Source: Prostheceraeus crozeri
Taxonomy: Eukaryota; Platyhelminthes; Polycladida; Euryleptidae
Direction of reading: 5' to 3'
DNA length: 64,000 nt
Assembly: GCA_907163375.1 (NCBI GenBank)
Contig: CAJQUW010000944.1
Location: 55,940-119,939, forward strand
Numbering within the stretch: position 1 is the first letter of the stretch; each line of letters opens with the position of its first letter. The notes below the pieces were generated by a model. It worked only from the letters and a program-made list of their open reading frames with translations. It ran no database searches and had not been told where the DNA came from. Below, in pieces: positions 1 to 64,000 of the stretch. The position numbers and the translations under genes were made by a program.

Positions 1-419
1 AGCATCTTGACGCCTATCCTACTCCTACTGAAGTGAGCATGTACATTCACCCTCCTACAAAAGACGGTTTTCAGATAATCAGTAGTACCCCTTTCCAATA
101 TTGCTCGAGTCTGCAATCAATTGAGTTGAAGAATTTAATGAATGACAGAGGAAGTGCCTATCCCCTGTCCATCAATTTGTAAATTGTGTCTATATCACAG
201 AATTAGACATGCCGTCTCTTCTTCTGTTTGACTAGAAAGGAAACTTTGGAACCTGTAATGCCTATGAAATGGCACAATCTGCTGACATAACACTACAGAA
301 ATCGAACAATGAGCAGTCAGTTCAACATTAAATACGGCATTCAAATTGTGCGAAATTTCAGTGACTGTTATCAACCGGATCAAACAGCAAAAAGACACAC
401 ATAGTCGCTGGCAAGTTCT

Positions 420-620
420 ACAGAGAAGTTTGTGAACCTTTTTTCGTGCGCTTGCTAACTTTTTAAATAATGATCTGAGGGCCCAACATTATTGAGAAAA
501 CTTTTGCGCAATGATCTGAATTCTTCGAATCTGAAGGAATTAACACCAATCCGCAAGCGATGCACGACTATTTTTCCTATCTCTGTAAGTTATTGAAAAT
601 TTCCTTTTGCCCACTTAGTA
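420..620. repeat. Dispersed repeat, copy 1
   Basis: This stretch closely matches 43130-43350 in the same orientation. Shared blocks include 'gcgcaatgatctgaattctt' and a second block around 'cgcacgac' and 'cctatctctgtaag'. Copy 2 has an extra segment of about 35 bp. The repeat stops where the small TIR element at 621 begins, so that element seems to have landed in or beside it. I see no coding potential and cannot assign a class. Confidence 0.6.
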
Positions 621-821
621 AGGCCTCAGCCACACTGAAAGCAAAACAAACATGAGCGTCCCGAGCGTATCGAGCAAACGCATGTCCGTAAGGTATTAAT
701 CGCTCTGGTTTGCTTTGCTCGCAGTGTGGCAGTCTACAACTGCTGTAATGATGACTTTATATTTGCTGCAAAACGCTTTGCTCGGAAACGCTTGGAAAAG
801 CTCGCAGTGTGGCTAAGGCCT
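621..821. mobile_element. Small TIR element (MITE), about 200 bp
   Basis: The ends are inverted repeats of about 17 bp: AGGCCTCAGCCACACTG at the left and CAGTGTGGCTAAGGCCT at the right. The interior has no ORF but repeats short GCTTTGCTCG-like words in both orientations. The size and structure fit a non-autonomous DNA transposon. I could not settle the target-site duplication, so the superfamily is open. It lies downstream of GT31 exon 2, presumably in that gene's next intron. Confidence 0.65.
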
Positions 822-1134
822 AAGTTTCCGCTTGTGCCATCGTTTTGAATCAGTTTGCACTTCTAGCAAAGTGATACGCTTAAACAATCTAATTCTGTGG
901 TAGATATTCATATTTTCATTGCAAATATCTATGTCATCTTCATTTCATGCCTGGTGGCTTTATTGTTTTATGGAATTTATCTGCTTTCACTAACTTTGGA
1001 ACTGTCCCTGTTAATCATTGCTATCATTTTTTCTCCACATTAGACCACAACTAGATTACGCACAATAACATTTTTAGCATGAAACTAAAATTCTTGTATT
1101 CGTCTAGATTTAACTTGATCAGTGCAACCCTCAC

Positions 1135-1485
1135 CTGTATACTGAACACCAATAGAGGTCCCTTAAATACCGCGTGTCTAAAATGGATCCAAATCCAGAA
1201 CAGTATGGTGGATATTCAGATGGCCTAAAGTCTTCAACTGCTACTCGATATTTAGATTTAGATTGTCGGAGAACTGGCATGTGAGCGTTTCGATTGCAAT
1301 AAAATCCATTAGGCTTGTAGGTCTTAAGGTAAGTAACGACTTGGAATACATTGACAAACACATCTACATCCATCTTTAATTGATATTTTGCTTGACGACA
1401 AAAGTGTAAAGTCCAATCATATACGCTTATTCTCTTCATCGTTAAATTGCCGTAAGAATCAATAAAACTGCGCTGAACGATGTCC
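1135..1485 (-). CDS. GT31 beta-1,3-glycosyltransferase, exon 2
   Basis: This exon carries the catalytic core of a family GT31 (beta-1,3-galactosyltransferase-like) enzyme, a Golgi type II membrane protein that adds a sugar in beta-1,3 linkage. Visible motifs are GDIVQ, DSYGNLT, the DxD metal/nucleotide-sugar motif as KMDVDVFVN, and YPPYCSG. Both borders are clean: an acceptor tttttctactttcag before G at 1485, and a donor AG|gtgagg after 1135. The length is 351 nt, phase 2 to phase 2, which matches the phase-2 end of exon 1 exactly (GG plus G restores a Gly codon). The usual GT31 'EDV' motif and C-terminus must be on later exons. I found no convincing EDV exon between 1134 and 1. A weak candidate terminal exon at 195-377 (-) has a 'CxxxVxxxQQIxP' pattern but does not fit the phase without another exon in between. 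Acceptor sugar and subfamily cannot be told. Confidence 0.9.
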
Positions 1486-3301
1486 CTGAAAGTAGAAAAA
1501 TATACACATAAAAAATATAAAAACATGAATGAGAAATTTCCACTTTTATGGAATTTGCTAACGAACATATCTTTTCAGATGCATCGTGGCGTCTGATACT
1601 GAAATTCTTGAAAAAATGAACATTTGAGACACCACGGTGCTAATGATGAAAGAAAGTGCATCAGAAGAGAGGATCTGGAAATAAATATAGAGACTAATTC
1701 AGGCCATCATCCGCTATTCAAAGGGATAACGATGGTGTCAGTGTAAAGTCTCTATACTAGATGAATTTATGAAACATACACAAAAATAGAGCAGAGACTC
1801 AATTGAAGTTTCAGCTCCACGACATGCTGTGATGCACATAACAATCTAGAGGGATATGGGAATGGGACCATTTATCGAATTTCTAACCAACCAATGCGAA
1901 TTTTTGAAACTTAATTGTATATTATTGAACAGGAAGCCAAAATTCATTTCATCATGATAGAACTTCGAAATAATTTACAACTGTAAAAATGCTGGCCTTA
2001 GAGCGATATTAAATTATTTTCTCAACTCGGCATAATCATTTTTATAGGCCTATAATTCCTCTCTCATCCATTTGAGTTGAATATCAGGCGTAGGTAATTT
2101 TACAAAATGATGTGCAAATATGTCTTTCTGAAATACAATTTTTTATGATTTATGATGTCACGTTCATTATTTTTGGCTTTGGAATAAGTTTGAAAGAATG
2201 CGAGGATAATGATGAATGAAAGAAAGTTATGAATTTTATCGTTCAAGTAACAACGTATTGAAGTGAAGGAATGGGTAAATATGTGACTTCATATGTCCAT
2301 AATATAGCTTTTATTTTTTACGCATCAGATAACATATCATAAATGAAGCTACAGTTACATTTCATTTCCAGGAATCAATATCCATATTGCTTTCATTTTT
2401 ACTTTATTTTGGTCTTAATACAGGAATACAGCAATCTTGATTGAAATTGTTCAATGAAACCTGCGATGATATTGATTAAAAATGGCAGGATTACAGTATG
2501 TGGTATTTTGCTAAAATCAGATTTCTGGTATCTATGAATAGCTGCATAGCAAAAGGGACAAAACTAACAATTTCAGCACAGAAGTATTTTTTCTAAAACT
2601 GTTTATAAAAGCTTGGATTTCTTTAACGTAATGCAACGTTTACATTTTTTAAGTGACAAAATGTCAATGTGATTTTCACTAGCCATCCAAAAATGAATCT
2701 GGGTCAAAATAATGATCTTCTTACAGCATGGTCTAAAGTTGCTACAAATCTCAAAAACAATTCCTTGGTATAAATCGCAAATTAAAAAATAAGTTAAGAG
2801 GTAACTCAAGGATTTGGCCATTAATGTGGAGCAGATGATTTGTATTATTGAATGATGATTCAGCATGGCAGCCCTTCTTTCGCAAAATTAAAAACAAGAA
2901 GTTAAATTTTATAACTGCCAATTTTTCACATTCAGCTTTGTAGAGGGAGGGAAATCAACTGGACAGAGGCAGATGCAAATACAGGAATCTAATCCTTATA
3001 AAAATTTAAAGAATGCTTGTCGCATTGCATAGACATCATATTTACCCAAATAGAAATGAAAAAAATGATAGAAATGTAAAAGGTGTTCGTTTGATCTAAC
3101 CAGCATTATAAAGTTTTTTTTAATCAAATAAATAGGCCTTGTTGCTGTTTTTTTACATAAAATTCTATTTTCTCTCCTCTTAATTAAGCTTTCACCACTA
3201 CCGGCCTTGTCAAAAGTGTAAGTGGTTGGACATATTAACATAGCAAAATACAAAAATGTTTAAAAGTCAAAGAGATGGATAGAAAAGTCTAGGAAGGTAC
3301 A

Positions 3302-3358
3302 TACATGGATATCTAGATAATCTAGATATCATCTAGATAGAATTAATCTAGATATCCA
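3302..3358. repeat. Perfect hairpin with ATCTAGAT repeats
   Basis: CATGGATATCTAGAT at 3302-3316 is the exact reverse complement of ATCTAGATATCCATG at 3344-3358. The loop itself contains further TCTAGATATCATCTAGAT. It lies in the left arm of the long inverted-repeat element and is absent from the right arm, so it is a later insertion or expansion. Confidence 0.85.
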
Positions 3359-3392
3359 TGGTACATAGTATCAAACAATAAAATTGTCCAGT

Positions 3393-3424
3393 CATAGACT
3401 TCTAAATTACAATAGAAGTCTATG
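3393..3424. repeat. 32-bp palindromic insertion
   Basis: CATAGACTTCTA at 3393-3404 pairs with TAGAAGTCTATG at 3413-3424. The element's right arm reads straight through this point (GTGCACTGGACAATT, at about 6162-6176). The palindrome is therefore an insertion of roughly 37 bp in the left arm. The word CATAGACTT recurs at about 3789, 3849 and 3925. Confidence 0.7.
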
Positions 3425-5239
3425 GTTCAGTGTACGGCTCTCTTCGTCGGAATTAATGGTCGGCTTTCTTTGTTGAATTATAATTCTTTCAAGAAATCGG
3501 ATATTTTATTTCACTCTCGATGGATTTGGAGGTCATAGAAATGATTGAAATGAGTTTGAAATGCATTATTGCCCGGCATTGGAGGGTATATAGTGCACCA
3601 TTATATGCCCGCCAATTTCACATAGAATTCTCACCGTACCAGATAGCCATGAGCCGTCGTCCGTCACTCCAGCTTGAGATTCCATTAATGAATGAATTGG
3701 TAATCATTTTTAAATTTTTTTTAATCATTTTTCAAATCATTTTTAGCAGAAATCTGAATTTCAAATCTATTCACATTTGCAAACATTCATAGACTTTCAA
3801 GCTTTTCATGAATTAAAATCTATTGAGAATGCAAACTTTCATAGACTTCAGTAAAAGTCAACCAAAGATTTCTTCCTCTCTCCATTATCTGTGACTAACA
3901 GTGATCAATAATTGCAATATTCATAGACTTCTCAAGAGTTACATACAATAGCATTATATCATGGATTTTGCGGGCAGAAACGCAGTGTTTTAGCAGAGTT
4001 GCTAACGCAGCCTCGTCTATGTCTGATATTAATGAATCCCTAAGAATCCATGATATAATGCTACAGTGTTGAAACATTTATGAGGAACATTTAACACAAC
4101 AAAGTTCGTCAGTACATAGACATTTAATACATTGTCAATTGGAACAAAATATGCCCTTTTGCATTTTATATTGCCAAAACTGCATTGATTATTGCCAAGA
4201 GTGGCATCTTAGTACTGATACTTATAAATCTTTGGTCATCAGTAGTTACCATTGATTTGTGTATATGCGTTTATTGCTATGTTGAAGGTCTACAGAAAGG
4301 GCACTAGTCTATTTTCATATCTTGGAATGAGGTTAGGAAAATCCGTCTATTGACATCTGATAAATTAATTGCTGGTAATAAAGAAAGGACTTTTTGACTA
4401 TTCGCCTGAAGATGATCACTGAGTAGTGATTGAAATTGATAGCTTTATAAGATAAATAAAATAACATCAAATTATTCTTGACTCTTCCCTATCAACAAAA
4501 AAAGAAAGGACTCCCATCACTGAATTGATACTTGTGACGTTTTTAAAGTTCAGTTTCAGAGAGCCGTTGATATGTTGTTATCCAAGATCGAACTCTCTAT
4601 GAAATCCTTATCCAGAGAGGAAACATCCATTTATTTTCAGAATCCTGTTTCAGTTATTTTTCATGGTCAGTGTCTGTGAATTGAGAAAAAGTGAATTTGT
4701 CGAATATTTCAAGCATGCATAGTCAATCTTTTGCAAAAGAAAAAGCAGGCTCGAAATTTGAATTACACTTTTATCTTTTTCCTAAAATGAACTGAGCTTT
4801 AAACTTCAATAAATATGACGATCCACCTCGATATTTACTTTTATGCTTCGTCTCTCTCACCTAGAATTCTCAAGAAAAATGTTACATTAGAAAACAATTT
4901 ATAGTTTATCAATTTAAATCTGAATCAATTAATGGAAAATTAATACAGTACAAGCATACGGAAAACTTAACAAAAACTTAGCAAGTAAGCATGACAAAAA
5001 TTAAGAATAAATATCTTGCTTTTCCAAGCACTTCGGAATATAAGTCATTGAGTGACGATGTCATCGGATGCATTTCTCAACTGTCACAATATTGGCATGT
5101 TGTTCAATTGCATCTGAAGATATGGGCAAGTCGATGTTGATGCAAGGTTCTATTCATGTGACGAGCTGCATGATCGATGAAAGTTTGCTGAACAGATGGC
5201 TCCGACAAATGTCTCTTAACAACACTTTTCAGTAAGAGA

Positions 5240-5650
5240 TAGATGTCTCAATGGGATTGAGGAAAGGGGAATAACGCGGAAGACCCAACTGGATGCTCAT
5301 CTTTCAAAAATGGAGGGTTCCTGTGAGGGTGCATTGTCATGGATGATGGTGACGTTCTCATCATCTAGCAGACTGTTTACATCACTTAAAAAAGTGCGTA
5401 CTTTTCCTGTGTCATTCCACCTGTTACAAGGCCGTAGTGCACAAGACCAGTGTTGTGAAATGGCTAAACACACACAGTAAGATTTTGTCCACGTTGACCA
5501 TTCACGATTCTAATAGCTCTTGTTCCACACAGTGATCGCCCCTGTGATCGAACCGCATATGTTGAACCCACATTCGTCCGTGTATATGATCCACACCAGC
5601 CTACATCATCCACCTTGCGTATGATGCCCTCTCTTCCTTGAATTGGTTGA
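5240..5650 (-). pseudogene. Tc1/IS630-type (DDE_3) transposase relic
   Basis: Read on the minus strand, frames shift but the DDE transposase order is clear. Around 5590-5564 is a YTDECGF block. It is followed by GRSLCGTRAIRIVNGQRG and NLTVCLAIS, then IIHDNAPSQ near 5340, and LPRYSPFLNPIE at about 5282-5247. These match the first Asp, second Asp (HDNA) and third-acid (YSPxLNPIE) blocks of Tc1/IS630 transposases. At least two frameshifts and stops make it non-functional. It sits inside the inverted repeats at 3116-6382, which is the expected layout for its element. Confidence 0.8.
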
Positions 5651-6433
5651 TGTTCCAGTTAAAAGTATATAACTGTTTGAAGAAGTTTCAAATTTATAAG
5701 GTTTCCATCAAGATGGCGCATTACCGTCGTTGTGGAAACTGGACGTAGTGGAAAAAGAAGCGCCTATCTCACCTTCATTTCTTCAAGAGTGCGGTTGGCG
5801 TTTCCTCCACATATCTAATTAGCTAATTGTGCATTAAATGACATTGAGCATGTCATGGAAAATGCCATAGCATTTCTTGACACTGTGGTGTTTATCAAGT
5901 AAGATATAAACAAGCATTTGAAAATCATGGATCAATGAAGTCATAAGATAGAACAAAGATATGTGAGAGCAACAAAGAAATAGATTACATATTTTGGAAA
6001 TAATCAATGCAGTTTTGGCAATATAAAATGCAAAAAGGTATGATAACTGAATAACAAACGTAAAAGTGATCGGACATCACAAAGATCCCATCAATCTCCG
6101 ATTTCTTGAAAGAATTATAATTCAACAAAGAAAGCCGACCACTAATTCCCACGAAGAGAGCCGTGCACTGGACAATTTAATTATTTGATGCTATGTGCCT
6201 TCCTAGACTTTTCTATCCATCTCTTTGACTTTTAAACATTTTTGTATTTTGCTATGTTAATATGTCCAACCACTTACACTTTTGACAAGGCTGGTAGTGG
6301 TGAAAGCTTAATTAAAAGGAGAGAAAATAGAATTTTATGTAAAAAAACAGCAGCAAGGCTTATTTCTTTGATTTAAAAAAGGAAATGATTGAGTCAGCAT
6401 TACCTGCAGATGCAACATAAATTATTTTCAATA

Positions 6434-7192
6434 CCTTAAAATAACCAGGGACTACTAAGATATCTACATTGCTCCATCAGAGCTGATTATAAAAAAACGG
6501 ACCACTTAAATTACGCTGAAGTTCAATCGATTCTCATGCCCTCTAATCGTGTCGCACAACAACGTGCCATGCATTATTCGAGAGCTTGCATTCTCAGCTT
6601 TAAAATGAGCTTTGATAGACTTGTATGCGTCATTGTATCTTCTGAGCAGTGCTCAAAATGTGAAGATCGCTCAATTTACAAATTGCAGTTTTTCAATAAG
6701 AAAGCATGTGAGTATGATGATTATTCAGGCACGGGGAGAACGAGCAGTTTCTGAGCTTTCTTTTGATAGACTGGTCATCAAAAACAGTTGACTAGGAAAA
6801 AATTAGTGATGTCGTAAAGTTATCACAAAATCATGACTCTTTTGACTGAAGATGTTATTTATTCTCACTTTTTCATCAAAAATGTTTATGTTTAGTATCT
6901 TCAGGATCCTTGTGATGTATGGAATGTGAATATATAAGTACTATTCAAATATGTTCAATATTTCGTTTTCAAGCTTCTTCAATATTTTTTTCTCACCACC
7001 GTTAAGTACTAAGACAACATGAAAGGTGAACGAAGGTTCAAAGCAAAGCAATAGGTGGAGGCATGTCTTTGTTTTCTGACCTCGACTGCAGATTGCTTAC
7101 CTTGATTGTTTGTGCACTTTAGGTGGTCCGTTTTTTATGATCAGCGCTATATAGATATCTTAGCAGTCCTCAAATAACCTAAGAGTTGATAC
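6434..7192. mobile_element. TIR element, about 760 bp, with roughly 75-bp arms
   Basis: The left arm at 6434-6511 (CTTAAAATAACCAGGGACTA, then CTAAGATATCTA and AAAAAACGGACCACTTAAA) returns inverted at 7114-7192 (TTTAGGTGGTCCGTTTTTTA, then TAGATATCTTAGCAGTCC). The interior has no transposase I can read; short open frames there look like chance. This is a non-autonomous DNA transposon of unknown superfamily. Confidence 0.7.
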
Positions 7193-7842
7193 ATAGCAAT
7201 TTATGACTCAAAACAGACATGCATAATAATGAATATCAGGAGTTGCAAGTGTGTTAGGCTCGGTATTATCGTATTGCCTAACCCTTACAACCATTTATAG
7301 GTCGGTCTTATTACAAGTGCTTAGCTGATATAAGAGTTTCTTTGGATTATCTTTAATTGATTTCTTGTTTCTTACTGTTAGCAAAATTTTCCATTCATAG
7401 ATATCATGCGTATGTAATACACTAAGCATTCTTTAAATTTTGATTAGGATTAAATTTTTGTACTTGTACATACAAGGTACGATCAATAATGTCCCGGACT
7501 AAAGGTGAAAATGAAACGATACGTCAAAAATTCTTTCACAGATCGAAAGAGGGTGTCTCTTAGGCCCCAGAAATATATTCCACGAAATTTTGATAATTAG
7601 CTTTTTATTAAAAAAGACTTATATTTTAAAATGATATTCACACGAAAAATTGAAGCATTGAGACTCTGACTGATGAAATTCCCGAACGTCACTGCAAGTA
7701 TTGTTGTATTATTGTCAAACTGTCAGATGAAATAGTTGAATAAATTGATTGGTAACAACTGATGACGCAATGCACAGTCATGCATCATGATTCTTCGCAA
7801 TTCACTTGAAGTGAACAGTCTTCTATCAAATCTCAACAGATG

Positions 7843-7897
7843 TAACCACCACGAGACATGTTTCGGCCTGTTGAGCCTCATCAGTCGTGGGTAGGTT
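7843..7897 (-). ncRNA. Type I hammerhead ribozyme
   Basis: The minus strand shows every conserved core base: CUGAUGA (7884-7878), stem II GGCU/GGCC with loop CAACA, GAAAC (7864-7860), then AUGUC with predicted cleavage after GUC, between 7855 and 7854. Stem I is six perfect pairs, UCGUGG (7854-7849) with CCACGA (7890-7885), followed by an internal loop and a second GGUU/AACC helix. Stem III is tiny (AC-AU-GU), as in the hammerheads reported in metazoan retroelements and small circular RNAs, which often act as dimers through a palindromic stem III. The ribozyme follows directly after a tRNA-like B box, as in the schistosome Sm-alpha SINE-like repeats. Activity is inferred, not shown. Confidence 0.88.
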
Positions 7898-7965
7898 TGA
7901 ACCAGCGACGTTGGAGCTAGAGGACGTGCAAGCATACCCTCTAACCACAAGGCCACCGGACCATC
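7893..7965 (-). mobile_element. tRNA-like SINE head (Pol III A and B boxes), minus copy
   Basis: The minus strand reads GGTCCGGTGGCCTTGTGG then TTAGAGGG, an A-box-like TGGCCTTGTGG (7955-7945). About 50 nt later comes a B-box GGTTCAAACCT (7903-7893). This is the internal RNA polymerase III promoter of a tRNA-derived SINE. The hammerhead ribozyme begins at once downstream. The downstream limit of the SINE body is unclear and may reach about 7650, where the mariner left TIR ends. Confidence 0.75.
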
Positions 7966-8014
7966 TGTTGAGAGCGCGAATTAGCCAGGAAGGCACTGCT
8001 TTAACGCAGGCACG

Positions 8015-8082
8015 TGGATGGTCCGGTGGCTTTGTGGTTAGAGGGTATGTTTGCATGTATTTTAGCTCTAACGTCGCTGGTT
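8015..8082 (+). mobile_element. tRNA-like SINE head, truncated plus copy
   Basis: This is a second copy of the same tRNA-like head, in opposite orientation and about 50 bp away. It has an A-box TGGCTTTGTGG at 8027-8037 and matches the minus copy with scattered differences up to the first bases of the B box (GCTGGTT, ending 8082). It then stops abruptly and mariner transposase coding sequence resumes, so the ribozyme part is missing. The two heads form a head-to-head inverted pair. Confidence 0.75.
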
Positions 8083-8890
8083 ATGTGACACTTTAATAGC
8101 AGAAAACAGGCGCATAACAATACGGAATCTTGCATCTTTGCTGAATGTGAGCTATGGGACTTGTGGACAGATGATCAAAGACCTCGGATACACAAAGGTG
8201 TGCTCTCGCTTCGTCCCTCGGTTCTTCACATCTGAAATGCGAATAAGACGAGTCGAATGTGCAGAGAAAGCACTTGAACTCTATGAAGAATACCAGGATG
8301 TCTTTCTCCAGAACATTGTGACAGAAGATGAGACTCCGCTATCCCTCTACTTGCCCAGTACAAAAAGAGATTCTGCACAATGGAAGAAACGAGATGAACA
8401 AACTCCAAAGAAGTTGAGGAGTGGAACTGTTCACAAACGTGAACTGATGTTGTCTGTCTTTTGGGACAGCAAGGGAATCGTTCTCTTGGACTTTCTTGAA
8501 AAGAAAAGGACTATGGGAAGTCTATACTATTGTCAATTGTTGGAAAAAGCACGTCAACTTCGACGAAAGCCACGGAATACACCATTGGGGCTGCTGCATG
8601 ACAACGCACCGATTCACACCAGCCACAAAACAATTGAAACACTCAGCAAGACTGGATTCGAAATGATTGCTCATCCTCCATATAGTCCCGACTTGGCACC
8701 GAGTGACTTCTATCTTTTTCAACACCTTAAGAAACATCTGCGAGGACAGAAATTTGAGAATGCTGAGCTGCTGACTTCGGTGGAAGAGTTTTCTCAGTCG
8801 AAAACTTTTGATTTCTTCTCATGTGCTTTCAACCAACTGGTTAAGAGATGGGAATCCGTCATCAATGCAAATGGCTCGTATATTGAGTGA
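8081..8890 (+). pseudogene. Mariner transposase, N-terminally interrupted
   Basis: The catalytic domain of a mariner-family DNA transposase, which cuts and pastes the element at TA sites. The frame opens from the SINE junction, reading AENRRITIRNLASLLNVSYG (second helix-turn-helix half), so no true start codon is present. All three catalytic acids are kept: IVTEDET, then LLHDNAP, then YSPDLAPSDF. There are exactly 34 residues between the second and third Asp (DD34D). The C-terminus NGSYIE and stop at 8890 are normal for the family. The first DNA-binding half is missing or replaced by the SINE pair, so the protein is incomplete. Confidence 0.9.
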
Positions 8891-9407
8891 GACATATCAT
8901 TTGTAACGTTTCTGAATTTCCATTGCTATTCACATATTCAATTATTATTCATGTTGTTAAATGTGCTACATAGATATTCTTGATGCATTCGGTTCTTCTA
9001 TGATTTTTTTTGTGTGAATATCAGTAAAAATATGTCATTTTAAAATATGAGTCTTTTTTAATAAAAAGCTAATATCAAAATTTCGTGGAATATATTTCTG
9101 GGGCCTAAGAGACACCCTCTTTCGATCTGTGAAAGAATTTTTGACGTATCGTTTCATTTTCACCTTTAGTCCGGGACATTATTGATCGTACCTTGTACTT
9201 CTGTCCAGTTGATTTTTCCTCTGACAAAGTTGAACGCGAAAATTCGGGAGTTATAGAATCTCAACTTCGCTTGTTCTAATTTTGCGGAGTGAGGGCCTTA
9301 CACCAACTTATTGCTGAATAATACACACAAAGTTAGTATGTACGATATCTATCATGCAATTCGAATATCTACTCTAAATTTGTCATCAATCAACTAATTA
9401 TACTTAT

Positions 9408-10735
9408 TTGATGGCAGCAATCAACGAATTGCAATTAAACGATAGACGATTAGACGATAAACGGTATGGATTTCTCCCCAAAAGTTCCACAGCTTGTGCG
9501 CTTATAGACGTCGAAAATTTCATCACAACATCTTTGCAGGAAAAAGACATTATCGCATGCCACGTTTTATCCATCGATTTAAGTCAGGGATTCGACAAGA
9601 TTTCGCATCGCCTCTTACTGGAGAAACTAGTGGAAAGTAATTTCGATCTGTTTACTTTGAACTTGATTAAAAATTATGTACACTGTAAATCGCTCAATAC
9701 CAATCACATACGAAGGATGCATACCTGGCTGCTCACAGCGAATTTGATACAATGGAACATACAGTAGTGATGCATTTGTCAGAAGTGGGATTAAGCACGG
9801 ATCATCAGTCGGTCACAGATCTGACCTTGTCTCATCATAAGGACGTCTTGATGTCCAAATGTGCAGACAGCATAATTGTAGTTTGCAAGATAAGAAAAGG
9901 TTCTGATGCAAGCCCCGTATCCAAAGCCCTTTGTGATATCACAAGATGGACAGAATCCAATAAAATGGAAATTGGATGGCATAAATGTAAGTAGATATTC
10001 ATTGCGTCGAGAAATTCGAATAAGTGGGAAAGATACTAGGTTTCCTCAAATGTTCAAATCGTCGAAAGATTGAAATCTCTTGGCGTGACGCTGGAATCAA
10101 GATGGAACTGGAATCTTCACATTGAAAATGTCATCAAGAAGGCTTCCTCACGAATTTTTGTGCATCGACAGTTGAAGCCATTTTTATCTGTAACTGACCT
10201 TGTACATATGTATATTTATAATAACGCTATTCGTATCATTTTGGAATATGCAGCTCCCTTATTCGTAAGTTTAAATAAGAAAAAATGCCAACTTGTTGGA
10301 AAATGTTCAAAAGAGGTTTCATACTTTTATATGTTCCTCCAAATATTGTATGTGTTCAAATTTTGTTCCTTTAATTATACTATCGAAGACTAATTATTGG
10401 ATCGAAGCTTTTCCTTGCATTTTCAAAAGATAATCATCACCCTTTGCATTACCCTACCCTTACCAAGTTGAAGAAGTCAAATCATTATCGTATGCCTGAA
10501 TTTAATCTGTTATGCGTAGAAGCAGTTCCGTAATGACGATGATACGATTGCTTAACAGTGTATTTTCCGTGTGACACTATCCGTTGGTGTCTCTCTCTCA
10601 CCGTGTTATGATTTTTGTTACTTATTTAGTTATTTTTCTTCCGTCAAATTCAATTTTGTAACTCATTGTGTATCAGCCTCACGATCATCAGTATTGAGGC
10701 CTTGATTGAAAATAAACGATTATTGTTATCATTTT
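9408..10735 (+). pseudogene. CR1/L2-like LINE reverse transcriptase relic
   Basis: Broken reading frames, in order, give RT blocks: YGFLPKSSTACALIDVENF, LSIDLSQGFDKISHRLLLEK, a degraded catalytic stretch near 9860 (KCADSIIVV where YADD is expected), LGVTLESRWNWNLHIENV, and ILEYAAPLF. These are the conserved RT and thumb segments of CR1-clade non-LTR retrotransposons. The 3' end at about 10735 finishes in AATAAACGATTATTGTTATC, nearly the same terminus as the LINE at 53.7-56.4 kb. Several frameshifts and the lost catalytic motif make it dead. Confidence 0.8.
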
Positions 10736-12454
10736 TAATTGGCGCTATCATTTAATTGCAACCATTTGTCATCGCCGTTTCAATAAAGCAATTCTTGATC
10801 TAGAGTTATTCATTCTGCTATTTCAACCTTCAAGTAACCCCTTGACTGCTAACAAGAAAATTGACAAGAGGCAGTGTGGTTCGGATGACTAGGTATTTCA
10901 GTCATATGAATATTCCCGTCATGTGCAGCTTGACTAGTCCACCTTCGCATGATACTCGTATAATTAGCCAATAAAGCAAACATTAGAGAGGGGCGAAGAA
11001 GTTCCATGCTGTGCGAGGATCTTATGCGGCACTGTGGGGAGAATAATAATTATGCAATTGACAAGTCTGTTCAGATAAAATAGGCTATGCGATCAAAGAG
11101 AGATGACAAAGGACGATGACCAGTAGATAAATAGGAAAGTTTCATGTCAAAACATCTCATTGTCGATTTGATGTAGTGCATTTATGTGGGATTATTGTTT
11201 TCATGTATTAATTTGCACTGCTGTCATTGTGCTTTATCTGAGGGCGAGGCGCTGTACGTGGTGAAAACACTTAGTGTACTTGAAATGATAAATTTGCATT
11301 TCACCTCATTTATGGTATATGTATCTTCTTCTCTTTATGGTGCATATTTGACTATATTTTAACAAAACTTCAAATATGATAAATATCTTATAGTTTTCGT
11401 GATATAAAATATCGGAAATTAATAAAATATAAACTATCGGAAATTAAATAGCAAAGAATTGTAGCTTCTGGCTTTTTAATTAATTATTTTGATAATCATT
11501 TTGGTAATATGCCGCTGAAAATTAATTTTGATATTTTACTCAATTTCAACCTGAGCCAGGTTCCTTTTCATGTTGGAAGAATTGCTTTGCAAACGATCAA
11601 AAACTTGGAAGACAAGAAGAACACTCTATTTTTTTTAAAGCAGTGCAAATTGTATGTACTGCTGCCAAAAACCATAAAGAATCTCAAGTTGCCGTCCTAT
11701 TTCTCTAATATTTGAGATCTTCACGCTGGAAAATTCAGTGGCCGACATTAAACTCGATGATTAGATTCACTTACGGTACAATATCAAGAAGTAGAGATAA
11801 ATGGATTGAACAAGAAACTAAGATTCATGATGAATATTCAACTGCCAATGAAACATCCTCTATCTCAGCAACAATGCATCGCGCGTATCAGAATGGTAGA
11901 AATACATAATGCCATGTATTACGCAAAAGATTCTATAAATTGACTGCAAAAAGTCAATCATTCAGTTCAAGAATTAGAAACAAAAGAAATCGTCAAATAA
12001 CAATGTCGAATACAAGATCTTCTCAAGAAATGAATGATGCAGTTGATCCTCGCGACATTCTTGTTACAGATAAGACGAATACTTTGAACGAAAGTGAACT
12101 TCCACTTCTCTCAAAAGGATCAAAGTTCGCCCTTTCACCTCCTGTGAATCAAAGTACGATAATTGAATTCAATGTGCAATTCTGCAGATCTGCCCATCAA
12201 TTTCGATGGAAAAGTGGTCTTGAAAATCGAGACAACTTAAATCCAGAAAACGGAAACATATTAATGAAATACCCATGGGACACGAGGCTAAAAATGTTAC
12301 CTACTGACACTGAAAATGAAGACAAGTTGAAACGATTGTACTTTATTCATACTCAAGGAACCAGCCAGAACGAAATTCAATAATCTCACATACATGTAGG
12401 CCTACTAGGAACAACAGATATTGAAAAATATGAAAAATAAACCCATCAATTTTT

Positions 12455-13415
12455 TTGCCAAATGATAAGGGGTCCGAATTCTGCTCAGTGCACACACCAG
12501 AATACAATGACGCTGGAATAAATCATCTCACGGATGCTTCCACCTCCCGAGGAATATCACACATAAATTCTTCAACAGTTAAAAAACGAATCAACAAGAC
12601 ATGGAAAGATATATCAGCACAACGCAACATTCCAGGCACTGAATTGCGTATTCGACCAATTGTCTCCAACTGTAATGGACCGACGAAGCGACTCTCGTGG
12701 TTAATGACTAAATTACTATCCCCTCTTCTTACTAGAGTTCCGGTACATCTTGAAAACAGTAAGACTCTTATGGAGTGCATCAATAACATTAACAACAACA
12801 ACAACAATCACCAGAGATTGCTTCCATGTAACTTCGATGTTGTTTCATTATACACTTCGATCCCAATCCAAGATGCTGTCCAAAATATCAGAGATAAACT
12901 TGAACCATCATCGAATTTCTACACTGGCTCCTTTCTTTCCTGAAGACATTTACACATTGCTAGAAATTATTCTCGTGAATCCATATTTTGCCTTCAAAGG
13001 TCAAATCTACAAGCAAGTATGTGGCTTACCGATGGGTTCTGCCGTGTCTGGAATATTAGCTATTCTACTCTTAGATATAATTGAACAACATGCTCTACGA
13101 ACTTTCGGCAACATTTCTCTCTTCAAACGATACGTGGATGAATGTTTTGCATTAGTATCCAGTTTTGATGAAGCTAATGATTTGCTTAACATTTTGAATC
13201 AACAGCACCCAAATATTCGCTTTGCAATGGAGAGTTCAGTAGATGGAAATTCACTGAGCTTGTTGGATTTTTCTGTGACAATGTCTACCAATAGTGAGCC
13301 TCAATTTCAATTCTCTAAGAAACAAGCAAGAAAAAATCTCATTGCTCATTATGATTCACATTCACCAATGTATGCGAAAATGGCAATAGTGAAAAACAGA
13401 AGAAATCGAATCTAA
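12455..13415 (+). pseudogene. Penelope-like reverse transcriptase
   Basis: Two overlapping frames make up the RT. The first has RIRPIVSNCNGPTKRLSWLM and FDVVSLYTSIPIQDA (palm motif A, catalytic Asp present). The second has QVCGLPMGSAVSG (motif B), then LFKRYVDECFA at motif C. At that position the usual catalytic YxDD reads YVDE, so the second Asp is lost. The later motif LSLLDFSV is also present. A frameshift near 12900 separates the frames. RT copies element RNA into DNA at the target. Loss of the second Asp plus the frameshift argue against activity. Open frames at 11509-12383 lie where the N-terminal part should be but have no motif I know. Confidence 0.85.
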
Positions 13416-13469
13416 GAGAGGTGCAGCAGTCCCAAAAGCCAGCAGAAATATCAACAAGAACTTGATAGA

Positions 13470-14040
13470 ATGCTTTCAAACCATCGTTATTCAAGAAGTT
13501 TTATTGAGCAATCAAAACGTAAGAACAATCGACAAAAACGCAGAGACAACAACCAAAACTACATATATCTGAGGCTACCACTCTTGTCAGATCAAACGGA
13601 CAGACGGTTGAAACAAATATTTCGCCGCGAAGGGATCAACTTACGAATTGCCCATCAGACACAAGCCCTCAGGGGCTATCTCTGGAAAAATGCTGAACCT
13701 CCTCCTTGCGCATTGAATAACTGCCCAGTCAACAACAACAAAATATGGAACCAAAAAACACAGTGTATCAGATTCAGTGCTCTAACTGCTTTTCCACATA
13801 CATAGGCAGCTCCATCAGACCTCTACACCAAAGGATAAAAGAACAAATCACTCGTCCCGAATCGTCTGTATACCGCCATCTAAGAATATGTTATGCGAAT
13901 GCAATAAGAACAAAGATCCTTGCCACTGATTCAGACACTGCCCACTTAAGACAACGATAAGCCATTTTTATACAAAATCTATGTCCAGCATTAAACTCAA
14001 GCGACGAAAGTGAAATGCTTCGGGATTTTATATTCCTTTG
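13470..14040 (+). pseudogene. Penelope-like C-terminal GIY-YIG endonuclease
   Basis: After a linker with YLRLPLLSDQTDRRLKQIF and a C-x4-CP pair (near 13715), the frame shifts. It then reads VYQIQCSNCFSTYIGSSIRP: a CxxC pair and the GIY-YIG core, here as YQI...YIG, followed by LHQRIKEQ. This nuclease makes the nick used for target-primed reverse transcription in PLEs. Further residues such as FIQNLCPALN near 13975-14005 continue the domain after another break. The order RT then GIY-YIG is as expected. Confidence 0.82.
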
Positions 14041-14121
14041 ACATTTCTATGACAGAATATATTACCTTTTGAATTTTATATTTCCATGTCTTATTAGCTT
14101 TTCTCTCCCTTTTGTATCCCT

Positions 14122-14149
14122 GACGCAGGCTGTGAAGCCGAAATATCGA
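14122..14149 (+). ncRNA. Degenerate hammerhead-like motif of the PLE
   Basis: The sequence reads CTGACGCA, then GGCT-GTGA-AGCC (a perfect 4-bp stem), GAAA, then TATC, with the terminal repeat starting at 14150. This resembles CUGANGA / stem II / GAAA / short stem III / NUH of the hammerheads described in Penelope-like elements. One core base is off (C instead of A at position 9, or an extra base), so cleavage by this copy is doubtful. Its position exactly at the repeat border supports the reading. Confidence 0.55.
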
Positions 14150-14220
14150 AAATTAAATGACAAAAAATTGCAGCTTCTGGCTTTGTAATTAATTATTTTG
14201 ATAATCATTTTCGTGATATG

Positions 14221-14930
14221 ATTTCATCGCGATTAAATGGTGATGAAAATATATGCATCTAAGTTACCTAAAACAATGAATTTGTTGAAAAGATATTATT
14301 GAGATCATAATAATGATTGTCATAAAGAAAAATAATTGCCAAAATCACCAATTTGAAGATCAGAACATAATAGCGAAATTGTTCACACGCACACTAACAA
14401 AGAATTATTCTTTCAGGTGCTATTCAATGAATCAATTACAATAACATTTTGAAATGCGATTGAAATGCGTTGGTTGGCATGGCATCCGAATATTATCGAA
14501 TTCATTGTAAATATTAAATTATGAACAAACCCTGAGCGCGAAATTATAATACAGTGAATAGACATACGCAATCATATGTAATTGAACTTGCGCGTGTTGA
14601 GAAACAAGCGATGCCGAATTATAAGAGTTTCACACGTTGTTAATTGAAGAAATTCTTGATTTGACAAAATTTTGATACGGATAGATAAAATAATCAAGTA
14701 ATTGAATTCAGTAAATATATCCTTCATTGAATACAATAAGCTCTACCCTCCTCACCAGATTTCTTGAATACTTCATAAACAAAACCGGATGGGCCAATTT
14801 GACATGTACATCGGCCTCACGGTATCAAAGTAAACAATTTATAACGTCGATACAATTGAGTTAACGTGAAGGAGGATCTTACAGTTACTTCTTCTCATAT
14901 GCAATCGCAGAAGACGGGAGGACCATGATT
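14221..14930. other. Unassigned intron sequence
   Basis: AT-rich sequence between two Penelope-like elements. I see no coding domain, tandem repeat or clear terminal repeat. Confidence 0.4.
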
Positions 14931-14934
14931 CAGT

Positions 14935-15975
14935 GAATGATGCAGGCCCAATGATACAATCATCGATGTATCTTTTATAAATGATATTAAAAAAATTGAT
15001 AAAATAAAATAAATTATTGATGATTGTATAATTGGGCCTATAAAGAGAAACGATAGCATCTTTGATGAGATAGTTAAAGTCTTCAACTCCATTAGCGACA
15101 ATGTTAAAATTACTATCGAAGCTCCAAAAAAATGGTTTTCTCAACTTTCTTGACTTGAGTATTTGGGTTGATAATTGCAAGGTGGTTCATCAAAAGTATA
15201 CTAAAGAGCTAGCCTCTGGTAACACTTTAAAAAAAGATAGTTGGCTTCCTAAATCAGTAAAAACCAATTTCTTAAGCCATAAATTCAAAGACCTTGAATT
15301 AAGAAATAGCAACCACCCACCAATTGAGTACTAATGTAATTGATTGAGTATCAATAAGTAAGTGCAAAGATAATTTATTACACAACGGTTGCTCTCAACA
15401 AGACATTTAAATGGCTCAGAAAAATCAAATGAAAAACAAAAACAAAAAGACGCAAAATCCAATAAGTGTACTCTAAAACTTCCTTTTGTTAGTGATAGCC
15501 TTATGAGAAAAATATACCACAGTATTCGTAAGTACAAATTAGACATCAATTTTGTTGGTAGCGGCAATAAAAAACTCCGAAATGTGTTCAGTCATAAACC
15601 GATCTATAAGCATGATAATTGTGATCTTTGTGAAAAATTAACTTCTCATTATGTTCGTGATATTACTTGTGTAAATTTATCAATTTACTTGTAAATTTTT
15701 TGTAACGGCCATGGCCGTTATACATATTGGCGCCAATATATCGGAAAAACTGCTCGTCCATTTAATTTGCGATATAACGAACATAAAAACAGTATGAAAT
15801 ATTAGAACAATTCTAGGGTGCTAAGCGATCATAGCAATATTTGCAGCAATGCTAATAGTATTGACGATTTTAATGTGGAAATCTTAAAGCGTGTGCATGA
15901 TTCGGTTGAGGCAAATTTGATGGAAGCTCGTTTGATTCATTATCATCAACCTTCGATGAACAGGCGCCACTAGAC
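14935..15975 (+). pseudogene. Second Penelope-like element (RT end plus GIY-YIG), rearranged
   Basis: From about 15008 the plus strand reads IIDDCIIGP (RT motif C, catalytic DD), then KITIEAPKK, FLNFLDLSIW, VHQKYTKELASG and DSWLP, the usual PLE RT tail. Next come LKLPFVSDSLMRKIYHSIRK and INFVGSGNKKLRNVF with C-x2-C residues, then a GIY-YIG domain from about 15730: YIGKTARPF, LRYNEHKNSMKY, EARLIHYHQPSMNRR. Stops and frameshifts break it. Upstream, 14947-14985 is an inverted copy of the YIDDCI segment (RYIDDCIIGP on the minus strand), so the RT was cut and partly inverted at its active site. Confidence 0.8.
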
Positions 15976-15999
15976 TGTTACAGCAAGAATCAGAATTTT

Positions 16000-17350
16000 G
16001 TAAAATCATTCTATACTTCATTAATCAGATATTGGCAAAAATGATAGCACAGGGCCTATGATTGATATGAAAAATTACATACTAAGAAAAATGTTCATAC
16101 CTGTCAGAGTTCTCGAATTAGTAGCATTGTTCTTGATGAATGAGCATCTGCAAGAGTGCTAGATTTATTGATACACAATGTTACATTCATCATTGTGATA
16201 ATCAATTAAAGTATGCCTGTAGGCTTTGCGCATTACATGTAGACATGTAAGACACGAGTAGGCCTAGGTAAAAAAATGAGAAGTAACCAAACATCAAGAC
16301 AAGAAGCATTAACAATTCAATTTGTTTGACCAGTAAAGGAGGTCCCAGTGTATTCATTTTAATTGAGGTCACTGATTTATATAAATTTATCAATTAATTT
16401 TTTCAACATTGATTCTTTACCATGCTTCCCTGGTGCTTCGTTCTCGAAAAGAGTCAGCGCACAAAAACGAATACCATAACTGATAAAATATTTCTAAATA
16501 CCGGTATTCAATTTGACAGCATTACAGACCAATTTGTAGCATAATCACATGTCAAACTTGTAGATCACCTCGTTCCACTCAATAAAAAATGGGTATCGAA
16601 GTGGGGCACTATGAACCACGTTCGAAGTGCCCCATCTTGGGTGGTTCAAAGTGCTTCACATCGTCAGCCTTTAAAAAACGTGCTCGTGTGCAAATAAGGC
16701 TGCACTCAAATAGTTTTTAACAAGTAGATTAATGAAATTGATAAATAATACTAGAGAAAATTACTGTCTAATGAAAATATACGCAAGTTGTTGGTTGCAT
16801 TAAAGCGAAAGTTCTGATTTTCGGAAAGTTCACTTTTTCATCGAAATTTTGGGAATCTTGTGAAATTGATAATGGAGAGCATAAACAATTGAAATCATCA
16901 GAGGAATCATGCTTATTTGTTACAACGAACAATGTCTTAAAGCATGAAGTTCCCACTATTTATAGTTTCGGAGGAAAGGCCGGTGTTTCAATGTGCCCCA
17001 CCCTCCCCTACATTATATTTCAGATTTATAGTTGACATTTAGAAGTCGGTTTTTTCAAATCGAGATATCTTCATTTAATTCAGAGAGCGTCATTTACATT
17101 ACATAAATCAAAATTTCAATTTCACAATTGGTTAACTGTAGTTCAGATATCAAGTAGTAATTTCAGACACGCTGAAGCTGAATTATTTTTCCGAACACAT
17201 TAAGTCAATTTGATAATGTCAAAATTCTTCAAAATTAATTGCTTCTAAATTAGATATAGCATCTTCAAGGAAGTAGAAATTTCAATACTGCGAAGCTGGT
17301 TAGTTTGATTTTGCGATTTCAATCCAGTCATAGACGGAACCGGCCTCCGC
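16000..17350. other. Intron sequence with a GTGGGGCAC/GTGCCCCA inverted motif
   Basis: No coding domain is visible. At 16593-16605 AAGTGGGGCACTA pairs with AGTGCCCCAT at 16626-16635. A further GTGCCCCACC lies at about 16993, so a small, diverged inverted-repeat element may span about 16590-17005. The rest is AT-rich and featureless. Confidence 0.4.
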
Positions 17351-17383
17351 ACCAGCCTGTGATTCAGGCCGGCACAGGCTGGT
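17351..17383. repeat. Perfect 11-bp hairpin
   Basis: ACCAGCCTGTG (17351-17361) is the exact reverse complement of CACAGGCTGGT (17373-17383), with an 11-nt GC-rich loop. It lies in GT31 intron 1 about 250 bp beyond the donor site. On the plus strand a T-rich tract follows. No function can be assigned. Confidence 0.6.
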
Positions 17384-17639
17384 TTTTATATTTTTAAATA
17401 ATGAGCAACTTTATCACCAAGCAATAGATTTCTTTGATTGAAAAACGTCTTTTTATCACTCAGTTCAGTCAACTTAACTTAGCTATTATTTTACTCATAA
17501 GTCATTGCATTTTTAAGGATGTTGGAGATTATTTTAGTTCTTAATATCTGACGAGTAAATGGTTTTCAAAATAAATCTGGTAGATAATTCTATTTCCAAA
17601 AGGATAATATTTGTAATGAATCTGATAACAGGTACTTAC

Positions 17640-18196
17640 CCATATCCATTTGATTCAATGTCAATTTTTCTTTGAGCCTGCTCATTATTTGGTGATCCGA
17701 GAAAAAATAGTGTCACAACTTTCCAACCATGGACGTTTACGATTGAACCATAGGTCTGACGTATTAAATTTCGCTTTTCTTCTTCATTTGTTCTTGTAAA
17801 CACTGCAATCATGAGATCCGTTTCTTCTGTGCATGCACTTACTGGATTATTCAGATATGGAGAATCGTCGTAGGATATAATTTTACCAAGGTTATCTTTG
17901 TTCTCGCTGCATCTTTTGACTACGTTTTTATATTCTTCGGATGCTAAAAAGTCCTTGCCATAGGAATAACTGAGCTTGCTTCGTATAGCATCAGCGCGTG
18001 ATGTATTCCTGTTGGGCATCCTATAATTCTTAAATAGGTAATTTGTTTGCATCGGAGTGCTGACAGAGAAAGTTAGTGAAGCAAGACTGAGAACTGAAAT
18101 GACGGCTACAGTAAGAAAAATGAATTTGTTCATTTTATTTGAAAAATTCATCGCATGTAACAAGACCTTCTTTGCTCGAGAACTCTTCCACTTCAT
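17640..18196 (-). CDS. GT31 beta-1,3-glycosyltransferase, exon 1 (N-terminus)
   Basis: This exon encodes 185 codons plus two bases. It has a short basic cytoplasmic tail, one membrane anchor at about residues 23-43 (NKFIFLTVAVISVLSLASLT), a stem region, and the start of the GT31 domain: DLMIAVFTRTNEEEKRNLIR, QTYGS, and VVTLFFLGS. This is the normal type II Golgi layout. The ATG at 18196 gives the full tail; an in-frame ATG at about residue 22 is an alternative. The exon ends at 17640 with donor G|gtaagtacc in phase 2 and joins exon 2 (1485-1135) in frame, across E-S-N-G-Y-G-D-I-V-Q, a typical GT31 junction. No coding defect is visible. Confidence 0.9.
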
Positions 18197-18554
18197 AACA
18201 CGTCAAAATGCTTTTCATAGCAATGTTGAATGCTAGAAGCTAACTATTAGCACATGTATTCGCTTATTGGTTACACTGTGAATATTTCTGACACCTCAAA
18301 TTCCTTGCATTTGGAAATACAGTGTCACAGTGCGCTATTATTGGATAATTCGTTTATAGAGTGCTCCAATGCAGTGTGTGGTTCAGGAAAACATTGACTG
18401 ATATATCAAACCATGAAAGATAACTATACACAATCTAAGATTCAAAATCATTGTATCTCCCATGTTTATGAAGACATGTCCGCGTTTTCCTCCAAATGAG
18501 CAGAGCAACATTTCTCTTGAGAGAGCTCGATCACACGTCTTCAGAAAAACAATT

Positions 18555-18930
18555 AGTTTCTGCAGGGACTGAGGCTGAAAATGAGATTTTCAATGATGTG
18601 CAACCGATGGCTGCTACATGTATGCGAATCTGCGTGTCTGTCTAGTTCTACCCGCTCTCTTCCCCTTTTCTCGAACCCTTAGTGGCTTCACAAACAAGCG
18701 TGAATATGATAAAAAATGCCTTGAAGCCAATCCATGCCAAAAATTTGGCTCCAGACATTATTTTTGGCTCTCTACTTGATCAGAGAAAACAGACAAACGT
18801 AGTTATTACTGAAACCTTATGTTTTCTTTGACCCTGTCTGGCATGAAGAGGAACCGAATAGAACTCGGCAGACACGCAGATTCGTAGCCTTGTGAAAGTC
18901 ATTTTCAGCCTCATTTCGACGCCCATACTT
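18555..18930. mobile_element. Diverged, shorter foldback element
   Basis: The sequence starts with TTTCTGCAGGGACTGAGGCTG (beginning 18563) and ends with CATTTTCAGCCTCATTTCG (about 18900-18918). Inside, arms around TGATCAGAGAAAACAGA and AACTCGGCAGACACGCAGAT match the foldback elements at 18952-19672 and 43849-44570, but with many changes and a shorter centre. It lies directly beside the 18952 copy, so it may be an older relative. Confidence 0.55.
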
Positions 18931-18951
18931 TGTTTGCATGTTGCATGTCTA

Positions 18952-19672
18952 AACGGCAGCCAGAACGAGTTTCTGCAGGGAACGTGGCCGAAAGTGAGAC
19001 TTTCATAGAATGATGTACACCCTATGCCTACTACGAATCGGCACGTCTGCCGAGTTCTAGTTAGTTCCTCTTCTTGTCAGACAGGATCAGAGAAAAGCAC
19101 ATGTTAATCCAATGGGACACAGATTGCAGTTTTCGGCTACATGTAAAATGCAATTTTCTGCGTTTTCTCTGATCAAATGAAAAGTACTAAGCCCAGAGTC
19201 ATAATTTTTGGCATGGAATTAGGTCATTCCTATTATGTGCATGTGCTTCTATCATGCTTCTGATCAACAATGTATGTGAGAATGTGGTTAAATGTGAATA
19301 AACTTTCTCAAATGTTTGTGTTTACCGACATTGAGAGGCTCGCCAAATCTAAATGTGATTAGCTTTATAGACAGTGGTGCATGAACATGAAAGGAAATGA
19401 CCTGAAGACATTCCATGCCAAAAATGTTGACTTTGGGCTTAGTACTTTTATTTTGATCAGAGAAAACATAGAAAATTGCATTTTAGCCGAAAACTGCAAT
19501 ATGCGTCCCATTGAATTAACATGTGCTTTTCTTTGATCCTGTCTGACAAGAAGAGGAACTAACTAGAACTCGGAAGACGTACAGATTCGTAGTAGGCATA
19601 GGGTATGCATCATTCTATGAAAGTCTCACTTTCGGCCTCGTTCCCTGCAGAAACTCGTTCTGACTGCCGGAC
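18952..19672. mobile_element. Foldback DNA element, copy 1 (about 720 bp)
   Basis: The two halves are near-complementary for about 300 bp each. The left arm begins with CGGCAGCCAGAACGAGTTTC and the right arm ends with GAAACTCGTTCTGACTGCCG then GAC. TA flanks both ends (18950-18951 and 19673-19674), suggesting Tc1/mariner-type insertion. The unique centre (about 19255-19375) is the reverse complement of the centre of the copy at 43849-44570, so the two copies lie in opposite orientation. No protein is encoded. Confidence 0.85.
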
Positions 19673-19674
19673 TA

Positions 19675-20104
19675 GTCTCTGACAGTTCAGAACATCAAGA
19701 ACCTACTCTATCGATTCCTGGCTTGTCTTCACTGCTCTAGGTGTTGCCGTTTTTGGTCTTCCAAAGACTATAAATGCAAAAAAAATGATCTCCTAAAAGA
19801 CAGGGAATTCAGGAGTCCTCTAAATTACAACATTAAGCAATGTACTATGTCTATTGAAACATGAAAATCAGAGATTACTAATTACTAGCCATTTTTTACA
19901 ACGGCTTCAGCAATAGATCACCCGTGCAAGGGAAGCATTGCTCCCTCCTAGAATTTCAAATTTGGCGACAGGTCCCCGAAAAATAGATGTTGACCGTATA
20001 ATAAAAATATTAATTGAAGGCTGTAGACGGCGTCTGAACCTAATGGCGACAACATCGCCTTGACATTGAGAAGAATCTCAGGAGCTGCACTAACCCTGTA
20101 AAAC
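19675..20104. other. Unassigned sequence between foldback element and LINE fragment
   Basis: No feature is supported here. The start of the LINE fragment may reach back into this region, but I cannot read RT motifs in it. Confidence 0.35.
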
Positions 20105-20476
20105 ATGTTCGTTTTCCAAAAAGTCTCTATGCTTGAAACGCTGGAGCATCCTCGAAACCCTCAGAAACGCGCCCACCAACAGTTGACAAAGAGGTCGCTT
20201 CAAGAGATATGTCAATTTCGACACTTCATTCCAAGACCAACATGTCGACCTAGTGGCTTCAATCTCCAAAGATCTAAATTGGTGCAGTTGAATCGCCTGC
20301 GCTCTGGACATGGTAGATTTCGTGCCTTCATGTTCCTGATCGGTGTCGCACAATACAATACCTGCATGTGTGGTCATGGGCAAGAACAGACGGCAGCCCA
20401 CGTCTTACAATGCGAGTGGTTCGGACTGCAAGGTGACAACGTCACAGTAGATGAGACATTCGTTCTTGGTTGTTGA
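20105..20476 (+). pseudogene. Non-LTR retrotransposon 3' fragment
   Basis: An open stretch of 123 codons reads LVQLNRLRSGHGRFRAFMF, then GVAQYNTCMCGHGQEQTAAH and VLQCEWF. This matches the C-terminal part of Jockey/CR1-type LINE ORF2 proteins, with the pattern L-N-R-L-R-(T/S)-G-x-(G/A)-R-F followed by a CxCG-x-E/Q-QTAxH-xLxxC zinc-knuckle-like end. No RT domain is kept upstream, so this is a 5'-truncated copy, as is usual for LINEs. Confidence 0.75.
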
Positions 20477-22740
20477 ATGCTAACATCCATTTTCGACTCA
20501 TTCATTGACTCTCACCTTGCATTCGTTCATGCGAATATATGCATATGAAAAAAGAAGGCAAAAAAGGAAATGTTGGAAATAATAAAAAAAGTCCAGTCGA
20601 GAATTCAAAATTAGTTTAACTTTAATGCCAATCGATTTCTGCCGTCTACCTCAAAGCAAGTTGATGTATTAGGTCAAAATACAAAAAAGAAATTTGAAAT
20701 CATTGATATGAAACTTAGTGAAAAGGCATACATGCACAATTGTGAAGTTAAACTTTCATCTCTCGATCAATGCGAGTGGTTGCGGGCTGGAACTGAAAAA
20801 GTGGGTCAGCAGCAAATTTACCTCCTAGAAATATGACTACTAACTTATAATCTCATGTACTGTGCATTGTTGATTTGCAGTCAATGGAGGGTGATGCGCT
20901 TGCGGAATGTAACTTATTACCCGATTAGCCTATATAACATGGATTACATTTACCACATGCTAATTTATACAGTATATCACATTCTAAGATCGAAAATCAA
21001 TAACACTTTTGATATTGAATGTCTTAACATTGAATGGGATATGTTTGCCCGTAGTTAATATACTGCGACATTTACAGCGAGGTTCCTCACAGCGACAAAC
21101 CACGTAAATCGTTCTGTGGTTGTTTCTGCGGTTAGCAGTGACAGGAGACTGTTGACCATCATGGCAGTAGTGTTCCTGAAAGGTCATTAAATATTAGCAA
21201 CCCATCCGATATCTATGCTATGCTTCATGGCGGGAATAATGTCCACGCGCTCTGCTGACTCGAATCTCGAGTTCGACCATGATAACTCGATGGTTAATGC
21301 ATTTAATTCGCAGATATTAAAAAAAAGAAGATTTTCAACTTTTCTCTCCTAGTAAGCTGATTTCAGTCAGCAATAAGCCTATATCAAAAAATAGCTCAGA
21401 AAATGCACGTTTCCTCGTGCTTAGTTCATTGTACTCGCAAGCTTTCTTCGTAAAATTTTTTAAATTGAATGATTTTCATATTTTGACCACCGTCCAGAAA
21501 ACACAGTAACGTATATACTTAGTATAATATCATAATGGTTTAATTCAGGGTTGAGAATCATCCTGTACTTCGGTTATTTCGGTCCGCATCTGATGGACAT
21601 TATTCTATTAGCAATTTTTATTTACTGATAATCGTCAGCTCTCAATATCAGATTCTCTCATGAAAGATCTCATTATTGAGAACAATAATTAAGTGGATGT
21701 AGATCTAGATGCTCGTAATGATCAAGTAGATGAGATTGTGCGGAATGAATTGGAATCAGATCTAGGCCTACATGTCGGTGACTGAGCTAAAGTGTCACGA
21801 AAAGCTTCGGTCAAACATTTTGTCAGTAAGGTGCTACATCTCTCTCCGGAGCCAATGTTGATGTTTATGAGAGAAAGGAATCGTGAGAAAGTGTTTTCTT
21901 CCCCGATGTTGCTGATGTTGCTACTACTTCTATTGATGATATTCTTTTGAAGCTGCCAATACCGTCTAGGTTCAACTGTTCGTTCAAGAAAATTATTTCA
22001 GTTTGACTGTCCTCTTGATGTGTATAACTTGAAAGAACTATTTTTAAAAGAGAATTCTGATAGTGAATTGTATTTGCTAGATGTTTATTTCTCTGTTGTT
22101 TTAGAAGCTTACCTACATTTGTAATGCAGCGTGCATGTTTCAATTTAGATATCTTCATATTGCAACTTTGTGCTTCATTTTTGATAAAATACGGCAGAAT
22201 TTACACAAAATCTCGTAATCAATTAGTTTAAAACTATGATTTAACATGGGAAGTGATTTGAGACAATTAGCCCAAACCGATCAGACAACATGCCCCATGG
22301 TTGGAGCTAACTGTCTCAACCTACTTTTTCACTTTACATTAAAGTTGCGCATTAACAAACAATAAATCACAATGAAAAATTAAACTTATCAGCAGAGTAT
22401 TGATAGAATCGTGTCAAATGCATAGGTAGCGACCTCGTTGATTATCAGGTATTGGCTAAAATTGAAGATGAATCAATTTTGAGACAAGTCGACTAAAAGT
22501 TTAGTCCACTTTATGCACTAATTGATAATGGCAGCGTATTTAGAGCAACATGGAGCAGTTGTGAATCGAAAAACAATGTAATATGCGTAGTTTGCAAGGG
22601 TGAAATCTATATCATCGGAAAATTTAATTTTAACTACATTCACCTGCCGCAGAAAACCTATCATTGAATTCATTTTTCACCGAAAAATCTGTCTTATTCT
22701 GCTTCCCTTCGAAACCAAATACGTAGGAAATTCTAAAATG
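20477..22740. other. Intergenic, no recognisable feature
   Basis: A 2.2-kb AT-rich stretch ahead of the SDR gene. Short open frames have no domain signature. I see no terminal repeats or long tandem arrays. Confidence 0.4.
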
Positions 22741-22810
22741 TAGCGCCGGCAGCATTGCTGCGCTATCGCGTTCACGAGAAGTTGATGTCACAGATGAATG
22801 GGAATGACAA

Positions 22811-22818
22811 TGACGTCA
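22811..22818. promoter_or_regulatory. CRE-like site (TGACGTCA)
   Basis: A perfect palindromic CREB/ATF site lies 83 bp upstream of the SDR start codon, in a locally CpG-richer stretch (22741-22900; for example GCGCCGGC and CGCTATCGCG). It probably marks the core promoter of this gene. Binding is inferred from the motif only. Confidence 0.55.
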
Positions 22819-22900
22819 CGTCTTGCAATTCAATACAGATTTTCACAAGCGTTCAGTCAACGCTCTGTCTCTATATTGCTCTTGCGCTGTCAGCGGTGAA

Positions 22901-23581
22901 ATGAAGATAGCAGTTCTCGGCGCTACTGGCCCTCTCGGGAGACAGATCCTGGAGCGAGCACTCAGTCAAGGACATTCAGTCACTGCTCTTGTGCGCCGCC
23001 CTGAAGCACTCGTCGATCTAGAGGAGAAATTCAATGGAGATGAAAAACTTCTGGAGTCTCACAAAGCGGATATATTTTCTGTTGATTCACTCGTCGAACA
23101 TTTCGTGGGATGTGACGCAGTTCTTGGTGCGCTTGGACCACATTTATCGTTGTCCAGAGCACCACAAACTCTCATGACAAACTCTACACGCACTATGGTA
23201 GAAGCCATGAGGAAAGCTGGTATCAAACGCCTTGTCATTTGTACATCTATCGGTGTCGATCTTGATCCGAATCCTACCTGGCGAGCACGTCTCGCCTACT
23301 TTGGATTCAGCACCACGTTTAAAACCTTTGTTCAAGACTTCCGGAATGCAGAAAAATTCCTGGAAACATCGGATGCTGCAAGCGACATAAATTTCACTGT
23401 AGTGAAGCCTCCGCGACTTCTGAACTCCGCCTTTCAAGATAAAGCGCCTCTCACATTTGAGGGTCAACGCCATACAGAACGCATTGAATCCAAAATTCCT
23501 CGAGCCAATGTCGCACAATTTATGTTGGATTCAATTTCATCGGATGAATGGTCAAGAAAACTCGTCTGCATCTCCTTCTGA
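22901..23581 (+). CDS. NAD(P)-binding SDR/NmrA-like reductase (BLVRB-like fold)
   Basis: A 226-residue single-exon protein of the atypical short-chain dehydrogenase group (NAD(P)H-binding, NmrA/biliverdin-reductase-B-like). The N-terminus MKIAVLGATGPLGRQIL carries the GxxGxxG dinucleotide motif as GATGPLG. VTALVRRPEAL follows (basic residues that usually favour NADP). Later blocks are GCDAVLGALG, MRKAGIKRLVICTSIGV and the conserved FTVVKPPRL. Length is close to the about 206 residues of human BLVRB. The open frame continues 26 codons upstream but only from a TTG. The ATG at 22901 has a purine at -3 and begins right at the Rossmann strand, so I chose it. It is probably a cytosolic oxidoreductase; the substrate cannot be inferred. 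The CRE-like site lies just upstream. The frame is intact. Confidence 0.88.
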   Translation: MKIAVLGATGPLGRQILERALSQGHSVTALVRRPEALVDLEEKFNGDEKLLESHKADIFSVDSLVEHFVGCDAVLGALGPHLSLSRAPQTLMTNSTRTMVEAMRKAGIKRLVICTSIGVDLDPNPTWRARLAYFGFSTTFKTFVQDFRNAEKFLETSDAASDINFTVVKPPRLLNSAFQDKAPLTFEGQRHTERIESKIPRANVAQFMLDSISSDEWSRKLVCISF

Positions 23582-25459
23582 AATATAAGTTTTTTCGTCC
23601 ATAACTGTGCTCAACATTGCGGCCTAATATATCACAATTCAATTGCTACGACTGTACTCAAAAGTGAAAATTGTAGAAAAAATAGGCCTACTCCTTATAT
23701 TTATTTGTTTTTATCAGATAGAAAATCTGCAGTCTACAAAGCAATAACGCTTCTATAGGCCTACTGTTGTAAGAATTAAATCCAATTTTTCTTCGGTTTG
23801 CAACAGCCACGCATTGCAAAATTTAGTTGGTCAAAATATTTGCAATTAAATATGACTAATTAGGGATCCAACTTGCCGATAAATTTTATTTTAATATAAT
23901 TAGGGATTAAATGCTATTGATTGGCATGAGCGCGCGACAATAACCTGTTTCAAAAAATGTTTGCTCTCAGTCACTTCTTCAACGCTTGTTCAATTACGAA
24001 AACTACAGTTACCTAGATGCTAACATTCAGCGAACTTAATTCTACGAGTACGACTATACCCCAAATCCTAAAATTGCGAAGGACTACAGCCATTCAACTG
24101 CAAGCTATTGACTACACGGGAATGTCGTTAACCGTCACAAAACATAATCATTTATTTCTTGAGCTAATTTATTTTCTGTTTCTTTCCAATAGGTTTAGGT
24201 ACACTGTTTCGATAGGTAAAAGGCGAACACAATTTTTGTAATTGATTTCTTGAACTTAAAAGTTAAATGCAACACCTATACATTATTCAGGCAATGGTTT
24301 TGCTGAATGGAGGTGCTAGAATAAGAATGTGATGAATTAATAGACGTGTTCATGTATAGGCAGGAATCATGGCGCAGACACACTATGCCTCTAGCATGTA
24401 TGGAAATTACTTTCATCAACACAGGAGACGGAGACCTGTAGCTCAAGGACCAGATGCGGCTTGTGGCTCCATCTCAAAATTGCCGTCATGTGCGACCAAC
24501 GAAGACTGCTGGATAGGGTTAATCCCGGAGTAAAATTGCGCCCGAGCTCCCAAAATGAAGTCTTTCCGAGACCGAGCTTGAAAACATCTACATTACAAAA
24601 TTGCAATCCTTTTGAAATGCTTATATTTAGTCATGACAACTGTCTTAAAGATGTTCATTATGTATATAAAGTGCTTACTCATAAGCAGTTTTAATCATAT
24701 ACTTACTTTGGTTTTAATTGACAACAGAATATTATTGAGATATGGAATGTAAGGGAATGAATAGCCATGTCAAAAGTATGAATCAGCAAAAAAATAATAT
24801 AATAGATAATGGCAGGGACATCTATGATTGATGTAAGACATCTAAGGGACGTTCAACTCCCATATGATACCATGTACTGGACTGGAGGCCGGTGTCTTTG
24901 GTAGATTTGATTAATGACGATTGTTTGTGCACATCTGGATAAAACCGCGAAACAAGTTGTAAACAATTATCCAGCACTCTAATACGCTCATTCATACAGG
25001 GAATCTATTGAAAGAAGATTCTAGACCCAGTCAAGAAGTGACTGCAGAATTACAAAACTCCCGCAAGAATAAGCAACTGTCAGTAACAGCTGCAAATATC
25101 AACTGCTAGTGATTGAAATTGTTCACCTACGACACGTAGCATCAACGGCTATTGGTGTGGATTCTGTACATTCTTTACATGCTTTGCGAAAATCGATTCA
25201 GTAGTGCTTTTTCGGAGAATTGTGGACTCTGGAAAAATTTTGATAATCTTTTTCCTTTGCTAAAAGCAGTCATGGATTAAGTGACAACTGATCAGTAATG
25301 ATTTTACTTGCTACTACAATTTTTGCAGCAATATGTCCCATGCCTTATTCGTTGTCATAGGCTACAAGTAAAAGACATGATTTAAATCTAAAGAAAGTCT
25401 ACCGATGAAGCAATCAGAAACGAACAAAAAACAAATTGAAGCGTCAAAAATTGATAATG
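23582..25459. other. 3' flank of the SDR gene, otherwise featureless
   Basis: AT-rich sequence with several AGGCCTA words (23683, 23756). No polyadenylation site can be assigned with confidence, and I see no domain-bearing frame or repeat structure. Confidence 0.4.
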
Positions 25460-26402
25460 CCGTATTTCTTTGAATATGAGACGCCCTTGAATAAGGGACA
25501 CCCTCGAATAAGAGACGCATCCGTGAGAGGAAAAAATTTAATAAGAGACGCCCTTGAATAAGGGACTCCCTCGAATAAGAGACGCATCCGTGAGAGGAAA
25601 AAATTTAATAAGAGACGCCCTTGAATAAGGGACTCCCTCGAATAAGAGACGCATCCGTGAGAGGAAAAAATTTAATAAGAGACGCATGTACAAAAAATAG
25701 ACTGCTATAGACATATTACATGCAGGCTATTGTAATGTGTTAGCTATATCCGCCTGAGCGATTATTAGGCCTACTTATCTTAGTAAAATAAGTCAGTCTA
25801 CTAGTAAAGACCGGGTATCATGACCAATATTGTATAATATATAAGGCTTCTTGTTGTTGTACATGCAGTACATGCATGTTGTACATACGTACATGCAGGC
25901 CTACTTAAGGTTACTTCATCTACCATTTAAGGAGGCATTATACGGTAGCTTCCTTTGCATTTGGAGTCATGTACCGGTCGGTAACCTTTGCTGTAAATAC
26001 TACTTGATTATCGGTATTTTCGTTTCGGTAAATTCAGATCTTGTCTACATGTATAGTGGCCAACATGTACTGGTATATGAATGTATTAGATGAGTCTACA
26101 AGATATGCTACTACAAACCATAAAACTCCTTTCATTTCCAAAATATCTGAATTATGATAAAGCGTATATATGTAAGAAAAATTGCTGGCGAAATTTGCTC
26201 ATGACATAGGCCTAAGTGAGGAATGCAAAGGTTACCTAAGAGAATAGTAGCAAAAAACTAAGACATCTTTAATGAAAGAATGAAAACTTGAACATTTGAT
26301 AAATAAGAGACGCCCTTGAATAAGAGACGCCCCTGAATAAGAGACGCATCAATCAGGGATCTGAAAAAAATAAGAGACGCGTCTCTTATTCAAAGAAATA
26401 CG
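25460..26402. mobile_element. TIR element with subterminal tandem repeats
   Basis: The left end reads GCCGTATTTCTTTGAATATG then AGACGCCC. The right end reads GCGTCTCTTATTCAAAGAAA then TACGGTA, the complement. GAATAAGAGACGC-type words are densely repeated just inside both ends (25470-25690 and 26300-26395). The centre has no transposase. This layout, a short TIR with arrays of the same word beneath it, fits a non-autonomous DNA transposon whose transposase binds the repeats. The target duplication is unclear. Confidence 0.7.
25483..25684. repeat. 67-bp tandem repeat, three units
   Basis: The marker ATCCGTGAGAGG falls at 25519, 25586 and 25653, giving an exact 67-bp period. Each unit is itself built from 17-bp sub-units (AATAAGAGACGCCCTTG, AATAAGGGACTCCCTCG) plus a TCCGTGAGAGGAAAAAATTT tail. 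Units two and three are almost identical, so amplification was recent. Confidence 0.88.
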
Positions 26403-29400
26403 GTAATTTGATTAGTAGAACAAATGAAAATGCTAAAAGTTAAGGAAGAGTCTCTTGAATATCCATTCCTTCTGAAGATCCTTTATCAAGATTTAGGTGG
26501 AAAAGAGCAACCAGTGTTGTCTTTCCAAGTGCGTCTCCTCGTAATGAGTGGCTACCGATTTCAATATATTTTTATCTCTTATTAGATTTATTATTTTTAT
26601 CTTGTGATTATAGAGCATCATCTGTGAGGAGGAATTCAATTTATAATCAAACTCCGAGGAACAAATAAAATGTGATTATGATGTCAGTGATTCATGAAAT
26701 GCGAAGATTATATTGAATAAAAAGCAAACCAAGCGGTGGTGGTTGCTGACTTTCCACGATTTTAAGGTCCTACCGTATTGGGCAATTCAGGAACAGCATT
26801 GATAAGGATTTAAGTTGATTACGAAATCCGCATTAATTTCGTCGGTGAATATGAAAGCATTCGTGCATCACTGTGGCAAAATTAGCCATCAATTTTCATT
26901 TAATGAAAGTTGAGTAATACAAGGACGGAAATAAACCACACATGTTACATCGCTTCATTGTTCATGAATTCTCGAATAAAGTCCACCAGTGGTCCAAATT
27001 ATTATACAGGTGGAGGTTTTAGATAAGACAATGGGAAAATCAATGAAAATAGAAAGTCACAATCTATTTGAAACTGACCATCGATGATTTATTACTGTGA
27101 AGGAGTTAATAAAGTCCACAGGTTTGATTTGAGAAAATGTGATATTTCATTCATACAACATTCAATTGTTTAAGAATAATTCAAGAGTAAACCAATGTTT
27201 AATCACGATTGTCCTCTTATCATAAAAGGATTTTTTTCCTATATCAATTTCTCGAATTTATGAAGTTCTACTCGTCTGAACGTATTATGTTGAACAAATA
27301 ATCATAATTTCGATATTGGTTTGATTTTTGTTGAATGTAACGAGACACTCTGATTCGAATAATTAGAAACTTTGAATTTCTGTCATTTCTATTTACACAA
27401 TAAATACTCGACTGAATTCAACTACGCCCATCCTCGGTAACATTACCCACAAAAGAATTAACATTTTGATATCACTTGATCAATAACAGCAGGAGCATGT
27501 ATCATCGGTCGGTTTTGCCATGGTTTCACTTTCTAACCAAGATAGTCACTTACACCTACACAACGCAGAAATCACGAGCTCACTGTGACAGCGCATTAGC
27601 TGATTCAACATTATAATGCTGAAATTCGCAAGGCTCGCCTTATAAATTCATTTTATAATATCTCATAAAAACCGATTTCATGATGCGAAAGTCGTTGGAA
27701 CTAAAGTTGGAATGACTAAAAGGTCGGAATAAATTGGAATGAATAATCTTGACAGACTGATTTTCGTACAAAATATAACTTGCGAATATGAAATTGAATG
27801 CTATTGAATATGGAATAGCGTCAAAATTGGTGTTGCAAAAATCACAAAAATCAGCGAAAATTAAGTCTCTAAGCACACTATCTCATACTAAAAAAGCTCT
27901 AGTATCCGAAGTATGAAAACAAATTCTTTGATATTTGTATTGACATCTCATAGCAGCTTGGACATTATGCCGCATAATGATGACATTCTTCCATTTCAAT
28001 TTTAGAGCCACTGTTACACGTCCCCAGAATTTTGCGTAATTCGTTCGATGCACAAATTCTGACACTCATCAGCATCTTTAAGCATGAAGAAAATTACTGC
28101 ATAAAATCAACATCATAGTTGCCTTTGGTAATGTGGTAACTCAAAGACAAACTTTTTTCTCATTTATCTAATTGAGCGTAGGAGATAACGGCGAGACAAT
28201 CAAAACCTCATCTTCAAAGTGACCAGAAAATCGTAACTCGTTCGAACTCGAAAATCGTAACTCGTAACATACCTTCTCAAAGAATAAAAGTTGCTATGCC
28301 AATGCTACTGCTTGTTTGAATAGAACTTTAGATAGGTTAAAGAATTGCATTTCAATTAAGTCCTAACTCTCTTTCACTATCGACAAATATTCCAATAATC
28401 CCACAATATGTAACTCGTTCGATGCGTAACCTGTTCGACGCACGTGCTATGCTTCACCATCTATTTGATGGTGACAATCAAAGTCACCCGTTTCATATTA
28501 AATGAGAGCAAGTTGTGGATTTCAATATTATTACTCTGTTATCAGGAATAAATTATCCAAAAACATGGAAACGGTCCAATAATGTGTATAATCTTTGTGG
28601 CAATATACATGCACTTGGGCGCACTGAATTCTAGCACACTGTTGTTGTGTTGTCAAGGCACGAAACTTGAAGGTCCCCAAATTCGCATGTCGGTGCGTTG
28701 CAAACATCGAACAGTAAAATGTCGACATTTGTAGCTTCTAACCAACAACATACATGTGCTACCCAGCGGTCATTGAGTTGAAGGCAATCTGCCCTCACGA
28801 GATATAGTAATTTCCAGTACGCCCGCTTAGTCGATTGTGTCTACCGTAATTCTAGATATTTGGTTCAGGTTCAAACCAGATATTATTAATAGATACATTT
28901 ACACATCGAGTGTTTGAAGGAGCACGCATTGCAAAACATGGCAACTTCCAACGTGTAAAGGGCAAAGCCATGAATTTACTAGCATCATAAGGCATCAAAT
29001 CTAATTCTCTATAAATAGGATACTTAAGCAACTGTTCCAATTTAGATGAAGAGATGCCTTACATCTAGATGTCGGATGATTGCAGGAATATCCATTGCAA
29101 TTTATGGGAAGCATTAATGTATAAGACCATGAATTTACTGGAAGAGGACTATTATAAAATATCAACGCGAATTCTGTATCTGTGAGTTCTATATCTAACT
29201 ACTCGTAATGCAGCTGAAGTGATATTTGACATCAAGATGGAGATGATACTGTTAACAAACTTATGTGATTATTACAAAACATGCTTTTGCTTCTATTGGA
29301 ACAGTGGTATAACCATCAATATATATGGCCGATATCTATGATCAGCATGTTCTCTTGGCATTGCGAGATAAAGAATTTCAGATACTAAAAGTCCTTGACT

Positions 29401-30880
29401 GGCATAAATTAAGAGAAAGCCATAATAAGACGTGTTCAGTACAATCAATTGGCGCTGTAACTCGTTCGATACATCAGATATTCAAATTTTCTATATCAGC
29501 TAAAACACTAATTTCTTGTGGTTCTCATATTGTAATAGGTCTACATATAGCAACTCAATTTATGGTTTGTAACCAATTTTGGGCGGGTGACATGCAGCAC
29601 CGAAATTCAATGCAAATTTTGTATGTTTTGGGAGAATCAGCCATATAGCGAACCCAGTCGAGTGCCTGGACCTCTAGAGACACGGCAAGGGAATTCCAGT
29701 TGGAATCCCTGAAAGAATAATCATATGCTGAGGAAGCGTCAAAACTAACACGTCTGTTAGATAAAATTTTCAACAAGCCGTAGTTGCGTTTAGAACATTA
29801 CTCCAAACTAGACCAACAAGCGGCCAACATTTTCGCTCCTACCGGGTTATCCTCACGATGCGCGAAATTATTCACTATCATGATTTCTTTATCCGCCGGA
29901 TATCCTTACGATGTGGAAGCTATTCTACCTCCAAATGTTTTCCAAAAAATGTTGGGAATAAACATTTGTTGACTTATTGACCTGTTATGATTTCGGTGCT
30001 GCTGTTTTGTGAGATCGTGGCACCGTAATTACTAGTAGGCCCTACTACAAGTACAATGGAATGTCTGATCTTTCCTCCAAAGATATTAGATATTATCATT
30101 GTCTTTACTTTCCTCAGAAATGAATGTACAGTTATTCCAGTACGAAAAGCATGTATTTGTGCAAAACACGATTCTAAAAAAAAAGAAAATGCAAGCGTTG
30201 CGAGAAATTGGAAATACCTGGGTGCTATAACTTTTGCCTGGGCTCGTAATGGTTAATTATCCTAACTAAGCTTGGGTTTTGCATTGAAATCAGTAGACCA
30301 TAGTGACAATTGACAATCTTTTGACAGTGCAAATTAAAAATAGATAAAAATGAAGCTAAATCAGATGTTTGAGTGTCATTTTCTTCGGTTGTTATCTTTG
30401 CTGCTGCCCTTTGCAGCCTATACAGCTCAATTATGGATGACAGATTCAAACAGATGTCTTAAGGAAATCCATATCTACCACACGCAACCATGCGATGATT
30501 CTCCGGATATAGGCGGATGTCCTACAGATCCGCATCTGCATTTATCCGATAATTCTGAATAATGAGGCGGATCTCTTCAAGACATTCGTAAATTCCGTGA
30601 AGTGCTGGATACTGATGGATGTCTTCATGATATCGCTACACATTATCCGTAAATTTCCATTTCAAAATTTCATTTTTTTAGACATCCACAATTTATCGAT
30701 TTGCCATCCGCGGGATCTTGTGGACTAAAACGGATGTCAGTGCCACATCAAGAAATGAACAGATAACCTACGGCTGAATATAGTAGTGCTGAGAGGGGAG
30801 CTGCAGCTATGAGCGAATGACGTGTACTGTTCGTCATGGGTAGTTGGAGCAGTGTGCAGATTTGGTTTCGGGGCTCAAAA
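26403..30880. other. Intergenic, no firm feature
   Basis: About 4.5 kb of AT-rich sequence. Short open frames have no family signature. The minus strand at 29680-29740 reads YSFRDSNWNSLAVSLEV, faintly like a LINE ORF2 tail, but there is no support beyond that. From 30490 to 30740, GGATGT/ATCCG words recur in both orientations, possibly a decayed MITE. Confidence 0.4.
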
Positions 30881-30884
30881 TGTT

Positions 30885-31030
30885 ACGATACATTTTAGTA
30901 AATGTTCATTCCTTTGATATCCAATAAAAACTTAGCTTCTTAAAAAGTGATCACTTATCTTTTAGACCACATGAATGTAATTTCCGCAAAAAACAAAGAG
31001 AACTGAATCCTTTGATACAAGCATTTCCAC
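30885..31030 (-). repeat. R3 family fragment, inverted
   Basis: AATGTTCATTCCTTTGATATCCAA and TTTCCGCAAAAAAC with GAATCCTTTGATA match, in reverse orientation, the arm of the R3 family seen at 31118, 33480 and 37160. Only a short piece remains. Confidence 0.5.
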
Positions 31031-31117
31031 TTGATGCAGGCCAACTCCATGCATCTATTTCTTTTAAATTTGGCTATGATCATTGTGTTTATTGTGATAT
31101 TTGCCAAAGATCTTTAA

Positions 31118-31800
31118 CCATAGAGTAAGTATATATAGGTAGCCCAGAGTGTCGACTCAAAACGGCGTCTACATGCAGTGAAAATTTTTATGTGAAAAGA
31201 TTCAGTTTTTTGCCGAGATTTTGTTCCTGTGATCCAAAAAATTATTTGAGCAGTTTTTAAAATGTCAAATTTTTGCAAATTTATATACTACCGACATGAA
31301 GCCCCTTTAGAAGTAGTATGAAGCAAGTTGGATGTCAAGGGGAATGAATATTTGCTAACAAGCATCTTAATTAAGCGGAAATTAAGCTGATGATGATTTA
31401 GGAAATTTTATGAACCACATTATAATGCAAGTCCCTGCAAGTCTTCAACGAAAAGTTGAGATTTCCATTGTGCTTCGTAGCTGAGATGTCATGTCTTTAA
31501 TTCAATTTTCAGCGGCATGACTTTATGATTCACAAGGCGTCATTTCTTCAATTTGAATAGCAATGTGGACCCATTAACATCTTCTAAAGTTAATTATGAT
31601 AAGCTTCCTTGAATATGAAGTCTCGCTCTTTCAGTGGCAGTTTGTGATATGTATGCGCTTAAGATAATAATCTCATTATAATAAAGCTGCGCATTTAGTA
31701 ATGGTAACCGATCGAATTGCTAATTCAACAGACTTTATTGCCTCTACAAATTGACATGACATGAAGGATTCGTGGAATACTATTCTTTATTCTGTATTGC
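31118..31800 (+). mobile_element. R3 family TIR element, left part
   Basis: It starts with CCATAGAGTAAGTATATATA then GGTAG, the R3 terminus. GTGTCGACTCAAAA, CAGTGAAAATTTTTATG and AAAAGATTCAGTTTTTTGCC follow, as in the copies at 33440 and 37140. The matching right terminus may be at 33260-33440 (TTTAATAAATGCTGAGTTGC, then CTCTACC, ending in GCCATAGAGTA). In that case the copy spans 31118-33440 and contains about 1.4 kb of other sequence. Confidence 0.55.
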
Positions 31801-33255
31801 TATGAGGATCAGCAGGGATGCCGGCAAGGTTGTTGCAGGTGTTGCATGTGTGCCCTATTCATGAATTACCGAAAAATATTATTTAATCAATCTTTCGTTG
31901 AAGCGTGTTGTGGTCACATATTACCGTCCCGGGGCTATGGTGTACATAAATTTTACGTGTATTATGAAATTATAAAGACAGATGCGATACATTTAGTGTG
32001 AGCTGATAACAAAATTGTCAACAAACAAAATCGTAGAATCATTTGATGTAGCGAGAAATTATATCGCCTTGTTGAACAACTTGCTTTTTACAATCGTTAC
32101 AAGTGATGCGCTGACGTGATGTTGCAAATTAGTATACGAATGTTTTCGGAATGTGTTTGACAAGATACAATATTCCAAGCCTTTGATTAGCTAAGTTCAT
32201 TTACATGCATGGGCCTAGGCTACTCTTGTTCGTGAATTTTTGAAAGCTAGTAATTTTGTAATTTTCCAAATATTTAACAGTTCACCATGTAGTTTACCAA
32301 GATCCAAAGTGTGATTCACGGTGCGGAGTCTTGTAGCATGTTTTAGATCTTGAACATTTTCGATCATAATATTCATTGAAATATGGCTCACTTAGAACAC
32401 CTACCTTAGAATTCTTCTTCATAGCTGAGCAAGAGCGATTTTAAGCAAAATTTGTCAAAAATTTCAATTTTTTATCGTAAAAATGTATTCTGCTGTGTTA
32501 TCGATTTTCTTCTAGCCAAATAGCATTTTTCTGTACTGATGATTAGAAACGCCTAGTGCTACATGGGAGCAGTTTCATATCATGATGTACTGAGATTTGA
32601 ATTGTTTTGCACATTTTCCTATGCATGCAATACATGTACATGCAAGCAATCTCTAAGAGTTGCAAATTTTCTAATTTATGTTGTTCTTCCTGATCCACTA
32701 CAATTATTCATACACCTCTATAATTGTTAAAGAGTTGCAATTGTTTTAGAACAAGCTTTAATTGAAATTGTAAAGACGCTTGATATATCGGTGTATATAG
32801 TCTGCTGGAAAAGCAATACAGTGAAGATCTCTTGTAGCCTACATTAACTGGATATAATTGCATGTCATTCTCAAGGAAAAGGTGTCGCTAAACATAAGAT
32901 CTATTTTAATAGAATCAGACTTTTTTTGTATTGTAGCAAACGGGTGTCACGGTGTCACATACATTTATATGTGGTGCAGTAAATTTGCAAATTTAGCTTA
33001 TAGGCTATCCTTAGGCTAGAATTGACAACAAAGTGATTTCTATTCATTTGATTTACAGACCTATACTCATGCATAATGGTAATGGCTGTTGTCCGATGAG
33101 CATGGTTATGGAGAATAGTTATCAATCGAAAGTCAACAGGTCTATACAAAACCGAATTCGGACTTATTAAAGCGCGAAGCATTGGGTAAAAGGATGGAAT
33201 ATAATACCTCAAAAAGTGCCCTCCTTTAGATCGATGCAACACCTGCCCTAAAGTC
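31801..33255. other. Unassigned sequence within or between R3 copies
   Basis: No coding domain and no terminal repeats are seen. It may be an insertion within the R3 copy that starts at 31118. Confidence 0.35.
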
Positions 33256-34170
33256 GTGCCGGCGTGCCTGATGATCAGTCAGATTGGCGTTAATTTCTCC
33301 AAAAGTGAAGAAATTTGCATATCTTGCAGGTGGTACTGGGTTTCGACTCATGTTCATTTAATGAAATCGAAAGTGTATACACACTAGGGATTTAATAAAT
33401 GCTGAGTTGCTGCTCTACCTAATACATTTGCCATAGAGTAATAAATACATTAAAAAACTACGTGTTATACAATAGGTAGAGTGTCGACCTAAAAGAAGAA
33501 TCTGTATACAGTGAAAATATTTATATCAAAAGATTTAGCTTTTCACGGAGATTGCGTTTCTGCGGTTCAAAACATTATTTGAGCAGTTTTCAAAAAGGAA
33601 TCAAGCATCTTAACTAAGCAGATATCAAGATGATTACCAAGGAATTTCATGAACTGCATTATAATGGAAGTCTTCTTGAAAAAGTCGCGGTATTATTCGT
33701 GCTTTCTTGACTGAATTTTCATGTTTTTAAGTCAATTTTCACCGGCATGAATTTATGATTCACTATAAATTCATGTTTCATTTCTTGAATCTCAATGGTG
33801 ATGTGGACCCATTTTCATCTTTCAAAGTTAATTGAAATCATTGTCTTTGATTATGTGATTTTTCTCTGTCAGTGACAGGTTCCTTGTGATACGATCACGC
33901 GTAAGAAAATACTCTTGAGGTTGAGCATGAAAGTAACATGAACCCATCGAATTGCTTATTCAACAAACATTAAATCTCCAAGCCTTCATGACACTGAGAA
34001 TCTGCTTGCATTATAATCATGATCATTCAATTCCGTGGCAATTTCTTCAAAACTCCAAAAATTTGCATATATCACTTTTGGTTACAATTACCAACTATAT
34101 CCCCCTCGAGTTCATCTAATAAAATTGAAAGTGTTTACACATTGGGGATTTAGTAAATGCGGAGTTACCA
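33256..34170 (+). mobile_element. R3 family: right end of one copy followed by a second copy
   Basis: At 33256-33440 lies an R3 right end (GATCAGTCAGATTGGCG, AATGAAATCGAAAGTGTATA, ATTTAATAAATGCTGAGTTG). From 33430 a new copy begins with GCCATAGAGTA and GGTAGAGTGTCGACCTAAAA. It runs through ATGTGGACCCATTTTCATC and GGTTGAGCATGAAAGTAACA to TTTAGTAAATGCGGAGTTAC at 34168, where it is cut short. No ORF of note, so it is non-autonomous. Confidence 0.6.
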
Positions 34171-35540
34171 CCAAAGATATTTAATTGTTTAAAAGGGCTA
34201 GATGAGAAATAGATGCTTAAAATTGAACCCATTTTAGTACGGTCCTTATCGTGGCAAAAAAAGCATTACGGCAATTGGGCAAAATTGCTGTTTTGTCGTT
34301 TGCACGATGTGCAATGCGACAAAAAGCCTTGGAAATGGCACATGATGTAAAGCATAATTCACTGATATTATATGATAAGTTTCAAGAATATTCATTCAGT
34401 AGTTTCTCTGATAAAAATTGTCAAAGATGAGAGCGGTAATTCAGCAATTTAGTGCACTACTATCAATTTGGAAGAAAAAATATTCAGATGAAGACTGATG
34501 GCGTGTTGATGAGCAGTCAACTCCCTTTGTAGAATTCATGACTATCAACAAATTCAGTGAGAATCCGAATATTACACTGAGGAATTGGCTATTAATAAGG
34601 CTCAGCCATCTCAACAACGCTCTTCGAAATTCACCAGGCTGAAACTACAACATGGATCCATGTATTGCAAACAATTAACAGAGGGCATTTTAGGTCCAAG
34701 TGGAATCGATCATCGGATGTCTGTCAATGTCAAAAATGTTGTCAATGTGCATTGTATAACATGCGTAATATATGTTGTTTGTTTTTATTTGCTTAAGCCA
34801 ATTTTATATCAAATTTTCTGATAATTCATACATTTTTTTGTTGTATCAGGTAATTTCTTATCGCAAAATAACATTTACACGTTAGATTATTGCCAAGCTT
34901 GGCAATTGCGTCTGGCGTGGTCGGTCACCGGTGGGTACAACAACGATATACATGTTCAACCATAGCCAGGCCCCGTACTTTGTACAAAGAAACAGTCTCA
35001 CTATGTATGATCAAAAGTAAAGACGCGGTTCATTTTTCAGTTCAGAAAAGTCATTTAGTCATGTATTTGGTGAACTGTAGGCGAACTTCACTCTGCGTTA
35101 ATCTAAAAATGAAACAATTGGTTTTCATCTGTGTTATTCCTATTTAACATGCGCTCTTCACATTTAATAATCAGTTGACATAAAATCAAAGACAATGGAC
35201 AAATACATTATCTCTGCATAAAATAATGCAATGAAGTCAAATTGAAAGATTTGTATCAACAGGGTACTCATATTTACAACTGCGTTTTGCAAAACATCTG
35301 AAAAAGTAGAATGTTTCACTTTTATTTGTTGAAATTTGGACGTTGTTTTTAGACACATTTAAAATTTCTTGATTCATTATTAAAATGCGTTTTAGTTCTG
35401 AAATTGCTAAAAAGAGACACTGAAAAGGAATATTTGTTGCTCGCTTACAAATATTTTCAAATTCATGCAATATCAGCTGACTTTTGCTGGTTTCGTTGCA
35501 CACAAGGTAAAACACGTCTATTTCCTATCTAGCCTTTTAT
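34171..35540. other. Unassigned sequence
   Basis: No repeat or coding domain is supported. The words ACCAAAGATATTTAAT at 34175 recur inverted near 36220, hinting that the hAT element at 35541 and its neighbours sit in a broken R3 copy. Confidence 0.35.
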
Positions 35541-36206
35541 CAGGGATGCGGAGTCCTATCATTTTGATAGGACTCCGACTCCGGGTGGCCAATATATAAA
35601 GCCTAGTTTTTGAAAAATTTGGTAATCTACATCATTGACTATTATAGGCTTACCTGAATCTATTTTTAGGGATCATTGTTGTATCAGTTGTCAATCGTTT
35701 TCGATGAAAGTTGATCAAATGTCGCTTTCAGTTGAATGCATGCGACTCGGCTCCTCCCATCTTGTTGATGTGTGCTTCACACGGGTTTTCCCCAGTCTCT
35801 ATCAGGCAAGAAATCCCCCAGCCTTCTCAAAAAAATATGAGTACTCTTTCAATTTAAATATGCCCTTTAGAGGACCCATCACACACGATTAACGTGAGGG
35901 TAGGAGGATAATGTTCTCAAACAAACTAGTATTTCATTTTTGTCTCTGATGTGACCTTTGGTGCGTAGGTGTGATCGAGGCTAGGAACTGAATCACCGAG
36001 TGAAAAGACAATCCTTTTTCACTATCACGGTTCATTCCCTCAACTATTACAAGCTTTGCATGCAGCAGTGTCTCTGTACTTTTGTTTGATGGAGAAAGTT
36101 GACATCAAGACAGTGACAGCTATGCACTAGGATAAATAATTTATTTGTAGACTTTTTTGTTGTAGATCATTTGATAGGACTCCGGGACTCCGACTCCGCA
36201 TCCCTG
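35541..36206 (+). mobile_element. hAT-type MITE, copy A
   Basis: The ends are CAGGGATGCGGAGTCC and GGACTCCGACTCCGCATCCC then TG. This is a CAGRG-type terminus as in hAT transposons. The 8-bp flanks CCTTTTAT and CCCTCTAT match at 6 of 8 positions, as expected for an aged hAT duplication. The subterminal region is a run of GGAGTC/GACTCC words. It is one of three copies in the window (also 37699 and 55135). A frame of about 60 codons at 35704-35892 is shared by all three. Confidence 0.85.
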
Positions 36207-36252
36207 CCCTCTATAATATTAAATATCTTTGGTTACCACTCTACCTAGCCTA

Positions 36253-37028
36253 CCCTGTGGGAACGAATCTTGCGAAAAACTGGCGAATGTCAGCTGCAGA
36301 ATATCATGCTAGAGTTCAGTCATATTTGCGGGATATTCGCTGGCGAAGTTCGCCAGCGACAATTCGCGCTCTATATGTTACCTTTTACTTTTGACTTTCT
36401 CTCTTATTTTCTTTAGTAATCCGCCTCTACAGCCGAGGGTCTATTCTCTCCCTCACCTCCTCACTATCCCCCACTAATGGCTAATCTATCAAAGAAATAA
36501 ATGCAGACTATCATTCATTGATAATGATTAAAATATAGAGAATCCGCATATATCAATTTTCATAACATCTCTTGACATTCAATAATTTACAACAATGATA
36601 AATATTTGAATAATGTCATAGTATTTACTGCGACATTTATGGAAGATAAATACTGTTTTTAGTTTAAGCCTTCGTGAATTAAAAAAAGATCCCTTTTTAT
36701 CAGATCAGACTGAGTATACAATATATTTTCATGTGAAGGTAATATACGAACATTACTACTTACCACAAATTAGTTGCTACAATATCCACGATTTCGCTGG
36801 CTGGCGAAAAATCAGCTCGCATTAGTAACCAAATATCTACCAACCAATTATAGCAACTTTTTCGCCACTTGTCGTTTTTTAATTTTACACATGTTTTTGG
36901 ATAAATTATGACCATTTTCACATGCGGAGATAGTTTTTACACGAAAATGAACCTTTAAAAAAATTATCCACAAAATCGCTACCTCGCCAGATAATCTGTT
37001 GATATTAGCAAGATGCGTTCCCACAGGG
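36253..37028. mobile_element. TIR element flanked by TA (about 776 bp)
   Basis: The left end CCCTGTGGGAACGAATCTTG then C is mirrored by GCAAGATGCGTTCCCACAGG then G, with TA on both sides (36251-36252 and 37029-37030). CTGGCGAA/TTCGCCAG words cluster just inside both ends. The flanks ('ccactctacctagcc' and 'cctactctatg') look like the R3 right terminus, so it appears inserted in an R3 copy. It has no ORF. Confidence 0.85.
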
Positions 37029-37139
37029 TACCTACTCTATGTCTCCAAGGATGTCAAGACACGCAGGATCTTTAAAATACAATCATTCCTTCTGTATTAC
37101 TTAAACATGATCAGTCAATTTCGAGGTACATTATTCAAA

Positions 37140-37698
37140 ACCATAAAGTAATATAGGTAGTGTTGACTCAAAAAGTATCTGTATACATGTACAGTGAAAA
37201 CTTTTATATCAAAAGATTCAGTTTTTTGCGGAGATTACGTTCCCGTGGTCCAAAAAATTATTTGAGCACTTTTGAAAAAAGTCAAAATTTGCTTATTTAT
37301 AAACTACCGAGATGACTCTCCTATATCATAGTATGAAACAAGTTGGATATCAAAAGGAATGAATATTTGCTGAAAAGCATCATAGCTATGCGGAAATCAA
37401 GCTCATTATCAAGGGAATCTCATGAATTGTATAATAATGAAAGTCTTCATGAAAAAATCGCGATCGTATTCGCGCTTTCTTGGCTAGAATTTCAAGTTTT
37501 AATTCAATTTTCATCGGCATGGCTTTATGATTCAATAAATTCATGTTTAATTTCTTGAATCTGAACAGCTATGCAAACCCATTCACATCTTTCAAAGTGA
37601 ATTGAAATCATTGTCTTTGATTCTGCTATTTTACTCTTCCATTCACGATGTCTGTGACATATGATCACGTTTAAGAAAATACTCTTGAGGTTGAGCAT
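37140..37698 (+). mobile_element. R3 palindrome, left arm
   Basis: This arm of roughly 500 bp (CCATAAAGTAATATAGGTAG to about CATTGTCTTTGATTCTG near 37625) returns almost base for base in reverse at 38415-38925. Single-base changes are few, so the palindrome is young or kept alike by gene conversion. The last 70 bp (TAAGAAAATACTCTTGAGGT and so on) belong to R3 but are missing from the other arm. A hAT MITE starts at 37699. No protein is encoded. Confidence 0.8.
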
Positions 37699-38414
37699 CA
37701 GGGATGCGGAGTCCGAGTCGGACTCCCGGAGTCCTATCATTTTTGCTGGAGTCGGAGTGCTATCAAATGATAGGACTCCAGACTCCGGCCTAAGACCCGA
37801 AACATAATACAAACAGATTATTTATCCTAGTGCATAGCTGTCACTGTCTTGATGTCAACTTTCTCCATCAAACAAAAGTACAGAGACACTGCTGCATGCA
37901 AAGCCTGTAATAGTTGAGGGAATGAACCGTGATAGTGAAAAAGGATTGCCTTTTCACTCGGTGATTTAGTAGAGAAGACAAGCCTTCCTAGCCTCGATCA
38001 CACCTACGCACCAAAGGTCACATCAGAGACAAAAATGAAATACTAGTTTGTTTGAGAACATTATCCTCCTACCCTCACGTTAATCGTGTGTGATGGGTCC
38101 TCTAAAGCGCATATTTAAATTGAAAGAGTACTCATATTTTTTTGAGAAGGATGGGGGATTTCTTGCCTGATAGAGACTGGGGAAAACCCGTGTGAAGCAC
38201 ACATCAAGAAGATGGGAGGAGCCGAGTCGCATGCATCCAACTGAAAGCGACATTTGATCAACTTTCATCGAAAACGATTGACAACTGATACATCAATGAT
38301 CCCTAAAAATAGGTTCAGGTAAGCTTATAATGATCTATGAGGCTACCAGTAAATTTTTGAACAAAGGCTTTATATATTGGCCACCCGGAGTCGGAGTCGG
38401 AGTCCTATCAAAAG
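37699..38414 (-). mobile_element. hAT-type MITE, copy B, between palindrome arms
   Basis: It begins CAGGGATGCGGAGTCCGAGT and carries the same body as copies A and C, in minus orientation. The right end stops within GGAGTCGGAGTCGGAGTCCT then ATCAAAAG and lacks the GCATCCCTG terminus, so it is truncated on that side. No 8-bp duplication is found. The shared frame of about 62 codons is at 38268-38080 (-). Confidence 0.78.
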
Positions 38415-38930
38415 CAACAGAATCAAAGACAAGGATTTAAATCAGCTTTGAAAGATGTAATGGGTCCACATCAGTATTCAGATTCAAGAAATTAAACATG
38501 AATTTAGCAAAGGGAGTTTAGTGAATCATTAAATCATGCCGGTGAAAATAGAATTAAAACTTGAAATTCTAGCCAAGAAAGCGCGAATACGATCGCGATT
38601 TTTTCATGAAGACTTTCATTATTATACAATTCATGAGATTCCCTTGATAATGAGCTTGATTTCCGCATAGCTATGATGCTTTTCAGCAAATATTCATTCC
38701 TTTTGATATCCAACTTGTTTCATACTATGATATAGGAGAGTCATCTCGGTAGTTTATAAATAAGCAAATTTTGACTTTTTTCAAAAGTGCTCAAATAATT
38801 TTTTGGACCACGGGAACGTAATCTCCGCAAAAAACTGAATCTTTTGATATAAAAGTTTTCACTGTACATGTATACAGATAATTTTTTGAGTCAACACCAC
38901 CTATATATCCCTACTCTATGGTCGGCACAC
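38415..38930 (-). mobile_element. R3 palindrome, right arm
   Basis: Reverse complement of 37140-37630, ending ATATATCCCTACTCTATGG, a more complete R3 terminus than the left arm has. Shared blocks include GCGAATACGATCGCGATTTT, TCCGCATAGCTATGATGCTT and GATATAGGAGAGTCATCTCG. Confidence 0.8.
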
Positions 38931-39330
38931 TTCTTAATTGCTCTTTCAGTGGCAGGCAGGCAGGCATGTCTGGCTTGTGATATGATCACGATCAAGAAAA
39001 TGCTTTTGGAAAGTACTTTTATTTCTGTGGCTGATCATGTTTAAGTAGTCACCCACCGATCTCCTAAATTAATAAACATTACATCTCTAAGGTTGACATG
39101 GCGAGTGGGATCTGTAAAGTGCTATTCATCCTTCTCTTTTTCCATAATGATCAGTGAAATCTGTGTACATCAAAGGTGTACATGTACATAGATTCTGCAA
39201 AGTATTCTGCATATCTCACGATTGCTACTGCATGGGTCTCAGTGCGAATCCATTCAATGACAAACTGCACACTTATTGGGGATAAAATAATTCTGAGTCT
39301 CTAGTCCAGCTAATATATTTGCTCCATGGC
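38931..39330 (+). mobile_element. R3 family, right-half fragment
   Basis: Blocks such as GTGATATGATCACGATCAAG, then AAAATGCTTTTGG, ATAAACATTACATCTC and CATAATGATCAGTGAAATCT follow the order of the R3 right half, with more divergence than the palindrome arms. It ends near 39330 in unassigned sequence. Confidence 0.5.
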
Positions 39331-39811
39331 TTGCTCATGATGCCTAGTTATGGTGCTGATAGATATATAGACATCAGATCATAATGTTTACAGTAGGTTG
39401 TAGACAGTACAGCGATATATGTGCTTTAGGGCGAACATGTGCACAAAAGAACACATCTTCCATGTTGTCTTTAGACATCAAATGGAATTTTTCTCCAATT
39501 AATTAGCAACAACTAGATTTACATGGTTCGTCATGTGGGAGAATATGTAATCTACAATGAAATAGTGCACGCATCACTACATTCACAGACATCGAACATT
39601 AATCATTAAGGTCTTAACCTAGTTGTTGTTGTCCGATGTCTATGACTACATTAGTTTGAAATTAGGTCAATAATACCATGTTTTTAATTTCAGTGTGCAA
39701 GCAACAAAAACTGTTCTTTATCAGCGAGAATGTCATAATTTTTGACTAAAATGTCATCAGAATTATGATTTCCTGATTTCCATGATGATTCCCTGACTCA
39801 CTTAGACGTGT

Positions 39812-39826
39812 TTGTCCATGGTAACA
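39812..39826 (+). promoter_or_regulatory. X-box-like (RFX) site upstream of profilin-4
   Basis: TTGTCCATGGTAACA holds a perfect RGYAAC half-site (GGTAAC) and a weaker left half (TTGTCC) at the usual 2-bp spacing. It lies about 65-80 bp before the start codon. RFX factors drive cilia and sperm genes through X-boxes, and profilin-4 is testis-enriched in mammals, so the site makes sense. It is an inference from motif and position. Confidence 0.45.
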
Positions 39827-39890
39827 CCAATAATCCGTAGTAACAAATAAACACAGTAGATTCAAACTTTCGTGTGTATTGGAGAAAGTC

Positions 39891-40277
39891 ATGAATCAGC
39901 TACAATCCTTGTTGCACGAAGCCCTGATTGAAACTAGACATGTGTCAAACTGTGCTATAATTCGCCGCAAAGATTCTACAATTCGAGCTTCATCGGTTGG
40001 TTTCAATCTCTTTCCAGAACAAGTTCAGTCCTTGATAGAAGCATTCAAAAATCCTCCACAGACTAGAGAGGATGGTGTTTTATTTGAAAATAAACTTTAT
40101 AGATGCATAAGGGCAGACAAGAATGCTATTTACGCGAAATCAAGCAAACGCGGTCTTATAATGGTGCGGACTAACACACTTTTGATCGTTGCAACCTACA
40201 GTGACTCGATGCACCCTAGCATATGTGTGGAAGCATGTGAAAAGTTAGCAGATTACTTTAAGGAAAAGGGAAAGTAG
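39891..40277 (+). CDS. PFN4: Profilin-4
   Basis: A 128-residue profilin-fold protein, close in length to mammalian profilin-4 (129). It starts MNQLQSLLHEALIETRHV and keeps family blocks GFNLFPEQVQSLIEAF, LYRCIRADKNAIYAK, GLIMVRTNTLLIVATY, and the end CVEACEKLADYFKEKGK. Profilin-4 is a divergent profilin reported to bind phospholipids more than actin or poly-proline, with a role in sperm development. The frame is open four codons further upstream but begins there with TTG; the ATG at 39891 matches the known N-terminus. The whole coding region is one exon, whereas I recall several coding exons in mammals. There are no stops or shifts. It could be an old retrocopy or an intron-poor lineage form. 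An X-box-like site upstream suggests it has a promoter. Confidence 0.93.
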   Translation: MNQLQSLLHEALIETRHVSNCAIIRRKDSTIRASSVGFNLFPEQVQSLIEAFKNPPQTREDGVLFENKLYRCIRADKNAIYAKSSKRGLIMVRTNTLLIVATYSDSMHPSICVEACEKLADYFKEKGK

Positions 40278-40690
40278 AAATTTTGTATATATTTTGTGAA
40301 ACAAGAAGATTTGAAAAAAGAATTTCTACCTACTTTCTCTTTTTAATTAGTCTTGGGCGGCACTTAGTCTGTTTTTCATTACTTTGGAGTTCAGGTGAAG
40401 ACTTTTGTTAGGCCGTCCGTGCATGAAAATGTGAACAAGGTTTGACACTTTGAAGTCATGCGTTCATTGTATGTACAACTCAAGAAAATGTATTACTGTC
40501 GGGGTCCAGTTGAGGCTCTACGGGAAGATGACGTATCACAGCTGCCGAAGATGTGGTTCAAAATATTTGAACAGATGGTGGGCCAACACCGACTCCAAAA
40601 TGTCGCTTTGGGTGCACTAATAAACAATTGATGTAGGACAGTAAAGTTAAGTAAACCATTTGTCCGACAGCAGCGGAATTAGTTCTGAGA
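40278..40690. other. 3' flank of profilin-4
   Basis: No poly(A) tract that would mark a retrocopy, and no clear AATAAA. From about 40430 the sequence may already belong to the Penelope-like fragment that follows. Confidence 0.4.
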
Positions 40691-40734
40691 AAATTCTAGA
40701 CTACGTACATAGGCTTGTTCCGCGGGATTACTTA

Positions 40735-41100
40735 ATATTTCATGCAGCTAACATGGGTTCCAATATGTTGGGAAAACTACTCAATCTTAAGATGCTAGAC
40801 TGAATGGTCAACGTCACCATGCATCCTCAAACATACTACTTTTCGTTGTGAGTACATCAGGCAAGAAGGTCATAATTTTTGCAATCTTGGATTACAAATT
40901 ATAGACCATGTTGAGTCCACCTTTTTAGATAACTCTGATCCTAGAGACCCTAGGGAACTTCTTAAGAAAGAAGATTTTGGACAAAAACACTGTACAATCT
41001 TGCCACTTGGCTTAAAACATAGACTTCAAGGTTTTGGCTGTGTCTCTAAAACCTCCCTACACAAGCACTACGTCGTCTCCAGTCATTAGAGGGCCTAGTC
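40735..41100 (+). pseudogene. Penelope-like GIY-YIG endonuclease fragment A
   Basis: The plus strand, with several frame breaks, reads GFQYVGKTTQS, then ARLNGQRHHASS, and further on a decayed FLRKKILDKN / W-L-K-H-R-L-Q-G region. This is the YIG part and C-terminal half of a PLE endonuclease. It resembles fragment B at 42530-42900, so both come from related PLEs. No RT is seen nearby on this side. Confidence 0.7.
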
Positions 41101-42400
41101 ACATGAATCACCGTAATAAGAAACATGTCTCAAGGTGAAAATAGGGACCCACAGAGAAATTCATTCTCAAAGGGGCACGGGTCAGTTTAGAAAATTGAAT
41201 GCACTTGTGAGGACTTATTGGAAAACGCCGGATTTTCACAAAACTCTTGTCCTCGGACTTATGAATAATTTAATGGAAACTGATCGGATTATATGGCAGC
41301 GATGTGTTGCCAGAAAGATCTCGTAGAACTTCTTTTCACACATACATCAATTTATCGATTATGCCTTTCTCTTTCTGCCCTTTTGTGATAGCGTCCGTCT
41401 AAGTCTCGGCCACTTAACTGCAGCAAAGAATTCTGCTCTTTTCCTGGCTATCCCGGGAAACAGCATAGCTAGTATTTGTTGTAGAAATGTATAGTGGAGA
41501 TCAGCTGATTATCTTATAGGCATGCGGAGTCTTTTCTTGAGTTGTTAGCCTACTGATGATGATTATCTCGGTGGGTTCTTCCCGTCATTACAAGAGTGAC
41601 TCTTCTGAAGTACTTAGAAGCTCTTAAGAATTAGAGATTCATTTTACCTCATCAACAATTTCTGGTCAACTCTGCATTAAAAAATAAGCAAGTTGAATCT
41701 ACAGTGCTCAAATGTGAAGTCAAGTTAAAATCGCAGATTTTTAGTAAAAAACTTCGTGGAATTTAAGTATTAAATAAGACTTGCTTACTATTCCCTGTAT
41801 TAAAGTGCTTGCTAAGCAGTCGGTGTGCAGCGGGCGCGCATGAAGGAGGGAAACCCACGATCTCTGTCAATATACTATTTAGAGTATTTAAGAGATTGTT
41901 CTATGATCTCAACGTGATAAGTTCAAAAAACATACAAAAATCAAATCAGTGATGATTCTTTTCAGTTTGCATCGGATCGATTTCACAAATAACACTGTGT
42001 TTGGGCAGATTTTATGGCAATTAGGTTGTGAACACAGCTTCTCGCAACATCCATCCTATTTCTGGCAGATTTTCAAATTTCTGCCTATTAACTGATGTCC
42101 ACTAATTTTTTGATTGATATTATCTTCAACTAACCGTTTTCCCCATAATAGTGATCATGTTGCTACGAAGTTAAAATAAAGAAGTTCCTTAAGATTGCAG
42201 AACCACACGTAGAGCAAAATTACAGTCACTCTTTCAGAAGTGATCTTTTCAGAAGTATGTCTTTCAGCATGATGTCGACAGAAGAGTCGGGGTGGAGTCG
42301 ATGACGATAGCACTGCAAAATGATCGGACCTATGTCCGCCTCAGCGAGGCAGCCCCTCGTCAATAGGTTGCAGTCCGGCCTGTTGCCCTTGCACTTTGAG
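41101..42400. other. Unassigned, possibly PLE-derived
   Basis: No clear domain. It lies between two PLE endonuclease fragments and may be decayed element sequence, but I cannot show this. Confidence 0.35.
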
Positions 42401-42529
42401 AGCACACAGTCCTAGAATTTTGCTTTATTCGACAAGGGGTAACATTAAAACTTTGCTTGCTTTCTTGCTTTCCCACTTGCGGCTTCTAGATTTAAGTACC
42501 ATTACCCCTACAGTATTAAGAAAAAAGCT

Positions 42530-42900
42530 TATGCAGCCGACAGCACAAGTGTTTTTTCTATTGACAGTTGTAATAGAAAGGATTGTTTGTTTTGTAGGTC
42601 CATACATAAATCTTCCTTTTTCGTCTCAAACACCACTAGAAATGCTTTTGCAAATCCAGCTTTGTAATCTATCTCATTTCTTGCTGCGAATGTGGGTTCC
42701 AATATGTTGGCAAGACTACCCAATCTCTAAATGCCAGATTGAATGGTCACGATCACCATGCATCCTCAAAACCCACTACTTTCCTTTATGAGCACTTTAG
42801 GCAAGATGGTCACACAGAATTCGATTCATATGCGCGCGCTTCCGTTTCCTAGAAAGGAAGAATTGTATGCAACCTTAATATCGAAATGGCACATCACAGA
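42530..42900 (+). pseudogene. Penelope-like GIY-YIG endonuclease fragment B
   Basis: Frames read SIDSCNRKDCLFCRSIHKSS (Cys-rich linker), then after a shift ECGFQYVGKTTQSL-like codons at about 42690-42720, and NGHDHHASSKP and YEHFRQDGHTEFDSY. This is the CxxC linker plus GIY-YIG core of a PLE. Frameshifts and a changed start show decay. Confidence 0.75.
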
Positions 42901-43129
42901 ATTAGACAACTTGCTCCTTCTCGAATGGATCATTCGTGTATCACTATTGGAATGCTATTGGAAATGGCAAACAATAAGCTGTCAGCAGAGCACAACAGAG
43001 CCAGTGAGAGATGCGTACGTGCTGTGATATTACTTCGCACACACCAAAACGCACATTGATGCCTGGCTTCGATTCAGTGTATGCACTAAACAGTGAGAAA
43101 TGCGGAGGAGAGGATGTGAAATCATCAAG

Positions 43130-43350
43130 TGAACTAATTTTCGTACGCCTGCTACTTTTTTAATAATGATCGGAAGGGCCAACATTATGGAGAAAACTTG
43201 TGCGCAATGATCTGAATTCTTCGAATCTGAAAGAATTTTTTGTCAATCGAAGCACTTTGCTGGAACTCACATTAATCCGCAAGCGACGCACGACTTTTTT
43301 CCTATCTCTGTAAGGTATAAGGAATTCCTTTTTGCCCACTTAATAGGTTC
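43130..43350. repeat. Dispersed repeat, copy 2
   Basis: Matches 420-620 in the same orientation, including the gcgcaatgatctgaattctt block and cctatctctgtaag, with about 35 extra bp (43240-43275) not in copy 1. It lies between PLE fragments, so it may be the untranslated end of such an element. Confidence 0.6.
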
Positions 43351-43573
43351 CTCGATGTTCCGTCAATTTCGTATTAATCACACTTCTAGAAAACCGAAGC
43401 AGATAAACAAAATATTTAATTCTGTGTTCCAACATGTTTACGAATTTTACATCACTGTGAAATCTTCAAGTCGTACCACACTTAAGCAAATTCTTTCTTT
43501 TACTCTGAGTAGGCCTGGTACCTGCTGATATCTAGTTGACTCCTTCTGTTCGAGATTCTTAAAAGTCGAATAT

Positions 43574-45914
43574 ATGGTTGATGAGGTCGACAGGGAAGTT
43601 AGTATTATCTCCTTTGAGTGCAAAGAAGTGGATCTCTTAAAAGTTACTTCTATTTTCACTTATTCCCATGTTAGTAGTATGCTGCCTAATCCAATTCGCA
43701 GTAAAATTCCGCTGCAAATCTTCCACAAATACACCACCCATATAGTAAGGAAACTTTTCAATTACAACCAAGTTTTAAAGAATATTTCAATTGATGAAAT
43801 CAAAGAATTCATTAACAAACCTTGTCTTTGTTCCAATTATATCTTCTAGTCCGGCAGCCAGAACGAGTTTCTGCAGGGAACGAGGCCGAAAGTGAGACCT
43901 TCACAGAATGATGTAAACCCCATGCCTACTACGAATCGGCACGTCTGCCGAGTTCTAGTGAGTTCCTCTTCTTGTCAGACAGGATAATAGAAAAACACAT
44001 GTAAATCCAATGGGATGCAGATTGCAGTTTTTGGCAAAAATGAAATTTTCTATGTTTTCTCTGATTAAACGAAAAGTACTAAGGCCAGAGTCATAATTTT
44101 TGGCATAGAATGTCTTCAGGTCATTTCCTTTCATGTTCATGCACCCCTGTCTATAAAAAAAAGCACGTTTAGATTTGGCGAGCCTCTTAATGTTCGCGAA
44201 CACAAACATTTTTAGCAACTTTATTCACATTCAATCACATTCTCACATACATTGCCGATCAGGTGCATGATAAAAGTAAAATGCACATGATAGGGAATGA
44301 CCTGAAGACATTCTATGCCAAAAATTATGACTCTGGCCTTAGTACTTTTCGTTTAATCAGAGAAAACAGAAAATTTCATTTTTGTCAAAAACTGCAATCT
44401 GCATCCCATTGGATTTACATGTGTTTTTCTATTATCCTGTCTGACAAGAAGAGGAACTCACTAGAACTCGGCAGACGTGCCGATTCGTAGTAGGCATGGG
44501 GTTTACATCATTCTGTGAAGGTCTCACTTTCGGCCTCGTTCCCTGCAGAAACTCGTTCTGGCTGCCGGACTATTCTGCTACAAGTCCGCTTCACAAGTGG
44601 TTACCGGTGATTTGAGTATTATTTCCAACCCAAACCTTAAGGATTTGATTGCAAGGGGTGCCATTTATAGAGAGCCTATTCACAAGTATTGGGATTTTGT
44701 TAAAGTCAGCCTTAAAAATGCATTTGTTACCTTCATTGAAAAGTCATGTAGAATATACGCCCTTAAGAATTCAGACTTCTTCAATTGGCCTGAGACTGTT
44801 CTTAAGATCATTGGCAATCACATCTCCTTCCTAAGTGCTAACTAACTATCCATCCTTTCCTTCGCACGAGATACTAAGATCCAAAGAGTGTAGAAACTTC
44901 ATTTCAAACTTTCAGAAGGAATGTGTTATTTCTCTAGCAGATAAGGCCGCCATCAATTTTGTCATAGTGTGTAAGAAGTCATAAGTTGTCATAGTGCTAA
45001 TGTACCTTATTGTCCTCTTGAACGAACTAGGCTTTGACTTTGACAGTTTCAATGCTGTTGGTAATCAAACCTACGCACCAATAATCTCTTCCATTAATGA
45101 CATTATTGCCGAACAGTGCACCGCCCTCAATGATTCTTTTGTTATAACGGTTAAAGATAGGTTTATGCTTTTACCTAAACTCTTCTGGGTACCTAAGTTG
45201 CACAAGAATCCGTATAAAAGCAGATTCATACCTGGCGCCAGGAACAGCACCTCCAAAGATTTGACCTTACTAGTTAACAAAGGCTTTCAATTAGTCCGGG
45301 ACAAGTTTAGTAGTTATTGCCTTTCCATCAGGAATAATTCGGGTGTGAATACCTTCTGGAGCATTAACTCTTCTGGGAAATTTCTAGACAGTATGTCGGG
45401 CTACTCTTTGCAAGCTTATAACTTCTCCACACTCTATGCAAACCTTAATTTAAACCAGGTTGAGGACTCCTTGAGAGGGTTATATGTGACATTTATTTAG
45501 CAGTTCCAAGAGCATTGGATATTATAGAACATTCTTCTCGAACAAAAAGTATAGAGGATAGCACTGCAGGTGTAAAACCCAATTCCTCACTGCTGTTGAT
45601 TTTATCCTAGATAACACTTTACCTTCGGGGGACCTATCCTTACACAAATTCGGGGTATTCCTATGAGTGGGAATTCCAGTTAACTCTTGGCTGAACTCTT
45701 TTTAGCTTATAGGGAGTTCAGATTCGTGGCGGGTCTTCTTGCTAACAATAAATTTGGCTTGGCCAAACTTCTGTCTAGCACCACCAGGTACGTCGACGAC
45801 ATTTGTATACAGGGTAGATACCATACCTTGTCCGATATATTTTCAGAAAAAAAGCGGCAAATTTTCCAACTAATATTAATTGTATTTAGTAGACTATCAG
45901 AAAAATCATGTTAA
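43574..45914 (+). pseudogene. Third Penelope-like element, RT region, with nested foldback
   Basis: Before the foldback insertion the frame reads PLQIFHKYTTHIVRKLFNYN; after it, QVVTGDLSIISNPNLKDLI. These are one PLE N-terminal region cut by the element at 43849-44570. Downstream come KLFWVPKLHKNPYKSRFIPG (RT fingers with the PLE 'LHK' signature), FSTLYANLNLNQVEDSLRGL (palm motif A area, with the catalytic Asp not obvious), then LFLAYREFRFVAGLL and TTRYVDDICIQGRYH (motif C, YVDD intact). Stops and shifts between blocks make it a pseudogene. The endonuclease end is missing beyond about 45914, where a transposase relic on the other strand begins. Confidence 0.82.
43849..44570. mobile_element. 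Foldback DNA element, copy 2, nested in a PLE
   Basis: The arms begin GTCCGGCAGCCAGAACGAGT and end with its complement at 44570. They are nearly perfect for about 300 bp. TA dinucleotides flank both ends (43847-43848 and 44571-44572). PLE coding sequence resumes on each side. The centre is the reverse complement of that in copy 1 at 18952-19672. Both arms show open frames reading NDLKTFYAKNYDSGLSTFRL on opposite strands. That is only the consequence of symmetry and is not a gene. Confidence 0.9.
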
Positions 45915-46560
45915 AATAATACTTACAATAAATTTTCAAAATGACGGTCATTTTGTTCAACACAAAGTTCACATCGATGAATGAAATTCCTACATGATTT
46001 TCTTATCATAGATATAGGGATCCTCGAGTTCCTTTTCAGTTTGAAGTTTGAGTGTTCATTGCTTTCGAAGCTGAATGAATACACTTTATTCTGGACATTA
46101 CTCACAGAAAGAAATCGCAGATGGTGAGGTCGGGAGATCTGGTGGGCTACGGAATTGGACCACCCCTTCCAATCCATCGGCTGTTCAACCGATCGTTAAG
46201 CAAGTTCCTTGTCTGGGTACTAAAATGGGGTGGAGCGTCATCTTGTTGGAAACACAGAGGTGCGGTGAGACCGGCGAACAATAACAGGGAACACTTCCTC
46301 GGTCAGAATGTCACAGTAGCGATCACTTGTCATGGGTTCTTCACTGATGTCCACTGCTATAATGCTTAAATGATATCGCGACGAATAGGGTCAGGCCCTT
46401 TGATCTTATGGGCACCTCGTCATAGACATGAGAATTGTCTGTCGCGTTGTAAGAATCATTGTGGCGATTTACTCCACCGGACATGTTAAATGTGCACTCA
46501 TCGGAGAAGATGACTTTGTTAGACAACTAACTCTCTCCACTGTTCTTTCGAAGGGTGGTT
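45915..46560 (-). pseudogene. IS630-Tc1-mariner-type transposase relic
   Basis: On the minus strand: KVIFSDECTFNMSGGVNRHN (first Asp), then near 46250-46210 CFQQDDAPPHFSTQTRNLLN (second Asp). Next is RWIGRGGPI and RSPDLTICDFFLW at about 46170-46110, with frameshifts between (third acid). The block order and wording match DDE transposases common in invertebrates, in which the target DNA is cut at TA. Stops and shifts abolish function. Terminal repeats were not found. Confidence 0.8.
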
Positions 46561-47795
46561 TGCAAAAAAACAAGGCTTGCCTCTTCGTCATGGTCGAAAA
46601 TTTGCTGCATCTGATGAACCTTGTATGGTTTATATCCATTCTCCTTCATAGTTTTTCCGACTGTCCTATGTGAAACTCCGACATCATTTGCGATCACTCG
46701 TTATGACGTACGAGTGTTGTGCATAGGCAAGGGCTAAGGGCATTTTCAATATCTTCAAGGAAATAGGTTAATCCACAAACAAATTCTCGCATAAAGTCCT
46801 TCTCGAGAAATAGGCTCCTCGCTTATAAGTTTGGTTGCTTGTCACCTCGCCAAATACCTTCCATCATAGGAATGCTACACTAGCAACTATTATCCATGTT
46901 CTAATGCATCCTTTTGTTCTCTTATATCCAAATTTATTTGCGGCGAAGTTTTAGCTATGTTCCCTCAGGTTTGGAGAGACCTTTCTTATCGTTCATTCAA
47001 TATGGTTGGCCTGGCCCCGCTATGTGGTGCAGGTTGGGGGCCGAAACCTTGTTTTATGCAGCCACATGGCTCCTCGCTGATGAGTCCGTACATAGGTATC
47101 TAATTTTGTTTCTTGATTTTCATTTATATATGATTTTGCTGAGCTTGTCATGTTTCATGCTAGGCTCTCATTTTAGTTTATAGACAATAAACTAAATTGA
47201 CTATAAGTTTTAAATTATTTCCCGTCCCTTTAGTGGGTGGGTCGGCTAGCCGTTATATGCATTATGTTTACTACTCTGTGGAGTAAGCAACTCCATGTAT
47301 ATAAGTATTAATTTATATTCATGCGCTCTTGACTTTAAAAAGTAATTATTGTATAATTTATAGCTATAATATGCCTATATAGCTCATAATAGATATATAG
47401 CTTGCAACAATATATAATAAAATAGCTTATAAATGTCAAGTGACTAATTTGTGCACTTCTAAAACCTGCGTCATCTTTTTTCCAAATAACTGGTCTTTTT
47501 CGAATGACCACTTCCTTCGAATGTGCTGCATATTTAACTTGGGAAAAATGGGGTAGTGAAATCGACTGCTTAGCTGATTAACTGTAGCTGAGTTCATGCA
47601 ATATGAACTACAGAATGGACACGGTATGTCTTTGTCAGTCAAGCTCGTGTAGATTATGGTTGAACTGAGAAGATGCTAAAGTGAATGACGGATGTACATC
47701 CTCGTAGCATATTAAAGCTTGGACTAAGCTGATTTGCCAATCATCATTTTTATCTGTTAATCGATTTGTGATACTATTTTTTTGTGTCTGTGTCC
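46561..47795. other. Unassigned sequence
   Basis: The beginning may hold the decayed N-terminal part of the transposase on the minus strand (to about 46860). The rest is AT-rich, with TATAGCTATAATATGCC-type low-complexity stretches at 47340-47430, and shows no gene. Confidence 0.4.
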
Positions 47796-47799
47796 CTAC

Positions 47800-49445
47800 G
47801 ACTCACTGGTGAATCAAAAAGGCATGCGATACCAAATGATGCTCCCAAACTGAATAAAATTGCCAGTTGTCTTGTCAATAATGGAAAGTTCGAAGAATAT
47901 GACCGACAATTTACCAGGCAGATCAATCAAGAATTGACAGGTCTCTAGAGCGCACCAAGCGTGGATGCAGACAGTCCTAATGACAATAATAATATAAGTC
48001 CTTATAAATTATGACAGCACTAATGGCCTTGAAGCCTAGTAAAGCGGCGGGTCCTGACAACCTCTTCCCGGAATTCCTTTTAATTCTCCCGAACAATGTG
48101 ATTATTTGGTTGAGCAAATTATATTTCATCTGCTTCTAAAAAACTAAAAACTAAGAAACTGTCAACTGTCTGGAAAACTGCAAGGGTTGTCCTCAAACCT
48201 CACAAACTATCAAATCTACCTAGCAGTTACAGGCCTATCAGCTTACTCTTGTCCCTTTCAAAATTTTAGAACGCTTGATTCTCAAACGTATTTGTCACCT
48301 TGTTGACAGTCAGCTCCTACATGAACAAGCTGGCTTCCGTCCCGGGCGCTATACTTTCGATCAAGTTGTACTCCTCACAGAGGATATGGAATGTGCCTTC
48401 GAACAATCTCTTAATGCAGGAGCAGTGTTTATTGATCTTTCGGTTGCTCATGATACTGTTTGGCTTCGAGGACTAACTTTGAAACTATTAAAGATGATTC
48501 CAGACAAAAACATAGTGCAAGTGATAATGGAAATGATCAGCAATAGAAGTTTTGCGCTCTACTTGGGCGACAAGAAATCAAAAAAGCGGAGGATGAGGAA
48601 TGTTGTGCCCCAAGTTTCTGTCCTTGCACCACTCCTATTTAACATTTACACTGCAGACCTCCAAAGAATCACTAGCCAGAAATATATCTATGCAGAGGAC
48701 GTCGCCATTTTTTATGTGAACAAGGACTTCAAGTTAATAGAAAACGTACTTTCAGATGCTCTCAATACTATCAACCCCAGAGGATCTCAACTTCCACCGC
48801 TGGCCATTGAAACTCAACGCAAATAAAACGGAATGCCGCGTATTCCACCTGACGAACAGGTTGGCAAATTATCAGTTGAAAGTCGCACTGCACAATAATT
48901 ACATAAGGTTTCAATCAAAGCCGAAGTATCTTTGAGCCACTTTGGATGGATCACTTACCTATGGAGAACACATCAGGGGTACCTCAAGTAAAGTGCAAGC
49001 ACGATGAAATCTCCTACGTCGACTGGCTGGCAACTACTGGGGCTCAAACTTTAACGCCACTACGTACGTCTGCTCTGTCCCTATGTTACTCTGTAGCGGA
49101 ATACTGTGCCCTGTTTGAACAAGAAGCTCCCACGTCCATATGATCGACACAGCGCTCAATAATGTTATGAGACTAATTGTTGGGGCCATATGCTCTACTC
49201 CAGTTAATCAGCTACCAATCCTCACAGGCATTACTCCACTTGACCTACGACGGGAAGAATCACGTGTGCGTCTAGCCGTGAGCTGTTAAGCAACCTGACC
49301 ATCTTCTTCACCATCTCAATATCGGCAGCTACTGAATTGACAAACGAAGACTTCTTTCACGTCGACCTTTAAACGACCTTCAATGCCTCCGACTTTCACG
49401 AGGTCGAAATGATATTTCAATGCGCCTTGCTCTTGGCACCACCAT
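47800..49445 (+). pseudogene. LINE (Jockey/CR1 group) ORF2 relic
   Basis: From 47805 the frames give KRHAIPNDAPKLNKIASCLV, then ALKPSKAAGPDNLFPEFLL (RT start). VPFKILERLILKRI follows, then QAGFRPGRYTFDQVVLLTED and GAVFIDLSVAHDTVW (palm; the catalytic Asp is present). VLAPLLFNIYTADL follows, then YIYAEDVAIFY, where the catalytic YADD reads YAED. The tail includes LNANKTECRVFHL and LRREESRVRLAVSC. One 184-codon open frame (48275-48826) remains. Elsewhere stops and shifts are common. With a changed active site and breaks it is dead. Confidence 0.82.
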
Positions 49446-49692
49446 GAAAAATGGCTTGCTTGCTGGGAATCGAACCCAGTCTTCGAACTGCTAACGCGGC
49501 ATCATTGTTATATAAACAAACCAGGAAGGTTATGTCATAATGCGCGCAGAAAGCTTTACTTGCTCTTGACACGATCATGGAGGGTGTACTTCGCTGGTCT
49601 TGGTAATCTTCAGGCCGCGTTAGTAGTTCGAAGACTGGGTTCGATTCCCAGCCGGCAAGCCATTTTTCATGGTGGTGCCAAGAGCAAGGCGC
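49421..49692. repeat. Inverted pair of tRNA-like sequences (about 80-bp arms)
   Basis: 49421-49500 returns inverted at 49614-49692. The plus-strand arm contains CTGGGTTCGATTCCCAG, a perfect T-arm/B-box, preceded by GTTAGTAGTTCGAAGA and followed by CCGGCAAGCCATTTTTCATG. A convincing A box and acceptor stem are lacking, so it is not a working tRNA but a tRNA-derived SINE or tRNA relic. The left arm overlaps the 3' end of the LINE at 47800-49445. The spacer is 113 bp. Confidence 0.75.
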
Positions 49693-50760
49693 AGAATATT
49701 TGCGTTTTATATATTTGCGTTTTAATTGATTTAGTCTTCTGTGGCAGCTAGCCTATTGGTGACACAGTACTGTACATGGACAAGTTAGTCAATGAAGGGC
49801 AATCAAATAGGTGATTTATTTTTTGGTCATCTACATGTATATGCGGTTGAAAGTTGTCATCAGAAAGTCAATTATTCAATAATTTTACATCTTGATGTAC
49901 TCAATATACATGCAAATTATTGAGTTACTAAGAAAAGGTGTGGGAATTCTCATGTACGGTAATCATTAATGTAAATTGTGAATTATAAAATCCCATTGTA
50001 TACTGCACCTTTTAGTTAGTACATTGCATTAAGTAATTTACTAGCTGGTTGAAAAATGGGAAAAGCTGAAAGGCCCCTAAATCATTTCGGTTCATAGTCA
50101 ATCTGACTATAAATATTTGAATTTTTAAACCTCAAACATGTAAAAATATAAATATCTATGCATGGACATTTTTCAATTGATAATCCTTCCGCCTTGTAGA
50201 ATGAGTTGGCGACAGGGCTTGGTGTGGAAACTCTCAAAGGAAAATGATATTTTCAATCGTCAGAGCTTTCGGTGAAGGGATTGTCACTATTTTAGACATT
50301 TGATCTTATGAGCATTTATTTACTTTGATTTACTGCGTTTATAAAATATACATGTACATAAATATTAATGTGCACATTTTTGATTCCACTTTCAGAGTCA
50401 AGCTACTCTCTAGAATTCTTGATTCCATTGAATTATGTTGAATATTACTGTGTCTACTTTGAATAATTTTACTTCGGAGATATGTTGCATTTATTTATGA
50501 CATAAGTGAGAAAGGTTCATAATCTACGAATCAATCTTAATTCGATCGCATACTATGCAAGACGCTTCCAATTAATTGAAATATTGCTATCTGTCAAGAT
50601 TCATCTTAGTTCAGATTCATTCTTCAGTTAAGCCTTTACCAAAACAGTGAATTGAAGCATGATATAAGACTTCACCTGGACATGAATTATCCCAAGATTA
50701 ATGTTCTAGACTTGTCCACGATCGAATAATGTCCACAACAGTTGAAAACTTTGCTCAGCC
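49693..50760. other. Unassigned sequence
   Basis: AT-rich; no domain, no terminal repeat and no tandem array seen. Confidence 0.4.
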
Positions 50761-50934
50761 GCGTTCACATTAGACCAAGATAAATTGAAATAAAATCGCT
50801 CTGCTTCTATAGCATAGCTTCTGTTCTCATTAGACCGAGTTTCTCGACTCATAGTTACAATGTGATCAGAGCAGCTCAACGATAAAACGAAATATCGTCT
50901 TTTGTCATTGTCATAATCGGTCTAATATCAACGC
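50761..50934. mobile_element. Small TIR element, about 174 bp
   Basis: GCGTTCACATTAGACCAAGA at the left is mirrored by ATAATCGGTCTAATATCAACGC at the right (GCGTTGATATTAGACCGATT in reverse). ATTAGACCGAG also occurs in the middle at 50838. It is non-coding. A GCGTTCACATTRGACC end is typical of short MITEs in marine animals, but I cannot name the superfamily. Confidence 0.65.
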
Positions 50935-51210
50935 ACCTTCATTATTTCTTGCTCTAGTCTTTTGTTTATTATAGCTCTCATTGTGTTTGAATGAAAATTT
51001 ATAATAGCTTGTTCAGCTCAAATATAGTAGGCCTACCTGTTCAGGATTGATTTTTATCATGTGATGATGCCCATGCTGCTTGCCATAATGAATTCTGCAG
51101 TCTCTCAACATATGACTTGAAAAAAATTGCTGCATTTTAATATTGCGATTAACTAAATTTCAACTTTTAATGTAGACTAGTCTACGCATATCTTGCATTG
51201 AATAAAAAAT
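50935..51210. other. Unassigned sequence
   Basis: No feature seen. Confidence 0.35.
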
Positions 51211-51256
51211 GAGGACCCAGTCCTCGAACTGCTAGCGGCGTGAAGACCACCGTAGC
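51205..51256 (-). repeat. tRNA-like SINE fragment
   Basis: The minus strand reads GTGGTCTTCACGCCGCTAGC then AGTTCGAGGACTGGGTCC, which parallels the tRNA-like arm at 49600-49650 (GTTAGTAGTTCGAAGACTGG then GTTCG). It is a short, diverged member of the same family; the B box is damaged. Confidence 0.5.
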
Positions 51257-53690
51257 ACACTATTCGGATTAATTCGGATTTTCATGAAACTGCTAATCCG
51301 ATCACATGCTATTCGACTTTTCAAACTACAAATCGGAATCCGTAGAGAAGAAGAGGAATCCGAGCAAGTGCGATGCGACAGCAATATTCTGATCGAATTT
51401 CCACACCCCTACTCAATAATGAACATTGCAGCAAGCATCAATGGTGCAAAAGTTTCTGATAATGTTAATAGGAACAAACGATGTGCAATTGGCATGTCAA
51501 GTCAATTTCCTTTGTCATTTATTAAAAATGATACTTTAACACGCTGCTGACTTGCCGTCTAAGCTAGTGCACCAGCGATAATCAATAAATTCTGCTTTGA
51601 AAGCAGAATGTGCCTAGCCTGAATAGAATCATTATGATTGAATATTGAGTTGCTTCAATAGTTCTAAATGGAAGCAAACCTAAATGGTCACCATTTCATC
51701 CAATATCAGGAATCATTAACAGGCCTTGTTCACATCTCTGAACAGCGACATAAACAGAGGGAAGTTTCAAATTTTAAATCAACACAAACAGGGAGTTGTG
51801 GTCGATGTCGAGACCAGGTTGAGGCATGTGAATTCGGCATAATACTAGGCCTGGCTAATTTCTGTTGGTGGATAAAAAGCAGCTGTTCAAGTCTGTTCTG
51901 CAATAGTAGCATAAGAAATTTCTTAAGCTACTCTTTATTTGCCCTTTCCTCTATTAATCATGAGCATATAATGAATAATGAAATTCGAGAAACACGTTAA
52001 TCGCAGAGCACGCTATTCTTTGCGAAAGGACGTATGGATGATGGTCCTTGAAAAGTTAGAGGAGCCTGTATAGCAGACCACGCTAGTATAACACGCTACA
52101 ACAAGCACGCAGGGTTTTAAAGGAAAAATTCTAGTTTTTCGACTTTGGCTTCTCGACCGTTGCTTCTCTTGGGCAGGGATTCCCATGAGCATAGGACTCG
52201 CTACAGTTTCTCAATCATAGCAGAACTTGAAATCACATCTTTTTCATTATTTATGTAAAGTTGTATAAAATCACTTTTCGGGTAATCTAGCGGAACAAGC
52301 AAAGTTGTAATTTAGTGCAAGACACCCGTTTAAGTTACTGATAATTTTATTAAGACTCTTACTCTACAATTCCCCCAAAGACAGTAGGACATACATGTAC
52401 TGTATTCTCTTGAAAGAAAGCCTGTAAACTTAAGCCATACGCAGTGATGCCATCTACATAGATCTTTAAATTGTTGATTTACAAATGCGATTTACATACT
52501 TTGTATAAATGCTCAGTACCTAGGTTTCGTTCCCGTGATTGGCCTAGTTTATTGTTGATGATGTACCATGAGAATTACCAACAGAACTCAACGAACCGCG
52601 TCGTCAAGGAATTATTCGGTTTTATCAGTCATCCTTGCTGATAGCTATTCGCTGCTACTGCATTGCTTTGAAAGTTCGCTCGCTGTTCCTCTCAGTCTCC
52701 TCACCTCTAAGCTTCATGAAGTTTCCTCGATCCGCTCTCTGTAACAGATGTTTGGAGAGTTATTTTATTAGTGACAACTTCTTCGACAAACTTTGATCAG
52801 AGCTTGAAAAAAGCTGCAGATTAACTTTTTATGAGAGTGGTATGCTTACATGATAAAGTTTCCGTGGAATGCTCTTGACTATTTGTGCAAGCAAACGTTC
52901 AGCAAACTCCAACCTATGATTGGTATATACACAATGTGTTTGGTATATTAATTTTTTGATAAGCGAATTTCATTTTGTGTATTGTACTGTAGGCCTACCA
53001 ATTAATCGCAAAGCGATGCCGGCATGTATATATGTATATATATATAGATATAATATCTATAGGGACCCTCACGCCGACTATTCGAAATGAAGAAAAAAGA
53101 CAGTTTCTCTGGAAGACCGCAAGATGTCACCGTAAGTTTACGAAACGGCAGGACAGGGAGCGTTGCTGTTATATTCTTTGATGTTTCACGAATTATATTT
53201 CGTTCGTGTACAAATTCTTCCATCGATTATAGCGTCATTCTGACAGTGTTGATTCCTTCAATTGCTACGTCACAATCCTACCTTCATCTGTTGCCTTTAT
53301 TATAATAAAGCAGCATTTATTAATTATTGCAGGCGCATTAACTTAGGTGATTTCCCAGTATTGTCCTTCAAATGATATTCAATAAATGGCCGCCGAAATT
53401 TCAGTAACTTTTGCAAATCTCAAGTTGACCCGGGGGCATGGCTACAATGTTAAATAGGGAGTTGTGTCGATGTTATGAGATGTGAACTAGGCCTGCTGAT
53501 GATTCCTGATATTAGATGAAATGGCAGCTATTCAGGTCTTTTCACAATTTTCAACTGAGGATGCAACTCAATATTCATTCATTCTATTTACATTGAGATG
53601 CAGCATGTACAACATGCACAGTAGGCCTATGCATAGCATGTGGTGCAGTATTTGCACGATGTACAGTATGCACAACATGTGCAGCATGTG
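51257..53690. other. Unassigned sequence
   Basis: No domain-bearing frame. At 53590-53695 words such as CAGCATGT, ATGCACA and GTACAGTATGCACAAC form a loose degenerate repeat. At 53030-53060 there is a short TATATA microsatellite. Confidence 0.4.
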
Positions 53691-53691
53691 T

Positions 53692-56352
53692 AATATAATA
53701 ATAACCGTTTATTTCAAAGATATTGGAAATCAGGAATCAGAAGTTTTCCAGCATAGCAAGGTTACATAAGTATATGCGAATACAATCATTCAAATAATCA
53801 TGGTAAAGTCATCAAAAGATATACAAGCTGACTTATTGAAGTTATATGAAATTAAAGAAATATATGTGTGCACTTTGATCTACAGACTAATTGAGTTCGC
53901 GATTTGAGTACAACGTATGAAGGATGAGGACCTACGATCAGACCTACAAATCGGCATCAAAAGTCGTCGCGAATAAGATAGCACTTCAGGATACAAATCA
54001 TACAGCAAATGCTCAGGTTTCCTCATTGAATTGAAAAATGCGATGGCTTGGATCTTTCGTCGATCTTGAAGTGATGGAAAGATATCACACTTGCAATCTT
54101 TGCCACAGATTATTCGGTGGCATTGCTTTCGGATCTTTTCTAGTTTCCTCTGGTGTTTGTTACTCATTCCAATAAAAAGAGGGCTGCTACTCGAGGATTG
54201 GTCGTATCAAACTTGAATATACTTGCAAAGGTGTTTTCTTATCGGAGAAGCTCTTCATTTGTCGTAATACGTAAAAATTCTTATTCGCTTTTTTGCAAGT
54301 ATAATTGACATGGTCGTCCCAAGACAAGTTTGCATTGTAAACAATTCCTAATATCTTTAACTGCGAGCATAGTTCAATTGCTCATGTATCTAAGGATAGG
54401 TGATGGACCTTACTCTTCTTTGGAATGATCAAGCACTTTGATTTTTCATCATTGAGCAAAGTGCCATTTCTCAGACACCACGTGTTAACATGCGACATTT
54501 CTTTTGCAACCACATCGCTGACATTCGATAGTGATGTTACTGATATTGAGATCACATCATCCGCATACTTCAATATGCGAGCTTCTTCATGTAGAAGGAG
54601 AAGTGATCCCATATGAGCTGCAAAAATGCATGGGGACAAAATTCAGCCTTAGGGGACTCCTGACGATGTTCTGATTTGATGACTTGTTGTTTGATTAATG
54701 ACAACTTGTTGGTATCTTTCAGATAGGTAACTATTACACCACTTAATGAAATTGGAAGGAAGGTTTCCACGAATAAGCGTCATGATTAAGTCTTTGTGAG
54801 AAACATAGTCAAAAGCGCGTTTAAAATCGATGGAAATGATGACAAGGCCTTCAGATTCCTTTTTATCCAGTTGAAGAGTGATATAGTCTTGTAGGTATAT
54901 ATGGGCATGCAGTGTCGATGACTTTGGCCGAAAGCCGAACTGTTGCAAACCATACAAAGCTATCAATTTTTCTTTGACTGAGTATAAAAAGATTTTCTCA
55001 AAAATTTTAGCAAAAATTGGTAATAAAGAAATTGGTCTGAGGAATTGGCACAGACGAACAGGTCTTCTTTGGGATGGGGCGGATATTCGCTAATTTCCAC
55101 TTGATTGGTACGTAGCAATTTTCGATGGACAAGCCAGGGATGCGGAGCCGGAACCGGAGTCGGAGTCGGAGTCCCGGAGTCCTATCATTTTTGCTGGAGT
55201 CGGAGTCCGGCCTATAACTAGACCCGAAATATACTACAAAAAATTATTTATCCTCGTGCATAGCTGTCACTGTTTTGATGTCAACTTTCTCCGTCAAACA
55301 AAAGTACAGAGACACTGCTACATGCAAAGCTTGCAATAGCTGAGGGAATGAACCGTGATAGTGAGAAAAGGATTGTCTTTTCACTCGGTGATTCAGTTCC
55401 TAGCCTCGATCACACCTACGCACCAAAGGTCACATCAGAGACAAAAATGAAATACTAGTTTGTTTGAGAACATTACCTCTTACCCTCATGTTAATCGTGT
55501 GTGATGGCTCCTCTAAAGCACATATTAAAATTGAAAGTGTACTTATATTTTTTGGAGAAGGATGGGGATTTTCCTGCCTGGTAGAGACTGGGGAAACCCC
55601 GTGTGAAGCACACATCAACAAGATGGGAGGAGCCGAGTCGCATGCATCCAACTGAAAGCGACATTTGATCAACTTTCATCGAAAATGATTGATAATTGAT
55701 GCAGCAATGATCACTAAAGATAGGTTCAGGTAAGCCTATAATGATCCATGATGTAGGTTACCATTTTTTTCAAAAAAACTGAGTTATATATGCTCGCTAC
55801 CCGGAGTCGGAGTCCTATCAAAAGCCGGAGTCCTATCAATCCCCGGAGTCGGAGTCCTATCAAAATGGTCGGACTCCGCATCCCTGGGACAAGCAAATGA
55901 GATGCGTCAAGGGTGGAGCTAGAATATCGGATGCTACGATAATTATCTGAGGATGTATTCCATCGCTTCCTCCACTTTTAACCTTCTTAATATGGATCAG
56001 TTGGTGATAGACGGAGTCTACAGATATGCTAGGAGACCAAGAATGTTCACAGATATTTGAGTCAAGTAATTCGCTGGCTACATCAAACTGCTTCCTTTCG
56101 CTAAAGTAATTGGCGAATGACGCATTGATTTACTGAGCAGCATCAAAAGGATCTTCAAGATTCTTTATTATGCCAGATAGTTGATCTATCTACCTTCTTC
56201 TTGTTTCTTACATGATTGACGACTTCATCAAGCATTTGTTTCATTTCTTTACGACATACATTGTCAATCGAATTGCTTCGTGTGGTACGTTTGTCTTCTG
56301 TAGGCATTTTCACAGCATACGAGTATAACGGACAAAGAATAGTCGAATTCAA
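53692..56352 (-). pseudogene. CR1/L2-like LINE with nested hAT MITE
   Basis: Minus-strand order from about 56350: CRKEMKQMLDEVVNHVRNKK (linker), NASFANYFSERKQFD, SGGSDGIHPQIIVAS (RT start). Then, after the hAT insertion, come QFGFRPKSSTLHAHIYLQDY, IISIDFKRAFDYVSHKDLIM (catalytic Asp), RTSSGVPQG-like codons, ILKYADDVISISV (YADD intact at about 54566), and KANKNFYVLRQMKSFS. The tail is MSNKHQRKLEKIRKQCHRII. The 3' end at 53692 reads AAATAAACGGTTATTATTAT, close to the terminus of the LINE at 10735, so both belong to one clade. Several stops and shifts split the frame. Confidence 0.85.
55135..55886 (-). mobile_element. hAT-type MITE, copy C, with perfect 8-bp duplication
   Basis: It starts CAGGGATGCGGAGCCGGAAC and ends GTCGGACTCCGCATCCCTG. 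The 8-bp GGACAAGC is repeated exactly on both sides (55127-55134 and 55887-55894), diagnostic for hAT-type insertion. It interrupts LINE coding sequence that continues on each side. The shared frame of about 62 codons lies at 55679-55491 (-). No transposase. Confidence 0.93.
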
Positions 56353-57655
56353 TGAATGTCGTCTGTTCTATAGATGGTCAAAAATAGAAGAAATCAAGCA
56401 AGATGACAACAGAAGTCACGTGTCAAAAATCGATATTTGAAAATCTGTCGGCGAGGAAAGGTCTTGGGAAGTAGCACTCGATCAGCTGACAGAAGAAGAC
56501 ACTGACAATACCAGCGTTGCAAGTTCTTGATTCGGCTACCGACGTCACTACTATCACGAATTCACACGCGACGAGGGACACTGCGAAAATCCAAGTTGGA
56601 ATTCCATTGTTCAATACACTGTTTCAAGATATCACAACTGAGAACAATTCAATGCTAAACTCAAACGCATGTATCAGGGGAACCGTTGCTCACCACAAAA
56701 TGAGAACTCTCTCAAAAGATGCACGACGAAAAGACGAATCGACACATATAAAGTATATCACGATTAATGAACAAACAATTGTTGAATAATCCGAAAAGGT
56801 ATACACACGCGCGTGATAACGAAGACACAAATATGCAGATTCGCATGCAAAATCAATATAATCAATGCAAAATATCTGCATAATGTACACAAGTGAAGTA
56901 TGTTCACTGTGCATAGCATGGCATTGAATTTACGTGAGCGAAGTACACATGTGTGGTTATTAAATATTTTGTGGGAGCACTTAAGGATAAAGAGATAAAG
57001 ATGTGGTTTGATGCTGAACTGAGCAATAAATAGCTTTCTAGGGCTAAGTCTTGAACTCTGTCAATCAATTACTAAACACATTAGCTTGACAAGTATCAAG
57101 GTTATAATAGTCACTGTAATTAGACAGGCATTGAGTAACCTCATCAGTCGTTCACCTACATATGCCTCTCTTGCCAACTATAAGAATTTTGATCCAGTGT
57201 GCTTTGATGTACAGCCATATTATTGCTGCGCTATTTAACTTGCTTGTTAATAACTGCAATTACTTGTTTGCTGTCATCCAATAATTGCAATGAATTTATT
57301 GGCTTAATTCTGCAATTCAAATTAATTTATTGCGTCCTGTTGCAATTAAAATTAATTGACAGTTTGCCCAAAATTAATTTTCGATAACCCCTGGTCCAGC
57401 ATGCTTCGTCAGGTTTTTAAGCTAAATAAGTTGCAGAAGCCTGTGAGTTAACACATTACAATTATCTGTATACGTCATGCCACAGTAGTAGCAGCCTACA
57501 TATGTACAACAATAAAGATGCTAGGTAATTACATAGCCGAGTACTGCTGAGATGCAAAATAAATGTTGAAGCGTGGATAGCTACCTCTTGCGATTGACAG
57601 CAGTCACAAGAACATGCTTAGATAAATCCAAACCTTTCAAGTCACTTGCTTGTCA
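56353..57655. other. Unassigned sequence with a possible PLE-like scrap
   Basis: No coding domain. On the minus strand near 57408-57365, CCTGACGAAGCATGCTGGAC and further on TTATCGAAAATTAATTTTGG recall the end of the PLE at 11.4-14.2 kb, but stem II is not well formed. The LINE may extend some way into the first bases. Confidence 0.35.
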
Positions 57656-57870
57656 TCACTTATTATTCGGTATCAATTCAAATAAAATTGTTTTTAGTAT
57701 TTCAATACCGACGATGTTAGAAATTTCTTCCGCATTGTAAATTCCCTCAGTAATAATGCATGTGAAAGCCTTCTTCAAGCCGAGCCACACTGAACGAAAA
57801 CGTTCATTACCCAGGATTGAAAATTCATCGTTTCTTTTCAGCACATTGCTCAACAAGATTATATCTCATG
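57656..57870 (-). CDS. Possible exon or decayed gene piece, unknown
   Basis: A minus-strand frame of about 68 codons reads NVLKRNDEFSILGNERFRSV, then WLGLKKAFTCIITEGIYNAE and GIEILKTILFELIP. The composition looks like a helical, HEAT/ARM-like globular protein rather than a random frame, but I do not recognise the family. It lacks a clear ATG (first codons TTG TTG), a strong acceptor is not obvious, and the end shows only a weak donor-like AA|gtgatg. It could be an exon, a pseudogene fragment or chance. Confidence 0.25.
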
Positions 57871-59302
57871 TTTCTTTTGGTTCAAGCTCAGCTAGAAGCT
57901 CCAAACGAAAAGTCTTTTACTTCTGTTGAAATCGTTTTTGCATCTCGACTCAAAACATTTTGAACTAAAATGTTCCTTACTTCGAATTGAAACTAAACAG
58001 ACGACGAGTGAAACAGAAATCAAATAAAAATGTCATTCATGCGGAGTGAATTGACTTATATGTCGCTCATGCTTTCGTAAAACATGCAAGAAGGCAAATA
58101 CTAGGTGTGAATTGCTGACGCTTAATATCTTTTTTATATTAAGTCTCAACGAGTAGCTCACTAGATACTTTCGTATTTGCTTTTTGCTATTTCAGTATCA
58201 AGTGTTAAATTAGTATGAATTCATATCATACGTGCAATTATTCATCTTAACAGCGTCAAATAATCAATTTCATATCAATCTTTACAGTTTCTTCTGTATA
58301 AAGAAGTAACTCCATTTGATTCAAGGCGCAGCTCAAATTATATTTGAGTCCCGATTCCGCTTTACCGAACACATGGTCGCTGAAATTGAATAACTCACTT
58401 ACCTGAGTGAACAAGACATCTTTGAGAATATAGATGTTTTGTACACTACAAGAATGTCCTATTTATTGTATGCATTTCTATCTCCATTCATATTGTATTC
58501 TTGAAGTAATTTTACTTCTTACATGCTTTAATCTCTGCATTACTTGTAAAAATCGAGTGTATTCTTTCTCTCTCGGAAAAGGCCGAGAAAAGCATTGTCC
58601 GCCATGCGTCCTGGCTATTACACTGAATAACTTAGAGACTTCTGAGTTAGCAGTATAACACTGATGAAGTTTGACGCACTATTGCAGCATTTCTCTGGAA
58701 ATTTTCTAAATTGATTTGCGTTGTACGTGTATCGATAGAAATTCGGTTATTTGACACTGTTATGATGAATACCTTTGTATGAATTCATGTACATTCACGC
58801 AATTAACTTATTTATCATTCAACCGGTGACTTTTCACGCTTTATAGATATAACAAGACCCCTCTTTACGAAAGGATGCGTTCCAGGAAAATTGCTTTGCG
58901 TTATAAGCATATTAGACTACGTCAAGCTAATATATGTTGGAACTAGTGTCAAATTAAGCGATGCGTTCCAACGGTGCATCTTTCCTGTAAAATTTGTTAT
59001 TTCAAACTTTGAATTAAAAAGAAAACAATTTGCATAAGGGTTGTATCTATTCGTAATCTTTGACTACGGTAGATTATATAGATGTTAACTTTGTAATGAG
59101 AATTATGTAGTAGACCTACATATATGAATTTATGGCTTTTTCACATATTTACACATATGAATGGACAAAATAAGTGAGTTCACATCCGGTGTAAGTGCAA
59201 GTGATAGTTTTACTCTGGAGTTAACCCCGGGGTAAATATAAATTTAACACCAGACATGAACTCAGGTTGGATTAAGACTTACACCGGGGTTGACTCCGGA
59301 GC
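57871..59302. other. Unassigned sequence
   Basis: AT-rich. At 59180-59310 GTTAACCCCGGGGTAAAT and CACCGGGGTTGACTCCGGAG form a short imperfect inverted repeat just before the R3 copy. Confidence 0.4.
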
Positions 59303-59812
59303 ATAGAGTAAGTATATTAGGTGGAGCGGTAACTCGCATTTAATAAATCCCCAATGTGTACACATCTTCGATTTTATTAAATGAACTGGAAGAGGATACA
59401 TGTTGGATATTGTTACAAAATGTGAGATATGCAAATTTTTGCAGTTTTGAAGAATTTACCACGGAAATGACTGATCATGATTGTAATGCAGAAGGAATGA
59501 TAGTATTTTACAGATTCTCATTGTCATGACAACCTTGGATAGACAATGTTTGTTAAATTAGCAATTCGATAGGTTGCTATTACTTTCATGCTCAACCTCA
59601 AGAGTATTTTCTTAAGCGTGATCATTACAGGCAGCCTGCCACTGGCAGAGCAAAATCACATAATCAAAAACAATGATTTCAGTTAACTCTGAAAGATATG
59701 TAGATGGGTCCACATCACTATTCAGATTCAAGAAACGAAACAGGAATTAGGTGAATCATAAAATCATGCCGGTGAAGATTGAAATAAAATCTTGAAATTT
59801 CAGTCAAAAAAG
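59303..59812 (-). mobile_element. R3 family element, inverted copy
   Basis: It opens with GCATAGAGTAAGTATATTAG then GTGGAGCGGTAACTCGC and TTTAATAAATCCCCAATGTG, the R3 right terminus in reverse. It continues through CTCAACCTCAAGAGTATTTT and GGGTCCACATCACTATTCAG to CATGCCGGTGAAG and AAATTTCAGTC at about 59805, where it stops against a poly(A)-like run. The rest of the element is missing. Confidence 0.65.
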
Positions 59813-59819
59813 AAAAAAA

Positions 59820-60850
59820 AATCGGTGATCGGTGATAGGTTGCTCGACGTCTCGATTAAGTTACTGAATCCCGATTCCCAAACACCGGACAATACCTTGT
59901 CAGTCTCGTTTGACGGAACAAAAACAAAGTTTTATAGCGCAGATATAGAGATAAGTATTTAGACAATTACGTTGATAGATAGATAACAAGGAAACACACA
60001 GTATAATAGTTCAGAAGTTCGTTAACGTTACACACACGGAAATAACTCAACTTTATGATACGAAATACGAATACGCATAAAGCGTTACAAATTTAAATTA
60101 GCGCTAGCAAAGATGCCAAAATTTTAAGAGGAGACTTTAGGTCACAGATTTGCAAATGAACAAGGAATCAATGTTACCGCCTTTTGGTGAGATGACCACT
60201 CCAAGTTTTCTCCCTCCGCGAAGAAGATCAGGCAATGAACAGTCTTTGAGAGAACGAGACGAAGCTGCTCGAACAAGCAAAGTTTTTGTCGATTCGAAAG
60301 TCTGCAGTTGGGGTTGAGGTCTGAGATTATATAGTCTTTTCCTCATAAAGCACGTTGGATGATGGAGACCAGGCAGGCAAGAAGATTCGTCTCTCACTCA
60401 TGTCCAATCCTTGCCCACTCGCTCGCACATGGTCCATTGGTCTACCGCGTCCTGAGACCTCTTGTGGTTCGCCTTCCGATTTCATTTCTAGCTTCCTTGA
60501 GTCCAATCACATCGCAGCGCGGTCGGCACCTTAACCACCATTATGGTCCCTCGAGTAGAGACAAATTTTCTAATTAGGATAAATTTTATTATTTCCACGA
60601 GCGCTTTTAGGTCTTTGAAGTTGATTGCCGCTGGTACAGGATTAAACGTTCGCCTCCCTCTTTATTACTTGTCACGGAACGAAGATTATCTCTCGCCCAT
60701 CCTTATGAATCGTAATTAGAAGAAAGTGCCCCGTACCTCCATTTCCGCTTAGTCGTCAATTCTCAGAAAGTTGCGACTTGACCTTTCGTCCTCGGATGCC
60801 GAAAATGCAGTGAAATCCACAGCCAGTGGAGCAGAATTTTCCAATTAGGA
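59820..60850 (-). promoter_or_regulatory. CpG-richer stretch with TATA box, possible LTR or promoter
   Basis: This region has visibly more CpG and GC than its surroundings. On the minus strand TATATAA (60334-60328) sits in GACTATATAATCTCAG. A candidate initiator, CCTCAACCCCAACTG, lies 20-30 bp further on. A downstream open frame (60397-60137) has no known domain. It could be a solo LTR of a retrotransposon or a host promoter. Terminal TG/CA and a target duplication were not established. Confidence 0.35.
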
Positions 60851-63800
60851 ATAAATGTTCCAATGAAATGTCCATAGGATCCGATTTCGATAGTGAAATA
60901 CAAAACATCATTTTGAATTTAAACCGCAAGAATTACGATTACAAAAGCACTCAGTTATTCTTGCACATGTAGAAGCTATCAAAAAGAGGACGACATCCAA
61001 TCTAGTGTCAACTTCTCTTTTGCGATCCCAAGACTCATGCTGGAACACTTATTTGCAAATTTACTCAAGAATTAAACCCATGGCGAAAGAAATTATCCTT
61101 CCATGACCGAATGTAGTGTTTTCGTGGGATGTTAATTTCAAAGTCGGAGTACACATGCCGACCTTTGGATTTTAGAGATGCACTTGATATATGAGAATAA
61201 AACGAATGTCAGTTTTTGAAATGAGATGATTATTTGATCTCAATTTACTCGACATATCATAAAGAAAACGGACACGTTTGGATATTGAACACAAAGGTTT
61301 TCTTCAAATGAATTTGAACCAATCATTGGAGTAGAATATACGTAGTTTATAGATTGCCTGATGCAAATCCACCAAGACGATGGAAGTCATTGAGAATTCA
61401 TTGAATTTTTTGTTGCATTTGCTTTTACAGTTTAAATTTGTGCTGCATGTATATTCGTAATGAAATATCAAATAACACGCTTTTTTCGCTACATTACTTT
61501 CTTATTATGCAAAGTTGTAGTGTTCAAGTCTAGCTTAGTGGTTTGCTTGGATTGTGTACGTCGGCAAGGCACTAATAGATTGCATATATTCAATATTTTG
61601 TGCTAGCTAGGGTTATCATTTTTTAACTTATCATTATTGTACGCGCCCACTTTATGGTTACGAAATACATTACTTTTTTCGTGCAAGCATAACATTGTAT
61701 GTTAAATTTATAAACATTAAACACCTGTTTGATTGGCTCATTTTTTCAATTTTCAAAACAGGTCGTACAAAGACAACTTCGATTTAAAAAGCTGAATGAT
61801 CAAGTCCTTAGGGCCAAAAGACATTAATAAGCATCAAGAAACACTGGTTTAAAAGAACATTTCGACCCAAAGTTTTAGAGCGGCAGAAATTTTCTGCCAA
61901 TAGAAGAGAAAATCATGCAGCTGGATTCCAAATGCACTTCTCTATCCTCGTGCGATGCCTACTTATAGCGCTTGAATATTGTGTTTGAGAAGCAACGTAG
62001 GCATTAATGGGTTAACAACTTATTAAAGGACAAGTGTTATTGTTTCTTGGTTGCTTAATCTCTCAGTTTCCTTTGTGTCTGAAGAGCACTTGCTATAAAC
62101 AACGTCATGCAGAAATTAGCTAAATGAAAAATGCCTTCCAGCTGACATGAAGCGATAGATGAATTGATGTTTTCGCAATGTCACCCGGCCACTTGCTAAA
62201 TGCCTTTTGACCAACGTTTGATGTTTCCGTAAATGACAATAACTTTCAGTTTCGTTTTTTTAAACTGAACAGATCTTAAACAAATTAGAAAACGTGGGTA
62301 GATAACCTAAAAGCACTGGAGGGGAAGGAAAAGGCGATAACTTGATTTCATCATCACAAATGTTGAGCGGAAAAATTGATTGAGTGCAGAAAGCCAGCTA
62401 CATGCCTTTGGCAAGACATGAATGTCAGAAATGTCGACTCTTGCTTTTTATTCAATGCTATTTATTGCAAAGAATTACAAACATAATGACAATACTTTGC
62501 AACCTGTATTGCTGTCTAAAGCTACATTACGATTCCTAATCAAACTTGCAATATAAAATTGCTACTATTAATTTTATTAATCGGTAATACAAAAATCTTT
62601 TTAAATTGGTTGTGTCCTGTAAAACTCAAACAGGAGTGGCTATCAGAGATTGCAAAATTCAAAATTCAAAACGTTTTATTTTCAAATTGGATGACGTTGC
62701 AGGTTTACAAAGTTGAGATGGCAAAATAGGTATGTACAAATGAAGATATTCAGAGAGTCTGTCTGAAAAATTACTGATGGTGACAAAGTATTTACAGATG
62801 AGATTCTTCGGTAACAAAATGAATCAATAAGGTTTTAAATGTTGCGTGCCTGGATGAAGAGGATGTAAAGCATCAATAGCTTCTAATCAGTTTGTCTGGT
62901 GATGTAATAATGATACAAGAAGTTTTAATTTGTTGTCAAAAATTTTTGAGCTCAATTTATATCAGGTATTTCATCATCGATTATTTTAGTCCACTCAACA
63001 ATCAGCACGTCATTAATAATTGAATGTGGAGAGCCGGTCAATATCATATAAAGATCACACAGATATACAATGAAACAATATATACCGGTACATTACAGTC
63101 AAAGATGGACAAAACATAATTTTACTGATCCGCGTCCGCATCGGCATTCACAAAATCCAAATTCAATCATCCGATCTGCATCCGCAGTCGTAGGTGCTGT
63201 CCTGAGCAGTATAAATTTAGGTCCCATTACTTATCATGGCGATTGCTCATAACTGACATGGCAGAAGCTATTCTCACTTAGTTATTGTAAGCCTATTATT
63301 TCATTTATTGTTTTAATCAACATTATATTACTTTTAGTAGAAACATTCAAAAGCATGTATATGGATTACAAATCCTGCAGGCCAAGTATGTTATACTGAG
63401 CTTTGTTTTAAACATATTTTTATGCCGAACTGACAGCAATAACGTGCTATCTGCATCTATCTGATTGTGTATTGAATGGCTAAAGCCTCAATTCGCGTCA
63501 TAGTAAAGCCTAAGTAAAGTATATAAGGTCTATGCACTGCAGGTACTGTGCTGACATTGGGATTGCTTGAAACTCAGTCTATCTCGAGCCTACTAGCACA
63601 GTCTAAATAAATTTGTAGGACATGTTTGAGCTGTACTATTTTGCTATGCTCAGAAAGCCAAATGTGGATCGTCCAATTTGTTCATTAAGTCTCCCATCCG
63701 CAACATTCAAAATCTTCAATCCGAATCCGATCAGCATCCGCAAGATACCAAATTTCCTCATCTTCATCTGCGCTGATGAGGATGCAGATTATCCACCTTT

Positions 63801-64000
63801 GATTACATTTATAAATATGAATAGACAGCAGGGAACCTACCTACTGCAATCAAATTGACAAGAAATTCAATTGTGTGAATGCAGTAATCGACCGGTTCTC
63901 CATAGGTTGTTAGTATCTTCAGGCGTCACAGACAACCATCTCAGTGTAATCATGATCATGATTATGATCTAAAACAGCACTCTTGCCCCCAAAGCAACAT
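60851..64000. other. Intergenic, no recognisable feature
   Basis: About 3 kb of AT-rich sequence. Repeated ATCCGCATCC-like words at 63128-63190 and 63695-63745 suggest a decayed MITE related to GGATGCGGA-type elements, but no ends are visible. No domain-bearing frame. Confidence 0.4.

Follow-up and report, generated by a model that had tools for sequence, protein, structure and literature searches.

A 303-bp hammerhead retrozyme of a polyclad flatworm, probably inserted by Penelope-type machinery from a single monomer circle

Metazoan non-LTR retrozymes are described, in the passages available from PMC7229834, as tandem repeats of 170–400 bp that carry a type I hammerhead ribozyme and have a GC content under 45–50%. 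According to parts of a 2020 review (PMC7761336), the repeats of animal retrozymes contain no conserved motif that would reveal their copying partner and seemingly no promoter, and for a plant retrozyme an LTR promoter has been reported at the level of an abstract. Mobilisation of retrozymes by Penelope-like elements (PLEs) has already been proposed in print (passages of PMC7229834, PMC7761336 and PMC11722881). The PLE copies described in excerpts of PMC3846280 carry inverted pLTRs, one of which has a 31-bp tail, together with a 9-bp duplication. For an anole PLE, sections of PMC11167929 report two adjacent internal start sites of the reverse transcriptase (RT), explaining the tail, and an enzyme with a preference for AT-rich DNA that cuts both strands and extends them. 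Schistosome Sm-alpha repeats, finally, are tRNA-like SINEs that carry a hammerhead (PMC2770079, in the passages available). The element described below bears on two questions, namely which partner copies animal retrozymes and how these are transcribed.

The window, i.e. the whole stretch of 64,000 nucleotides of Prostheceraeus crozeri DNA that was analysed, contains a 259-bp damaged copy of a small mobile element with many copies. The features of this copy and of its host are the following (positions in the window are those in locus record L001 plus 6299):

7824..8021, minus strand: retrozyme minus arm, monomer positions 301 down to 104 (99% by BLAST against the 303-bp monomer; locus L001)
7831..7973, minus strand: 12-bp stem and the domain that it encloses, containing the hammerhead and the A/B-box rod (inverted repeat; fold)
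7844..7897, minus strand: hammerhead with outer helix I and the intervening internal loop (fold; HH9 alignment)
7849..7890, minus strand: type I hammerhead core with 6-bp inner helix I, predicted cut after 7855 (GUC)
7893..7903, minus strand: B-box-like motif GGTTCAAACCT (motif scoring)
7945..7955, minus strand: A-box-like motif TGGCCTTGTGG (motif scoring)
8017..8082, plus strand: inverted partial second arm, monomer positions 160–225, 89% identity
8083..8890, plus strand: host of the insertion, a mariner-type transposase without its upstream part (Pfam Transposase_1, DDE_3)

An earlier note on this DNA had described a type I hammerhead with conserved core bases on the minus strand, having a 6-bp stem I, a second helix and a palindromic stem III, and cleaving itself after GUC at 7855. 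All of these elements were recovered: CUGAUGA, GAAA and GUC are present within 7849–7890, the second helix corresponds to an outer helix I in which AACC (7894–7897) pairs with GGUU (7844–7847), helix III is the palindromic ACAUGU, and the predicted cleavage point is located after 7855. Helix II consists of 4 bp, including one U–G pair. The claimed fusion to a head likewise stands, with A/B-box-like motifs and ribozyme both on the minus strand and the hammerhead following the B box. The region is closed by a 12-bp stem between 7831–7842 and 7962–7973 (inverted repeat I2), and 7831–7973 folds at –62.4 kcal/mol (z –5.16), a stability equalled by 0 of 200 shuffles. The interval 7843–7965 that had been delimited for the element encloses the A box, the B box and the hammerhead and misses the closing stem and the inverted head at 8017–8082, and the description of the element as complete does not hold for the window copy, which is truncated. 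Where the two arms meet head-to-head, 5 bp belong to both the inverted head and the minus arm, and about six of the seven differences between this head and the unit look, by eye, like C-to-T changes. A match to MIR169_6 overlaps the inverted head pair and was accounted for by that pair.

Two homologues of the mariner host extend upstream of about position 8081, where the window turns into the retrozyme, and both of them lack the retrozyme insert. A clean empty site or duplication was not obtained at the mariner because the 5′ part of the window's own copy is missing. Inverted repeats of 38 bp that are 95% identical lie at 7600–7637 and 9032–9069, and may mark the termini of the mariner copy whose 5′ part is missing. 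Elsewhere in the window we noted a 67-bp tandem repeat (25473–25685; 3.2 copies, 98% matches) and an open frame of the profilin family (39834–40277; E 1.5e-36).

An Rfam search of the window yielded no match at the gathering score. Hammerhead_HH9 did match the window copy with 29.7 bits (E 2.8e-5), a score below the cutoff of 52. The intact monomer scored 33.5 bits (E 6.2e-7), likewise below the gathering score. Within the window, a loose core pattern matched four times against 1.47 expected, and 7 of 100 shuffles reached as many. The matter was settled by searching the genome (2.05 Gb in 14,165 contigs), where a strict hammerhead pattern returned 2,292 matches (1,214 + 1,078) and 0 + 0 in reversed controls, and a looser pattern 1,757 + 1,637 matches versus 12 + 26 in controls; in viral contigs, a strict hammerhead pattern had 0 matches. 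In the units examined, the hammerhead core is unchanged in 212 of 214 hammerheads, so that other genomic copies with a conserved core, on which the earlier note had made its proposal depend, are present in number. These genome-wide matches confirm the window hammerhead as real, and self-cleavage is predicted for it. Covariation support is thin because at least one helix II pair is broken in 12 of the 16 variants listed, with one clear compensatory change (GACC/GGTC for GGCC/GGCC).

In its intact form, the element measures 303 bp and is composed of an A/B-box-like head, the type I hammerhead, with its predicted cut after monomer position 270, and the 12-bp closing stem, and units of this kind occur in tandem arrays in the genome, which bears out the multi-copy, retrozyme-like nature that had been suspected. 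The monomer has a GC content of 50.5% (76 C and 77 G in 303) and, judging from its size, presumably carries no coding sequence. On one contig (C46), the retrozyme cluster is found three times with a spacing of 5,833 bp, as a larger duplication. A pattern for the head matched 1,033 + 802 times in the genome and 0 + 0 times in the controls. In the comparable part of the matches listed, a strict hammerhead stands at the expected offset from 52 of 72 heads and an exact head stands alongside 52 of 97 hammerheads; head and ribozyme therefore usually travel together.

The motifs that we take to be the A box (TGGCCTTGTGG) and the B box (GGTTCAAACCT) are each one mismatch away from the Pol III consensus, and 28 of 1,500 shuffles score as well as this pair at tRNA-like spacing. 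ARAGORN detected no tRNA in the window or in 55 loci, Rfam gave no tRNA match in the stretches tested, and the A/B-box region folds as a rod and not as a cloverleaf. The tRNA-promoter head proposed earlier is therefore to be understood as a set of A/B-box-like motifs (7945–7955 and 7893–7903) and not as a proven tRNA relic. The unit contains no TTTT, which is unremarkable as 958 of 2,000 shuffles lack it as well, and the missing TTTT was for that reason dropped as a sign of Pol III read-through.

The structure of the insertions was established from 37 parsed loci, three of which were later completed, and one added locus (L061). Among the 37, L003, L022, L024, L030 and L046 are not head-to-head. 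Nested arrays (L045, L049), arrays at contig edges (C716, C6711) and duplicate records were excluded from the insertion counts, as were the head-to-head insertions L044, L047, L050, L053 and L055, of which one end falls outside the sequence retrieved for the locus. Both ends were visible in 28 head-to-head insertions. In 25 of these, exactly one arm stops at monomer position 301–303 and the other at 28–35, which corresponds to arm ends 31–33 nt and 61–68 nt beyond the ribozyme cut; in L048, the plus arm is just a 35-nt tail piece. The remaining three comprise L051 and L061, which have no tail, and the truncated window copy, and an insertion with two tails was found in 0 of the 28. Where the target is (AT)n, overlap between flank and tail often makes the second end appear at position 35. 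The retrozyme tail measures 29 nt, and the insertions follow the pattern of PLE integration, with two starts, inverted arms and an AT-rich target.

Orientation was counted in the first 100 of the 2,292 matches (ordered by contig, not by similarity), where opposite neighbours within 700 bp are head-to-head in 15 cases versus tail-to-tail in 2. Fifteen of 29 insertion sites lie within (AT)n. At 11 of the 14 sites outside (AT)n, the two flanks share an exact word of at least 10 bp (10–16 bp, possibly including a few element bases), a length reached by 1 of 182 mismatched flank pairs. The target duplications of metazoan non-LTR retrozymes, where there are any, exceed 4 bp, and these words agree with that. 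Shared flank words also accompany the single-unit insertions L022 and L046. A comparison of the left flanks of 37 of 38 insertions (L044 having too little flank) revealed no second copy of one locus and one pair with an 85% repeat in common.

PLE-like RTs are abundant in the same genome, with 18,599 first-look candidates, 150 of which were scored. Two long PLE copies that were opened, one encoding an RT and a GIY-YIG domain (L076) and the other an RT, have their arms head-to-head, one of them being longer by about 43 nt; just beyond this extra piece stands a 12-nt word that recurs in the other flank. The looser hammerhead pattern led to a PLE family with a hammerhead of its own (C249; RT match E 1.6e-8, GIY-YIG match E 0.0054, below cutoff), whose GAAACATGTC matches that of the retrozyme. 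This family ends 33–35 and 62 nt past its own cut, compared with 33 and 62 nt for the retrozyme. Its second end had been predicted in advance as ...GCGTAAA. The match in the C249 copy extends beyond the common end by about 5 nt, 11 of the 41 matches listed stop at the far end plus one T (which can be supplied by the (AT) flank), and all four opened copies (L083–L086) show GCGTAAA followed by AT-rich DNA. Another member (C5881) is head-to-head, with ends at 33–35 nt (two bases being common with the flank) and 62 nt. The tails of the hammerhead-PLE and the retrozyme could be aligned such that only 6 of 5,000 shuffles were as good, the similarity between cut and second end is weak (102 of 3,000 shuffles as good), and over the first 80 nt 548 of 2,000 shuffles did as well. 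We read these comparisons as pointing to a common machinery, with descent not proven.

Tandem PLE units occur as well: hammerheads of C249 lie 2,653 bp apart, 99%-identical units of C2743 lie 2,703 bp apart, and 79%-identical relatives are spaced by 2,678–2,679 bp, four of them in C5605. As for other candidate partners, BLAST against 14 PLE loci gave one 14-nt match (E 5.1), and local alignments with one PLE (L067) were at shuffle level. The RT of this L067 element is 75% identical to the PLE fragment of the window, and a minimal hammerhead-like motif with GUU replacing GUC is located downstream of it, at about position 2599 of the locus. The window fragment itself (12434–13805) consists of broken RT fragments (RVT_1, E 1.3e-4, below cutoff) that are Penelope-like by our own reading. 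A further hammerhead family, CTGATGATGGTATGACC...GAAACATGTC, was seen on C17, C116, C202, C208 and C317; in one opened copy of this type (L080), the sequence gives way to (AT)n some 40 nt past the cut, and the family was rejected as a tail relative of the retrozyme, 913 of 2,000 shuffles being as good.

Templates and joints were counted in 32 insertions taken from best-match listings (40 of 603 and 39 of 649 candidates scored), a sample that is biased to young copies because of this origin. The template analysis left out units below 93% identity or shorter than 60 nt and covered 29 insertions whose two arms both contain units. Ten of these 29 have a private substitution (fixed in no other insertion) that is shared by 90% or more of the units covering its position in both arms, as in 7 of 7 units of L047, 12 of 12 of L056 and 13 of 14 of L055; the 19 insertions without a private mark are uninformative on the template. 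Among insertions with at least two covering units, the subfamily mark 6A>C is carried by every unit or by no unit in 21 of 22 (the exception being L044, with 18 of 19 units) and the mark 148G>A in 27 of 28 (the exception being L042, with 19 of 21). Substitutions present in part of the units number six in L043, three in L051, two in L042 and one each in L026 and L041. As private variants run through both arms, one 303-nt RNA templated each such insertion. This single template would most simply be a circle, and tandem arms made from one monomer point to rolling round a circle. The same sharing of private variants could, however, be produced by gene conversion between the arms or by polishing of the assembly, and in L043 units seem to have been duplicated later within the array, a further caveat for the template reading.

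The 5′ breakpoints of the arms are scattered over the unit (Rayleigh p 0.40), with 4 of 64 lying within 6 nt of the cut against 2.7 expected (5 of 64 in an exact recount). Eight of the 64 read as position 1 and may reflect short unmatched pieces of the unit, as may several of the apparent fillers. Microhomology of at least 2 nt was observed at 12 of 17 filler-free joints when measured by BLAST overlap, with 15% expected, and at 6 of 9 joints when measured by exact extension, so that the outcome depends on the measure; the exact recount overstates filler because extension halts at any mismatch, subfamily marks included. At one locus (L002, about 1785–1790), the arms are joined exactly at ACATGT, which is common to helix III and monomer positions 29–34.

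We consider it probable that the element is a non-autonomous, SINE-sized retrozyme of 303 nt that is inserted by PLE machinery from a single monomer circle. In the early part of such a cycle, for which transcription, cleavage, circles and the use of Pol III are predicted from sequence, units would be transcribed into multimers, plausibly by RNA polymerase III from the A and B boxes, after which the hammerhead would cut the multimers to monomers and a host RNA ligase would close these into circles, the latter two steps being suggested by the intact structure and by relatives. The later part is strongly supported by the structure of the insertions, with a PLE protein as the presumed actor: a Penelope-type RT/endonuclease would cut both strands of AT-rich DNA about 10–16 bp apart, and each free 3′ end would prime inside the RNA, one at 33 nt and the other at about 62 nt past the cut. 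Both cDNAs would run round one monomer, often several times, giving rise to the tandem arms, and would stop at scattered places to be joined head-to-head, sometimes via short microhomology. In the insertions, the tail signature of PLEs stands at almost the distance from the ribozyme that it has in a PLE of the same genome, and double-strand target-primed reverse transcription templated by a circle is directly testable with the 303-nt RNA and purified PLE protein.

The template might instead be a linear multimeric transcript of an existing array, copied by PLE machinery. Arrays are present as sources, and the anole PLE takes up and inserts uncut RNA in vitro, with ribozyme mutants being without effect (sections of PMC11167929), so that its enzyme does not require circles. 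However, mixed arms are expected from an array multimer with one mutant unit, and both the private variants found throughout both arms in 10 of 29 insertions and the subfamily marks, uniform within 21 of 22 and within 27 of 28 insertions, disfavour such a multimer, leaving it unlikely in our estimation. The head-to-head arms could also stem from a single PLE-type cDNA that primes itself on an antisense template, a mechanism that palindromes at head-to-head joints led others to propose for rotifer PLEs (PMC3846280, in the passages available). A near-symmetric minority of our joints would suit this hairpin or self-priming model, with arms stopping within 10 nt of each other at 8 of 32 joints (exact) where about 2 are expected. 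At the other 24 of 32, however, more than 10 nt separate the stops of the two arms, so that most joints show the asymmetry to be expected if the two cDNAs were made independently, and in 25 of 28 insertions the 3′ end of one arm differs from that of the other. With cutting and extension of both strands moreover seen in vitro (passages of PMC11167929), we regard self-priming as a quite improbable origin of the arms.

Long arrays at contig edges (C6711) and the apparent secondary unit duplications inside L043 would agree with a satellite DNA that is amplified by unequal crossing-over or extrachromosomal circles and later inverted. Such a satellite is already poorly compatible with defined ends, target duplications, the head-to-head bias of 15 to 2 and the shared flank words around the single-unit insertions L022 and L046, and as the main route it is refuted by the PLE-matching ends, so that we give it hardly any credence. 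Twin priming during target-primed reverse transcription of the LINE type likewise yields inverted 5′ parts, and the window holds other RT fragments, but twin priming leaves one true 3′ end, whereas here each arm has a defined 3′ site, with about 29 nt between the two. As the two ends of a PLE family of this genome moreover lie at almost these distances from its hammerhead, a LINE-type origin appears extremely improbable.

The preferred reading, in which PLE machinery copies a single monomer circle, can be extended to PLEs themselves, although we put this extension forward tentatively and would sooner doubt than accept it: Penelope reverse transcription might at heart be a form of circle-copying, with hammerheads making the circles and an RT dimer rolling round them. 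As a circle has no 3′ end, the RT would have to start internally, and the dimer would serve each of the two cut DNA strands from its own start site, the two sites lying side by side on one circle. The tandem PLE units of C249, C2743 and C5605 would fit such circle-copying, which the in vitro insertion of uncut RNA does not call for. If true, it would explain the PLE tail, tandem units, inverted arms and hammerheads together, and retrozymes would represent the minimal template of the PLE machine.

In the open-licence PMC literature, we found no report of a retrozyme with PLE-type ends, with head-to-head arms or with a single-template signal, nor of an internal Pol III-type promoter in an animal element called a retrozyme. 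The passages of PMC7229834 do not mention SINE, Pol III, tRNA-like or A box, and use the word promoter twice, in connection with T7. The design of a tRNA-like head plus a hammerhead, in which the earlier note had seen a possible new SINE family, is as such not new, because schistosome Sm-alpha elements are already described in these terms (PMC2770079, as far as its available passages go).

By its hammerhead type and tandem size, the element is a metazoan-type non-LTR retrozyme. Like the members of that class (passages of PMC7229834), it is tandem, carries a type I hammerhead, is strongly self-paired and coexists with PLEs, and it differs from them in its A/B-box-like head, in its GC content of 50.5% (a marginal and descriptive difference), and in its head-to-head arms, two fixed ends and single-template signal. 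Plant LTR retrozymes share the hammerhead and the circular RNA that is predicted here (excerpts of PMC4918200, PMC9695139 and PMC12029980), but differ in having a type III hammerhead, LTRs and a length of 600–800 nt (PMC7229834, same passages). The schistosome Sm-alpha and Sj-alpha, described as tRNA-like SINE-like repeats, likewise carry a type I hammerhead; the available passages (PMC2770079, PMC8490949) do not mention PLE-type ends. Compared with a tRNA-derived SINE, the ends of the present element instead fit PLE anatomy. PLEs also have head-to-head inverted ends, a 30–40-nt tail at one of the two sides, 9–10-bp duplications and AT-rich targets (parts of PMC3846280 and PMC11167929), as well as a hammerhead upstream of the RT start sites (PMC11167929, in part). 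However, PLEs encode an RT and usually a GIY-YIG domain, and we do not file the element as a PLE because its 303-bp unit is far too short for both, even though at integration it behaves like one.
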